Below are positions 1 to 64,000 of a stretch of 64,000 nucleotides of DNA, one piece after another; positions within the stretch are counted from its first letter, which is position 1, and every line of letters begins with the position of its first letter. The translations under genes were made by a program, and so were the position numbers. The notes beneath the pieces are model-generated. The model had not been told where the DNA came from and did not search any database. It was given only the letters and a program-made list of their open reading frames with translations. Source of the stretch: Quercus robur (taxonomy: Eukaryota > Streptophyta > Magnoliopsida > Fagales > Fagaceae); the NCBI RefSeq assembly GCF_932294415.1, contig NC_065544.1, forward strand, positions 35,520,310 through 35,584,309, written 5' to 3'.

Positions 1-454
1 CTTTCCGGACCGTTATTTTCTTGGCCTTAGCCTTGATGTCTTTGACACCTTCGTTAGTCCGTTAGTTTTTAAGGCCTGGTCCATATGATGATAGCGTCAT
101 CTATTGGACCGTCAGCTTTTTAGCTTAGCCTTTCCGGACCGTTATTTTCTTGGCCTTAGCCTTGATGTCTTTGACACCTTCGTTGGTCCGTCGGTTTTTT
201 TTTTAGTCCGTGTGTTATGGACTTAGTCGTTTTGGCCATGAACTTAGTGGACCGTAGAAAAAATACACTTCAGCAATTTCTGAATAAAACTCCTCTTATT
301 GTCATGCATTTAAATAAAAGTAATTAAAACCAAATCCTGCCCCTTGGGCTAAAAGTATTGTTGCAAAAAAAACTAAAGTAAATGATAAATCTGAGGAGTA
401 AAACTATAATTTGCTGAAATAGAAAAGATTTTGGTCTTCATGATGCCGTTCCTA
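1..454 (-). repeat. 3' non-coding part of the Ty3 element with a 129-bp tandem repeat
   Basis: This is the stretch after the integrase stop. A block of about 65 bp starting CTTTCCGGACCGTTATTTTC at position 1 recurs at 130 with few differences, a period of 129 bp. The motif ACCGTCAGC between the copies also occurs in the 5' LTR. I see no clear polypurine tract or LTR start, so the 3' LTR is probably further left. Confidence 0.7.
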
Positions 455-1605
455 TTAGTAGTACTTTCGTAGGTGCTCGGTGTTCCATGGGTGTGGTAAT
501 TTCTGTCCTTCCAACGTTTCCAGGTGGTAAGTACTTTTTCTCTGCCACGACGAAACTCGATAAGGACCTTCCCAATTGGGGCCGAGTTTCCCTTGGGTAG
601 GGTCCCTAGCGTCGCCCATGACCTTTCTAAGAACAAGGTCTCCAACTTGGAAGTCTCTGTGTCGGACCCGAGAGTTGTAGTGTTTGGCCATGCTGTCCTG
701 GTACCCAGCGAGCCTTTGTTCTGCTGTTGCTCTGATCTTGTCCACTAGGTCGAGCTGTAGTCACATAGCCTCGTCGTTTTTGTTCTCATCATGGTTGTGT
801 ACCTTGTAACTTGTAAGTCCAACTTCGGCCGGGATGACTGCTTCGCCTCCGTACGTCAGGCGGAACGATGTCTCTCCTGTGGGTGTTCTTGTCGTCGTCC
901 TGTATGCCCATAGTATACTCGACAATTCTTCGGGCCATATACCCTTTACCCCCTCGAGCCGAGTCTTGATAATCTTGAGCAAGGATCGGTTCGTGACTTC
1001 GACCTGGCCATTAGCTTGAGGGTGGGCGGGGGAGGAGTAATGGTTCTTTATTCCTAACTGTGAGCAAAAATCCCGAAAGGGGTCGTTGTCGAATTGCCTC
1101 CCGTTGTCCGAGACAAAGACTCTAGGAATGCCGAACCTGCATATGATGCATCTCCAGACAAAGCTCCGCACGTTCTTCTCTATAATCGTGGCCAGAGCTG
1201 CAGCTTCCACCCATTTCGTGAAATAGTCGATGCCCACTACCAAGAATTTCAGCTATCGTACGGCTGTAGGGAATGGTCCTATAATGTCTAATCCCCATTG
1301 TGCGAACGGCCATGAGGCCGTCATCGGGGTCAGCTCTTCGGTTGGTTGTCTAATAATATTGCTGAACCTTTGGCACTTGTCGCAGGCCCTGACATAGGCT
1401 TCGGCGTCCTTCTGCATGGTGGGCCAATAATACCCAACTCGCACAAGCTTGTGTACCAACGATCTGGACCTGAGTGGTTTCCGCAGATTCCTTCATGCAC
1501 CTCTCTCATGACGTAATCTGCCTCTTCCGTACCCAAGCATCTCAAATATGGTCGGGAGAAACCTCTTTTGTAAAGGACGTCTTTTATCAGGACAAACCTT
1601 GCCGC
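455..1605 (-). pseudogene. Integrase region of the Ty3 element (broken)
   Basis: The HHCC zinc-binding region lies around 1290-1545, ending in CDKCQRF. The catalytic core around 850-1243 shows GIDYFTKWVEA, VSDNGRQFDND and QANGQVEVTNRS, which carry the D,D,E residues. The C-terminal chromatin/DNA-binding part runs to a stop at 455. A one-base frameshift near 1455-1470 splits the HHCC region, and an in-frame stop lies near 1245-1255. The frame left of the shift matches the DDE core, so this was one protein. In the family it inserts the cDNA into the host chromosome. Confidence 0.88.
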
Positions 1606-2157
1606 CTAGACCTTAAGTTTCCTTGCGGCTTCCTTTTCGTCTGGTAAGACCCCATCTTTTAGGTTTGAAACTAACGGCGTTGTCCAGCTACTGTCGGAGC
1701 ATATTTCCTGCATGTTGTTGAGATTTATTAGCGGAGAAAGCTGCACGAAAGAGAGTATATTACCAGGGATGACCATTTGTTCTGTTGAAGCGGCCTTCGC
1801 AAGGCGGTTGGCTCGCTCGTTTTCTTCTCTGGGAATTTGGACAACTTTGGCTTCTAGGTCATCCACTCTCGCCCTTACTTCATCAAGGTACTTCTTCATC
1901 TTTTCGCTCTTGCACTTATAGTCTCCATTTATTTGGTTGGTGATGACCTGTGAATCGCAGTAGATGACTACCCTCGCGACTCCAGCTGCCTTGGCAAGGT
2001 CGAGCCCTGCTATCAAAGCCTCATACTCTGATTCATTGTTGGTGGCAGGGAAGTCGAGACGGACCATACATTCAATGGTGTCTCCTTCGGGCGATTGTAG
2101 CACAATGCCGGCCCCTGCGGCTTGTCTGGTGGACGATCCGTCCGTATATATGCTCCA
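1606..2157 (-). pseudogene. Second (archaeal-like) RNase H domain of the Ty3 element
   Basis: Right after the stop that ends the first RNase H the reading frame resumes with YTDGSS, GAGIVLQSPEG, NNESEYEALIAGLDLA and VVIYCDSQVI, the acidic motifs of an RNase H fold. Tat-clade plant elements carry such an extra domain before integrase. The frame ends in TAG at 1606 where relatives usually read a glutamine, and the same frame goes on beyond it toward integrase. Confidence 0.82.
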
Positions 2158-3144
2158 TTAAGGGGACTCCGTTGCCCCCTTGTCTTTGTCATGAGTGAAT
2201 TCAGCTATAAAGTCAGCGACGATCTGTCCCTTGATGGCGGTCCACGGGCGGTACTGAATATCAAATTCGCTCAGTTCTATAGCCCATAACGCCAACCGTC
2301 CCGCGGCCTTGGGGCTGCTCATTGCCCGCCGTAAGGGTTTGTCAGCCAGGACGTTCACCGTATGAGCTTGGAAGTACGGTTTGAGCTTGCGGGCTGCCGT
2401 AACTAATGCAAAGGCAAGTTTTTCCATGGGCGGGTATCTTTCTTCGGCACCGTGGAGCGCTCGGCTTGCGTAGTACACGGGCTTTTGCACTCTCTCTTAT
2501 TCTTTGACCAAGGCCGCTCTAACGGCTACGGGGGAGACGGCTAGATAGAGAAAAAGCTCTTCTCCTGGCTACGACGGGCTCAGCAATGGTGGGGAGGAGA
2601 GGTAAGCCTTCAATTCTTCGAATGCTTGCTGGCTTTCGTCAGTCCATTCGAAGGATTTTTTCAATGTTCGGAAGAAGGGTAAGCACTTGTCCGTTGCCCT
2701 TGACACGAACCTATTTAGTGCTGCTATCTTTCCATTGAGGCTTTGCACCTCCTTCACATTTCTTGGTGGTGCCATGTCCATAATAGCCCGAATCTTGTCC
2801 GGGTTCGCCTCGATTCCCCTCTAAGACACCATGAATCCTAAGAATTTTCCTGCCGTCACTCCAAAGGCACACTTCCCTGGATTGAGCTTCATGTTGTAGG
2901 AGCGAAGTGTGTCGAATGTTTCTTTGAGATCTCCTAGATGATCTTCCTCCCTCCGGCTTTTTACTAGCATGTCGTCCACGTAGACCTGGACATTCCTCCC
3001 AATTTGTTGCGCGAACATTTTGTTCCTGAGCCTTTGGTACGTTGCGCCTGCGTTCTTCAGGCCGAAGGGCATGACCTTGTAACAGAAGAGGCCTTGGCTG
3101 GTCACGAACGACGTTTTTTCCTGGTCGGCTTCGTGCATTCGGAT
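2158..3144 (-). pseudogene. Reverse transcriptase (second half) and RNase H of the Ty3 element
   Basis: The RT part holds QGLFCYKVMPFGLKNAGATY and the active-site YVDD (near 2970-2985). Thumb/connection sequence (PRNVKEVQSLNGKIAALNRF) follows, then RNase H (KPVYYASRALHGAEERYPPM, ending ADFIAEF). All pieces are in one frame but are cut by stops at about 2821 (TAG), 2569 (TAG), 2482-2505 (TAA) and 2158 (TAA). RT copies the element RNA into DNA and RNase H removes the RNA strand. The copy is dead. Confidence 0.9.
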
Positions 3145-5685
3145 TTAGTTGTACCCCGAGAAAGCGTCCATGAAGCTCAGCAACTGGTGTCGGGCCGTAG
3201 AGTCTACTAAGACATCAACCCTCGGGAGGGGGTAGCTATCCTTGGGGTAGGCCTTGTTAAGGTCGGTGAAGTCCACACACATCCGCCATTTCCCGCTCGC
3301 TTTTTTGACCATTACTACATTTGTTAACCAGTCAGGATAGTATACTTCCCTAATGAAGCTCACTTCCTGAAGCTTTCTGACTTCCTCTGCTATGGCTCGG
3401 TCTCGCTCGGGGGCAAACACCCTCTTCTTTTGTCTGATAGGTGGAAAGGCGGGCGATACATTCAACCTGTGCACGATGACTGAAGGATCTATTCCCGGCA
3501 TATCTTCATGACCCCATGCGAATACGTCCCGATTGCATCTGAGGAAGGTTATGAGCTCCTGACGGACTGTGGGGTTAGCGAGCGTTCCAATTTTGGTCAT
3601 TCGGCCAGGATCGGAACTGTCAAAGGGTATCTCTTTTAACTTCTCAACCGGCTCCGTTACCGTCCGGTGCTCTTCTATGCTTAAAGCCTGAACCTGATCC
3701 TCCATTTCCATCATGGCTATGTAGCATTCGCGCGCGACCATCTGACTCCCGCGCAGCTCCCCTACTCCGTAGTCAATTGGGAACTTTATCATTAGGTGGT
3801 AGGTGGAAGTTACCGCCTTCCATGAGTTTAGCGTGGGCCGCCCGAGGATAGCGTTGTAGGCTAACGAGCAATCGACTACCAAGAATGTCACGTCCCTGGC
3901 TATCTGTTGAGGGTAATCACCCACAATTACGGATAATGTGACCGCGCCCAGTGGGAATACTCGGCTCTCGCCGAAGCCAACAAGCGGGGCATTTGTTGGG
4001 ATCAATCGCTCCCTGTCGATCCTCATCTGCTGGAACGCTATATAGTACAAGATATCTGCTGAACTGCCATTGTCGATCAGCACCCGGTGCATATTGTAGT
4101 CTCCTACATGCAAGCTGACGATGAGTGCATCGTCATGTGGATGGTGAAGGCGTCGCGCGTCTTCTTCTGAGAATCTGATTACGGGACCTTCTCTTCGTGC
4201 TATCTTCGGCACGACTCCCGTCAGCTGAACATTTTGTGCCATCCGAAGATAGGTCTTGCGTGCTTTCTTGGATGACCCGGCGGCAACCGTTCCTCCTACG
4301 ATCATCCTTATATCCCCGATCGGGGGCCTCGGTCGCTCATTGTCCCGTCGGGGGTGTTGGTCTTGTGCGGGGGGATCCGCTTTCTCCTTGCTAACGAATC
4401 CCTGCAGCTTTCCTTGTCTGATAAGGGCCTCAATCTGCTGCTTGAGGTCATAGCAATCAGCCGTGTCGTGGCCATGGTCGCGGTGGAAATGGCAATACTT
4501 ATCCCGGGAACGTTTGTTTGGGTCACTCTTCAGCTTTCCCGGGAACGTCAGAGCCTCTTCGTCCTTGATTTGCATAAGGACTTGATCTATCGGGGCTGTT
4601 AGCAGAGTGAAGCTCGTGAACCTTCCCCCTAGGGGCTTAGGGCGCCTTTCGTCCCTTCGGTCTCCTGTCCTTGCCTTCTTTCGGCCTTGATCCTGCCGAG
4701 TGTCTTCCTGCCTTTCTCTTTTCCTGGGCCTCTCTTCCCGAGCTAACAGCGCATCTTCAGCATTCATATATTTTGTGGCGCGATAAAGTACTTCCAACAT
4801 GGTCTTTGGGTCGTTTTTGTATAGGGAGAACAAAAACTTACCCTTCTTCAAGCCATTCGTGAATGCTGCAACAAGTATCTTATCGTCGGCTTCATTGATC
4901 GAGAGTGCCTCTTTGTTGAAGCGGGAGATGTAGGCTCTTAAAGTTTCATCTTCTCGCTGCTTCATACTCATCAAGCAAGCCGTAGACTTCTTGTATCGAT
5001 GGCCTCCAATGAAGTGTGCGGTAAACTGAGCGCTGAGCTCTTTGAAGGTGCTGATGGAGTTTGGTGTCAGTCGGCTGAACCAAATTCTCCCTGCGCCCTT
5101 CAGCGTTGTAGGGAAGGCCCTACACATGATGGCGTCCGCTACTCCTTGAAGGTGCATTAGGATCTTGAAGGTCTCCAGGTGGTCTAGTGGGTCCTTGACC
5201 TCGTCGTAACTGTCTATCTGTGGCATGCAAAACTTACTTGGTAATGGGTAGGAGTTGACGGTGGCGGTGAACGGCGAGTCAGTTCGGTTGACAAGGTCGT
5301 CAAGGTCGCTTGATACTCGTCCCTTGAGAGCATTCATCATAACCTCCATTTGTTCCTTCATGGCCTGCATCTCCGTGATAACAAGTGGCGGAGTGGTTTC
5401 TGCGAGGGAGGGGATGCTTATGTTCTGTCGTTTCGGTTTGTTCGGGGCGTTGCTGGCCTGGGGTCCCTCCTGGTTTCTTCTGTCGGCGCTGGTTCCTTCC
5501 TGATCTGCTCCTTGGTTGTTGGGAGCTGCATTTTTCTGTTTCAGTTGCTCTTCTAGGTCGTAGTTTTGTTTGGTGAGGCGCTCCACGGCAGTGGCGAGTG
5601 TCCTCACCTGTCTTTCAAGCGCAGTCGTAGGGGCTTCTTCTTCTTGAACGTCGTTGGTGGTCACCATTGAGCGAGTGAGTACCAT
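3145..5685 (-). pseudogene. Gag, protease and first half of reverse transcriptase of the Ty3 element
   Basis: This long open frame starts best at the ATG at 5685 (MVLTRSM). The upstream extension to 5766 crosses the primer-binding site and LTR edge and is unlikely. An N-terminal coiled-coil-prone part precedes the gag domain (around 4870-5230, with MCRAFPTTLKGAGRIWF). A zinc-knuckle-like CHFHRDHGHDTADC sits near 4450-4500. The protease motif LIDNGSSADILY lies near 4050-4085. RT begins near 3430 (RQKKRVFAPERDRAI) and runs to SFMDAFSGYN, where a CAA-to-TAA-type nonsense change at 3145 stops it. Gag forms the particle and protease cleaves the polyprotein. Confidence 0.92.
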
Positions 5686-5722
5686 GTAACTCTTTTGTCT
5701 AGGAAGCGATAATGTGCTACGC

Positions 5723-5740
5723 TTCCCACAGACGGCGCCA
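5723..5740 (-). other. Primer-binding site of the Ty3 element
   Basis: Read on the minus strand, TGGCGCCGTCTGTGGGAA starts six bases inside the LTR end. TGGCGCC is the usual start of binding sites that pair with the 3' end of a tRNA ending in GGCGCCA, as in Tat/Athila-type elements. The tRNA identity was not checked. Confidence 0.75.
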
Positions 5741-5745
5741 ACTAA

Positions 5746-6312
5746 TGATGCCGAAAATAATACCACCAGTGAGTCACACGTCCCTCGTACATCGCAAATG
5801 GCACCTGCACAACGAAAAGGAATAACCTAGCAGAGAATACCGGTGTGGTACCGGCCAAACACCCTCCGAAGGTCAAGTTAGAACTATTCTCACTGCTCTA
5901 GAGTGCTAGAGAGGGTAAATTATGCGTACCTTGGGTTGCGAGGGTGCTTAGGTTTTTATAGTAGCGAGGGTTACCCCTCTTTTCCTTTGAGTAGAAGTCT
6001 TTTCCTTATAGGAGTCCTCTTGAGCGTATTTTATGGGATCTTTTCCTTATAAGGATCCCTTGAATATTATCTAGCGTGGGAAGCAAGACAATTCCTTATA
6101 CGTAGCGTGGGTAGCAAGTAAACCTATGCTCGGTCCGTCAGCCTCAATTTACTTCCTTCAGCTTTTTGGGCGTCGGTCTAGTAATGTCGTCATCCTTGGA
6201 GCCAGCTGACCCTATGACCGTCAGCTATAACACCGTTTGTAATATCCGGAGGATTGCACTAAACCGTCAGTTTTATGTTCCGTGTGGCTAGGCTCACCTT
6301 TTATCCTCATCA
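5746..6312 (-). repeat. 5' LTR of the Ty3 element
   Basis: The 567-bp stretch begins TGATG and ends CATCA, a perfect 5-bp inverted terminus. It abuts the primer-binding site on its gag side. On the minus strand a TATA box (CTATAAAAAC, near 5953-5962) would set a transcript start about 30 bp further on. Boundaries are inferred from one LTR only. Confidence 0.8.
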
Positions 6313-6629
6313 GTGTTTATTTTCTTAATATGATGATTTTTTTTCCCCTGCTTCAGCCTTCAGGCTTCAAAGAAATCGTTGGTTTCGACGAACAAAACAA
6401 TGGACTTTTCCATGGTCTTAGAAGTTCTAGAGTTACTGTAGGCTTATAGTTGGATATCCAATACTTCTTTCTTGGATTCCAAGTTCAACCCATAAACTCA
6501 GCTGATTGGAAATCGTTTCCAACTAAATTCTAGGGTCGGAACATTTTAATAAGGTGAGACTTTCTTTCTTTTTTTCTTTTTTTTTTTTTTTTAAAAAACT
6601 TCAAAACTTTAGCTAAAATCAATGTTGAC
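6313..6629. other. Spacer between the Ty3 LTR and the hAT-like element
   Basis: AT-rich sequence with one long T run near 6560-6592. I see no gene or clear repeat. Confidence 0.6.
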
Positions 6630-7718
6630 TAGGGGTGTCAATTCGGGTTAGCATGTCGGGTTCGTGTCGTGTCGAGGTAGGGGTATTAGACTAAATGGCT
6701 CAACCCTAACCCGACCTATTTAATAATCGTGTCAGAATCCTTCAACCCTAACCCGACCTGTTAATAAGGCGGGTTGACCTGACCCGACCCATTTGACACG
6801 TTTAATAAACTAATCGTGTTGGGTTGACACGAATGTAACACAACCCATTTCAACCTGCATAATATTAAATATAACATCCATCTATAAATTATTATTTTTT
6901 ACATCCCAAAAACCAGTGCATACACTTTATGTCTTCGACCCACATTCAAAATAATATAGTTCAATAAAAATATAACATTCATCTAGAAATAAGTTCTTTA
7001 CACTCCAAAAGAAGTGCAACACTTCAACCCAAATTCAAAATAACATAGTTTAACAAAAATAAAATAACATAGTTCAACAAAAATATAATATTCTTGGAAC
7101 TCGCCAAATGCTAAGTATCAATATTGAAAGAATTTGAGCAAATAGTAGACTAATCCTGACTATGACCACGATTATTATCCATAGATTCTTTGTTGATGTC
7201 CAAGTTCATAACATCTTCCACAAGCTCATCCAATTTCATTTGTACAAGTTCTATGCCAAAAAAAAAAAAAAAAAAGTATTAGTAGTTACAAAATATGATC
7301 ATGCCTCAACAGTTTGACAAGAACTAAATAATAATAATGTAAGAGTAATAATAACTATTGAAACAAATAAGATTACCTTTCTCATTTGTAATTACTTACT
7401 TTTCTTTTTAAATTTAAAATATATGTTGGATATAAAAGGTATTTGAAAAATCTAAAATAAAATAATTATTTATTTGTTATACGAGTTAAACGAGTTGTGT
7501 TAAGTGGGTCATTTTGGGTTTGACACAAATAAATTGGCGTGTCAAACGTGTCTATTGCGGGTTACGCGGGTTGACCCGCTTATGACACGTTTCTTATCGT
7601 GTCGCTTTCGGGTCGACCCGTTTATGACCCAAACCCATTAAGGCCCAACCCTAACCCGAAAAAAACCGTGTTGGGTTCGTGTCGTGTTCGCGGGTTGGGT
7701 CGAACATTGACAGCTAAA
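6630..7718. mobile_element. hAT-like non-autonomous DNA transposon
   Basis: An 8-bp direct repeat ATGTTGAC lies at 6622-6629 and 7719-7726. The ends are TAGGGGTGTCAA and the complement of TTGACAGCTAAA. Both subterminal zones are dense in CGGGTTGACCCG/CGTGTCGTG-type motifs arranged in inverted orientation. The middle is AT-rich with no coding capacity. An 8-bp duplication and a TAGGGGTGTCAA-like start fit the hAT superfamily. The outer flanks share a little more similarity (AGCTAAAAT), so the exact edge could move by a few bases. Confidence 0.72.
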
Positions 7719-7933
7719 ATGTTGACTTCATCTAGGGATGTCCGTTTGATACGATTTAAATAAATACAATTAGTGAAGTCTAAAAAAAAAATGTGACTTT
7801 AAAAATTTGTATATAACTGAAAATAAATAAAAAAGGTAAACTAAAAAACCTATGAATCAATATTAAAAATAAAATATTCAGCAAAAAAAAAAATATTAAA
7901 AAATAAATAAAACCAGAAACGGGAGTCTGTGCC

Positions 7934-8253
7934 AGTTGCAAAAACTCATCCTGAAGTTTCAATCTTTGCTTAAAACTCATTAAAGGTTTCTATATTTGTC
8001 AAATTGACCTCTATAACTAACTTTTGTTAGCTTTTATGAATGAAAAAAAAAAAAAAAAAATCACGTAACCATCATATAATTACATTAAAAAAAGACTTAC
8101 CAATTAATTCATGTTATTGCTTATGTAATAGTCACGTCATTTTTAAGTCCATAAAAGCCAATAAAAATTAGTCACAATGCTCAATTTGGCTGATATGAAA
8201 ACCTCAAAAAGTTATAAGAAATAGTTGAAATCCTAAGGGGTATTTTTGCAACT
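7934..8253. mobile_element. Foldback/MITE-like element
   Basis: The left end AGTTGCAAAAACTCATCCTG and the reverse complement of the right end, AGTTGCAAAAATACCCCTTA, are similar. The similarity continues inward for over 80 bp with gaps (for example TTTCAA, GTCAAATTGA and TTAGCTTTTATG). No target duplication is evident. Superfamily unknown. Confidence 0.5.
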
Positions 8254-8584
8254 AACTCAAATACCAGTTTTTTTTTTTATAGCATTTAGACGTAAATAAA
8301 TAAATAAATATATATATATATATATATTGATTTTTTTTTTTTCAATAACAATTCATGAGTGGATATATAATTGGGGTTTTGCGAAAGGACAATGAAGGAA
8401 TATTGCGTGGATTGTAATTGGGCTTAAATTATGGGTGGCGGGTCAGGGTCCAAGTCAAAGAAACAACTCGTTCTCTATTCTCATCTAGACAACCCGGTCT
8501 ATTCACAGAGGTAAGCCAAACGTACAAAACCCAAAAAAAAACCGAAAGAGGGAAAACGAACGCAACCACCGGTGAGAAAAAGAA
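8254..8584 (+). promoter_or_regulatory. Promoter and 5' leader region of the TIP41-like gene
   Basis: It holds an (AT)n run near 8308-8328, T-rich DNA, and then the leader. TTGGGCTTAAA near 8417 resembles the GGCCCA/site II elements common in plant housekeeping promoters. No convincing TATA box sits at the right distance, which is common for such genes. Transcript start not determined. Confidence 0.4.
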
Positions 8585-11500
8585 ATGGAAGTAGAAGTGG
8601 ACGAGAAGGAACTCAAAGCCGCCGGCGCTGAACCCTTGCCCGACGGCCGCCGCGGTCTCCGCATCCACGGCTGGGAGATCGAAACTCGCAAGCTCTCCAT
8701 TCTCACCTCCTCCAACCTCCAGCTGTCAGTCTCTCTCTCTCTCTCTCTCTCTCTTTTAAATTAGTAAACTCAAAGCATGAGCAGTACCATTTCATGTAAT
8801 GATTTTGTTGTTATGATAATTTTAGCTTGTGCAAATTTAAATTTGAATTTTGCATCGCTAGCTATATAGAGTCGAATAAAAAGTGTGATCAGTCAGGTTT
8901 TCTTGAATGTGATGAAAAATGTTAGGAGAAGTTAATGTGGGAATTGAAATTTGTAAAGTCTCTTGACATTTTCATTATACTAGGAACCTAGGATCAATTG
9001 CCGCCTTCACCGGGATCAAAAACTAACCGTACATTGACAATTTTAGATTTTATTTGGTCGAGCCTTGGTGCCATGGCAAGTGCCTTCCATTATGGAAAAT
9101 TGGAGAGATCTTCATATTTCCAGAAGAAGTTTGATGATATATGTTAGGGGTCTATGAGTATATGTTACCGCCTAAGTCATGATGGTTATGTTATGTGGTT
9201 ATAGGTGGGAAGAAAAGCTTCAGACTTCTCACTTGCCAGAGATGGTTTTCGGGGAGAGTTGTTTAATTCTTAAACATGTGGATAGTGGCACCAAAATTCA
9301 TTTTAATGCATTCGATGCTCTAACTGGCTGGAAGCAGGAGGCGTTGCGGCCAGTTGAGGTCCCTGCAGCTGCAAAATGGAAATTCAGAAGGTAAGTTAGG
9401 TCTCTGTATGCAATTTCTTTGTTGTGGACAACTGGGTCTATAAATTTCTTCAAGTATAAGTCTTGAAGGATTACTACTTTTGTGAACTGTTACTTTATTA
9501 ATTTACATGCGGAATTGAATTTCAGTGTGTGTCCCTGATTTTGGGTTTGTTTCTGTCAATCATTTGCTTTTGGGTCTTAAGTAGTTAAATTCCTTTTGTG
9601 AATTTGTAGCAAACCCTCTGAACAGGTGATACTGGACTATGACTATACATTCACAACACCATATTGTGGAAGTGAAACAATTGAGATAGATACAGAGAAG
9701 GTATGTGCTCCCCCTTTCTCTATCCCTGTAAAGCCTTTTCTAAAATCAAGATTTCATGCTGTAGTGAGTTCTCTAGGCTCCTCTTATAGATTTGGTTTTG
9801 CGTTTGCGATGAATATCTGTTACATAACTTCATGGTTTCCCTTTCCCTTTCAGTGCATTCCTTAATTATAGGGTTGCAAATTTCAGAAATATTTTGCTGG
9901 AAACAGAAAGGTCTATTTATCTTTTTTATAATAGTGATATTGTGCTGTTTCATATGGCCAGCATGGAAGAGAGGAAATCTCTCAGGGGACATATGGTCTC
10001 CACTGGGATAACTGTGAGGAGAAAATTGACGTGGTTTCACTAGCATCGAAAGAGCCTATTCTCTTCTATGATGAGGTGGGCATCTTGATGCATAGACAAA
10101 GTCATATTCTTTTTCAGGAATATATTCCATGCCTTGACCAAAATAACCCTTGTTACTGAACAGGTAGTCTTGTATGAAGATGAATTGGCTGATAATGGAG
10201 TATCGCTCTTAACTGTAAAAGTGGTAAATTTTCCATCTTCTGTTATATGTCAATCTTCTTTCTGCACAACTTTGAGATGGTTAAAGACTAATAATTTTTT
10301 TTTTTTTTGGGGATTTTTCAAGAGAGTCATGCCAAGTTGTTGGTTTCTTCTCTTACGATTCTGGGTGAGTCAACTTTCTTTCTTCACTATTTTTCCATGA
10401 AATTATATTAAATAAAGGAGAATTTATTACATCATACCTTATTTTTAACGTTCATGCACCCCATTCAATAACAAAGCTTACAAAGGGGATACTCTGTTCT
10501 AGTAAATCAGATGATTATATTGGAAAATATATATACTTTGGTTCTTTTGTTTGGTAAAAAACTCACAAACCCTGTTGGATTTAAACCATTGACCTCACTC
10601 ATTACCCTGTACATGTTTCTGGTGGAAAGTGTTGTTAGGGCCAGAGGCCATATCTTCACCTTCTCTTTCTGTTTTTTGAACTATAAAAATTTTGTTTAGT
10701 CTCTGAATCAGTTCTTCTTATAGCTTAGAGTGGATGGAGTGCTTATGAGATTAAGGGACACTCGTATGCATTGCGTCTTTGGAGTTGGTGAAAATCCCAT
10801 TATCCTTAGAGAAAGTTGCTGGAGAGAAGCGACATTTCAAGTTCTATCTTCTGTAAGTTTTTCCTCTTCATGTATGTGCGTATGTGCATTTGCATGCTTG
10901 CAAAATCATGTCATTCTTTGATCAAGTTGGGATATTAATCTTGTTATTTTTGGTTCCCATTCTTTAGAAAATTTGGCACTTGTGCAAGACTTGACCTTGA
11001 TAATGTTGTTTTGTCTTTTTGTTGATGTTAGCCTGATAATGTTATTATCTAGTTGCAAATATATCAAAAAATTTCTTAATTTGTTTGTGATTGGAGTCAA
11101 AGAGGTGCTTGTGCATTTATGGGTTTTATTACTTTGTCTCTACCAATAATGTCTACGCTCTCAACTAATTCTAAAAAAATCAGATTTCTTGTAATAAGTT
11201 TTTGATATTCAGTAACTCCTGTTAAAAAATAATCACCAAAATTCAAACATTTATCTATCCAGCCATAAGGTAGATCAGCCACTACTCCGATACGAAAATA
11301 ATTATGCATCATTATCATACCTGTAAATTTGGTTGCTTTATAATACGATGCTGCCATGAAAGATTGATTTGTTATTACTTCGTGAATTCTTCTATTCAAG
11401 ATCTATTTTATGGGACCCACATGTGAAGCCCAAATAAAGTAAAAGTTGTGTTGTTTTAAAGTTCTAGTTATGTGTGTTTTTGGGTTAAAAACAAATTTTT

Positions 11501-14050
11501 TTCCAAGAGCCTTGTCCAAGGTCCAAATCCCCCCCTCCCCCATCGTAACTATCGAAAAAAGGGTTAAAATAATTTTTATTTGGTTTTTATTAAAAAATTT
11601 GTCGTCAATTTTGTATTCAAGGGAAATTTTGTAATGTCTGCAATTACTGCAAATTGAGGGTATTTTATTAGTTTGGTTGAGTTTAGGATTTTCTAGGAAA
11701 TGTTTAGTTTCTTAGGTTATATGTTCTTAGTGTCCAAATTTGTCTTTCATTAGGTTTTTAGTTTACTAGTCAAACTAAGAGTTCTGATACTACCATTTCA
11801 AGAAAGCCCTTCAGTACTCAAAGGAGAGATGGAGATGATTAATAAAAATATGGAGTGTTTTTGGCATTGAGGCAAGTTGGCCTTCATGTGTTCTTTTCTC
11901 CTTTTCTCTTTTCCCATCTTCTGTCTTGTGGTACTGTTTATAAATCCACTGAACATTGTAACTCCTCTCTTGCCATTCTTCCTTACAACTCCAAATCAAA
12001 CACTTTCTCTTACCTTCTAAAACCCTAAAAATAAAAAATAAAAAACTTGAGGCTCTTGCCTTAGTGCCTTTTTCATGGCTTAAGGCGTTTGCCTTGCTCG
12101 CCTAGGCTATAAAGGCGAGCACCTCACCTCACCCGAGTGCCTAGAAGAGCACCCATTTCGCCTTTGACTACAATGAACTCCACATACTTTCTTCTACCAA
12201 ATAGCCACCAAATAACTCATTCAGCCACCTTTTAATTTCTATCACAACCCCAAACCCTTTCTTCAACAATTCTAAACCCTAGATCCACAAATTCTCCTAA
12301 CCATAAAATTCCCCACAAGTACCTGTAGACAGATTCCCCATTTTTTTTCTTTGTCAATATAAATTCCTCAAAGGTATGAGACTTTTTTTAACGTTTGAAG
12401 ATTCTGTGTTCCCCTTCTCCCAGGAAAACACACACACTTCTGACTTCTCTCATGTGTCTTTTGAGCAGGCACAGCATTTTCTTTCCAGCTGATTTTGGAA
12501 AGGTCCTAATGTGTTGTGTGTAGGACTTATTGAAGTTGTGTCTGTTTAAAGAAATAATTGACATCCTCTAGTTCTTTTGCCTAAACAATCTTTCCAAGAA
12601 AGTACTCTTGTAACCTTGAGGAACTCAAGAGTCATTATATACATGTGTGTACTTTCTAGGACTTCTGTAAAAAAAAAATTTATTTTTTTGACAAGTAATA
12701 AATTTTATTGAAAGAGAGACTACTCTATATACATAATAGTGCACACAAAGAAGCCTAAAGAATTACAAGGAAAAGGGGTATGTACAAAAGTGTAAAGACT
12801 ATAAATTCAGGGATGGATTTACTGTTGGTAAATCCCCTTGCAAAAGACCAATCAAATAAAGAGCAAATAAACAATGTGAGTAACTGGGTCCAAAAAGTTG
12901 TGTCCTTAAAAGTACAGAGGTTCCATTCCCTACACAATGTCCACATCAAACATAAAGAGACTAAGCTTCCAGACATCCAAAGAATCTTTGCCTACCCAAT
13001 TCCTCCAGCCAAATAAAAGATCAATGAGATTTCCTGCTAACACCCAATGAATCCCAAAAGAGCTAAGAACAAAACTCCATGACTCATAAGTGACAGGATA
13101 ATGTATCAATAAATGGTCCATTGTTTCCCCACTACACCGACACATACAGCGCCCTATCAACGTGTAACCTTTTTTCATGAGATAGTTGCATGCTTGGATC
13201 TTACCCCAAGCTACAGTCCAAATAAAGTCAAACTCATGTTACTTATAATAAGTGGTTTTTTTTTTCTTCCTTTTCATGGAAATTCATTTTTCAAGTGAAC
13301 AGGACAGCATTGGAATTTTCATGTTAATTGCTTCTTTCCTTAAATGAGTCCTGAGATAATAAGGGATATGAAAGTATAACTTATAGATTTAGAAAATAAA
13401 TGAATAAAGCTGGTTTAGGATACAGTTAAGAGAACTCAAAAGTGTGCACAGAATCATGGGGAAATAAGTTGAATTGGAAAGTGGCCAAGAGCCTTGTAGC
13501 TCAATTGACACCTTCTGGTATTTCCAATGGAGACGTCCAGGGTTCAAATCCCCCTTGTCAACTTTTTTTTTTTCAAAAAAAGATGAATTGGAAAGAGAAG
13601 AAGAAAACCAAGTGCAGACATGACGAATGGGCAGTGTGTCCATGTTGAACCTAGACATCCCTTAGAAACGGCTGCATGTGTGTCCGCTGAGTATTTGCCT
13701 GGAAATTTTTTTTCTCTTAATTGGGACATGACACAGTCATGGTCAGGACATGGTAGAGACACCATGAAAAAAAAAAAAAAAAGAAGCACGGATCTGCATG
13801 ATCACCACTGTCAATCAAGGGTTAAACGGCACAAGATCTCTTCTTTTCTCATAGACTTGCATGATCACCACCATTGATCTGCCTGTGACCTCTTTCTCTC
13901 TCTCTCTTTGGTCGTGGGCCTCGTTGCTTGCCAGCCTTAGATTGGCAGTGGGTAACCCATCTATAGCCTCGTCACATGTCTCCAGTTATGGAAACCCATT
14001 GGTTAGTTTCTGATTCTCTCTCTCTCTCGTCCGCATCCTTCAGCTCTTTT

Positions 14051-14087
<37 letters not shown>

Positions 14088-17000
14088 AAATTCTAGAAGT
14101 AGAACCAGTGTAACTCTTTTTGTTTTTATTCTAGAAGTAGAACCAGTGAAGTGGTAATGAGTAGTGACTGACTACTATACAGGTTTTATTTTCTTATTTT
14201 TAACTAGAGATTTGGTTTAAGATCATTTGTTATTGATAAATTTCATGTGTCCGGTTAGTTAAGTTAGTATTTGATGGTGATGGATTTGACTCATTTGTTT
14301 GTTTATTTATTTTTACTAATTGATATTTTATTGTGTTTATCATTTACATGTAATACTTTCTTTATTTCTTAAATTGAATTATTTGTAGGTAAATTGAACA
14401 ATTTTGATTGTAATTTATTCTAAATATTGGTTTGTACTTTAAACATTATTTATGGGGGGAATCATAGTATCTCTTTGCTATCTTCTTCTTCATCCTTTTT
14501 TTATTTATTTTTTTAAATTTTTTTAATTTTTTATAATTTGGATATTTTTCAAATATTTGATAGTTATTACTTATTTTTAAAAACTAAATTCCCAAAAATA
14601 TATAAAATATACCTAAAATAAATATCATGTATGTTGTATTGTGTCCCGTGTTGTCTATATTTGTGCTTCCTTGAAGAAAACTCTAGGCTACCAAATAGCA
14701 AATGAGCTCTAGCTCAAGAGGCACTTCCTCCATCCATAATAATAGGATACAAGGTGATGTCATGAGTTCAAGACCCATGAGTAGCGTGTGTAACTTATCA
14801 ATTAAATTAGGGGAAACATAACTCTAGGCTGTTGGGTTTTCCATAAACTAAGGTCTAAAACATTCCATTTCCATAAACCAGTGTTTAATATCTCTATAAG
14901 TTCATAGATATTTATTTTTTTTTTTATTCTTCTTTACACTAAGACGGTTACACTTAAAATATAGCACAAATAACCTAAAACACTAGGTATTACCCAAGAA
15001 AATACTACTAATACCCATATAAATAACCTAAAAACTATTAATCAAAATATTAAATAAAGTGAACTCCATGATGAAGGAAAGATTGGGGAATATGTCCATG
15101 TGTGCTTATGGTGGGCTTAGGGTTAGGAGAATATGTGGATTTGGGGTTTAGATCTTTCAAAGAAATGATAAGAGTTCAAAGAATGACTAGGTTTATAGGG
15201 AAAGTGAAATATTTGATTTAGGTTGCAAAAGAGATGAGAAGAAACTAGATTGAATATGTTTATTGGATAGTAATAGTAGCATGTTTTCTGCCTGTTAGCT
15301 CATTCTTTGTGGATGTATATGCTTCAACTGTTTAGAATTGATTGGGTCATGCTAGGTTCTGTTGCAGAATTATTATTTTGTTGGCACCATTGGCTTGGGA
15401 AACATAATTCCGACATTTGGAATTTGGTTTCAGGCTGTTTGATGTGGACTATTTTAATTGAATGTAATTGGCATTCTTTTGAGGACACTGAGAAATCTCT
15501 GGTTCATTTGTTAGATTTGTGCCAATGGACTCTTTTCGATTGGTCTTAGTGTTGGGGTCTCTCAGATTGTTCTACTCTTCTTGATTTTCTTTTGTCTCTT
15601 AGAATAGTATAATGTTTATTTGTCCTTCTTTGTTTCTGATTGTTCTTTGTTCACTATCGTGAACTCTCTATATCTTTTCATCTTTTCCTCATTAATAATA
15701 TTTCCTTATTACCTATCCAAAAAAAAGTAATAGCAGCTTGAACTGTGATAATGCAACAAAGAAGAGAAAGATAAGAGAAAATAAGAGAACACACTGATCT
15801 GTTGAAAGAGGTGATAAAGTTCAAAGAATGACTAGGATTTTTTATGTTGAAAGCGAAATATTTGTTTAGGGTTGCAAAAGAGATGAGAAGCTGGATTGAA
15901 TTTGTCCAATGGTTGTAAACGGTAGTGTGAACTGTGATAACACGAGAAAGAGAAGAGAAAAGGAGAGAGTACACTATTGCCAAAATACCTCTGACGTATG
16001 ACAAATAGGGGAGTTTGTCTATGCGTGCTTGCAGTGGGTTTAGGGTTTGGAGAATTTTTGGATGGTTTAGAATTGTTGAAGAAAGGGTATGAGGTTCTGT
16101 TAGAAATTAAAAGATGGTTTGATAAGTTATTTTTTTATAAGAAAGTAGGTGGTTTTTTTATGGTTTTGATAGGTAAAAACAAGGGATTGATTTGGGATTG
16201 TAAGGAAGAAGAAAGAGAGATTTTTATGCTGTTTAGGGTCACAATGAATATTGAATAGTACCCATGAAGAAGAAGAAAAAGTGGAAAATATCACAAGAAG
16301 GGCAACATGCCTCAATGCTCAAAACGCTCAATGTTTTTATCAATCCTTCTTTGAGTACATTGAACACAATCTATAAAGACCTTTTGTTGTGCTAGTAACA
16401 TTAGGATTCCTAGTTTGGCTAATTAAACCTAAGATATAGGATTTCCTAGAAAATTGTGGGTTCAATTAAAGTACCAAAATATGCCCTTAATTCGCAGAAG
16501 TTGCAGAAAATTATAAATTTTCCCTAACTACAAATTTGATCATATTCATAACAAAATAAAAAACTGTTTTAACCAGAAAAGACTCATACCTAAACCTTTA
16601 AAACCACATGACTTTACGTCAATTATACTTTACACATGGGCCGCATAAAATAAGTCTTAAATAGGAGAATTTAGGAGAATTTGTGAAGTAGTAACAAATT
16701 AAACTTTAACCTCAATACTCAAAACAAACAAATTATCTACTAATCAACTCTGAATTATTTTAGCCAAATTATCTACTAATCAACTCTGAATTATTTTAGC
16801 AGTGTACAAATATAGGACTCTTTAAGTACTAGTAGCATATCGGACTTCTAATTTGACTAATAAACTAAATACCTAATAAGGTAATTTTTTTTTTTAAACA
16901 TAAAGGAAACTAATTACAAAGAAAAAGAGAGCTAAGGAACGAAGAGAGAGAATCACTAGATGTGAGTCCCAAAGCCCTAGACCAATAAAAAAGGGAACTA

Positions 17001-20000
17001 GTGAAAAAAGCAAGCATTTGGTCATCGAATCTATCTAAGTTCTCAAAGGTCCACCGATTACGTTCCCTCCAAATACACCACATCAAACACAATGTAACTA
17101 AATTCCAAATGTTAGATGAGTGCTTCCCCAACCAATTCCACCAACCAAAGAGGAAATCTGCCACCGATCGTGAGGGAACCCACAAAATCCCAAAAGATCT
17201 AAAGACAAAGCTCCATAGCTAGTGAGCCTTTCTACAATGTAACAATAGATGATCCACTGTCACCCCACTACAACAACACATAATGCACCAATCAACGAAA
17301 TCAAAGCCCCTAATCCGCAAATTATCACCCATAAGAATCCTATCCCATGCAACTGTCCAAACAAAGAAAGCAACATGCTGGGGTGCCTTAATCTTCCAGA
17401 TGCCTTTCTAAGGAAAAACAACGGAAGATGAACCACGTAGCTTATGGTAAAACGAACGGATATTAAAATCCCCATTCTTCGTCAACTTCCATCTCATACG
17501 ATCACCATCATCCGCTGAAGGTAAGTTAAAGACCAAGAATCAAAAGAAATCATCCACCACATCTGCCTCCCAATCATTAGGACCCCGAATAAAACGAACA
17601 TCCCAACTTCTTTTGTCCCTCTCTCCTTGGCATATCAAAGAAGAGTCTACTGAGGCTGCTCTGTTAGTAGCAATATTGTATAAGACCAGAAAAGCCAAAT
17701 GGAGAGGAAGATCCCTACACAACCAGTCTGTCCTAAATTTCACTCTATTCCCCTCCCCAACCTTAAACAGAATATTTTTGCTAAAAGCTTCCCAACCCAT
17801 CCAGTTACTTCTCCACAAACCACACCCATGAACACCCCTTCCCAACTTGGAGGTCCACCTTCCATTCTTCCCCAAATTTCAAAGCTACCACCCTCCTCCA
17901 AAACCGTGAAACGCCAAAGCCATTTTCCTAGGAGGGCTTTATTGAAAGTGGTCAGTTTCCTAATTCCTAAACTGCCATAGGCAATAGACATACACACTTT
18001 ATCCCATCCCAACAAATGTGTCTTGGAATCACCCCACAAAAAATCCCTTTGCATCTTCTCAATTTTGTTAGCCACATGAGTTGGAATGGTGAAAAGAGAT
18101 AAGAAATAAGTAGGGAGGCTAGATAACGTACTCTTAAGCAATGTTAGTCTAGCACCTTTCAACAAATACAACTTCCACCTGGCTAACTTTCGTTCAATTT
18201 TTTCCAAAATAGAATTCCAAATAGAGAGGGACTTATGAGACGCCCCCAATGACATACCAAGATAAGTCATTGGCAAAGACCCAACCTTACAACCCAATAT
18301 CTCTGCCAGAGCATGCACATTATTCACCTCCCGTATAGGAACCATTTCACTCTTAGATACATTAACCTTCAAGCCGGTCATAGCCTGAAAAAAATGTAGT
18401 AACAACCGAACATGTAGGAGTTGCTCCACATTTGCATCACAAAAAAGAATAGTATCATTTGCAAACAACAGGTGCGAAACACATTCCCCTCCACCCCTCC
18501 TACCATCAGCCCTAAAGTCACTAAGTAATCTTGCCCCCTCCATTCTCTTCACCATCCTACTAAACACCTCCATCATCACCAAAAATAACATGGGAGATAG
18601 CAAATCCTCTTGTCTCAAACCCCTTGAACTACCAAAGAAGTCAGCTGGAAACCCATTGACTAGCACAGAAAACTGAATTGTGGTTATACAGGTGTGAATC
18701 CATTTACACCATTTCTCCCCAAAGCCCATTTTTTTCAACAAATTCAGAAGAGCCCCCCAATTCACACGGTCATAAGCTTTCTCAATATCTAGCTTACAAA
18801 TCACCCCCAGAATCTTACTCTTCACCCAACTATTAACACATTTATTGGCAATAAGAACTAAATCAAGGATTTGTCTGCCTCCCACAAAACTATTCTGAGA
18901 TTCTGATATGAATTGGTCTAACACCACTTTCAAAAGATTTGCCAAAACCTTGGCCAAGATCTTATAAATATTCCCCACCAAGCTAATAGGTTTGAAATCT
19001 CGAATATTAGAGGTATCATTCTTCTTTGGAATTAAGACTTTAAAGGTAGCATTAAGAGATTTCTCAAACTTATAGTGCTGATAGAACTCTTCAAAAATTG
19101 CTAAGACATCTCTTTTCACAACTCTCCAGCAATGATGGAAAAAGGCCATAGAGAAGCCGTCTAGACTTGGAGCTTTATCTCCTTCCATTTCTGTGACAAC
19201 TAACAGTATCTCCTCCTTCTCGAACCTCCTTTCCAATCAGCCCCTCTCCATCCTTCCAATTTGACCAAACTCCAAACCTTCCACAAAAAGCCTCCACTCC
19301 TCTGATTCTTGATACAAGGTTTTATAAAGTTGAACAACCTGAGCAGTCACTTCAGCTCCCTCCTCATAAATCACCCCATCTACTTCTAAAAAACTCAGAT
19401 GATTATACCTTCTATGGGAATTGGCCACCATGTGGAAGAACTTAGTATTATTATCGCCCTCCTTGATACACAACATCCTCGATTTCTACCTCCAAGAGAT
19501 TTCCTCCAAAGAAAGAACTCTACTAGAGACCTCACTCCATTTCTCTCATTGAACTCTGCCTCACAGTGTCCAAGATCCACTTCCTTAATACTAGGTGAGA
19601 CTTGAGAGGTTTATTACTTAGGTGTAGTAAAAATGGACATCAAGGTAGGAGATGGTCATGTGTGACATCAAGGTAGGAGATGGTCATATTACTACTTAGT
19701 CCTGTTCATGATTTCTAGAGGCCCGACTACCTCAAATTAGTCAGAAATATTGTTCCCGGTTATTTTTTACGTCTGTCTTGGATTGTTATGGGTGGATTTC
19801 GCAGTTTTTTTATTGAATCGAAGCTGTTTCAATTGGTGGTTGAGGAAGGGGGGAACTTTTTTTCCCTTAGGATTTATGAACGGGGAAAGTATTTCATGCA
19901 ATCAGTTTTTATGGGTAAGAGTGCAGCACGATGGTTAATGCAAAGCTTGGAACACACAGTGATTGGGATTAACCCCAAACACTTCTTCACGCTCAGGGAA

Positions 20001-23000
20001 GGAGACACTGCATACACAGTGCAATGGGGCTCTAACTCGTTTGGGCAATATTTGTTAGTAACAGAGTTAAAAGTTGGCGGGATGAGATCATTATTCCTAC
20101 AGGCAAGGCACAACGAGGTTGGAGGGCCTTTGGTATTGAATTAAGGAGAATGCTTGAACCTTCTCATTATGCGTTGGGTTTTCCAAAAGCTTTATCGTCT
20201 AAGTTGGGTTCAGAGGTTCACCCTTCTCGGTCTTTTGTTGAAACGGTAAAAGCATCTATGCAGGGAAGGAAGCATGCGCTCCAGCCCTCCATTAAAGAGA
20301 CAGAGAAGATTCAAGTAGTGGAGAACACTATGCCGCCTCCGAGAGATGAAGATGGGATTCAGGTGGTGGCTTTTGAAGTTCCAACTAATAAGGCTATACC
20401 GATTGCCGTGGGTGGAGTGGAGGGGAGTCACCGTGGTATTAATGAAGATGCTAAGGTTAAGGAGAAAATCCCGGAACAAAATAAATTCAGATTGAATAAT
20501 TTGAATTTGAAAGAGGTTGATTTTGGTAGGGAGCGTCAAGTTAGGAGGTCTAGTTGGTTAAGGAAAGGTTTGACTGTGGAAGTAAATGAATTTGGCAAGA
20601 GGCAGGTGTCTTGGCAATGTTTTAGGAGTGATAAGCAAGCTGTAAAGTGGGTGGCACGGGAGGATCTTTCTGCCCAGGTTGGCATTCAGGGTTTGGACAA
20701 TGGGTTTTCTGAAGCCCAGGCATCTTGTTTGGGTATTTATAAGAGTTGCTCAGGCCCACTATTGCCTAGCCCTTTTTCTTTTGAGGAAGGGGCTTGCTCC
20801 AAGCAGTCCAATAATAAACCCAGTCCAAGTTCTACAGGCCCATTTGTGGAAGGTGGTAAGGCTCAGGCAAACACATCAGTCCCAAGCTCCACATCAGATG
20901 GTATGAGTGCTAGTGTGCTACCTGCGAGCTCGGCGATTGATTTTCTACCGACACGGAGGACGGCGATGGCTCTGGTGGCTGACTTGAGCTCGAGCTCACC
21001 CATATCGGTACCGGAAGTCCACGGCGGGAGTGGGTCTTGCGTCCAGGTGAGCCCGAGCTGGATCACCCAGCACCCCACCTTGCCGATATCGGTAGCAGAA
21101 GTGGTCAAGGCCACTCGTGAGCTGGGTTCACCACCCTTAGCTCCGACATGCCTCTCGCTGGAGCCGGCGAAGGTGTTGCCCTCAGAGGATCCAATACAAA
21201 AGCCGGCAGAAGGAGTTTTGTCTGTTCTTCAGCGTTGGGTTTTGCCGGTGGAAGAGTTGGGGTGCACCGGGATTCTTCTGAAGCTGGGTTTCAGGCTCAG
21301 TTCTGTCGGGTGGGTTGATATCTGAAGCTAAGAGGTTAGTAATTCTCGATTTTGTGCCGAGATGGATCAGAACTCCTTTTCCCGATCAGTTTCTGGAGTT
21401 TCTGCGAGCTGGGTCGATGGGTTTCGGAGTATTAGGTCAGGAGGTTAATACTTTCTCTAGTAAGGAGCTTTCAAGCTTTCCTAGGGAGGTTGTGCTTGCA
21501 AGGGATGCAGTTGATTTTTCTGTGGGTTTTGGTGAAAATGAAGTGTCAGATTGTTTACCTCTGCAAATCATTGATCCGGGTGTGTCAACAAATTTGGAAG
21601 AATTGGAGGAGGCCACTGAGGTATTGAGTATTGAGAATAAGTTAGATATTTCTAGTTGGGTGAAGCACAGAATTCTTGGGTTCAGTAAATTGGTTGGGTT
21701 GTCAACGAATCGACATGAGAAGTTGTGCATTGCTCTCTTACAGAGGCTAGAAACTGAGATGGAAGTAGCCAATGTGTTACACAGGAGAGAAATGGGTAGT
21801 AAAAAAGTGGCTAAGTCCAAAAACAAGGGACGTAGAGAGTTGCAAAACTTGATATGCTCGGTGAATTATGAGAGGAGATAAAGGGTGGTTTTGTGTTGGT
21901 GTCACTAGTTGGGGATAGTTTAGTGTCTATGAAGATAAAAATGATTTCATGGAATGTTAGAGGTTTAAATGATCCTCAAAAACGACTTGTGGTGAAGAAT
22001 TTGTTGCGGGAGTGGAAGTGCGTTGTTGTTTGTTTACAAGAGACGAAAATTGCTAGCATGAATAGACAATTGGTTTGTAGTTTGTGGGGTTGTCCATATG
22101 TGGATTGGGCTGTTTTGGAGGTTGATCGGACTGCTGGTGGTATCTTGCTTATGTGGGATAAAAGGGTTTTGGAGAAGGTAGAGGTTATGGTCGGCATTTA
22201 CTCAGTTTCGGTTAAGTGGCAAGGGGTGGGGGACAGTTTTATATGGGCATGCTCAGGGGTTTATGGCCCAAATGAGAATGTTGAGAGGGGTCACATGTGG
22301 GATGAGTTGGTGGGTATTCAACAGTATTGGAGGTTACCGTGGTGTTGCTTTGGGGATTTTAATATTGTTCGCTTTCCAAGTGAGCGTAGGGGTGAGGCAC
22401 GTTTGACATTGGCTATGGAAAAATTCTCTGAATTTATTGAGGATCTTAACTTGGTAGATTTGCCTTTAGACGGAGGTAGATACACATGGTCCAATGGCAC
22501 TGATCAACCAGCGATGTCTAGGATTGATAGAGCATTGGTCACTCCAGATTGGGAGGACCACTTCCCTGATGTTCTTCAAAGGATTTTACCACGTCCTATC
22601 TCAGATCACAGTCCAATTCTTTTGGAGGCAGGGGGAATGGCAAGGGGGAAAAGTCCGTTCAGATTTGAAAATATGTGGTTGAAGACGGAGGGATTTGTGG
22701 ATAGAGTTCAATTTTGGTGGAATCGGCATTCTTTTGTGGGTACACCTAGTTTCGTGCTTGCAAAAAAATTGAAGGCTCTGAAAGAGGATATTGTGCAATG
22801 GAATCGCCGAGAGTTTGGTAATGTAGAGCGTCAGAAGAAACAATTATTGGAGGAACTAAAAAAACTAGACGCCAAGGAGGGGGACTTTGGTCTCACTGAT
22901 GGGGAGAAAGGCCATAGGGTAGCTTTGAGGCCCCAGGTGGAACATCTTCTTTCTTTGGAAGAAATTTCCTGGATACAAAAATTTAGGATGTTATGTATCA

Positions 23001-26000
23001 AGGAAGGGGATAATAACACCAAGTTTTTTCACAAAATGGCTAATTCTCATAGAAGGTTTAATCATCTAAGGACTTTGGAGGTGGATGGGGTGGTTTTTAA
23101 GGAGGAATCCGAGGTGTCTAATCAGGTAGTACAATTTTATAAAACTTTGTACAATGAGACTGAGGGTTGGAGGCCTTTTGTGGAGGGTTTGGAATTTGAT
23201 CGTATTGGGGATGTGGAGAGGGTTTGGCTTGAAAGGAAGCTTGAGAGGGAGGAGATACTTCAAGTTGTACGTGATTTGGAAGGGGACAAAGCTCCAGGTC
23301 CAGATGGGTTTACTATGGCTTTTTATCATCTCTGTTGGAGAGTAGTGGAGAAAGACGTCTTAGCGGTCTTTGAAGAGTTTTTTCAACATTATAAGCTTGA
23401 AAAATCCCTTAATGCTACTTTCATTGCATTAATTCCTAAAAAGAATGATGTCTCTAATATTAGAGATTTCCGACCTATTAGCTTGGTGGGGTGTGTATAA
23501 AATCTTGTCTAAGGTTTTGGCAAATCAATTGAGAATGGTTTTAGATCAGTTGATCTCTGAGTCTCAGAATAGCTTTGTGGGTGGGAGACAAATTCTTGAC
23601 TCGGTTCTTATTGCGAATGAGTGTGTGGATAGTCGAGGGAAGAGTAGGGTTCTTGGAGTCATTTGTAAACTTGATATTGAGAAAGCCTACGATCATGTGA
23701 ATTGGGAGACTTTGTTGAATTTGTTGCATAGAATGGGCTTTGGAGTGAAGTGGTGTAAATGGATCCGTACTTGTATATCCACAGTTCAGTTCTCTGTATT
23801 GATTAATGGGTCTCCAGCTGATTTCTTTGGTAGTTCAAGAGGTTTAAGACAAGGGGATCCGCTATCTCCTATGCTGTTTTTGATTATGATGGAGGTGTTT
23901 AGTAGGATGTTGAGAAGAGTGGAGGAAGCCGGTTTGATTTGTGGCTTTAAAGTTGAAGGTAGGAGGGGTGGTGGGGAATGTGTTACACATCTACTGTTTG
24001 CAGACGATACTATCCTATTTTGTGATGCGGATGTAGAGCAAATCCTTCATATTCGGTTGTTGTTACTTAGCTTGCAGGCGGTAATAGGTTTGAAGGTTAA
24101 TGTGCATAAGAGTGAAATGGTTCCAATAGGGGCGGTTGATGATGTGCATGCCCTTGCTGAAATTTTGGGTTGTAAAGTCGGAAAGTTACCTATGTCTTAT
24201 CTTGGCATGCCTTTAGGGGCTTCACATAATTCCCCTTCAATTTGGAATCCTATTCTGGAAAAATTTGAGCGGAGATTAGTCGGGTGGAAGAAGCTGTATT
24301 TGTCTAAGGGGGGTCGATTGATGTTACTCAAGAGTACATTATCTAGTCTTCCTATCTATTTTCTATCGCTATTCACAATTCCTACTCATGTGGCTAATAG
24401 AATTGAAAAGCTACAAAGGGATTTTCTTTGGGGTGATAGCAGAACTCATCTGGTAGGATGGGACAAAGTTTGTGCGCCTATAGCTGATGGTGGTTTGGGG
24501 ATAAGGAAACTTACTACTTTCAATAAGGCCTTATTGGGGAAATGGTTGTGGCGGTTTGGGAAGGAAGAGGATCGGCTATGGAGGAGGGTGGTGGCTTCAA
24601 AATATGGGGAAGAGTGGGGGGGGTGGACCTCAAAACTGGGTAGGGGAGTTCATGGGTGTGGTTTGTGGAGAGGTATTCGCATGGGTTGGGAGGATTTTAG
24701 TAAAAATTGTCAATTTGTTGTTGGGTTGGGGAATAGAGTGAGGTTTTGGCAGGATGGGTGGTATGGGGGTCAACCTTTTCACTTGGCCTTCCCAAGGTTG
24801 TATGGTATTGCTATTGATAAGGAGATATCTATTGAAGCCTCCTTGTCAAGGCAAGGGGAGGAGGATAGACGAACTTGGGATGTTTGTTTTATTCGAGAAT
24901 TTAATGATTGGGAGATGGAGGAAGGGCTGCATTTTCTTTGTATGTTGGGAGCTAATGCTCCTCCTATGGATGTGGGAGACAGGATGAGGTGGAAGTTGAA
25001 GGTTAATGGGGATTTTGATATCCGGTCATATTATAACAAATTAAGGAATTCTCCTTCAATTGTTTTTCCGTGGAAAGCTATTTGGAAAGTAAAGGCCCCT
25101 AGGCGAGTCTCCTTTTTTGTTTGGTGTGTAGCTTGGAATAAGATCCTAACGGGTGATAACCTAAGATTGAGGAGACTAATGCATTTTGTGGACTGGTGCA
25201 TTATGTGTAGACATTGTGGAGAGTCAGTAGATCATTTACTTCTTCATTGTGAGATGGCTTATCAGTTATGGAGCTTTGTCTTTATAACTTTTGGCTTGTC
25301 TTGGGTTGTACCTAGTTCGATCCCAGATTTGCTTTTTGACTGGTGGAATTGGTTGGGGAAACACTCGTCTCAGATATGGAATTTAGTTCCGTTGTGCATC
25401 TTTTGGTGTATTTGGAAGGAACGGAATCGGCTGACTTTTGAGGATTTGATTAGCTCCAGTGATCAGATGCTGGCTTCTTTTAGTGGGATTCTTTTTGATT
25501 GGTCTCGGGCTTGGGGACTCACGACTAGTGATTCTCTCCCTTCTTTCATTATCTCTCTTTCTCTTTGTAATTAATTTGTGGTTTGGTTTTCTTTTTTGCT
25601 TTTTCGTTGTTTCCTCCTTGTACTTTCTGGGTTTGCTCTATGTTTTTTTATGCATAGAGTAGCCTTTCGTATATATAACATTCTTACTTATCAAAAAAAA
25701 AAAAAAAAAGAATCTAAGGCCCCCAGTAGTTCTTTCTTTTGACGACTGACATTGCCAAACTCTCTACAGTTACATTGAATGATATCTTCTTTCAAAGCCT
25801 TCAACTTTTTAGCAAACACATAACTAGGTGTACCTGAGAAAGAATGGCGATTCCACCATGAGTAAACTCTATCAACAAACCCATCCGTCTTCAACCACAT
25901 GTTCTCAAACCGAAAAGGATTCTTCCCCTCACCATACCCCCTGCCTCCAAAAGGTAATAAAAGACTAACTTGAACTGAATGAAAATCAATCTATGAACGC

Positions 26001-27010
26001 TTTGAATCTCCTAAAAAATTCTAGGTTGAACTCAATTACCAAATTGTCCTTAATCCACAGAAGTTGCATAAGATATAGTTCTAACATTGGTTATGAAACT
26101 AACCATAATATTTAAAATAAAGATACCCAAATTAAAAGCTATTTGACACTAGACTTCTATTGATATGACCTTCAAAACCATAGGACTTCTGCTTCAATTG
26201 GAATCACATGTGGCCTCCATAAAGTAATCTTGACTAGACAAATTTGCGAAGTACCAACAAATTAATCTTCAATTCTTGCATCACTCCAGAGTCCAGACCA
26301 TATTAATTTTTGACAATTTAACTCTAGCTCTAGACTCCCTGTGACACAACCATGAAAGATATCAGACTTTTCTCCACTATCTCATTTGTGCTCCACATAA
26401 TAAAAGTCCAGAATGCCAGAACTGGGAGGTGAACACAGAGGCATTCCGAAACCAAAGCTTCAGTTTCATTTAGATTTCAGATTGATTCATGTATTTTTGT
26501 GAATTGTAATTTTGGCAGATGATTTTTGACATGGCCTTTAATATTTTATGTTGAGTTATGGCAGTGAAACTTTGATGTAATAAAACTTCACTGACTCTCA
26601 CTGCAGAAGTGGAGCATGGTAAACATTAGTTTGAACTCTATTTAGTGAGTGCAAAGTCAGGACATTGATATCATTGAAATTGTGTAACATAATGGTTTAA
26701 GTTTTTTGACAGCTTGTGCTTGGTGTAGATTTTGTACTATCAGTCAGTCATACTACCTTGCATTCTCAATCTGTTCTCTTGTTCTGTTTTTCCTCTTCAC
26801 ATTGGCAACTCTTTAAGAAGATATACAGTTTACCTTTGTATTGTCATGATTTTGAAGTATTTCTTTTCTCAATGCATTGAATGATTAAATGTGTTGCAGA
26901 AAGGACACCCTTCGGATTCTGCTGCCTATAGTGATCCAAGCATCATCAGCCAGAGGCTTCCTGTCACCATGCACAAGACCCAAAAGCTTAAAATTCCTGG
27001 TAATTTGTAA
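8585..27010 (+). CDS. TIP41L: TIP41-like protein, regulator in the TOR/PP2A pathway
   Basis: Eight exons join in frame to 290 codons plus stop: 8585-8724, 9205-9390, 9610-9700, 9962-10075, 10164-10223, 10323-10364, 10724-10852 and 26900-27010. Every intron starts GT and ends AG, and the phases fit. The product has the TIP41 family core: [57 protein letters not shown] and [18 protein letters not shown], then RMHCVFG. A length of 290 residues equals, as I recall, that of the Arabidopsis protein At4g34270, a widely used reference gene. In yeast Tip41 binds Tap42 and controls PP2A-type phosphatases below TOR; plant TIP41 is linked to TAP46 and TOR signalling. The start is the first ATG after a purine-rich leader. 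The oddity is the last intron (16,047 bp) filled with transposons; the last exon codes for only 36 residues. Confidence 0.96.
8725..9204 (+). other. TIP41-like intron 1
   Basis: The 480-bp intron begins GTCAGT and carries a (CT)n microsatellite at its start (about 8731-8753). Nothing else stands out. The later introns up to exon 7 are short and ordinary. Confidence 0.8.
11375..12240 (-). repeat. Inverted copy of an unnamed intron repeat
   Basis: Its reverse complement matches 15900-16740 in patches over several hundred bases: TTTCCTAGAAAAT, TGCCTCAATGC.AAAAC, TCCTTTGAGTAC, ATTTGGAGTTGTAAGGAAGAA and ACATGTGGGTCCCATAAAATA. The two could be the long inverted ends of one element of about 5 kb or two separate insertions. 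A stretch rich in GCCTTAGGCG-type motifs lies at 12050-12170. Confidence 0.55.
12685..13235 (-). mobile_element. LINE 3' fragment (zinc-binding C-terminus only)
   Basis: Minus-strand reading gives [20 protein letters not shown] and [20 protein letters not shown], the CCHC-like C-terminal region of plant L1-type ORF2, then FKDTTFW and LFDWS in another frame. The T-rich run at its low-coordinate end fits a poly(A) tail on the minus strand. It is heavily 5'-truncated and frame-shifted. Edges are approximate. Confidence 0.75.
13482..13583 (+). mobile_element. tRNA-derived SINE with target duplication
   Basis: It is flanked by TGAATTGGAAAG at 13470-13481 and 13584-13595 (12 bp, perfect). An A-box-like GTAGCTCAATTGAC and a B-box-like GGTTCAAATCCC lie at pol III promoter spacing, followed by a T run and a short A tail. 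Length about 102 bp. Confidence 0.82.
14056..14083. repeat. (CT)n microsatellite
   Basis: About fourteen CT units, with shorter CT runs nearby (13895 and 14018). Confidence 0.9.
14690..14819 (+). mobile_element. tRNA-derived SINE with target duplication
   Basis: It is flanked by AACTCTAGGCT at 14679-14689 and 14820-14830 (11 bp, perfect). The B-box-like GAGTTCAAGACCCATGAG and the tail GTGTGTAACTTATCAATTAAA match the SINE at 27734-27839, so both belong to one family. The A-box region reads CTCTAGCTCAAGAGGC. Confidence 0.8.
15061..16250 (+). repeat. Degenerate tandem repeat, units about 200-250 bp
   Basis: GTTCAAAGAATGACTAGG followed by a GAAATATTTG...GTTGCAAAAGAGATGAGAAG block occurs near 15172 and again near 15815. 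GTGCTTGCAGTGGGTTTAGGG near 16025 echoes GTGCTTATGGTGGGCTTAGGG near 15102. AACTGTGATAA occurs at 15738 and 15930. A LINE fragment (15281-15725) interrupts it. Exact unit borders not resolved. Confidence 0.55.
15281..15725 (+). mobile_element. LINE 3' fragment with target duplication
   Basis: It is flanked by AGTAATAGTAGC (15269-15280) and AGTAATAGCAGC (15726-15737), 12 bp with one mismatch. It encodes the end of ORF2 ([44 protein letters not shown]) and ends in TATCCAAAAAAA, like the other LINE tails here. It is an old, strongly 5'-truncated copy. Confidence 0.82.
15900..16740 (+). repeat. Unnamed intron repeat, partner of the inverted copy at 11375-12240
   Basis: It shares GGATTTCCTAGAAAAT, GCCTCAATGCTCAAAACGCTC and CACATGGGCCGCATAAAATAA with the reverse complement of 11375-12240. 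A third, direct copy lies at 26000-26290. No coding content recognised. Confidence 0.5.
16730..16801. repeat. Perfect 36-bp tandem duplication
   Basis: A unit starting AAATTATCTACTAATCAACT and ending TTATTTTAGC occurs twice in a row. Confidence 0.9.
16910..19480 (-). pseudogene. LINE A ORF2: reverse transcriptase and C-terminal zinc region (broken)
   Basis: The minus-strand frames give [72 protein letters not shown] and [14 protein letters not shown]. The RT catalytic box reads FAND instead of FADD, and the [10 protein letters not shown] motif is altered to [10 protein letters not shown], so the enzyme would be dead even without the frameshifts. The C-terminus ([20 protein letters not shown]) lies at 16910-17185. 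A stop separates the 19237-19476 part from the RT part. It is clearly the same family as LINE B. Confidence 0.88.
19788..21881 (+). pseudogene. LINE B ORF1 (nucleic-acid-binding protein, frame-shifted)
   Basis: The first ATG after the leader is at 19788. The N-terminal part ([52 protein letters not shown]) resembles the DUF4283-like N-terminus of plant LINE ORF1. A frameshift near 20095-20110 moves the frame to a serine/proline-rich middle (to 21325). A second shift near 21310 leads to the C-terminus ([20 protein letters not shown] ... [14 protein letters not shown]), ending at 21881. In the family ORF1 binds the element RNA. This copy cannot make it whole. Confidence 0.72.
21929..25574 (+). 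pseudogene. LINE B ORF2: endonuclease, reverse transcriptase, zinc region; one frameshift
   Basis: The ATG at 21929 opens an APE-type endonuclease: [52 protein letters not shown] and [14 protein letters not shown] follows with [35 protein letters not shown] and [14 protein letters not shown], an intact active site. The C-terminal zinc region reads [20 protein letters not shown] single one-base shift near 23488-23500, just after RPISLVG, splits the frame; it resumes at [13 protein letters not shown]. The protein would nick target DNA and copy the element RNA there. It is otherwise well preserved, so this is a young copy. Confidence 0.92.
26000..26290 (+). repeat. Third copy of the unnamed intron repeat
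   Basis: It shares CTTAATCCACAGAAGTTGCA, CATGTGGCCTCCATAAAGTA and GCGAAGTACCAACAAATTAA with 16480-16710 at moderate identity. It lies immediately after the LINE A target site and may be what LINE A inserted beside. The rest of the intron to 26899 shows nothing. Confidence 0.5.
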
Positions 27011-27289
27011 GGTGATAATTGTCTTCATACAAAGAGGACTCAATTGTTTCCTTTGTGGTGGTTGTAGAGAATTTAAACATCCTAAACTCTGATACATATT
27101 CTTGTTGCTTATTCTCTCATGCTTTATTTATTTATTGTTATGTTCACCAAATTTACACAAATTATGGCTTGTGAAATTTTACTGTGATGTTTATACCATA
27201 GCTTCAATGAAAAATTTGGGGAGCAAAAGCAAAAGCAATGCAATATGAGTTGATAATGCTTATGTATGTTTCAACTTCTACGTGGAAAT

Positions 27290-27406
27290 TTAACCTCAAG
27301 GGGTAGCGCATTGGTTGGGGACCATACCTCATGATGAATTCACTAGTTCAAATCTGCCCTTCCCCCTCCCACTGGTGCCAAACTTGCTTATCAAAAAAAA
27401 AAATCC
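27290..27406 (+). mobile_element. tRNA-derived SINE in the TIP41-like 3' flank
   Basis: It is flanked by ACGTGGAAAT (27280-27289) and ACATGGAAAT (27407-27416), 10 bp with one difference. It has an A-box-like GGGTAGCGCATTGG, a B-box-like AGTTCAAATCTG and an A tail after GCTTATC. It is a different family from the SINE at 27734. Confidence 0.75.
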
Positions 27407-27733
27407 ACATGGAAATGCCTTTGGTTTGTGTACATGACACCCAAGATGATGAAACGCAAATTGCTGAAATCTAAGCCCCCGCACTGCCAATTTAGAAAAT
27501 TTGCTATGTGTCATCTTGTCTTGTAGTTCAAAGATCCCTGAAATTTGTCAGGAGCTCAATTTTATATGAAGAAAGTAGCTAGAGACGAATACATTGTATT
27601 TAGACTTCGTAACTGAGAGTGTGCATATTTGCCGGTGCATTTAAGTAAACCATGTGCGCATTTTTTAACCAAAATTAAGTTGTTCGATCTGATAGATAAA
27701 ATTTATTCCACGGGATTATCAGTCATAATCTTA

Positions 27734-27839
27734 CCAGTGAGTGCTCCAGCTCAACTAGAATCTCCTCCGCTTGTAAGTGTTTTTTGGGGGGTCGTTGGTT
27801 CAAGACCCATGACCCGTGTGTATAACTTACTAATAAAAA
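27734..27839 (+). mobile_element. tRNA-derived SINE with 19-bp target duplication
   Basis: A perfect 19-bp repeat (27715-27733 and 27840-27858) starting ATTATCAGTC flanks it. Internal boxes are CCAGCTCAACTAG and GGTTCAAGACCCATGAC, and the tail is GTGTGTATAACTTACTAAT. It is the same family as 14690-14819. The perfect long duplication points to a recent insertion. Confidence 0.85.
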
Positions 27840-27856
27840 ATTATCAGTCATAATCT

Positions 27857-28110
27857 TAGGACAAGATATGTACTGAATTCTTCCTTCTTAATTTTCTAAT
27901 TGTCTTTTTCTCTACTTAGTACACCTTGTAGGCTAAGTTAGGACAAGATATGTACTGAATTCTTTATTTTCTAATAATCTTTTTCTCTACTTAGTACATC
28001 TTGTAGGCTGAGGACAAGATATGTACTGAATTCTTTCTTTCGTAATCATCTATTTCTCCACTTAGTACAACTTATTGGTGGAGTTAGGACAAGATGTGTA
28101 CTTTGTTCGT
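27857..28110. repeat. Minisatellite, about 70-82-bp unit, four partial copies
   Basis: AGGACAAGATATGTACTGAA starts near 27858, 27940 and 28012, and a diverged copy starts near 28087. Each is followed by TCTTTTTCTC.ACTTAGTACA.CTTGTAGG. It lies between the convergent TIP41-like and zinc-finger genes. Confidence 0.85.
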
Positions 28111-28624
28111 AGATCTTGTAACATTATTATTATTATCAGGAAAGCTGACTTTTTGCTAATTATTTGGATTTTTTCCCACTTCATCAGAAATGCACAGCGT
28201 CACCAATATGAATTGTAGAGTTGGTAATACTGATCACCTTAGGTACTTTATTACATTTGAATCATTATCACCATAATGCTGTTTGAACATATATATATTA
28301 AAAAAAAAAAAAAAAAAAACTAGAAAATTGATAATTAGGATTCGCACTTTCTAAAAACCTTTGTAATGTGTACTGCACCAGGAATTATTTTAGGCATCAA
28401 CAACGTGGGATAACTTAGGGTTGCTTGTGCTACAACCAGCATAAGTGGTAGGAAATTCTTGGTTATTCTTCTAGTTTCATTAGGCAGAACCACCAACCAG
28501 TATTTGAACTTTGAACTTTGGATCCTACCTTGGTTAGTTTCTGTACTTGATGGATGAAGAAAATCAAAAGCCGTTCCAACAGAAAAGAGTGGAAAATAAA
28601 CCAAACTGAGGTAGGATGTATGGG
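28111..28624. other. Intergenic, 3' side of the zinc-finger gene
   Basis: It contains an (AT)n/A-run near 28290-28319 and probably the 3' UTR of the minus-strand zinc-finger gene. I see nothing else. Confidence 0.5.
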
Positions 28625-29200
28625 TCAGAGCCGCAGATTTAAGTCAAGCTTCTGTGGCTCTGATGGTGGCTCTGGTAATTGCGAATCCAAACGAAAGCTG
28701 CCCGGCCACATCGAATCCATTGCATCCTCCAGTGTGAAGGGCATCCATGCCATTCCAAAACCTGTGTTGGTGTCATTAAATCTTGCTTCAATTGTAGTTA
28801 CATCTCTGCTTGGCTTTTGCACAAGTGAATGGGGCCGAATGCCAAGGGATCGTGACATGGGAGCGCTGATAGGCAATCCCATCATCGCCATCATCCTATG
28901 AGACTGGTATCTTCTGGCTGCACCTCTTTCCCTCTTGTGAGCATTCTGATGGCCCCCTAATGCTTGTGAACTAAAGAACTTTCTCATGCAGAAGTTGCAT
29001 GAAAAAACCTTGGTAGGAGTTTTTGGTTGTGGTTCAGAGTCTCCTGCTGTTGAGAGCAAATTCCTCCCTAGGCTCAGGTTCAGCCACTCTCCTGGATTAT
29101 TATCTTCAGTTCCATTGTTGTTGTCATCATCATCGATCACTATTTCACTCTGCCGTTTTTGTGCTCTTACTTCAGTTGCTTCTTCTTCCTGAAAGATCAT
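28625..29200 (-). CDS. Single C2H2 (QALGGH) zinc-finger protein with EAR motifs
   Basis: An intronless frame of 191 aa starts at the ATG at 29200 (MIFQEEEATEV). A longer frame reaching 29287 lacks an ATG there. One plant-type finger lies at about residues 66-86: FSCNFCMRKFFSSQALGGHQ, then NAHKRE. The invariant QALGGH is present. The C-terminus KLDLNLRL is a DLNxxL/LxLxL EAR repression motif, and an N-terminal LNLSLG is a second LxLxL box. An acidic run (DDDDNNN) lies between. This layout is that of the ZFP1/ZFP3/ZFP4/ZFP7 group: nuclear DNA-binding repressors, several tied to hormone response and trichome or seed traits. The exact orthologue is not assignable by eye. It reads toward the TIP41-like gene. 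Confidence 0.9.
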   Translation of the reverse strand: MIFQEEEATEVRAQKRQSEIVIDDDDNNNGTEDNNPGEWLNLSLGRNLLSTAGDSEPQPKTPTKVFSCNFCMRKFFSSQALGGHQNAHKRERGAARRYQSHRMMAMMGLPISAPMSRSLGIRPHSLVQKPSRDVTTIEARFNDTNTGFGMAWMPFTLEDAMDSMWPGSFRLDSQLPEPPSEPQKLDLNLRL

Positions 29201-29989
29201 GTCTCCAGACTCTCCAATTTCAATTAGGTGACAGGTGATGGAATGAATAGAGAGGCTTTGTGGATTGGTTATGATTGAACTCTTCAAAGAATTAGATCAA
29301 AGAAGAAGAGAGTAAATAAGTGGGGAGAGGTATCAGACTGTATGGGAAGTGAGATTGGAGGGTTTTATTTTATTTTATCTTATCTCCATTCAGTGACCCC
29401 ACCAAGTGATGCTTGGTGCTTCAGGGGACATTGCTTATGTCATCTTTACTGTTCTTCTATAGCTTTGGATTCCCCACTTTCATTTTTTGCCTTTCTTTTT
29501 CTGTCCTCAAATCGCTATAACTTTACATGGTTCTCTTTATAGTAACAAAAGAAATTCAAGGTTGACAATGATGAAACAAATCCTCGTTAGTCAAAACCAT
29601 AATCTTACCAATTTATTTGAACTGCCTGCCATGAGTGCTTCTTACCCACGAAGCAAACAGTTCAATTGGCTGAACTCTTGTGCATGGTGCTTGTTGATTT
29701 TGGTAATTTCTGAAACCATAGGATCAACCCAGGTGCTTGAAGGCTGAAATTTTTTGACAGAGGAAACTGTTTATGGCTCTAGAAGAGCTGATTGTTTGGT
29801 TGATAAACCCAAATCACTAGATTGTGGAGCATGAAGTGATGCAGGGGCAAGCTACTTTTACTGGATGTATTGGAGCACCAACTGCTTCTGAATTTTACAT
29901 TTTCAATTTTGTTATGTAATTCTTCCCCTTAGCGTATCAATAGTTGATTAGTGACGGAAGAGATTTAGTCAAGTATTCTAGTGCATCGC
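29201..29989 (-). promoter_or_regulatory. Upstream region and leader of the zinc-finger gene
   Basis: A CT-rich leader (read on minus: CTCTCCCCACTTATTTACTC) lies at 29290-29345. AAAATAAAATAAAACC near 29358-29375 is AT-rich but not a clear TATA box. No other gene seen. Confidence 0.4.
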
Positions 29990-30054
29990 AATAATAGGAC
30001 TTGGCTTGAGTCTGGTGCATCCAATGCACTTAACTCAAGCCAAGTCCTATTATT
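29990..30054. other. Perfect hairpin with 22-bp arms, miRNA-like or mini-foldback
   Basis: The arms at 29990-30011 and 30033-30054 are exact reverse complements. The arm core is AGGACTTGGCTTGAGT. The 21-nt loop itself can form GTGCAT/ATGCAC. It could be a transcribed small-RNA precursor or a tiny foldback transposon. No protein is encoded. Confidence 0.6.
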
Positions 30055-30594
30055 TGGTACTCATTTTAATCAGGTGGAATAGAGCCCATATACATTGTCC
30101 CTTCCACAGAGAGCATGAATAATTCACGGGCCAGAATGGTGAGAGTAGGTATGAAATAATATAAAGATGGCACCCACCAGAAAAGAGGTTTGTCCTGATC
30201 AGAGAAGTGAGTGAATGATAAGTTTCTGTCTGGCCTAAAAAAAGTAAAAGTTTATGATGAGCTTTAATTTACTGAATGCAGCTATTGTAGTAACTAGTGG
30301 GTAGTAGCAACTGGTAAAGATTAGTTAGATTAGTAAATGGCGTATTGATTTGATTTGTTGTTGGGTGTAATGGGTCCCTGAAATTTGCCAATAATGGTGA
30401 TAAAAAGTAAACCAAATGGGCTGGTTTGTTCCCATTTTGATGTAGTGTTTTCTTTTGAGCAGGTGTATTACGTGCGTGTCCCCATGCTGGGGATTGTTGA
30501 TGTTTCTAACTTTCATTTCAATGTACATTAGGAGATGTGCACTAAGCCACTTGTACTTTCTTCTCCAAGTCTTTAAGTTCAGTTTCCCATAAAG

Positions 30595-30632
<38 letters not shown>

Positions 30633-32885
30633 ATACACACCCACACAAAAGACGACATAAAGATAAATAATACCCCCAATCAATGAATGAAGTTTCAGAT
30701 TTTTTTCGAAGTACACAAATTTAGTCGCATTGTGTTTGGTTGTCCGTTGCTACTGTTACAACTTTCTTAAAAGGCTAAAAGTGGCAGCCCTTCTTGAGCT
30801 AATCTCAATACTGCTAATATTGGTGTTAGAAGAAAATTGGAAGTTGATTGATTTGAAATATTTTTTTTGATATTAAATAGTTTGATTAAGTTTTTGGTTA
30901 ACTGGATTGCATTAATAACTAGATAATCGAGTTGTATAAATTACAGACATGGGCCTATATTATTAGGCCTAAATTTATGAACTCTCTTTTGCAAATTTAG
31001 TTTATCCAAATATCTACTTCTAACAAATCAAAATCTATCTAAGATTCCTCTCTTCACGCATACAACTTCATAGATTCTCAACCTTCACTTTTAATCAAGA
31101 GTTGTGTAGCTTAATGAAATTTCCAGTTTCCCTTCACAAAAAGAAACAAAGGTTCAAATTTCTCTCCATATTGTTGTAACTGTAAGTGTCAAATTTTTTT
31201 ATTAAAAAAAAAAAAAACCCTTTCCGCTTTATTTGGCTTTTGCAAGATTATAATTTGAGTACATACTAAGTAGGCCTCTATAATCAATATGCAATAATTT
31301 TAATTGGATAATGGGAGATCATTATCATTTGAGAAGCAATAAAGGAAGATAAAATTAAAATTGTTGTCACTTGTCACTGAAAGAATGTTTGACCTACAAG
31401 CTTTTAATGGATACCTTACAATTGATAATACGCAAATTGAACGAAATTCATGGTGCTGATGCCAGATGGCTAAGATAAAGCATTTTTTTTTATTTTATAA
31501 TGATAATGACATTGGTGCAAGTGGTGGAGTGAAATTATCCAAAGTCCAAACACTTTTGGAGTGCACCAATGTTTCTAAACTCTAGTTCACAGTAGTTCTC
31601 ATAGAAGAACAATTGAGATAAGGCTAAGGGTATACCAATACAACTCTATAAAGCAAAAGGCTATATATTATTGGTTGCAGATGCAATCATCATTTTAGAT
31701 TAGATAAAATTCTTTGAGTTGCAATGCAAATAGTATTGTTGTTCAAATTCTTCATTTCCAATATTGTGTTATAGAAAAGAAGTTAAACTGCATAATTATC
31801 CTTAACCTTTAATTTTTGTTTCAAAATTATACTTACTTCAAAATGTTTAAAAAACATCCTTACTATCTTCTAAAGGATAAAAAATAGTAATTATTTAGCA
31901 AACATTTATGAAACCAATGTCACTTCACTTTGATGACACTGAGCTTATGACATGATATGAATTCTGTTTTTATGTCAAAATTTTCTATGAATTAGACAAT
32001 TATAAAGATATTTTTTAAAATAACTTTAAAAGCATAAAGACTTAAAGATTGAGATACAAATATGCAATAGTCAACAATCCTTTCACATTCAGGTGAGAGA
32101 CATTTTTCTCTGTAGAGTTATGAAACAGAGTCAAATCCCATGGATTTTTTAGTTCATGAGTGTTTTTGAAGGACCACTTGTGAGAAAAGAATTCGACAAA
32201 GTTTTTTTACCAACTTTTTTTCCTGGGATATGTTTCTCCAAATAGTTGCATATGTACAATGAACAAGTTGCAAGTTGCATTTAGCCCCACACCACTGTCC
32301 CTTATGGAAGTATGAACTCAACTCCAATGTTGACTGAACAATCCCCCCTATGTTTTATTCTTGAGAACCGACCTTAAAGCCATATAATTCAATCATCTTT
32401 CAAGAGAAGTAATGGCGAAGAAGAGCACCACCATAATTATAAGGTCTCTAGTTCTCTATGGCATTGTTGGCGAATAAGAAACCTTAACAAAAAAAGACAC
32501 CACTATCAAAGGTTCAGGAGGTATCATGAGAAAAAAAAAGGTGCTGCCAGGAAAATTCCAAGTAAGAGAGGAAAAAAATATACATATTGGATTGGTAGTA
32601 TATGAAAGAATGATGAAACGTGATTCACGGGAGGTGACATACTGACACTATATCTTTATTTTTGCCTAACATTGATTTTTACAAATCTAAATCAAACAAA
32701 CTTTTTTATTTTGAGATTTCATGTTTGAATATAAGTTAAAAGACTTTGCAAGAATCCAGACAACAAAATATGCCTTGAGAAAGAAAATGATACTGAGCTG
32801 AACTGCTTTTGTCCTAGTAACATTAAAGCAATATATGAACAAAAGCAACCAATCAAGTATTGCACATTATTACTGTCACTTATTT
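30055..32885. other. Gene-poor AT-rich spacer
   Basis: It contains a (TC)n run at 30599-30631 and several A/T runs. 31785-32075 shows weak inverted similarity between its ends (GCATAATTATCCTTAACCTT and the complement of its right side), perhaps an old foldback element. No gene recognised. Confidence 0.5.
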
Positions 32886-33174
32886 AGGGTAAATTGCAAA
32901 GAACATTGCTTTATCCTAAACTATGAGTTTCTAAAATCATACTTTAACTTACACCCAAACTCATTTTTTTTTGTTTCAAGTGAAACATCGTCGTTTTGGG
33001 AGATTGATTTGGCAACCAAAAAAAAGAAAACATACACAGACACACATCAGCATGCCAGCGTGTCACTTAACATCCAAAACTTACGGAGGATAGGGTTTTG
33101 CTAACGAAATCAAACTTAAAAGTGTAAAATCCAAACAACCTCAAACTTTAGAGTGTACTTTGCAATTTACCCTT
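32886..33174. mobile_element. Short TIR element (AGGGTAAATTGCAA type)
   Basis: The ends AGGGTAAATTGCAAAGAACA and, reversed, AGGGTAAATTGCAAAGTACA match in 19 of 20 bases. A possible short TTATTT duplication flanks it. The 289 bp have no coding content. Confidence 0.72.
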
Positions 33175-33494
33175 TTATTTATTAAGTAGCCATATTATTT
33201 GTGGTCTCTTTCCCTTCACAAGTCAAGTATAGGGCAAGACTTGGGTAGTTGGGTATACTAAACTTGTGCACTAGTACTGATAGGACATTGCCATATGATT
33301 AGTGTTGGACACGTAACATCCTATTTAATGGTGGAGCTACACATATGAGAGGGGGGTGGGGGAGGTAGTCCAATGTTGCTCTTAAAAAAGTAATTGGTGT
33401 AATAGTTATAGAGACATAACTTTAGTTTTCTTCATTTTATTTTTTATTGTAAAATGTGCTCTTATATGTTTATATATATATATATATATATATA

Positions 33495-33669
33495 AAGTTT
33501 GGCACCAAATATGTTTAAATTTATCTTTTTCAACCCATTATGTGACAATTAAACAAGTCATTGACTCATCAAAACAAAATTGTGACTAAAACTACACACG
33601 AAATGTCTCTTTAATTGCCACATAATGGGTTAGAGCAAGATAGTTTCAAATATGTTTGGAACCAAACTT
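33495..33669. mobile_element. Foldback MITE, 175 bp
   Basis: AAGTTTGGCACCAAATATGT at the left pairs with AAGTTTGGTTCCAAACATAT from the right end. Both arms go on through AACCCATTATGTG.CAATTAA, so nearly the whole element is one hairpin. An AT-dinucleotide run abuts it on the left. Confidence 0.75.
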
Positions 33670-36600
33670 GTTTCTCCAAGTTTTGGATCATTCATGTTCT
33701 TGAAAATTTCATTAGTTGAATTGAAATATTTTTTTACTCACTTTGGTATACAATTTGATCATTTGTATTGAAAATGAAACTTCTCTAATTCATTACGAAT
33801 AAAAGATGAATTTTATAAAATGAAAGATCATCATCAAACATAATTTTAATAGAAAATACTAAGCACTTTTTTTTTTGAGTTTGTCTATATATAGCTTATT
33901 GTGTGTGTGCGGGGGAGGTAGGGGGGTTGTCTTGACTAATATATTAGTGTCACAACTTGGTCCCCCAAACAAAAACAAAAATTCCTAACTCCACTCCTGA
34001 TCCTCTTAGATCTAATACACAGAAGCCCTACACCCAAATCATGTCCACTATGTAAAAGTTACATATTTTAACACTCCTTTTATTTTTATTTTACTGAAAA
34101 CATGTTAACATTCTCATGAAATATAAGACTGAGAGCCTTTATATTTCAAAAATCCAAACCTTTAGTCTTGAATGACCATTCAAGATTAAATCATAGAAGA
34201 AAAAACTATATATGTGATAGAAAGTAAAATTTGTTTAAAGTACCCCAACGAGAGTGTGTGTCCAACCATCACACACAAGATTAACGATCAATTATCTTTT
34301 GGTAGACCTATGAGGGGTTTTGTTTGTGGCCCAGTAATGCTTGTGATGGTGTCGTTGTGCTGGTTTTTAAAATTTTTTTTTTTTCTTTTTCTTTTTAAGT
34401 AATTTTAGTTAGGCAAACTAGCTATCAAAATAATTGGGTTCTTTCAAAAAGTGAATGGGCCATAACAATCCCTCCGGATCTTACTCTAGGATTTGCTGTC
34501 ATAATCCTAGTGATTTGAACTTCTTTGTTAACTCTTTCCAACCAAAAAAAATCTTATAAAAGTTTACTGCTTTCAAGTAAAGTTGAAGATGAGAGAAATG
34601 AGAGAGAATGAATGGTTTCCAATAGGATTTTGAATAACTTGACTCAGAAAAAAATTTGTTTATATTTGTTTATTAACATGAGTCAAATTCAAAGCTCAAC
34701 TATTAAATAAGCAGAACTCAAACATGATAATGTGCCTTTAAACAAGTTCATAAGAGACTCGATTAATATATAATAATATAAATGTGTAAAATATACTTTT
34801 ATAGACTTGAGATTAGATTGTGTGTAAATAAGTTTAAAACATATCAAATCATTACTTATAATTTATTGATGATATAAATAGTCCATTTTGTAGTAAAAGT
34901 ATATACAATTTTTAACAATACAAGATTGGTGAATCTAATTTTTATAAATTTTTTATAATAAAAAAATCATTCTATCTAATTAACTCAAATAATATAATTT
35001 CAATTATTAATTAATTAATTATTAGCATAAATTTGCGAAAGGGAAATATATTTTAATCATAGTGTTTACTATATATGAGAAAGGAATAAGTTAATTTAAT
35101 TGCACTTGAACAAGTTTTAAGCTTATTTGACAAAAAAATGAACCAAACTTGAACATGTAATATAGTATAATAAGCTCGAACTCAGCTCATGATCAAGATA
35201 AATTTAAATGAACAATTGTGGACTTTTAATACTAAGCTGGTGTCATTTACCACCATAGTTTCAAGAGAGATCCTCTAAAACAAATCCAAAGCAACATTGG
35301 ATGCGTACACACTGCTCCAGGATCAGGGGAGATTTATTTTATTTTATTTCTAAGTACGTTTTAACTGGTGTTTAAACTTTAAAGTGGCTCATTGAGGTGA
35401 CCCAATCTAAAGCATTGATTTAAAATAAATGGTGAGCATTGCTGAGTTTCCTACAATTTCTAGAGGAACAAATTCCTAGATGGGGACATGAGCCATATCC
35501 CATTATAAGACCAATTAAATGGAGTAATGATTCATAAATCAACTTCTCTAGGTTGGAGATCAAATTGCTTCAAAGAAAAGGTCAATGGAGTAGACCATGC
35601 TACATGAACCTAAAGTGACAGCCTTCGAGGTTTGTCATGACATGGGGCGTCCCATGTGCTCACTATCATGAAATTAACATGCATAACCCAAGCGTTTTGC
35701 TTAAGAAAGAAGGAAAAAAAAAAGCATAAACTCTAACATAGTGACAAACAGAACCATAAGACTTTGTCACGAAACTTCTGTGAAGTCAGTCATTCACACT
35801 TTTCTTTCATGGTGCATTTTCACTAGGCAGCCGTCTTATACTGCAAGTGTACACACCAAAAACTCACTAACTCCCATCTCAGTTGGCAATCGAATCATAA
35901 TTCATAACTCAGAAGTTCATAACAGCTTGAATTTGACTAGCTATAGAAATATGTGTCCTGAACCGAAAAAAATACTCACCACTCCACAGCAAGTGCACCG
36001 GTATTGAGCACTAATTATCATATCATGAAAAAGCAATGCAATTTTTTATTAAAAAGAAATAAAGCAGCAAAAGCTAATAGATGTGCTTCAGAAACTAACT
36101 GTACCAGAAATCATTGAACAAAAGATTCAACTAGCCAAAACTAATGCAAGTTGATGACCATGATATGGAGAAACTCCCAAGTTTCTTCTTGGAAATGGCA
36201 TAACCTAGATGACAAACTTATTAATTTCCTATACTACTAGAAAGCATAAGCTCCTACAGGATATCCACTCTCTACGACTGCCCCAAATTAACTTTTCTTT
36301 TTTTTTTCTTTTGGCACACAAATGTGCTGATACAACTGCCCTTTCAAGTACCTGCAAAGACAAAGCAAAACGAACATTATATATTTAAGAATTTAGGACT
36401 ATATACACCAAGTGATTTCAAAATCACAGCAATCCCAGGATACCCAAACATAACTTGTTCCCAAATCCCAAGAATAACCTTCACAAAATACTCCCCTCCA
36501 AGCAAAAACATGCTTAATATGAAATTGAAAGACAAGTAGATGTAGAAAAGAACATATTCAAGCAAATATACTGAAAGAAAGATAAGTTACACAAGCCATA

Positions 36601-37000
36601 TTCAGAAAAGAAAGTATCAAAATTCTTCAAAACTTGTGAAGACACGAAAGACTCAATAAACCACACATCCAAAACTATTGCTGCAAAAGCTTAAATGATG
36701 GTGTTGTGTCATCTTTCTTATTTCCATAATCAACATAGGTACACATTACTAACAGAGACTGTGATAGAGTTACTGTCTCCATGAATTTTATGTCAGAAGA
36801 TTCCAAATGATCCTCTTGGTAACACTTAAACATTAGTTAGGCAACTTGTCTTATGAGAGAGGGAGGGAAAAAGGGGAAGGAGTGGGGGGTGGGGTGGGTG
36901 GTACCCATAATGTCTGGTGATTGAAATGCAACCTCCCACAGCCTAAACAATGTATAAAGGACAACGTCCATAGGTATCCAGTTTCTCCTCTATGTGATAT
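33670..37000. other. Gene-poor AT-rich spacer
   Basis: No gene, RNA or clear element recognised. Short open frames here look random. Confidence 0.5.
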
Positions 37001-37160
37001 CCTTTTTCTTTTTCTTTTTTGGGAAAAGTTCCTCTTTGTGATTTTTTTTAATTGGCAAGTTAAACATGCACCCAATGTGTCTTGAACATGTGACCTCACA
37101 CTCCACCTAGAACTTATACAGGGAGGAGAAGCCAGTTGAGCTAGTGCTCACTGGCTTCCT
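37001..37160 (-). mobile_element. tRNA-derived SINE, minus strand
   Basis: Read on minus, GCACTAGCTCAACTGG (A box) is followed by GGAGTGTGAGGTCACATG TT-CAAGAC (B box), then an oligo tail. A flanking repeat of about 9 bp, TGTGATATC, lies near 36990 and 37164. It resembles the minus-strand SINE at 58429-58507. Confidence 0.65.
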
Positions 37161-37908
37161 TTCTGTGATATCACATTAGTAAACATTACACTCAGTAAAG
37201 AAAATCAATAAGTGCATGGATCATAGTATAAAATGATAGAAAATCCTACATTCGAGTTAAAAAATGAGATTTTTAGTTATAACTAAAGGATCAAATTAGG
37301 ACTCAAGTTTCAAAACTCTGTCAAACATAGGCATATTCAATTAGTCACATGGAAAATATTCTCCCAACACCACACAATTAGAGAAATAAGTGTGTAATGC
37401 TAGTTGAAGAGCTTTCCCTTTTTTTCCTCTCCCACCTTAAAAAGAGAAGGAAAGAAAGTTGAACGAGAATGTATGATTTTCATCACACAAAGAATCCAGG
37501 AATATGCTAACAAAAGGACCCTATAAAGCACCATCAAATAGAGTTATGGTTTATCCTCCCAAATGGAAGAAAACTTTAATCAGTTGCCCTGGAAGTTTTA
37601 TATGGTCTTTTTAGAATCTGATGTAATTCTACATGGACAACTTTTTTAGCAAAAGAACCATAGCTAGTATTCATAGAACAAAGAAAATGATAAAAACATG
37701 AGATTTTGAGTATGACTCGTAATATATTTCATCCATAACACAGCAGATAAAAGTAACAAATAAATAAACATGAATAGCTAGATCCCCCCAAAAGAAAAAT
37801 CATATAAATAGTAAGAGACTACAGTAGTGGTAATTAGCATTTCCAACTTACTTAATGTCCAAAGAAGATCCAAAAACCCAAGATATAAAAAAACACATGC
37901 AGATTTTG

Positions 37909-37945
<37 letters not shown>
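37909..37945. repeat. (GT)n microsatellite
   Basis: About eighteen GT units, followed by a G-rich patch. Confidence 0.95.
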
Positions 37946-37946
<1 letters not shown>

Positions 37947-38008
37947 ATGGGGGGGAGGAGGGGGTTAAAATGATAGGTAAATTACTCAAGATGATCTTGG
38001 TTAAAATT

Positions 38009-39163
38009 TAAATTACAAGTTTTAAGTTTGGTATTGTCATTTAAGTCCTTGAAGTTTCAATTTTGTCAATTACATCCTCAAACTTTGCAAACATTGTTAA
38101 TGAGATCCTTTCATACACGACTATTAAAAATTTGCTGTTAACAACACAATGACGTATTTTTGTGCCTTCTTTGAGTTCTTTCCCATGTTAACCTTTTAAT
38201 TCTTTTTGTCTTTATTTTTCTCTCTCTTTCTCTTCCCTAAACTCTTTCAAGAATCCAATTACATTATATACAATAAATTAACCAAACTTGTTCCCAAGAA
38301 TTGGAATGACAAAATGGGAATTGAAGACCTCATATGTGAACAAAAGAATTCAATCCACTAGAATGAATAAGATCAAAACTAAATGTTTTTTTTTTTTTAA
38401 GAAAGAGTCATGCAGAAAAGCCCCATCAACCCATTCCCAAACCCTTCTAAAATCAATCTATACAATAGAATTAAGGAATATGTTAATAATGTAGCAAAAA
38501 ATCATAAAAATAAGCCAAACACCCAACCAATTTCAAAGACTACACCATTGAGGAGAACTCTAGTCTAATGTCTGGTCTTTTGCAGCATGGTTAGGTGATT
38601 GTGGAGGAAACCTCTGAAAAGAAGATCCAAGAGAAAGACACTAAAAAACTCCTGTACGGCTGTACCTCAAAGCTATCATAAATGAATCAGTAAAGCTACA
38701 GTCACCTCTCCCTTTCCTAGTACCACACATGGCCATGGACTCTTACAAGATGCCAGGCTATTATAAAAGAAACACAAATCATAGTCAATGTTTGTGCAAT
38801 TGGACTGATGGGATATATGGATGTCTAGGCTATTTCCTCATATGGACCTTCGATGTGAGACTGATCCCCTGTCCACCCATGCCAGCCAAGTGCTTTGTGT
38901 CGGTGGTAGAAGGTAAATGGGTAATAAAGAAAGGGTTTGAGGAGAGAGAGAGAGAGAGAGGGAGAGAGAGAGAGAGATTTAATGGTAAAATGGGAAAGAA
39001 AAATTAAACTACATCATTTTTGTAGTGTTAAGTATTAACAGTGAGTCAGTGACTTGGATCAAATTGACAACGTTTGCAAAGTTTGAGGACAAACTTGAAA
39101 AAATTGAAACTTTAGGTTCCAAAATGACCACAAACTTAGAGGATGCAATGTAAAATTTAACCC
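38009..39163. mobile_element. TIR element with long inverted ends, probable MULE-like
   Basis: The left 150 bp (GGTTAAAATTTAAATTACAAG ... TCCTCAAACTTTGCAAAC) pair with the reversed right end (GGGTTAAATTTTACATTGCA ... TCCTCAAACTTTGCAAACGT). The 18-bp block TCCTCAAACTTTGCAAAC is exact in both arms. The central 0.85 kb holds a GA run (38943-38977) and no recognised gene. No target duplication found. Confidence 0.6.
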
Positions 39164-39674
39164 ACAATATTTTACAAATATTATAATCTCCAAAAAAAAA
39201 AAAAAAAAAAAAGTTTCTCTATGCAAGTTATTTGACTGAATAACTCGCTAATCTAATCATTTCTAGGGTTCTACATTAACCATTTACTCGTACAAAATCA
39301 GCAATTTCACCACATTTGTGTTTTAGAAAGAAAGGATTAAAAAGATAACCTACAATGCAGCATCATTCTCCCTGCCATTTGGATGATTGAAAGTCCTCGT
39401 GCATCACCCGTCTTTTCCATTCCACCCTATCAATTCCCAATCCCAAGTCTTTTTCATCAACCATACTTAAAATACTAACAAACTCCTACCAAGCCCTCAC
39501 TCTATCAACCAAACACAACAACCATAACCAGATTTTTTTTTTTTTAAGTCTCAAAACATTTTAATGTTTTCTAAGGCATTAGTGGATACATAACAACAAA
39601 AGTAGAAAAAAAAAGTTGTTTTTTTTAATTTGATTATTGTCATGTATCCCAAAAACAGCAAGACTCACAAACTA

Positions 39675-40289
39675 CTAGCGATCCTGACAAGTACGGCAGA
39701 AGGTACCATGAGACAGCTCACAAAAAGCTCGCACGTTGACAGCAATGTGAGATGTAAGGCGAGTCGCAGCCATCACGTTCCCAAGCGGCAGCAGCGATTG
39801 TGTGCATCCCAATTCTCCCAAGTTCCTATACCAAAACACAAAACCAGTAAATCTCAGTTTAAACAAAAACATTGGATCCCTTTACTTGCTAGCTACAATA
39901 ATGTTTTTCAATAGCTAATTCATTGTGAAACTTGTTTTATAAGATAGATCATTATCATTTGAGACCCCCAAGAAAGTAAATTTCCATAAGTATGTGTGTG
40001 AGCATCAAAATTAAACAATGCTCTACTTAGTTTGAAACTAATAAGTAAACATTTAGGAACTTGTTTTCAGTGTTTCCAGCACTTTTTTTTATAATAAAAA
40101 AAAAAACAACATATTTTTTGTATGGGGTTAGGGTTAGAGAGACCTGGAGAGGGGAGCAAAGGAGAGACGGCGGGGAGCGGCGAGAGGCGGAGGACGGAGG
40201 CGGGGGAGTGGCGGCGATGCGCGGCGCGTTGAAGCCCTAGCGGTAGAGATCAACGAGCGTGACAGCGATGAACCTGATCTCAAAGACAT
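39675..40289 (-). CDS. NFD6-like small mitochondrial protein
   Basis: Two exons: 40144-40289 starting at the ATG, and 39675-39825 ending in TAG. The intron is GT-AG with phase 2, and the product is 98 aa. The N-terminal half is rich in Arg, Ser and Pro without acidic residues (MSLRSGSSLSRSLISTARAS), a classic mitochondrial targeting peptide. The second exon carries the conserved LGELGCTQSLLPL, then MAATRLTSHIAVNVRA and CELSHGT. This is the family of Arabidopsis NUCLEAR FUSION DEFECTIVE 6, a mitochondrial protein needed for polar nuclear fusion in the embryo sac; its molecular role is not established. A splice at the GT after SHG could give another C-terminus, as is common in this family. Exon 1 is much more GC-rich than its surroundings, and the frame is otherwise clean. 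Confidence 0.88.
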
Positions 40290-41939
40290 TTCTGACTCTC
40301 TCTCTTTCACTCTCAGTGTTTTTCGTGTTTGAGAAATGTAAGGGTTTTTGAGGGTTTAAGGTTAAGGTAAGGAGATAGATGGTAGAATGAAAATGAATAC
40401 TCTAGTATTATACTACTATGTACTTTACTTATGTAGTAGTAGTATACTATTTCATACTAAGTATTTGTGATTGATATGGTGCTGTGTCGAAGTACGAGGA
40501 TTTTGTGTAGCTTCATTAGTTACGTCCGTCTGATTCGCATCGTGTGACAATTATGTTGTCTAGTACAAGTGTGAAACTAGGTTTTGGAACCACTGCATAT
40601 ACATTTAATTTTTGTTTCAATACTTGCTGATCAAGTTTTGAGTTTTTTCAGTTTGTAATCTGAAATCTAGATTATCTTGATCTTTGAAGTACTATCTATC
40701 CCCTTGTCTGTACTTTTTTTTTTTCTTTACTTATTGTATTATATTTTGATTTTTTTTTTTTTTTTGAGAAGAGAGTGATTGAACTTTAATTCATGTATAC
40801 ACATTTTCTCTTATTTTGTTGTATGGAATTATTCGCCTGTTGAACTATTAAATTAATTCATCGGATAAAATTAAAGATTTATGTATTATACTGCTTTTTT
40901 TTTTTTAATATTTTCTTTTGGCAACATGTTCAATTTTAGATTTTATTTGTATCATCGGATTAACTTAAATCATTTGATTTTTAAAGTATATAGAGATTTA
41001 CATTAATCAAAAGAGACATTAATTTTAAGAATTTTGTTACTTATGTCATAAAAAATTAATCTCATTTGTATAAGAATTTTGATTAACCACAAAATTAGGC
41101 TAGCTATTTAACATATAAATGTTTATTTTACTATAATAGTTTTTTAGTGCCTACTTGCTAAAGACAATATATCTACTCTTTAAAAACTTTTAAGAATGAT
41201 AATGTATATCATCATTTTCCAACAATAAACAACTAAGTTTTGCTAAGAAAAAAAAAAAAAAAAAGATAACAAAAGGCATGTGTCATCGAATTTTTCATTA
41301 GATAAATTATAAGTTTTGAAATTTTAAACCTAGAAATCAACGTTCTTTAGATAACAAATAAAACACCTTATATTATCATTCCAACTTTCTAAGAATTTCT
41401 ACCATTTAAAACTCAAAATACGTAATAAAAAAAAAAAAAAAAATTGGGATGCTAAAATTTAGTGAGAGTAATTTAGATATTACACAATAAAATATTTTAA
41501 GAATCATAAACTTTCATTAAGGTTTAACTGAGAGAATAACAATATGACATATTTGCTTTTTTCCAAAATATTAAGGGAAAAATTGCTTGATTTTAAAGTT
41601 TAAGGAAGAATTGTAAACTCCCCCGTACATAAAGGATGAAAAGTGTTTTTATCCTAAGTTTTTGTTTTTGTTTTTGTGTGTAAAACTATGTGTTTTAACT
41701 TAAAATTGTGTGTAAAGAAAAAAATATACAAAAAGTCAACCCAAGAAAATTGTATGTGGAATAGTGAATTTTGGCTCAACAATGTTGATTAAACCAACAA
41801 AAAATTTCTAAAAACACAACAGAATGATACAACATTTTCATAATACCTTTATAATTTTGTTATATTTTATTTTAACTTGTAAAGAATTGATAGTTCAACA
41901 GTTTTAAAAATATCGTGACGACATTAAGATGTCTTAACA
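40290..41939. other. NFD6-like upstream region and AT-rich spacer
   Basis: The leader (40290-40345, CT-rich on the minus strand) is followed by a possible promoter with repeated TACTA motifs near 40400-40455. The rest to 41939 is AT-rich with A/T runs and no recognised feature. Confidence 0.45.
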
Positions 41940-41948
41940 TTTTTCACA

Positions 41949-44047
41949 CAAAAAAATGCTATGTCCATGACATTTTCACAACAAATTCTAAGTAATAAGT
42001 TACTACAAGTTGTTATTGATGGGTAAAACTGTAATTTCATTGGTAAGTTTAAATTAGAACTAATAACAATTTACCACATTTGATTTGTGTAGTGGGCCTT
42101 TTTTACAATGTTGGGTTGGGCTGCCTCCTGCGGTATTAGGCCCAAGTGTTCTGAGTAAGGGAGTCAGGACCGATCCAACTGCAACTCACTTTGGTCCGAC
42201 TTAGGCACAAACTATGCCCCGTTTGCCAGGCTTTGATCACAGGCCCATGGCAAGCAAAGCTGCTCCGGGTAAGTTATGGCAGGTAAATATAATAAAGATA
42301 ACACAAGAAATAGTAGATAAAATGAATAAAAGGGAGTGACAAGAGGCACCCCGTAGGCCAAAAGTAGAGAAATAAATAGGGAATAATAATAATGGGGTTA
42401 TTGAATCAAAGAGGGAAAAATTAGTCTGCCATGCCAAGTAATGCTGCGAAGCTGAAACTAAGAAGGTAAACCACTTCCTCAATGCGACTAATCTCCTAGA
42501 GGAAAGAAATTAATTGCTTTGAGGGAATGGGCCTGAATGATTTATGTTTAATGAGGATCCTCTGTCTTTTTTGATAGAGAGCAAGGCTTTAAAAGGAGAG
42601 AGGAGATCAACCTATTGGTGCATGTCTGTCATTCTATACTCCCTATTCTCTATCCTTCCTAGTTTTTCCTTTCTTTTTTTTTCTCTTTCTTTTCTTTCTC
42701 AGTGTTTACTTATTCTATTGCAATTTTTTCCTAGTGGTTGCTATTACAGTGTTTGTGATTGTTATCCTGACCGTAATCCCTTGCTGTGCATGGCAAGGCC
42801 CTTTTTTATAGTGCCCCGTAACCGGATTTTACTATTTTAGCCTTGAACAACCTTTGTCTGGTCTAGGTGTCCTTGCCGACCACTTATTGGTTTGTCAGTC
42901 GCTCAACCACCACCACTTACCTATGCTGTCCGTGACACCAGACAAAGAAGGCTATTTTGTTTGTTTACCCACTGTGCCACAATGTGAGTTCTCTCTCTCT
43001 CTCTCTTCCTATCCCTCATGGCATGCACCTAGTGGTCCCAGCTCATTCTTACTTCCTTTGGGTGGTATGTCATCCCAGTAGGACATTTCCTCCAAAAGAG
43101 CCTAAGCAGGAACCCTAAAATAGGTTTTCCTCTCTCCCCACCACCAGACCATGCTTTCTTACCACTAACCCATGACTTCACCACCTCCTGTATTGGCTGG
43201 GTACAGGCTGGTGATGTCTAGGCCTTACGCATGCTTTACTTCCATGTATATCTGAAATCTGCCTGCTGCTCATGCGTTTGCTGTAGTCTAGAGGCTTGTC
43301 TGCACATCCTGCTGCCCATCCTTGGTTTTTTATGGCATGAGCCATTTTTTGGCTTCTCATTCTTTAAAGCCTGCTCCTTTCGGGGTTGGCCTTTTTGCTT
43401 GGCCGTGGGCTTTTTCTCCTTCAACCCACTCTCTTGCTCTTTTCTGTAGTCTTTGCATGTCCTGCCGTACTGCTCTGCCATTTCTACTATGGCGTTATTT
43501 GACCTAAGCCTGCTGGGCCTCTTTGGGCTTATTGCTTATTCTTCCCTCAATAACTCAGTATAGTCATTTGAGCTTTTTGGTTACGTTGGGCATCCTTGGC
43601 TCATTTACTTTCCTTGAGCCCTTTTGGCCATTTTCCTAGTTCTGCATTCTCATGGGCTTTTACTAACTCCTTTGGGCTTCCCTGACCCAATTACCTTATC
43701 CTTCATCCTTGGGACTCATGGACTTTCCATCAACCCCTTACTTTCCTTACTTTCATTACTTTAGGCCTGCTGTGGTCCATTTTCACTTTTCTACATCACA
43801 TACTACCCATGGGTTTGCTTCTTTTCCGGGCTCCTTTAGGCCCGTGTACTTCCTCAAGGCTCATTTGTTTATTTCATGGGCCCGCAATCCATTATTCCTG
43901 CTGCTTGGGCTTAATGGTTTTTCTATCCACTTACTAACTTTTTTCTGCCCATGTTGCTGGGCTTCTTCTTTCTATTGGGCTTCCAAAAATGATCATCAAC
44001 AATTTGTTATGAAAGTGTTGTAAAAATTATTGTGGAAGTAGCACTTC
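41949..44047. mobile_element. MULE-like MITE split by a solo LTR
   Basis: A perfect 9-bp duplication TTTTTCACA lies at 41940-41948 and 44048-44056. The left half (ATGCTATGTCCATGACATTTTCACAACAAATT) and the right half (AATTTGTTATGAAAGTGTTG) match the left and right halves of the element at 45043-45398. A 1914-bp insertion at 42088-44001 separates them, so the MITE proper is only about 185 bp. Confidence 0.78.
42088..44001. mobile_element. Solo LTR of a retrotransposon
   Basis: It begins TGTAGTGGGCC and ends ATCATCAACA (TG...CA) and is flanked by ATTTG at 42083-42087 and 44002-44006, the 5-bp duplication typical of LTR elements. No gag or pol frame lies inside; short open frames are not convincing. 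Length 1914 bp. Strand and superfamily cannot be set. It may have arisen by LTR-LTR recombination. Confidence 0.75.
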
Positions 44048-44056
44048 TTTTTCACA

Positions 44057-44485
44057 ATACTTTTATTTTTAGTTATGGTTGGTTGTATGATATTTTATTA
44101 TTTTATTTTGACTTATAATGAATTAACACCTCAACAATTATGAAAATATTGTGCCAATTTGTAGTGTTAATATTTTATTATAATGTGAAACAACGCAAAT
44201 TGGACAAACCAAAAATAATATAGCAAATCTACTAAAGCTTTATGTATTCAAAAAAAAAAAAAAAAACCGACCAGCAAAATAATGAAAATTGAACAAACTA
44301 AAACTGCTGTAGCGAAATTACTGTAACTTTTCTCATTCACTCTTTATATATAGAAATATACATTGCACTTACAATGTAAATTTATATTGTAAACACATAA
44401 AAATGGGCAAATGTTGTACACATTTGAAATATATATATATTGCAAATGTATATAATATTTGCCACTTTTTGTGTGTATACAATAT
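44057..44485. other. Spacer
   Basis: AT-rich, with an A run near 44251-44267. No gene seen. Confidence 0.5.
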
Positions 44486-44495
44486 AAGCTTACAT

Positions 44496-44827
44496 GGCAA
44501 AAATGAGCTTTTGCCCCTTCGTCCAAAAGATGTTAGCAAAACACCCCCATTCTGAAACTATCTAGCAAAATATCCCTATTTTGAAACTCGATTTTCTAAA
44601 AATTGAGTTTTACATTGAAACTCAATTTTTAGAAAATCGAGTTATAGGCAATCAAACTTAAAAAAAAAAAAAAAAATTTATGGAACTTGAGTTCCATGTG
44701 AATTTTTCCAAATAACTTGATTTTCATCAAATCGAGTTTCAAAATAGGGGCATTTTGTTAGATAGTTTCAGAATAGAGGTATTTGGCTACATCTTTTGAG
44801 CAAAAGGAGCAAATGCCAATTTTGGCC
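44496..44827. mobile_element. MULE-like MITE, 332 bp with long TIRs
   Basis: AAGCTTACAT at 44486-44495 and 44828-44837 flanks it (9-10 bp). The ends are GGCAAAAATGAGC and, reversed, GGCCAAAATTGGC. The inverted arms extend over 100 bp and share CAAAAGATGT, TTCTGAAACTATCTA and CTATTTTGAAACTCGATTT. Centre: a second palindrome around AAAATCGAGTT. No coding content. The 9-10-bp duplication and long arms fit Mutator-like elements. Confidence 0.82.
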
Positions 44828-45042
44828 AAGCTTACATTACAAATACAAAGTAAACATATAAAGATCCTTAAAAAAAATAAAAAATAAAAAAGAGGAAAAA
44901 AGCAACTCACTAAGCCAAAAATATTGTTCATAACACTGTTCATGAGCCTTTGGCTCTTTTTATATGTAAACCAATGCCTCAATTACCCAACCAATCAAAG
45001 ACTAGATATGAATAATCAAAATAAAAACTTGCTTTAGTTATA

Positions 45043-45398
45043 GAAAAGTGCTATGTCTTCAATATTTTCACAACAAATTTTAAGTGGTAGGTTTTTATTG
45101 GTTGTTATGGGTGAGTAAAAAAGTAATTTAAGTTATAGATTCAAATGTGGGTTCCAGTTAGCTCAACTGGTAAAGTCTCTGATGGTTGTATAAGAGATCT
45201 GGAGTTCAATCCCCGCCTACACCAAAAACTGATTGGTGTCTTGGTCTGATGATAAAGAACAATCATTAGGAGCAGACGTCATAGGTTGAAACTCTTTCAA
45301 AAAAAAAAAGTTATAGATTCGAATTAAAACCAATAACAACTTATCACCTATGATTTATTATGAAAGTGTTGTGAAAATATTGTGAGTGTACCATTCCT
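45043..45398. mobile_element. MULE-like MITE interrupted by a SINE
   Basis: A duplication TTTAGTTATA flanks it (45033-45042 and 45399-45408). The inverted arms share CAATATTTTCACAACA and TTATTGGTT. It is the same family as the split element at 41949-44047. The SINE at 45147-45308 sits in its middle; without it the MITE is about 190 bp. Confidence 0.78.
45147..45308 (+). mobile_element. tRNA-derived SINE nested in a MITE
   Basis: Target repeats AGTTATAGATTCAAAT (45131-45146) and AGTTATAGATTCGAAT (45309-45324) differ at one base. The A box TAGCTCAACTGG and B box GGAGTTCAATCCCC are close to tRNA consensus. A unique 3' part (TTGGTGTCTTGGTCTGATGA) ends in an A tail. Confidence 0.88.
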
Positions 45399-45408
45399 TT
45401 TAGTTATA

Positions 45409-46652
45409 ATCATGTGACTTGTAACTAGCTTAGGCATACTCAAATCCACCGCGACTTGACCTTTGACCCTATTGTGAGGCTGTAAGAGTGCACAAAAAGA
45501 AAGAGAAAAGCGTGTTTACTGGGAGATAATAACAGAATGTGTATAAAAAAATTAAGTGTAAAAATGCAAATCACACCCTTTAAATTTGGTCAATTGTCAT
45601 TTTAATCATGTAAGTTTTATTTTTATCATTTTAATCCTTTAAGTTCACATTTGCGATTATCATTAATCCTTCCTCCATTCTATTAAAAAGTTACCATGCA
45701 AGACGAACATTGATTATCAAAATATAAACTTACAAGACCAAAATGAATACAAAATTTATAGAACCAAAAATGACTATCGGCTAAACTTAAAATGATAATT
45801 TGTCTTTCTCAAAAAAAAAAAAAATATGATAATTTGTATTTTAGCTAAAATAAAAAAATAAAAAAAAATTTATAGTGTTATAGTATTAAAATTTTATTGT
45901 GTAATAATTATCAGGAGCTATGGGCGGAAGGACTAAGACTCTAAGAGTGACGGTATCTACGAATCTACGAGACCAAAATGACACTCTCTCACACACACAC
46001 ATATATAGAAGTGCAAGTTGAGACAGCGTCCAAGTCAAGCAGATGGAGAATTATTGCCATCCCTACAAATTCTACAATATACCACAACCATATCTATCGA
46101 TTACGAGGTAGATAAATTTTTGCATGAATGCAACATCGATTATGAGGCGAATAAAATTATGCACAAGAGCGAAACCTGTATATATTTTGACACCCAAAGA
46201 AATCTATATTCCCCCCAAAGTAGTTGATTCCATTCTATTGGGAATTTCAGATTAGGGTAGGGTTGGTGGGCTTGAGTTGTTATCCCTATGAGGCTTCACT
46301 CAACGAAGTCTTAACACTCATCTTGTCAGTTGAGGCTGTACATAAAAGTTACATGTTTAATGGTTACTGGCAATCAAAAACACAACAGGAAGTTGAATAA
46401 AATATATCTTTATGGAAATGAAACACCTATCCCCCTTGTGCAAGCAAAGCAGAGGGTAAGGAACCAAAAATCAAGCTACGAACAAGAATGATTAATTATC
46501 TTTGCAAGCAACTATAATACACAAGATAATTACCTCAAGCGATTCTCTTACGTGGAGAAACAACACCAAAAATAAAATATAAGATTAAATAGGAAAATAT
46601 GAGTAATGTTCCTATAATCTGATTGATCTTAACATCCAAGAAAAAGCTGCTT
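45409..46652. other. Spacer and 3' flank of the GH95 gene
   Basis: 45550-45810 shows weak inverted similarity (GTCATTTTAATC.TGTAAGTTT against its right side), related in sequence to the arms of the 38009 element, and may be a decayed foldback. 46440-46652 probably holds the GH95 3' UTR. No other gene seen. Confidence 0.45.
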
Positions 46653-49600
46653 CTAGACTGAGTATTTTTTCACACATTTTAACTGTGAATTGAATGTGTA
46701 GACTATGCCAGATAATATGTTTGCTGTGACTACAGTTCCTCTGTAGTGTAACATTTTTAAAGAATTCTGGTCCTTTGACCAAAGACCAACTTCATGAAGA
46801 TTGCCATCTTTCCAGCAGATGCTGACTGTCACCCCACCACGCGCCCTCAATCCTTTCACACAACCATCAGTCCATTTATCCCGGGGAAGAGCAGGAAGTA
46901 AGTACAGGTCCTCTATGGTGCTCTGGATAAGCATTTCTGAAACTGCTGCAATGAAACTGAAACCAAAATACTATTTAGCTGTGTTGATCACCAACATATT
47001 GATACCTCAATGTCAAAATCTAGTTGCAACAGGGTTTAAAGGAAAAAACAGCAGTTAAAATATATTGATTTGTTATTTTCAGATATTGCAAAGCTGCGAC
47101 ATGAACAAGAGACTTTGTCTGAGGCACATTAAAAGCAATTGAGTGTAGTGATACTTGCAAAAATAAAAATTCCACTGAAGGTTTCTTACTTTTTTTCCAC
47201 CTTAATTTCTGATTTTACTACAAGTTAACATGCTTATACAAAAGCACCAAAATGTGGACCCTGATACTAGCACATTAAACTTAAACAATGATGCTCCCGC
47301 ACTTGAAAAGATACAATTTATCAACAATATGACAAGGAAAATAAATACATTCATGCCACCCCCTCCCCACCCAAACCAAAAAGAAGAAAAAAGCCCTTCA
47401 ATCCTTCCCTTCTTTTCTTTTCTCTATTATGTTTTTAAAAAGTGCAACTCAAAGCTCAACTCCTGGAAGTTTGCAAAACCTACCAGATATACTTGGCATC
47501 AGGCTTTAGTAAGAACACAATCTTTTTTCTTTTTCTTTTTTTGAAAGGTTTAGAACTTTAGACAATCATTTGATGGTTGCCACAGTATCATTGGAATGCA
47601 CACAAAAACTGCTACTTACCCAAAGTTGGCATCAATCTGGAAAGGAGGGTGTGCTGCAAATAGATTACCATACAGTCCTCCTTCAAATGGTCTCTCAAAA
47701 TCTGGATCCACCAGCTTTATCAACTTCTTGACCATTCGATATGCATTGTTACTGTTGTAGAGACGCGCCCACAAAGCAGTTTTCCATGTAGTTGACCATC
47801 CCGGACCATCCTCTCCTGTTTAAAATGATGAAAAAGAAAGAAAGTAATATTATTTGACTACTGGTCCTAGCAATGTCAAACTTGATGAAGTCCAGAAAGC
47901 TACTCTAGATTTCAGGCTGCAAAATTTCATTAGAACAAGCTACTCTGTTGGAAGAAATAAGTTGGAGGCAAAAATCTAGAGTTCTTTGTGTTAAGGAAGG
48001 TGACAGGAACACTAAATTTTTTCATCGCATAGCTAACTCTCATAGGAGGGTTAATTCTATTGAGAGGCTTATGGTGGATGGGGCATTGTCTTCAGACCCG
48101 GCTGCTATAGCAGACTGTATCTCTCAGTTTTATAAGCAGCTTTATTTGGAGAATGTGGCTAATAGACCCGTATTAGATGATGTGGAGTTTGCTAGTATCT
48201 CGGTGGAAGATGCAAGTTGGCTAGATAGGCCTTTTGAGGAAGAAGAGGTGGTTGAGGTGATTAATGGTTTCAATGGTGACAAGGCACCTGGTCCAGATGG
48301 CTTTTCAATGGCATTCTTCCAGTCTTGTTGGGGCGTTTTGAAAACAGAAATTATGGCTGTGTTCCACAATTTCCATACTCAGGCGGTGTTTGAGAAGAGT
48401 CTTAATGCCTCATTCCTTGCCCTTATTCCTAAGAAAGTGGATGCTGTGGAGGTCAAGGACTTTCGGCCCATTAGTTTAGTTGGCGGGATTTATAAGATTA
48501 TCTCTAAGGTGTTGGCTAATCGCCTTCGTAGGGTGGCGCATGGGCTTATTTCGGATTCACAAAATGCTTTTGTGAAGGGTAGACAGATTTTGGATTCCGT
48601 CCTGATTGCTTCTGAATGTATTGATAGTAGATTGAAGTCAGGAGTTCCAGGTGTGTTATGTAAATTGGACGTGGAAAAGGCATATGATCATGTGTGCTGG
48701 GATTTTTTAATGTATATGCTGCAGCGTTGTGGTTTCTCTGAAAAATGGAGAAAATGGATATGGTATTGCATTTCAACTGTAAAGTTTTCTATTCTGATCA
48801 ATGGTAGCCCAACTGATTTCTTTGGTAGCTCTAGGGGGCTTCGGCAAGGGGATCCTTTATCTCCGTTGTTGTTTGATATTGTGATGGAGGCACTAAGCCG
48901 TATGTTGGATGTGGCTGCCTCTGTTGGGCAATTCTCAGGTTTTTCTGTGGGTAGTACGGCTGGTTCATCAGTGATGGTGTCTCACCTTTTATTTGCAGAT
49001 GACACTCTGATTTTTTGTGATGCTGAACCTTCTCAGATTGCTAATTTGAGGGCGATACTTGCTAGATTTGAGGAGGTCTCAGGGCTTCATATTAATTTGG
49101 GGAAGTCTGAGCTGGTTCCTGTTGGTGGAGTACACAATTTGGAGGATTTGGTGGGTTTGTTGGGGTGTGGGGAGTCTTCTTTGCCCTTGAAATATTTGGG
49201 TCTTCCTTTAGGTGCCAAATTTAAGGATTTATCTGTTTGGAATCCTATCCTAGAGAGAATGGAGAGGAGATTAGCAGGTTGGAAGAGAATGTATTTATCT
49301 AAAGGGGGTAAGGTGACTCTCATTAAAAGCTCACTCTCGTCTTTACCTACATACTTTCTTTCCCTTTTTCCTTTACCAGGGAAGGTGGCAAAGCGTATGG
49401 AGAAATTACAGAGAGACTTTTTGTGGAATAGGATTGGTGGTGAACCTAAAATACATTTAGTTAATTGGGCCAAGGTTTGTAGGCCTTTGCAGGAGGGGGG
49501 GTTGGGTATACGACGGTTGGGGAACTTTAATTCTGCATTGCTAGGTAAATGGTTGTGGAGGTATGGCATGGAGACTGATGCTTTATGGAGGAGGGTTGTA

Positions 49601-52600
49601 GAGGCAAAATATGGGAATATTTGGGGTGGTTGGTGTACGAAAAAGGTGACAAGTCCTTATGGAGCCAGCCTGTGGAGATACATTAGAAGTGGCTGGTTGA
49701 ACTTCTCTAAATTCCTTGTTTATGATGTGGGGGATGGTACTAGAGTGAAATTTTGGAAGCATTTGTGGTGTGGGGATGGTACTCTCCAAGAGGCATTTCC
49801 AGAGCTTTATTGTCTTAGTAGGTCAAAGGATTCCTCGGTGGCTGAAGTTATGGGTTGGTCTGCTGGGAGGTTTCACTGGAATGTGCAATTTCGTCGTCCA
49901 CCACAAGATTGGGAAGAAGAAGCCTTTGACCGGTTTATGGAATTGGTCTATTCTTCGACGGTGCGGGGGTTTGGTCCTGATAAGGTTTGTTGGAAACCTG
50001 CAAGGAATAGAGGTTTTGAGGTTAGAGGTTATTATAACTCATTCTACCCTCCTACTTTTGTTTCTTTTCCATGGAGAATGATATGGCAATCAAAGGTTCC
50101 CCCAAGGGTGGCATTCTTTTCTTGGTCTGCTTCCTTGGGTAAGATCTTAACAACAGATAACCTTCGTAAAAGACGAGTGATGGTGCTTGACTGGTGCTAT
50201 ATGTGTAAGAGGAGTGGGGAGTCGGTGGATCATCTTCTACTTCATTGCTCCATAGCTTGGGAGTTGTGGTCCATGGTTTTCTGCTTGTTTGGTATTCAAT
50301 GGGTTATGCCTCATACTGTTCTTGAGTTGTTTGAGGCTTGGCAAGGAAAGTTTGTGCGACATCGCCACATTGATGTTTGGAGAATGGTGCCTCATTGCTT
50401 GATTTGGTGCATTTGGCGTGAAAGGAATGATAGAAGTTTTGAGGGTTGTGAACGCTCTTTACTGGAGCTTAAGTCTTTTTTCCTACACACTCTCTTTGAA
50501 TGGAGTGTGGTTTTTTCTCATTTTTCTTGTTCTTCCTTTTCTTTGTTTCTTGACCGTTGTTCTTTTGTTTCTTGACTTGTGCCCCCATAGTACATCCCCA
50601 ATGTACTCGGTTTGGCAATCTTTTTATTATGAATAATATTATTACGTTATTTATCAAAAAAAAAATTTCATTAGTTGATATGCCAAAATCTTTACCATGG
50701 TAGCATGCATAGTGTGATGTCTAGTCCAATAAAAAGTCAAATTCCAAGTGAAAAGTTGGTATTTAAATATTTTAAATTTTATTGTGAGATATAATAGTAG
50801 ACCTCCTTTATTATTTAAAAGTCTGTATTCAATTGTGTGTGTGTTTGTATGTGCGTAGAAACAACATTTTGCATTTTAAAGTCACACAACATTTGGATTT
50901 TAACAGTTTCTATTGGTGATAATGTTTAACAATCTGATCATATAAGTATTTTATATTATAAGACATTTGAAAGTATAAGTATAAAATTCTCTAACACCCA
51001 TCCAATGTTATGTCATTCTGGTCACACCCAAGAGTCTCCAATAATCGCACTTGTGCTTTCTAGAGTTTATGCATCTTCTTCACCAATTTAGAATGACTTT
51101 TCAAAAATGTAAAATTAACACTTTTGTTCATTATTATGCAACAAATTTACATTTTGATTCCATTGAAAGATAAGGAATTAGAAAACAAAACAACCTCAAA
51201 TGAAAACCCAGAGCAAACGCCAATCAAACAGAAACCCACCAAAAAGGACACAAACCATTAAAGAAAGAACCATATTCAAATCAGGAGAAAAATGGAAATT
51301 AACCTTAAATTTCAAACATTATAATTAGTAGTTTAAAGTTTTTAAACTATATTTTTACTAGCATATTGAGTTTAAGAGACTCGATTTAGGGTCTATAAAT
51401 CGAGTTTTTGGGACTTGATTTTCATGGGTTGTTCACGTCTGATGTGGCACATTTTCCACATGGCATCTACCTGGAAATCAAGTCTCTAAGACTCGATTTA
51501 CATCTAAAAAGAAAACAAAGAAAACCACAGCTGACCCAAACACTGACAATTCTCAGCACCCCAAAATCACATAAACAGAACCCAAATTTCTTTCAAATTT
51601 CAAATACCAATATGCCTTCGATTCCCGAAGAGCCATTGCTAGCTCCAAACCCGGACCGGTTCTACATGTTCCCGATTCAGTACCCGAAGATCTGGGAGAT
51701 GTACAAGAAGGCCGAGGCCTCGTTCTAGACCGCCGAGGAGGTTGATCTCTCCGGCGACGTTCGTCACGGTCCGCAACAACCTCACCCAGCGCCACCCGTG
51801 GTCTGAGCTCGTCGACCCAGGTTGCGCTGGCCTGGGTCAGTTTGATTAGATTTTGTTCTTGGGTTTTTTGGGACTTTGGAAGTTTGAGAAAGGAGAGTGG
51901 GAGAAGAACTGAATCTGGGTCTCCACTCTCCAGACACTTGAAACATGAAAATATTTGTCCTGTGGATGTTACAGGTGGACACCACGTGAAAAAAAACGCC
52001 ACCTCAGACCCGATCAAAACATAAAAACCGACCCTCAAAAACTCGATTTATAGTCCAAAATCAAGCCTTTTAGTCTCGAGATGCTAGTAAAAAATATAGT
52101 TTGAAAACTTAGTCTACTAAATATAATGTTTGAAAATTAATGTTAATTTCCCGTTTTAGCCTTCAAATCATGTCCTCTTTTTAAGTGTTGCAGCAAACAA
52201 ACAACTAAAACACAAACCTGTTAGACCTACCACATTTGGATCTGAATCTAAAATTATTCTTAGATCCTCCTGTAACATGTCAACTCCCCTCAACAAGGGT
52301 GCATTAAAAAAAAAGGATCTTAGGGGGATGTTAATAGAACCTCAAACTTGGAGAGATGTTGGTTGATCAAAATTAGCACATTTTAGACTATATAATCTAT
52401 GCCTATCCCACAAAAAAAAAGGTTAAAGACTATTGTTCCAAATCTAGGGTGACATTGCAGCACCAAATAATCAATCTAGTTAGCTCCTAGCAAAATAAAT
52501 AAGTAAATAGAAAGATAATAAAAATTAACATAAATATACAAACCCCGTTTATAGAGAGAAGCCTCTGCAGCTTTACAGAGGTCCGGAGTTTTCTCAACAG

Positions 52601-55600
52601 TTATTGTGTGCCCAGGAAACAGCCCATATAGGTGCGAAAGATGTCGATGATGCACATCTGGGTCCTTAAAATCTTGTGCCTGTCTTAACACAGACTGAGT
52701 TTCTTATCTCATTGTATAAGCAAACTTCATTACTAACTCCAAAGCAAGAAGGTTTTATAATCAAGCTACTCACATACCCACTCCATAATGGAACCATCTC
52801 CGGCAATTTTTGTTGGATAAAGCCTTAGTAGAGCCTTGTGCACTCTTTCAACAAGATAATCCTCTTTCCTCCCCAGAACCTGTGGTCAAAATCTATCAGG
52901 ATATAAAGACATAGAATATAAGAAAATTAAAAGGAGGATTGTTTGTCTGGTATAGAATAAAAACTCCACCTCAGAAGCAGAAACAACAGCAGAAAAAACT
53001 TCTTTTATGATTGCCATGTCCATCGTTGACGAGTAGCTCACGGAAGCAGACTTACCATCAGGAGCAACAAAGTCATGCTCTGGAGAAGTTGAAGGGTTGG
53101 TTTCTAGGTATCCTCCACGGCCTTCGATCAACCAATCCAAAAGAAAACATGCACATCCTTCCAACAAAGGATATGCCTTGACTTTAAGAAAATCCTAATT
53201 AAGCACAAATGACAGAACATATTAGCAATGATTTGCATCCAGTAAGTTAGCTTGTGTTAGCAGAAATTATATCTGGTACTTAGCTGCAACATTAACAAAA
53301 GTGTGTTTAAGAAAGGTAAAAAAAAAAATATATATATATATATATATTCAAGCCCCATAAGTAAAATATGTTATTCCTTGATCTAGTAAAGTAGCACTAA
53401 AAATATGAGACACAAGTACCACAGCACTCCGCATGAGCTTGATATGTGTGTGTGTGCGTGTGAGGCTATTCACACATCAACATAAATGTTCATGACAATT
53501 GGTATAGCATGAGTGGTTGTGTGTTACTTTCTACAGTTTTCATACCTTTTGTTAGAAGTTGATGTGTTCTGGTTCAGCACATGAGCAGCTGTGTGATAGT
53601 TTGTCTGAGCTTATGTACATAGTTGAGCTTGTTTACGGGCTTTAGCTTTGGACAATTGGTTCACCAACAAGTTTATTTTATCACATCAAAAAATTAAAAT
53701 TTAACAGACTTATTAATTAGCTAAGCCTAAATTTCAGGGCCCTTGCACATTACTTCATAAGTAGGGTACTAAGGACCATCTGTCACCTAAAAGAACTAAC
53801 GGAAGTACTTTTTTCAATTTGTTTCAGTGGTCCAATTCTAGTACAAAGGGCAATCTTGAAGACTTACAAAGCTAACCTAGGATTTCATCTACTACAGGTT
53901 CCACCTTAGTACCATCTGTCACCTAAAAGAACTAACGGAAGTACTTTGTTCAACTTGTTTCAGTTGTCCAATTCTAGTACAAAGAGAAATCTTGAAGACT
54001 TGCAAAGCTAACCTAGGATTTCATCTACTACAGTTTCTACCTATTAGAAGAGTGCTTTTCTATAACCTTCCTCTCACAAGGAGCAGATTTTTATGCCAAC
54101 AATAGACTGAAGCTATAAACATGTTACAAAAAAAATAAAGAATCTTACCTTGTCTAATGTATAGGTATAGTGATCCCATAAATGGGTACAAAGCCATGCT
54201 CCACCCATCGGCCATAACGCCCAATCAACATTACCTTGATCTGCTGATGTTTTTGCCCAAATGTCAGACTTATGATGTACAACCCAACCACTTGCTTCAT
54301 AATTTACCTGTAACATTCTGCGATGAGATAGTTTACCAATAACATTTTGTGATATAAAAAAATTGCACATAGGAATATACAAATGAAAATTATTTATTGG
54401 AAAAACAGTCATATCAAATGCCAAAGGTGTTAACAGAGATCATGCTAGTTTTAGGCCTTCTGATGCTTCATTGCCTAAGTTATATAAACAAATTTTCATC
54501 GTTTAGGCTGCCTCCACTTTTCAGAAAGCTGACAACTGTTTCTGCATTGATTCATCTGGATAAGCACTATGCTGTCCCAACGGCACAGTATAAAGTATAA
54601 CAGCATTGAGTTAGAGACTAAACTTCCCTATTATAAGATTACCAAAAAATTTTGTCATGAAAACCTCATATGCACAGGCAAATGCAAGACTTCCTCATCT
54701 TAGTCTATTACTATTTCTGTATGCCCGCTACTTAAAATGAGAATGCTAACTTGCACGATTTGAGAATGTTCAAAATTGGCTTGACATGAGAACATTTTAA
54801 TAAATGTTTTAGCAACAAAAACAAATAATATGGATGAAATAGAATAATTTGATTTAAGGCCTTAATATAAACTAGAATGGGGAAACTGTCTTACTTCAGC
54901 GGTTTTACGCCCATTAATTGACAAAGAGGAAATGAAATCAAACAACGGCTCTTGGCACTCGCTAAGGTTGCAAGGAAGGGAAGGCCAATAATTCATTTCA
55001 AGATTAATGTTCAAGTGAGGAGCTCCGCTGAACACAAACATGAAGGGGTTAGTAACTCTCAGACTAAATCTTGATGCAAGTAATTTACAAGTAATTGCAG
55101 GTGTGTAGGTGCTTTATGACTTATCAATATCTTACATCAATGTGTGACCGCTTATAGGAAGAGGTTTAGGCAAATTTTGCATATTATTTGACATGCAAAA
55201 AAGTAGAAACTCAAGTACTTTTAGATATGACAGATATTCTCGTTTCTATCTCGCACTCTTTTATGTCTTTCTAGACAACCTCATTTCCTGCACAATCTTT
55301 TTACTGGGGATATCAAAATCTCCCAAATAATTAGAGAGATGGACAAGGAATATAAACACTTCTAAAAGTCCATAAGAAATTCTGAGGAAAAAAGGAGAGA
55401 AGCATCCTTTGATTCTCCAATTATTTTTAAATTGGAACGGTGACAAAAATTAAAGATATAAATTACTTCTAATGCATCCAAGTATGACCGCCACATGGCA
55501 AACAAAGTAGAGTACCATATACTTAAAATTTAGATTACCTCATGTACAAGAAAACAGAACAATTGCAATAGTGAAAGATGAGGTTACAAACTCATCAAGC

Positions 55601-56271
55601 TGCATTAATTAAGGTCTTTCCTTTGGTTAGAAATTGCCTCAAATTCTAATTTTGAATTTGTTTTGGGCTTTCTTAGTATGAAAAGTCTTTAGGAAGTAAA
55701 TTGGTATTCCTTATCCAGTGAGAAAGGTATTCTATTCTAGTCCACTAAGGAACAGGTATTTAAGTATTTTATAAAAACAATATTGCAAAGATTTGGTAAT
55801 TTTAGCCCAAGAGGGGGAAAATGGAAAAGTGGAAAATGGAAAAATGAGAAGACTCTTAGAAGAACAAAGAGAGGTTTCTTCAAGAGTACTTTGGTAGTAC
55901 TTTTGGGGTTGAAAGATACCTGTGTGTGAGTTGGGAGTTTGTTATTGTGTAAGTGTGAGAGCCTCGGGTGTATTGGAGCTTTGGGATTGTGAGCATCTCG
56001 TTTTTAAGTTTGTTGGTTGGTATTGAAAATTTGATTTGGGTGTAATTGGAGTCGGACTAGTTTATGTTTGTGAGATTTGTCAGAGTTTTTGTGTGATTGT
56101 AATTCCTATTATTAATAATGCATTTTTGGTTGACATTGACTGTGGCTGTAATGCTATATACATAAAGTTTGTCAAACCATGTTAAATTTTGTGTCTTGTA
56201 TTGCTTTTCAATGTTTTGAGTGTTCTTCACAACATTTGATATATCTGAAGTACACACTAAACCACTGCTGA

Positions 56272-56306
<35 letters not shown>

Positions 56307-59300
56307 TGAGAGAGAGCAGAAAATATCAAGCAAAATAAAAATACAGCAAAAGTGGATGAGAGAAAGAACAATAGTTAAAAGAATGAGGAGAATATAACAT
56401 ACTCCCATTTTGGATGAAGTTCGTTATTCCATAGTCCCTGCAGGTTTGCCACTTGAGTTCCAGGCCGTGAACAAGAAATAAGTAGATATCGTCCATACTG
56501 GAAAAGAAGCTCCACCAAGGAAGGATCCTCATCAGTTTGAAAAGATTTCACTCTCTCTGCAGTTGAAACTGTATAATCTTTACATCCTTCAAGATATAAA
56601 TCAGTTGCTGCAGATGCATGTTTCTCCAGAGACCCAACAGATATTGAGCGTTTTGCAAGCTGCAGTGAGAGACGATGAAAAAGATTCTGATAATCATCCA
56701 GATGATGTGCATAAAGATCAGAGTATGACAAATCCCTAATTCGTTTCAATGCACTGATAGACTCTGCTGTGGGATTCCTTTTAGAATCTAAAGGCTTCAT
56801 GAATGGCCCATCAAATGAAGATGAAGCGACTAAAAGCAAAATAGCCCAATCTGAACCCTCAACCCTCAACTTCTTGTCATCCAAAACATGAATCACACCT
56901 CTGCCATCACTAATCTGTAAATCAAGAACTGCAGAAAACTTAATTCCCTTTGAATTGCCATTTGCATCCCTTGCTGGGGGCAACCTTTCACCAGGACAGC
57001 TTCCTTCCATAATAACCTGATTTTTGTCATTAATGTAAGAATGATGATCTAACTTGCTATCTAGAGACACTGAGAATGATAGACACCCTGGTTTGCTTCC
57101 AGAAATCTTTGTCACAATCACTTGATCAGGATTGGAAGCAAAGTGTTCCCTTGTAAATTCTACATCACCCACAGAATATTTTACTCGTACTGTCGCAGTA
57201 TCCAAGTCCAACTCTCTGTGGTACGTTTCTTCAGCATATGTAAGATGGGAAGCATCAAACTCCAGCTTGATGTCACCAAGAAGTTGGTAAACCTGGATCA
57301 TCACTAGTTAATCATTACAATATAATACCCAGACATAGTTGAGCTTTCTCCGTGAATGAATTAATCAACCTCAACAATGAAGATCACGAGCTTTTAAAAA
57401 TGTACAGAAAACTAGGATACCCTATATACCAGTAATGCAGGGCAACGAACTCTCAAGGGGAACATTTGTTTGAAAATTAAAAAAGAGAACAATACAAACG
57501 AATAGAACCTAAGATTCAGCCCCTAGAGATGAAAACAACAACAAAAATACCTAGGAATCACCACCCAGAGTTGCTCGGAATCAACACCAAACATGAGAAA
57601 AAGATACGAACGCAAGAATCACCATCTAGGGCTTGCTTGATATCACTACCAAGCACTGGAATTCCATGCGTTGACAGATTCTATCACCTTTTAAGGCAAA
57701 TTTCTTTCTTGAAACAAAGACCACTTTCATAGTTACTTACATAGTTGATGCTGAAAAACACAATATTATTTTGGGTAGCCATAATCCCCCCCTCCCCGAA
57801 AGAAAAACAAAAAATAATTCATAACATTCTTATTTATCAAATGCAGTTTGGGATATAAAAGCCTATATATAAAATACACCACCAAAACAGTTTCAACAAT
57901 CGCTATAAAGTTACATGTACAGGGTAATAAAAAGATTAACAACTATATTAAAGGAAATGAATAACACACCTCAGCTAGATTTCCAGTCAACTTGATGGCC
58001 GCTTCAGTAGCTTCTGCGTATTTACCATTGTCAACAAGTTTTCTGACCTCTAATAGAGCCTCTGGAGCATTAGGGTTAGTGTAGTTGCCTGGTGTCCCAG
58101 TCCAGAGTGTGTCATCTGAAAATTTTTGTACACTATGAGTTGTCCACTTCTCTGCTCATTTGTATGTCACACAAAGCCATGAAACAAACGTATATTTCCT
58201 ATTATTATAAACTTTGATTATTATTGTTAATCTATTTCAGATGCTCCATTTGGTTGCCAATTAACTATAGAAATAAAATAAAAAATTTGGACTTCAGATC
58301 TTCCATAATCTAGTCGCAGAAGAAACATCCACCCATCTGGGCATAACACCAATTGTACTAGTACAGCATAATGCAAAAAACTGATGATATTATTAATCAG
58401 AAGATTATCTGACATGTGATATCTATGAACCTTATTTTCATTGGTAAGTAACACAAGCACCCGATGGATATTGAACCCATGACCTCACCTTCCACCTAGC
58501 ACTAATATGATATCTATGAGCTTTGCCTAACGCATGTCAAACTTGATTGAAATAAAGCAGCCAATTAAACAATCAGTATCACAATCAATACTAAAATTAC
58601 TCCAAAAACTAAAAGCAGAAGCTACTGCACAACTTTGGTAATGGAAGAAAACTCCATAATTAGCAAAGACAGCCACAAAAGTCCTGCATTCACATGTTAA
58701 TCATTCCAAGCAATTCAGACCATTTCAGCTAAAAAATAATTGTCCATATGTATAATTTTCGGGTGCTACAAAAATAAGGAAATTAAAAGCAAAATGAAAC
58801 TTCCTATCATATCACTTTTCCCAACTTTCAAAGCTAATGCACCTACACAACAGTTATAACAGCATTAGAAGCTTCACTTCACTTCCTATCATATCACTTC
58901 TCACAAATTTTGTACTAAAACCATTTTAGGCCTTTTAGCAAGTAAAAATTATCACAATATGTACTGTGCGTTTGGATAAACTATTGCAAAACAGTATTTG
59001 GGGTTGCTGTTACTAAACGGGGTTTTGGGTTTTAAAAGCGCACTTTTAGCTCCCAAAACGCCTATTCAAACTGATCCTTATTTATATATATATTCTTGCT
59101 CCACGATGATTGCTCCATTTGAACCCCAAATCTTACAAGATGAGCTAACCGTAAATGTGGCTTTGGTTACATAGTAGTACCATTGAGCTGGAGAGTCTCA
59201 GACGCGACACCGCCCCAGACCATGGCTCCAAGGCGGCCGTTGCCAATGGGAAGCGCGTCGGTCCAGTGGTTGGCCGCCCCATTGAACGTGACTTTCAGAG

Positions 59301-59319
59301 GCTTAGCCGCCGTCTCCAT
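46653..59319 (-). CDS. FUC95A: Alpha-L-fucosidase 2, glycoside hydrolase family 95
   Basis: Ten coding exons in descending order: 59319-59181, 58115-57970, 57292-56403, 55027-54895, 54307-54149, 53194-52970, 52879-52778, 52679-52544, 47815-47620 and 46956-46653. All junctions are GT-AG and the phases fit, giving 809 aa. GH95 hallmarks are [77 protein letters not shown] (the NxN of the active site), [59 protein letters not shown] and [10 protein letters not shown] (catalytic Asp). The Arabidopsis orthologue FUC95A/AXY8 removes alpha-1,2-fucose from xyloglucan in the apoplast. The N-terminus is unsure: the frame stays open upstream of the chosen ATG to an AG at 59358, so another exon, perhaps with the signal peptide, may be missing. 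Confidence 0.93.
47934..50661 (+). mobile_element. 5'-truncated LINE (LINE C), recent
   Basis: A perfect 13-bp duplication AAAATTTCATTAG lies at 47921-47933 and 50662-50674. It ends in ATTTATCAAAAAA. It begins inside ORF2 before the RT and lacks ORF1 and endonuclease. It lies antisense to the GH95 gene. Protein sequence differs clearly from LINE A/B, so it is another subfamily of the same plant L1 group. Confidence 0.95.
47936..50575 (+). pseudogene. LINE C ORF2 fragment: intact reverse transcriptase and zinc region
   Basis: It is open from the truncation point for about 875 codons with no stop or shift: [90 protein letters not shown] (active FADD) and [18 protein letters not shown]. The end is the usual plant L1 C-terminus. 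No start ATG of its own is present and the endonuclease is missing, so it counts as a fragment. The clean frame shows it landed recently. Confidence 0.93.
51612..51745 (+). pseudogene. Captured N-terminal fragment of ribonucleotide reductase small subunit (R2)
   Basis: From the ATG at 51612 the frame reads [20 protein letters not shown], then [18 protein letters not shown], a stop (TAG where the family has Trp), and TAEEVDLS. This is the conserved start of plant R2 proteins such as Arabidopsis TSO2. Upstream DNA to about 51520 looks like a copied 5' UTR. R2 provides the tyrosyl radical for dNTP synthesis; here only some 45 residues remain and none of the metal ligands, so it has no such activity. 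Confidence 0.88.
51735..51835 (+). pseudogene. Possible second captured fragment (PRA1-like)
   Basis: Directly after the R2 match another frame reads [20 protein letters not shown]. This resembles the N-terminal motif of plant PRA1 (prenylated Rab acceptor) proteins, which carry a RRPWxELxD box. It lasts only about 25 residues and then loses similarity. If right, the Pack-MULE holds two gene fragments joined. The match is short and from memory, so weak. Confidence 0.35.
53775..54042. repeat. 136-bp tandem duplication in GH95 intron 5
   Basis: ACCATCTGTCACCTAAAAGA begins both copies (53775 and 53911). They differ at only a few positions over about 130 bp. Confidence 0.93.
56275..56304. repeat. 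(GT)n microsatellite in GH95 intron 3
   Basis: About fifteen GT units, then GAGTGAGAGAGAG. It lies about 100 bp from the exon 3 donor. Confidence 0.93.
58429..58507 (-). mobile_element. tRNA-derived SINE fragment in GH95 intron 1
   Basis: It is flanked by TGATATCTATGA at 58417-58428 and 58508-58519 (12 bp, perfect). On minus it reads TAGGTGGAAGGTGAGGTCAT, GGGTTCAATATCC (B box), then a GTGTTACTTACC tail. It has a shortened head. Related to 37001-37160. Confidence 0.78.
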
Positions 59320-60000
59320 CGGATTCCACAGATCCGGCCGTCGCACCAGACCCCACCCTGATCAAAACAACCAAGATAAAGTATTGTATTGTTGCGATAA
59401 CAAAAAACAAAAAAAACAAAAGTAAAAAATTCCGTTTGCTTTTAAATTTCCACTGTGGGACCCGAAAATGTTTTCACTTTGACAATGACAATCAAATATT
59501 GACCAAAAAGAAAAGTGATCATACAGAAAGAAAGACAGTTACTATAGTTTCAAATTAACTCTTTTAGAATGTCCGTACAAGAAAGATAAAATAAGTAGTT
59601 CGAAATAACGACAACTATAATCAGTGAAAGTGAAGCAAATTTATTAAGGAAGCAAGGAAGGGAAAGAGAGGAATGACAGGAAATCAATGAAACGGAAGGA
59701 TTTCGAAAGAATAATAATGATTTCTATTGTTTCTACTTTCTACCAAAAGATTAAACAATCGGTAGAGTTAATAGTAATATTCTTTCGAATCCTTCCATTC
59801 CGAAGAATTTCCATTGCACCATCTCTCTTTCGCTCTAGCTCTTTCATACTCTCTCTCTCTCAAACTCTCTACTCTAACTCTAAACGCTCTTTTGGGCGCA
59901 GCGCAGCGCAACAGCACACTCCTAGCCCACTTGCAATGCTCACTATATATGGTATAGAACCCACTTGCACTGTGCCGAACCCTAATTCGCGTTGATACAG
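59320..60000 (-). promoter_or_regulatory. GH95 5' leader / upstream region
   Basis: On minus, a GA-rich run near 59848-59875 and TATATATAGTGAGC near 59940-59955 look like a leader and a TATA-type box. A splice acceptor-like CAG at 59358-59360 precedes an in-frame stretch coding WGLVRRPDLWNP, so a leader intron and one more exon may lie here. I could not place its donor. Confidence 0.45.
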
Positions 60001-60308
60001 TAGTTTGAGTATTGCGGATTGGAGTTTTTTGAAATAGTGAAAAAATGCAGAAACGTGTGCGTTATTTAAATGGTGAAAATATGAGTTTCAACTCACTCCC
60101 CAAACAGGCTCTCAAAATGTGGAAACAGCTTATTTTGAGTTTGTCAGGTGGTGAAAAATTGGGACGCGACTTTGGAAAGTGGTTTTAACCATTCATTTTC
60201 AGTTTTTACGAAAATATGTTTGAACAAGAAAATATAAAAATACGTATAATATTGTTTAAAAATTAAAAATATATCTTTAAGTTTATATATCAAATAGTCC
60301 TTAAGTAG
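60001..60308. other. Region upstream of GH95
   Basis: AT-rich with no clear gene. TTTGGATA/CCAAAC-type motifs here and in GH95 intron 1 (near 58970) hint at old MITEs. Confidence 0.35.
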
Positions 60309-60375
60309 TTCAGATTTGAGTTTTGAGCTCTATTTTTACTATTTATTTTTAGTACTATTTAGTATTTATGGGTCC

Positions 60376-60408
<33 letters not shown>

Positions 60409-60790
60409 TTTTTAAGAAAACCCAATACAATTTAGCTAGCTTTTAACTTCTTCTTTTTTTTAACACCTTTTAGCAAAAAGATTGTGAGTGGTGAAAAAAA
60501 ATTAGTAGATCCATGTAAAAGTGATAAATAACTAGTCATTGTGTAACTAGGTAATTCAGTTTTGAGTTTTTAGCTCTGTTTTTACTATTTATTTTTAGTA
60601 CTATTTAGTATTTATGGGTCCCATATATATATATATATATATATTTTTTTTTTTTTTAAGAAAACCCAATACAATTTAGCTAGCTTTTAACTTTTTTTTT
60701 CTACATTTTTAGCAAAAAGATTGTGAGTAGTGAAAAAAAAAGTAGTGGGTCCATGTGAAAGTGACAAGTGACTAGTCACTATGTAACACG
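60309..60790. repeat. 246-bp tandem duplication upstream of GH95
   Basis: Two copies (60309 onward and 60555 onward) share TTTTTAGTACTATTTAGTAT, an (AT)n/T run, AAGAAAACCCAATACAATTT and GACTAGTCACT-type ends. Differences are few apart from microsatellite length. Confidence 0.92.
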
Positions 60791-60924
60791 TAAAATAGTT
60801 GTAATAAAAATTGTAACATTTTATATACTACTAGAAAATTGTGACATTTTATGTAGTACTAGAATTACTCAAGCTACTACTGCACACATTTAGTACATTG
60901 GTCACTCCACAAATATAAATGCTT

Positions 60925-61020
60925 GTGAGATGTAGGGGGGTAAGGGGGTTCAAGTTTCAAGAAGAGAACTTCACACGCATATACACTTAGATTAGGATTT
61001 AGTAGAATTTCTATATTATA
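60925..61020 (+). mobile_element. SINE-like fragment (ACTTAGATTAGG tail type)
   Basis: GGGGGTTCAAGTTTC (B-box-like) is followed by ACTTCACACGCATATACACT and TAGATTAGG..TAGTAGAATTTCTAT. Its middle matches the reverse complement of 61690-61740. The tail resembles the Au-type SINEs of angiosperms as I recall them. No target repeat found. Confidence 0.5.
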
Positions 61021-61289
61021 TTTAAAAAAAATAAATAAATACTCAGGCTTAAAAACCTCACATTATCTTCTAAGAAACAAAATACCTCTCACGTTAAAAT
61101 CCTTCATTTCCTTTCTATTTTTAATTAGATAAAAGCATTCACATCAAGAATGCTAAAAATATAGCCAACATCAAAGGTTTTATATTTTTTATCACTTCAT
61201 TAAAATATAATTTCTTTATTCTTTTTTATTTTTTGCATCTCTTCATCTTTCTTTCTTCCTCTCTCTTTCTCTATGTATATCTCTTCTTC

Positions 61290-61680
61290 CAAATAAAAAC
61301 ACCCAAGCCACCACTCACGGCCACCGCCACCATAAGAAAATCCAAGCCACTATCACCATTAAAAACCCAACCCACTACCACTGCCATTGCCCACCAAAAC
61401 CTACTGCAAAACCCACCAAAATCCACCGAAACCTACTGCAAGACCCAACCCACCGCCACCAGCCACCATTGCCCACACCCATTGCCATAACCACCACCGA
61501 AACCCATTGCAAAACCCACTGATACCCAAAACTACCACTGCCCACTGAAACCCACTGCAAAACTCAACCCACTATCACTGCCCACACTTATTGCCATCGG
61601 CCACCACTACCCACATCCACTTTCACAGCCACCACCACCCCTAATCACCAAAATCACAAACAAAAACAAACCCAAAACCA
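61290..61680. repeat. CCA-rich degenerate minisatellite
   Basis: Repeated CCCACTGCAAAACCCACC and CCACCGCCACC units, imperfect and of variable length. The open frames across it are Pro/Thr-rich by composition only and are not accepted as genes. Confidence 0.75.
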
Positions 61681-61689
61681 AATCACAAA

Positions 61690-61815
61690 CCCAAGATATG
61701 CGTGTAAAACTCCCTCCTAGAGACTTGAACCTTGACCCTTGCCCCCCATGCCCACAAGCACTTATACTTGTTCAGTGATCATCGCACCAAGGCTGCGCGG
61801 TCATTTTTTTGAATT
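61690..61815 (-). mobile_element. SINE-like fragment, minus strand
   Basis: On minus it reads CGCAGCCTTGGTGCGATGAT (A-box side), TGCTTGTGGGCATGGGGGGC and GGTTCAAGTCTCTAGG (B box), then TTTTACACGCATAT. It is the same family as 60925-61020, here with its 5' half. Its 3' tail is cut at the CCA-rich repeat. Confidence 0.6.
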
Positions 61816-62477
61816 TCACTTTCACGCAATCACTTTTCTCACTATATCTTCGAAGTCTCTCTTTTTCTTTTTTCTTTTTTAATATAAGATTTTCGGATTC
61901 TCATTGGTTTCGGATTAAACTCTCTAAGCATTCACATCCGGTTTTCTACATACCATATGTTGGTATATTTTAGTTTCAAGGCATAAAAATAGAGCATTAC
62001 CTAGTCTTGCAAAGTCTTACAATTGCAACAAAAATCTGCATTTGTGCTACAGTGCCATCCTAAATGTATGATTGCACTACAACACAATTCTAAACAAAAT
62101 ATTTTATTTTATTGATTTTACCTTTTGTTTCCTCTCATTTTGTCTCTCACTCTCTCTCTCTCTCTCTCTCTCATTCAAATCTTGCATCGGAGCTGGGTTT
62201 TGGAGGCAGAGATCGGAGATCGTGGTGGCGTGAGTTTGGATCGATAGGCTGGGATCAATTGATGGTGGGTTTGGATCAATTGATGGTGGGTTTGGATCAG
62301 TTGATTGGTGGGTTTGAATCGATGATCTATTGATCGATGGGTGGATCGATAAACACAAACACCATTCGACCATACCCAACAAAAATCCCTCCTTGAAAAC
62401 CCAAACCCAAATCTCCAAAGACACTAACTAAAAAGAAAGAGCTTTGAACATAAAATAAAGAAAACAAAGAGATAAAA

Positions 62478-62544
<67 letters not shown>

Positions 62545-62643
62545 CCAAAAGAGTCACTGGATGGTTGATCGATGGATCGATTCTTTTGGGTCTGGGTGGT
62601 GTGTGTGTGGCTTTGTTGGTAGCTCCAATTGCAATTTTTTTTT
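61816..62643. repeat. Low-complexity block: GATC-rich 21-bp repeats and (GA)n
   Basis: TTGATGGTGGGTTTGGATCA-type units of about 21 bp repeat three to four times at 62252-62320. (CT)n lies at 62150-62172 and a (GA)n of about 31 units at 62481-62542. GATCGATGG-type palindromes surround them. No gene recognised. Confidence 0.75.
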
Positions 62644-63925
62644 AGGGATAATTACAGCAAACCCACCTGGGATTTGGCTCGTTTTCACTTTACTTACTCG
62701 TGGTTTAAAATTTTACACTTTGCCCACCTAGACTTCAATCTGTTACCCATCCGATACCCACCTTTGGCTTTTCTGTTAAAAAACAATTTTTACAACCAAA
62801 ACATAACATAACAATAATCAAAAAGTTAGAGTTTGAATTTTTTTGAAAGAGCTTGGAGGGTTTTGTGTCTCTATTCAAGGACAGAGACAGTAACACATGT
62901 TTCTAGAGTTGAGTTCAAGGGTATGGTTCTGTGTAATGATCTATTTCTTTAACAATTAACATTAATCTTTCTCGTAAAATATTTAGCATTGGAAAAACAA
63001 AATCATGCGATAAAATTATAAACATGGTGGTGGCTCTTTTGTACTTCAAACTCATCGTATCAACATGGTGGTGGCTCTTCTGTACTTCAACATGATTTTT
63101 GCCTTCCACAAACTCATCAACAACCCCATCACCCAGGTCTGAGAAAGGAGAAGAAGGATTATGAACCACCCATGGATACTGACCAAGGATCGGCGACACC
63201 ACTGTCAGACTCGGAGCCTCAATCTCCGTCGTCGTCGAGCTACCCACCATAACATCGATGGACCCAGAGTCACAATAGCCTCGTCCATGAGTAACCTCGG
63301 CATCGGAGATTGAGCCCAATGAGAAATCCACCTTAACAGAACTAAGAACTACCGCGTTGGAGTTACTACAAGCCGCCAAGGCTTTTCCGGCCACTGGATG
63401 TCCAAGAACTCTCGACGGGATGGGTGCGAGAAGTTTTGAATCTTGATCGGAGCTGGATATCAGCGATGTACCTACTGTCGTAGCCTCGGGCATCGGCGAT
63501 GTACCTACCGTTGTAGCCTCGGGCATTGCCGATGTCTCCGTTGACTCCATCGTTGGCTTTGAGCTCTCTCCCACCACATTTACACTCTGACTCACACTCA
63601 CGCCCAACCCAATAGGAAGATCTCAGAGAGATATTTTAAGTATAAGAAATTTTTGATCTTGTTATGGGTTTGAAAATTTTTTGATCATGTGTTCTAGTTT
63701 GAAATTTTTTTTATTTGAGTCATGTTCTAAGAGATGCCCATTTTGATCTTGCTTTCTTTTGTTTTTGTTTTTTTCTTGTTTTGAGAGGAAAGAGACATAA
63801 TTTTTAACAGAGGTGGGTAACAGAGACTAAACAGAAGTAAGTTCAGGTGGGTAAAGTGTAAAGTTTTAAACCACGGATAGGTAAAGTGAAAACGGGCCAA
63901 ATCTTAGGTGAATTTGCTTTAGTTA
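62644..63925. mobile_element. MULE-like element with ~140-bp TIRs, ORF inside
   Basis: The left end AGGGATAATTACAGCAAACC and the reversed right end AAGGATAACTAAAGCAAATT open arms that go on for about 140 bp. They share CGTTTTCACTTTAC, TGGTTTAAAA.TTTACACTTT and CCCACCT. It is flanked on both sides by T runs, so the target site cannot be read clearly. The interior contains a 211-codon minus-strand frame (62915-63550). Confidence 0.78.
62915..63550 (-). CDS. Unknown ORF inside a MULE-like element
   Basis: The ATG at 63550 opens 211 codons to a stop at 62915. The protein is Ser/Thr/Val-rich at first, with an 11-residue tandem repeat (PEATTVGTS near residues 9-29) from a 33-bp DNA repeat. Then come LAPIPSRVLGHPVAGKALAA and WVVHNPSSPFSDLGDGVVDE. 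I recognise no domain, signal peptide or membrane segment. The first 150 or so codons are GC-rich unlike the flanks, which suggests captured host exon sequence rather than a transposase. Whether it is expressed is unknown. It may be a chance frame in captured DNA. Confidence 0.4.
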   Translation of the reverse strand: MESTETSAMPEATTVGTSPMPEATTVGTSLISSSDQDSKLLAPIPSRVLGHPVAGKALAACSNSNAVVLSSVKVDFSLGSISDAEVTHGRGYCDSGSIDVMVGSSTTTEIEAPSLTVVSPILGQYPWVVHNPSSPFSDLGDGVVDEFVEGKNHVEVQKSHHHVDTMSLKYKRATTMFIILSHDFVFPMLNILRERLMLIVKEIDHYTEPYP

Positions 63926-64000
63926 TCCTTTTTTTTAAAATGATTTTGCTTGGATATGTGGGGTTCTTATTTGATTTGAACTGATAGTTTGATGGTGGTT
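63926..64000. other. Right window edge
   Basis: AT-rich sequence after the MULE-like element. Nothing recognised. Confidence 0.5.

Follow-up and report, generated by a model that had tools for sequence, protein, structure and literature searches.

A probable old Pack-MULE carrying the start of a ribonucleotide reductase small-subunit gene, located in an intron of a GH95 gene in an oak

The window analysed here, a stretch of 64,000 nucleotides of oak DNA, contains a GH95 alpha-L-fucosidase gene. In one of its introns, between long inverted repeats, lies the start of a second gene, that of the ribonucleotide reductase (RNR) small subunit (R2). This raises the question of what kind of element carries the R2 piece, and whether the piece acts on R2 genes or on the gene in which it resides. 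The initial annotation described the locus as a Pack-MULE with a captured R2 start, and each of the elements of this description was recovered, namely a target site duplication, long repeats, R2 homology and a position in the GH95 intron. Judged by its anatomy, the locus is very probably an old, non-autonomous and decayed Pack-MULE.

The element occupies positions 51284-52161 of the window (878 bp). A perfect 9-bp duplication, TTCAAATCA, abuts both of its ends exactly (51275-51283 and 52162-52170); perfect 9-bp repeats had been described before. The chance of one given 9-bp pair matching, computed from the composition of the flanks, is ~1.1e-5. The terminal inverted repeats (TIRs) measure 192 bp on the left (51284-51475, plus strand) and 193 bp on the right (51969-52161, minus strand), which agrees with the arms of ~190 bp reported initially. 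In a pairwise alignment of the left arm with the reverse complement of the right one, 150 of 190 ungapped columns are identical (78.9%), with 5 additional gap columns. The differences consist of 19 transitions and 21 transversions, corresponding to a Kimura distance of ~0.25. BLASTN aligns the two arms over 191 columns at 78% identity (E 1e-35), and the inverted-repeat local score of 165 was not approached by any of 300 dinucleotide shuffles, whose maximum was 32. The left side bears an extra, subterminal inverted repeat (51396-51500) just inside the TIR. Its 29-nt arms (51396-51424 and 51472-51500) are 86% complementary, and the repeat search found no counterpart on the right side. Within the window, BLASTN detected no further copies of the element, as all matches outside it had E values of at least 0.046.

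The core between the arms carries codons 1-52 of a plant R2 gene on the plus strand (51612-51767). An ATG at 51612 is followed by an open frame of 38 residues, a TAG codon and 13 further residues. When the 38 residues were searched against the PDB with phmmer, the top match was the R2 chain 1h0n (E 1.3e-11). Of the 23 sequences listed, 14 were R2 proteins, all with E < 1e-5, and the other 9 were adenine glycosylases at E 0.77-0.97. The Pfam family Ribonuc_red_sm matched the core with E 3.6e-5 and 23.7 bits, which is under its gathering score of 33.6, and the core translation had no match in NCBIfam. When residues 1-52, with W in place of the stop, were searched against a large protein database, 4383 of 4535 candidates reached E <= 0.001, the best at 2.0e-25. 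The initial annotation had named a lack of RNR homology as grounds for abandoning its reading; R2 matches in the PDB, Pfam and the protein database dispose of this objection. The best match, from Striga asiatica, shares 49 of 52 residues with the piece when W is put for the stop, and 48 of 52 with the sequence as it actually stands.

Codons 1-52 align with plant class I R2 without gaps. We compared them with the best 120 of the 4383 relatives, drawn with a query that carried W at codon 39. In all 120, position 18 is C, and the window has TAC at this codon (C18Y). Position 39 is likewise W in 120 of 120, with the reservation that the query itself had W there; the window has TAG (W39stop). At position 53, where these 120 relatives have W or F, the window departs from the R2 frame. 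The R2 frame ends after 38 residues because codon 39 is a stop. With the match ending at codon 52, the R2 piece therefore comprises codons 1-52 in a dead frame. A functional R2 gene requires an open frame through the metal-binding domain, and here the stop at codon 39 and the end of the match at codon 52 preclude this. Unlike plant R2, the piece is incomplete, stops early, lacks the metal-binding core and encodes no enzyme. The core is GC-rich, as originally described (0.53 at 51606-51730 and 0.63 at 51731-51850, compared with 0.377 for the whole window), and it does match R2, but the initial annotation had missed the stop at codon 39 and thus the broken frame. If the donor codons were TGC and TGG, C18Y and W39stop are each what a single G-to-A change would produce, in both cases in a CTG context, which is a CHG site. 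Two such changes would fit decay at methylated cytosines, although this rests on two sites and a presumed donor. The stretch 5' of the ATG may, as a guess, derive from the donor's 5' UTR.

Beyond the R2 piece, a plus-strand stretch of 17 residues in a different frame (51766-51816) resembles PRA1. It was aligned with a sequence that we take to be an Arabidopsis PRA1 protein and that scores as PRA1 in Pfam (E 1.2e-49, match from residue 49 onward). The alignment spans target residues 45-61 with 10 of 17 positions identical, the target having been picked after the likeness was noticed. Its score of 62 compares with a maximum of 57 among 2000 shuffled targets and of 44 among 240 decoy proteins. 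The frame has no Pfam match, and a protein database search of it, with 2 candidates, gave no match at E 10. We therefore treat PRA1 as a possible second captured piece, a lead from sequence likeness. Two open frames tried in the remaining internal stretch (51817-51968) had no Pfam match. Across five core translations, R2 was the only Pfam family found, so no transposase was detected, and the ~490 bp between the arms leave no room for one. Rfam gave 0 matches across the window, and no tRNA genes were found in it.

Taken together, these features place the element among the Pack-MULEs, a well-known kind of element to which the present one is an added example. Pack-MULE insertions are flanked by target site duplications of 8-11 bp, usually 9 bp, and here TTCAAATCA occurs twice. 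Like the Pack-MULEs of rice, Arabidopsis, maize and tomato, the element combines such a 9-bp duplication and long TIRs, well within the order of 100 bp or more, with a small non-autonomous body (878 bp in total) and, enclosed by the repeats, a GC-rich fragment of cellular origin, R2 codons 1-52. The contrast between the GC-rich core and its AT-rich arms points in the same direction, and the 21% divergence of the repeats fits an old element. In contrast to those Pack-MULEs, the present element is known from one locus, and its repeats have diverged to this extent. Because this one locus is the basis, we infer transposition and capture from anatomy. PMC3310237 deals with Pack-MULEs and multiple-TIR MULEs, and describes how captures in rice and maize favour GC-rich sequence. 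The extra inverted repeat at the left TIR recalls the multiple- or tandem-TIR MULEs described there; unlike in these, it is 29 nt long, present on one side only, and does not amount to a full second TIR. PMC8903248 also gives the Pack-MULE hallmarks, and reports elements with pieces from more than one locus. A literature search joining Quercus with three MULE terms returned nothing. One Quercus paper names Pack-MULE in its reference list only, and a review was the single paper found to contain both Pack-MULE and ribonucleotide reductase.

The host gene lies on the minus strand, where the window matches GH95 proteins of Quercus and Lithocarpus. Our model has ten exons with GT-AG introns and an unbroken frame of 809 aa with a single terminal stop. 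Its product shares 797 of 808 residues with the protein of Quercus lobata, 796 of 808 with that of Lithocarpus and 793 of 806 with that of Quercus rubra. As the splice sites were chosen to fit the Q. lobata protein, part of the agreement at the junctions follows from this choice. The element sits in intron 8 (47816-52543, minus strand, 4728 bp, GT-AG), 382 bp from the donor site, which bears out the intronic location proposed at the outset. The same intron contains a LINE-type open frame of 888 codons (47909-50572, plus strand), antisense to GH95, with reverse transcriptase and zf-RVT domains.

Several other features were noted elsewhere in the window. LINE pieces in both orientations extend over 17743-25571, with a reverse transcriptase on the minus strand at 17743-19236 and endonuclease-like and reverse transcriptase frames on the plus strand at 21872-25571. 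LTR-retrotransposon pieces with gag, RNase H and integrase core are found at 764-5826 (minus strand). An open frame at 28628-29296 (minus strand) has a C2H2 zinc-finger-like stretch by eye and no Pfam match at E 1e-5.

Could the insertion affect its host gene? A repeat-rich insertion might attract methylation and so change the splicing or transcription of GH95. The arms are predicted to form a hairpin of 158 pairs, the 4728-bp intron additionally contains the LINE, and MULE repeats in rice are tied to methylation and 24-nt small RNAs in PMC4858842, which also describes a drop in TIR similarity with age. However, the frame and splice sites of GH95 appear intact, and we regard such an effect as improbable.

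An action in trans on R2 is the second possibility. Because GH95 and the R2 piece lie on opposite strands, minus and plus respectively, the GH95 pre-mRNA would contain R2 in antisense. RNA from the intron could then pair with R2 mRNA and give rise to small RNAs that lower the R2 level. Regulation by sense/antisense pairing has been observed with Pack-MULEs, as stated in PMC8277862. Folded on the GH95 strand as naked RNA, the element has a predicted energy of -351.6 kcal/mol, whereas 20 shuffles average -232.05 (z -15.9). In this predicted fold, however, the arm-to-arm pairs enclose the R2 piece in a loop, and although 112 of its 156 nucleotides are paired, 0 of them pair with the arms. Double-stranded RNA from folding back, and small RNAs cut from it, would therefore be expected to arise from the repeats and not from R2. 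The piece is also diverged and lies within an intron with good splice sites. Of the initial idea that RNA from this copy could target the parental R2 gene, the antisense direction holds, while the predicted hairpin speaks against it; we consider an action of this kind unlikely, with a very slim chance of being right.

Slimmer still is the chance of the most elaborate version, a Pack-MULE that fuses R2 and PRA1 pieces and whose GH95-coupled antisense RNA tunes R2 and dNTP supply in oak-family trees. That a processed or segmental R2 pseudogene lies by chance between unrelated repeats is hardly credible: the R2 piece is indeed a pseudogene fragment, but the element that contains it is delimited by a duplication and long repeats, and the R2 match stops at codon 52.

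We thus return to a decayed Pack-MULE as the preferred reading, and propose the following history. A Mutator-like element would have taken up, within its long inverted repeats, the beginning of an R2 gene and possibly a small part of another gene. Its insertion into intron 8 of GH95, by a transposase acting in trans, would then have created the 9-bp duplication. The element may since have been silenced and has probably lost its mobility; at present it is presumably spliced out and decaying, without a function of its own.

For the oak family, the locus would add an example of gene capture by a Mutator-like element to the genome record, the captured frame having decayed at sites consistent with damage from methylation. 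Antisense control of R2, if true, would connect nucleotide supply with a transposon residing in another gene.
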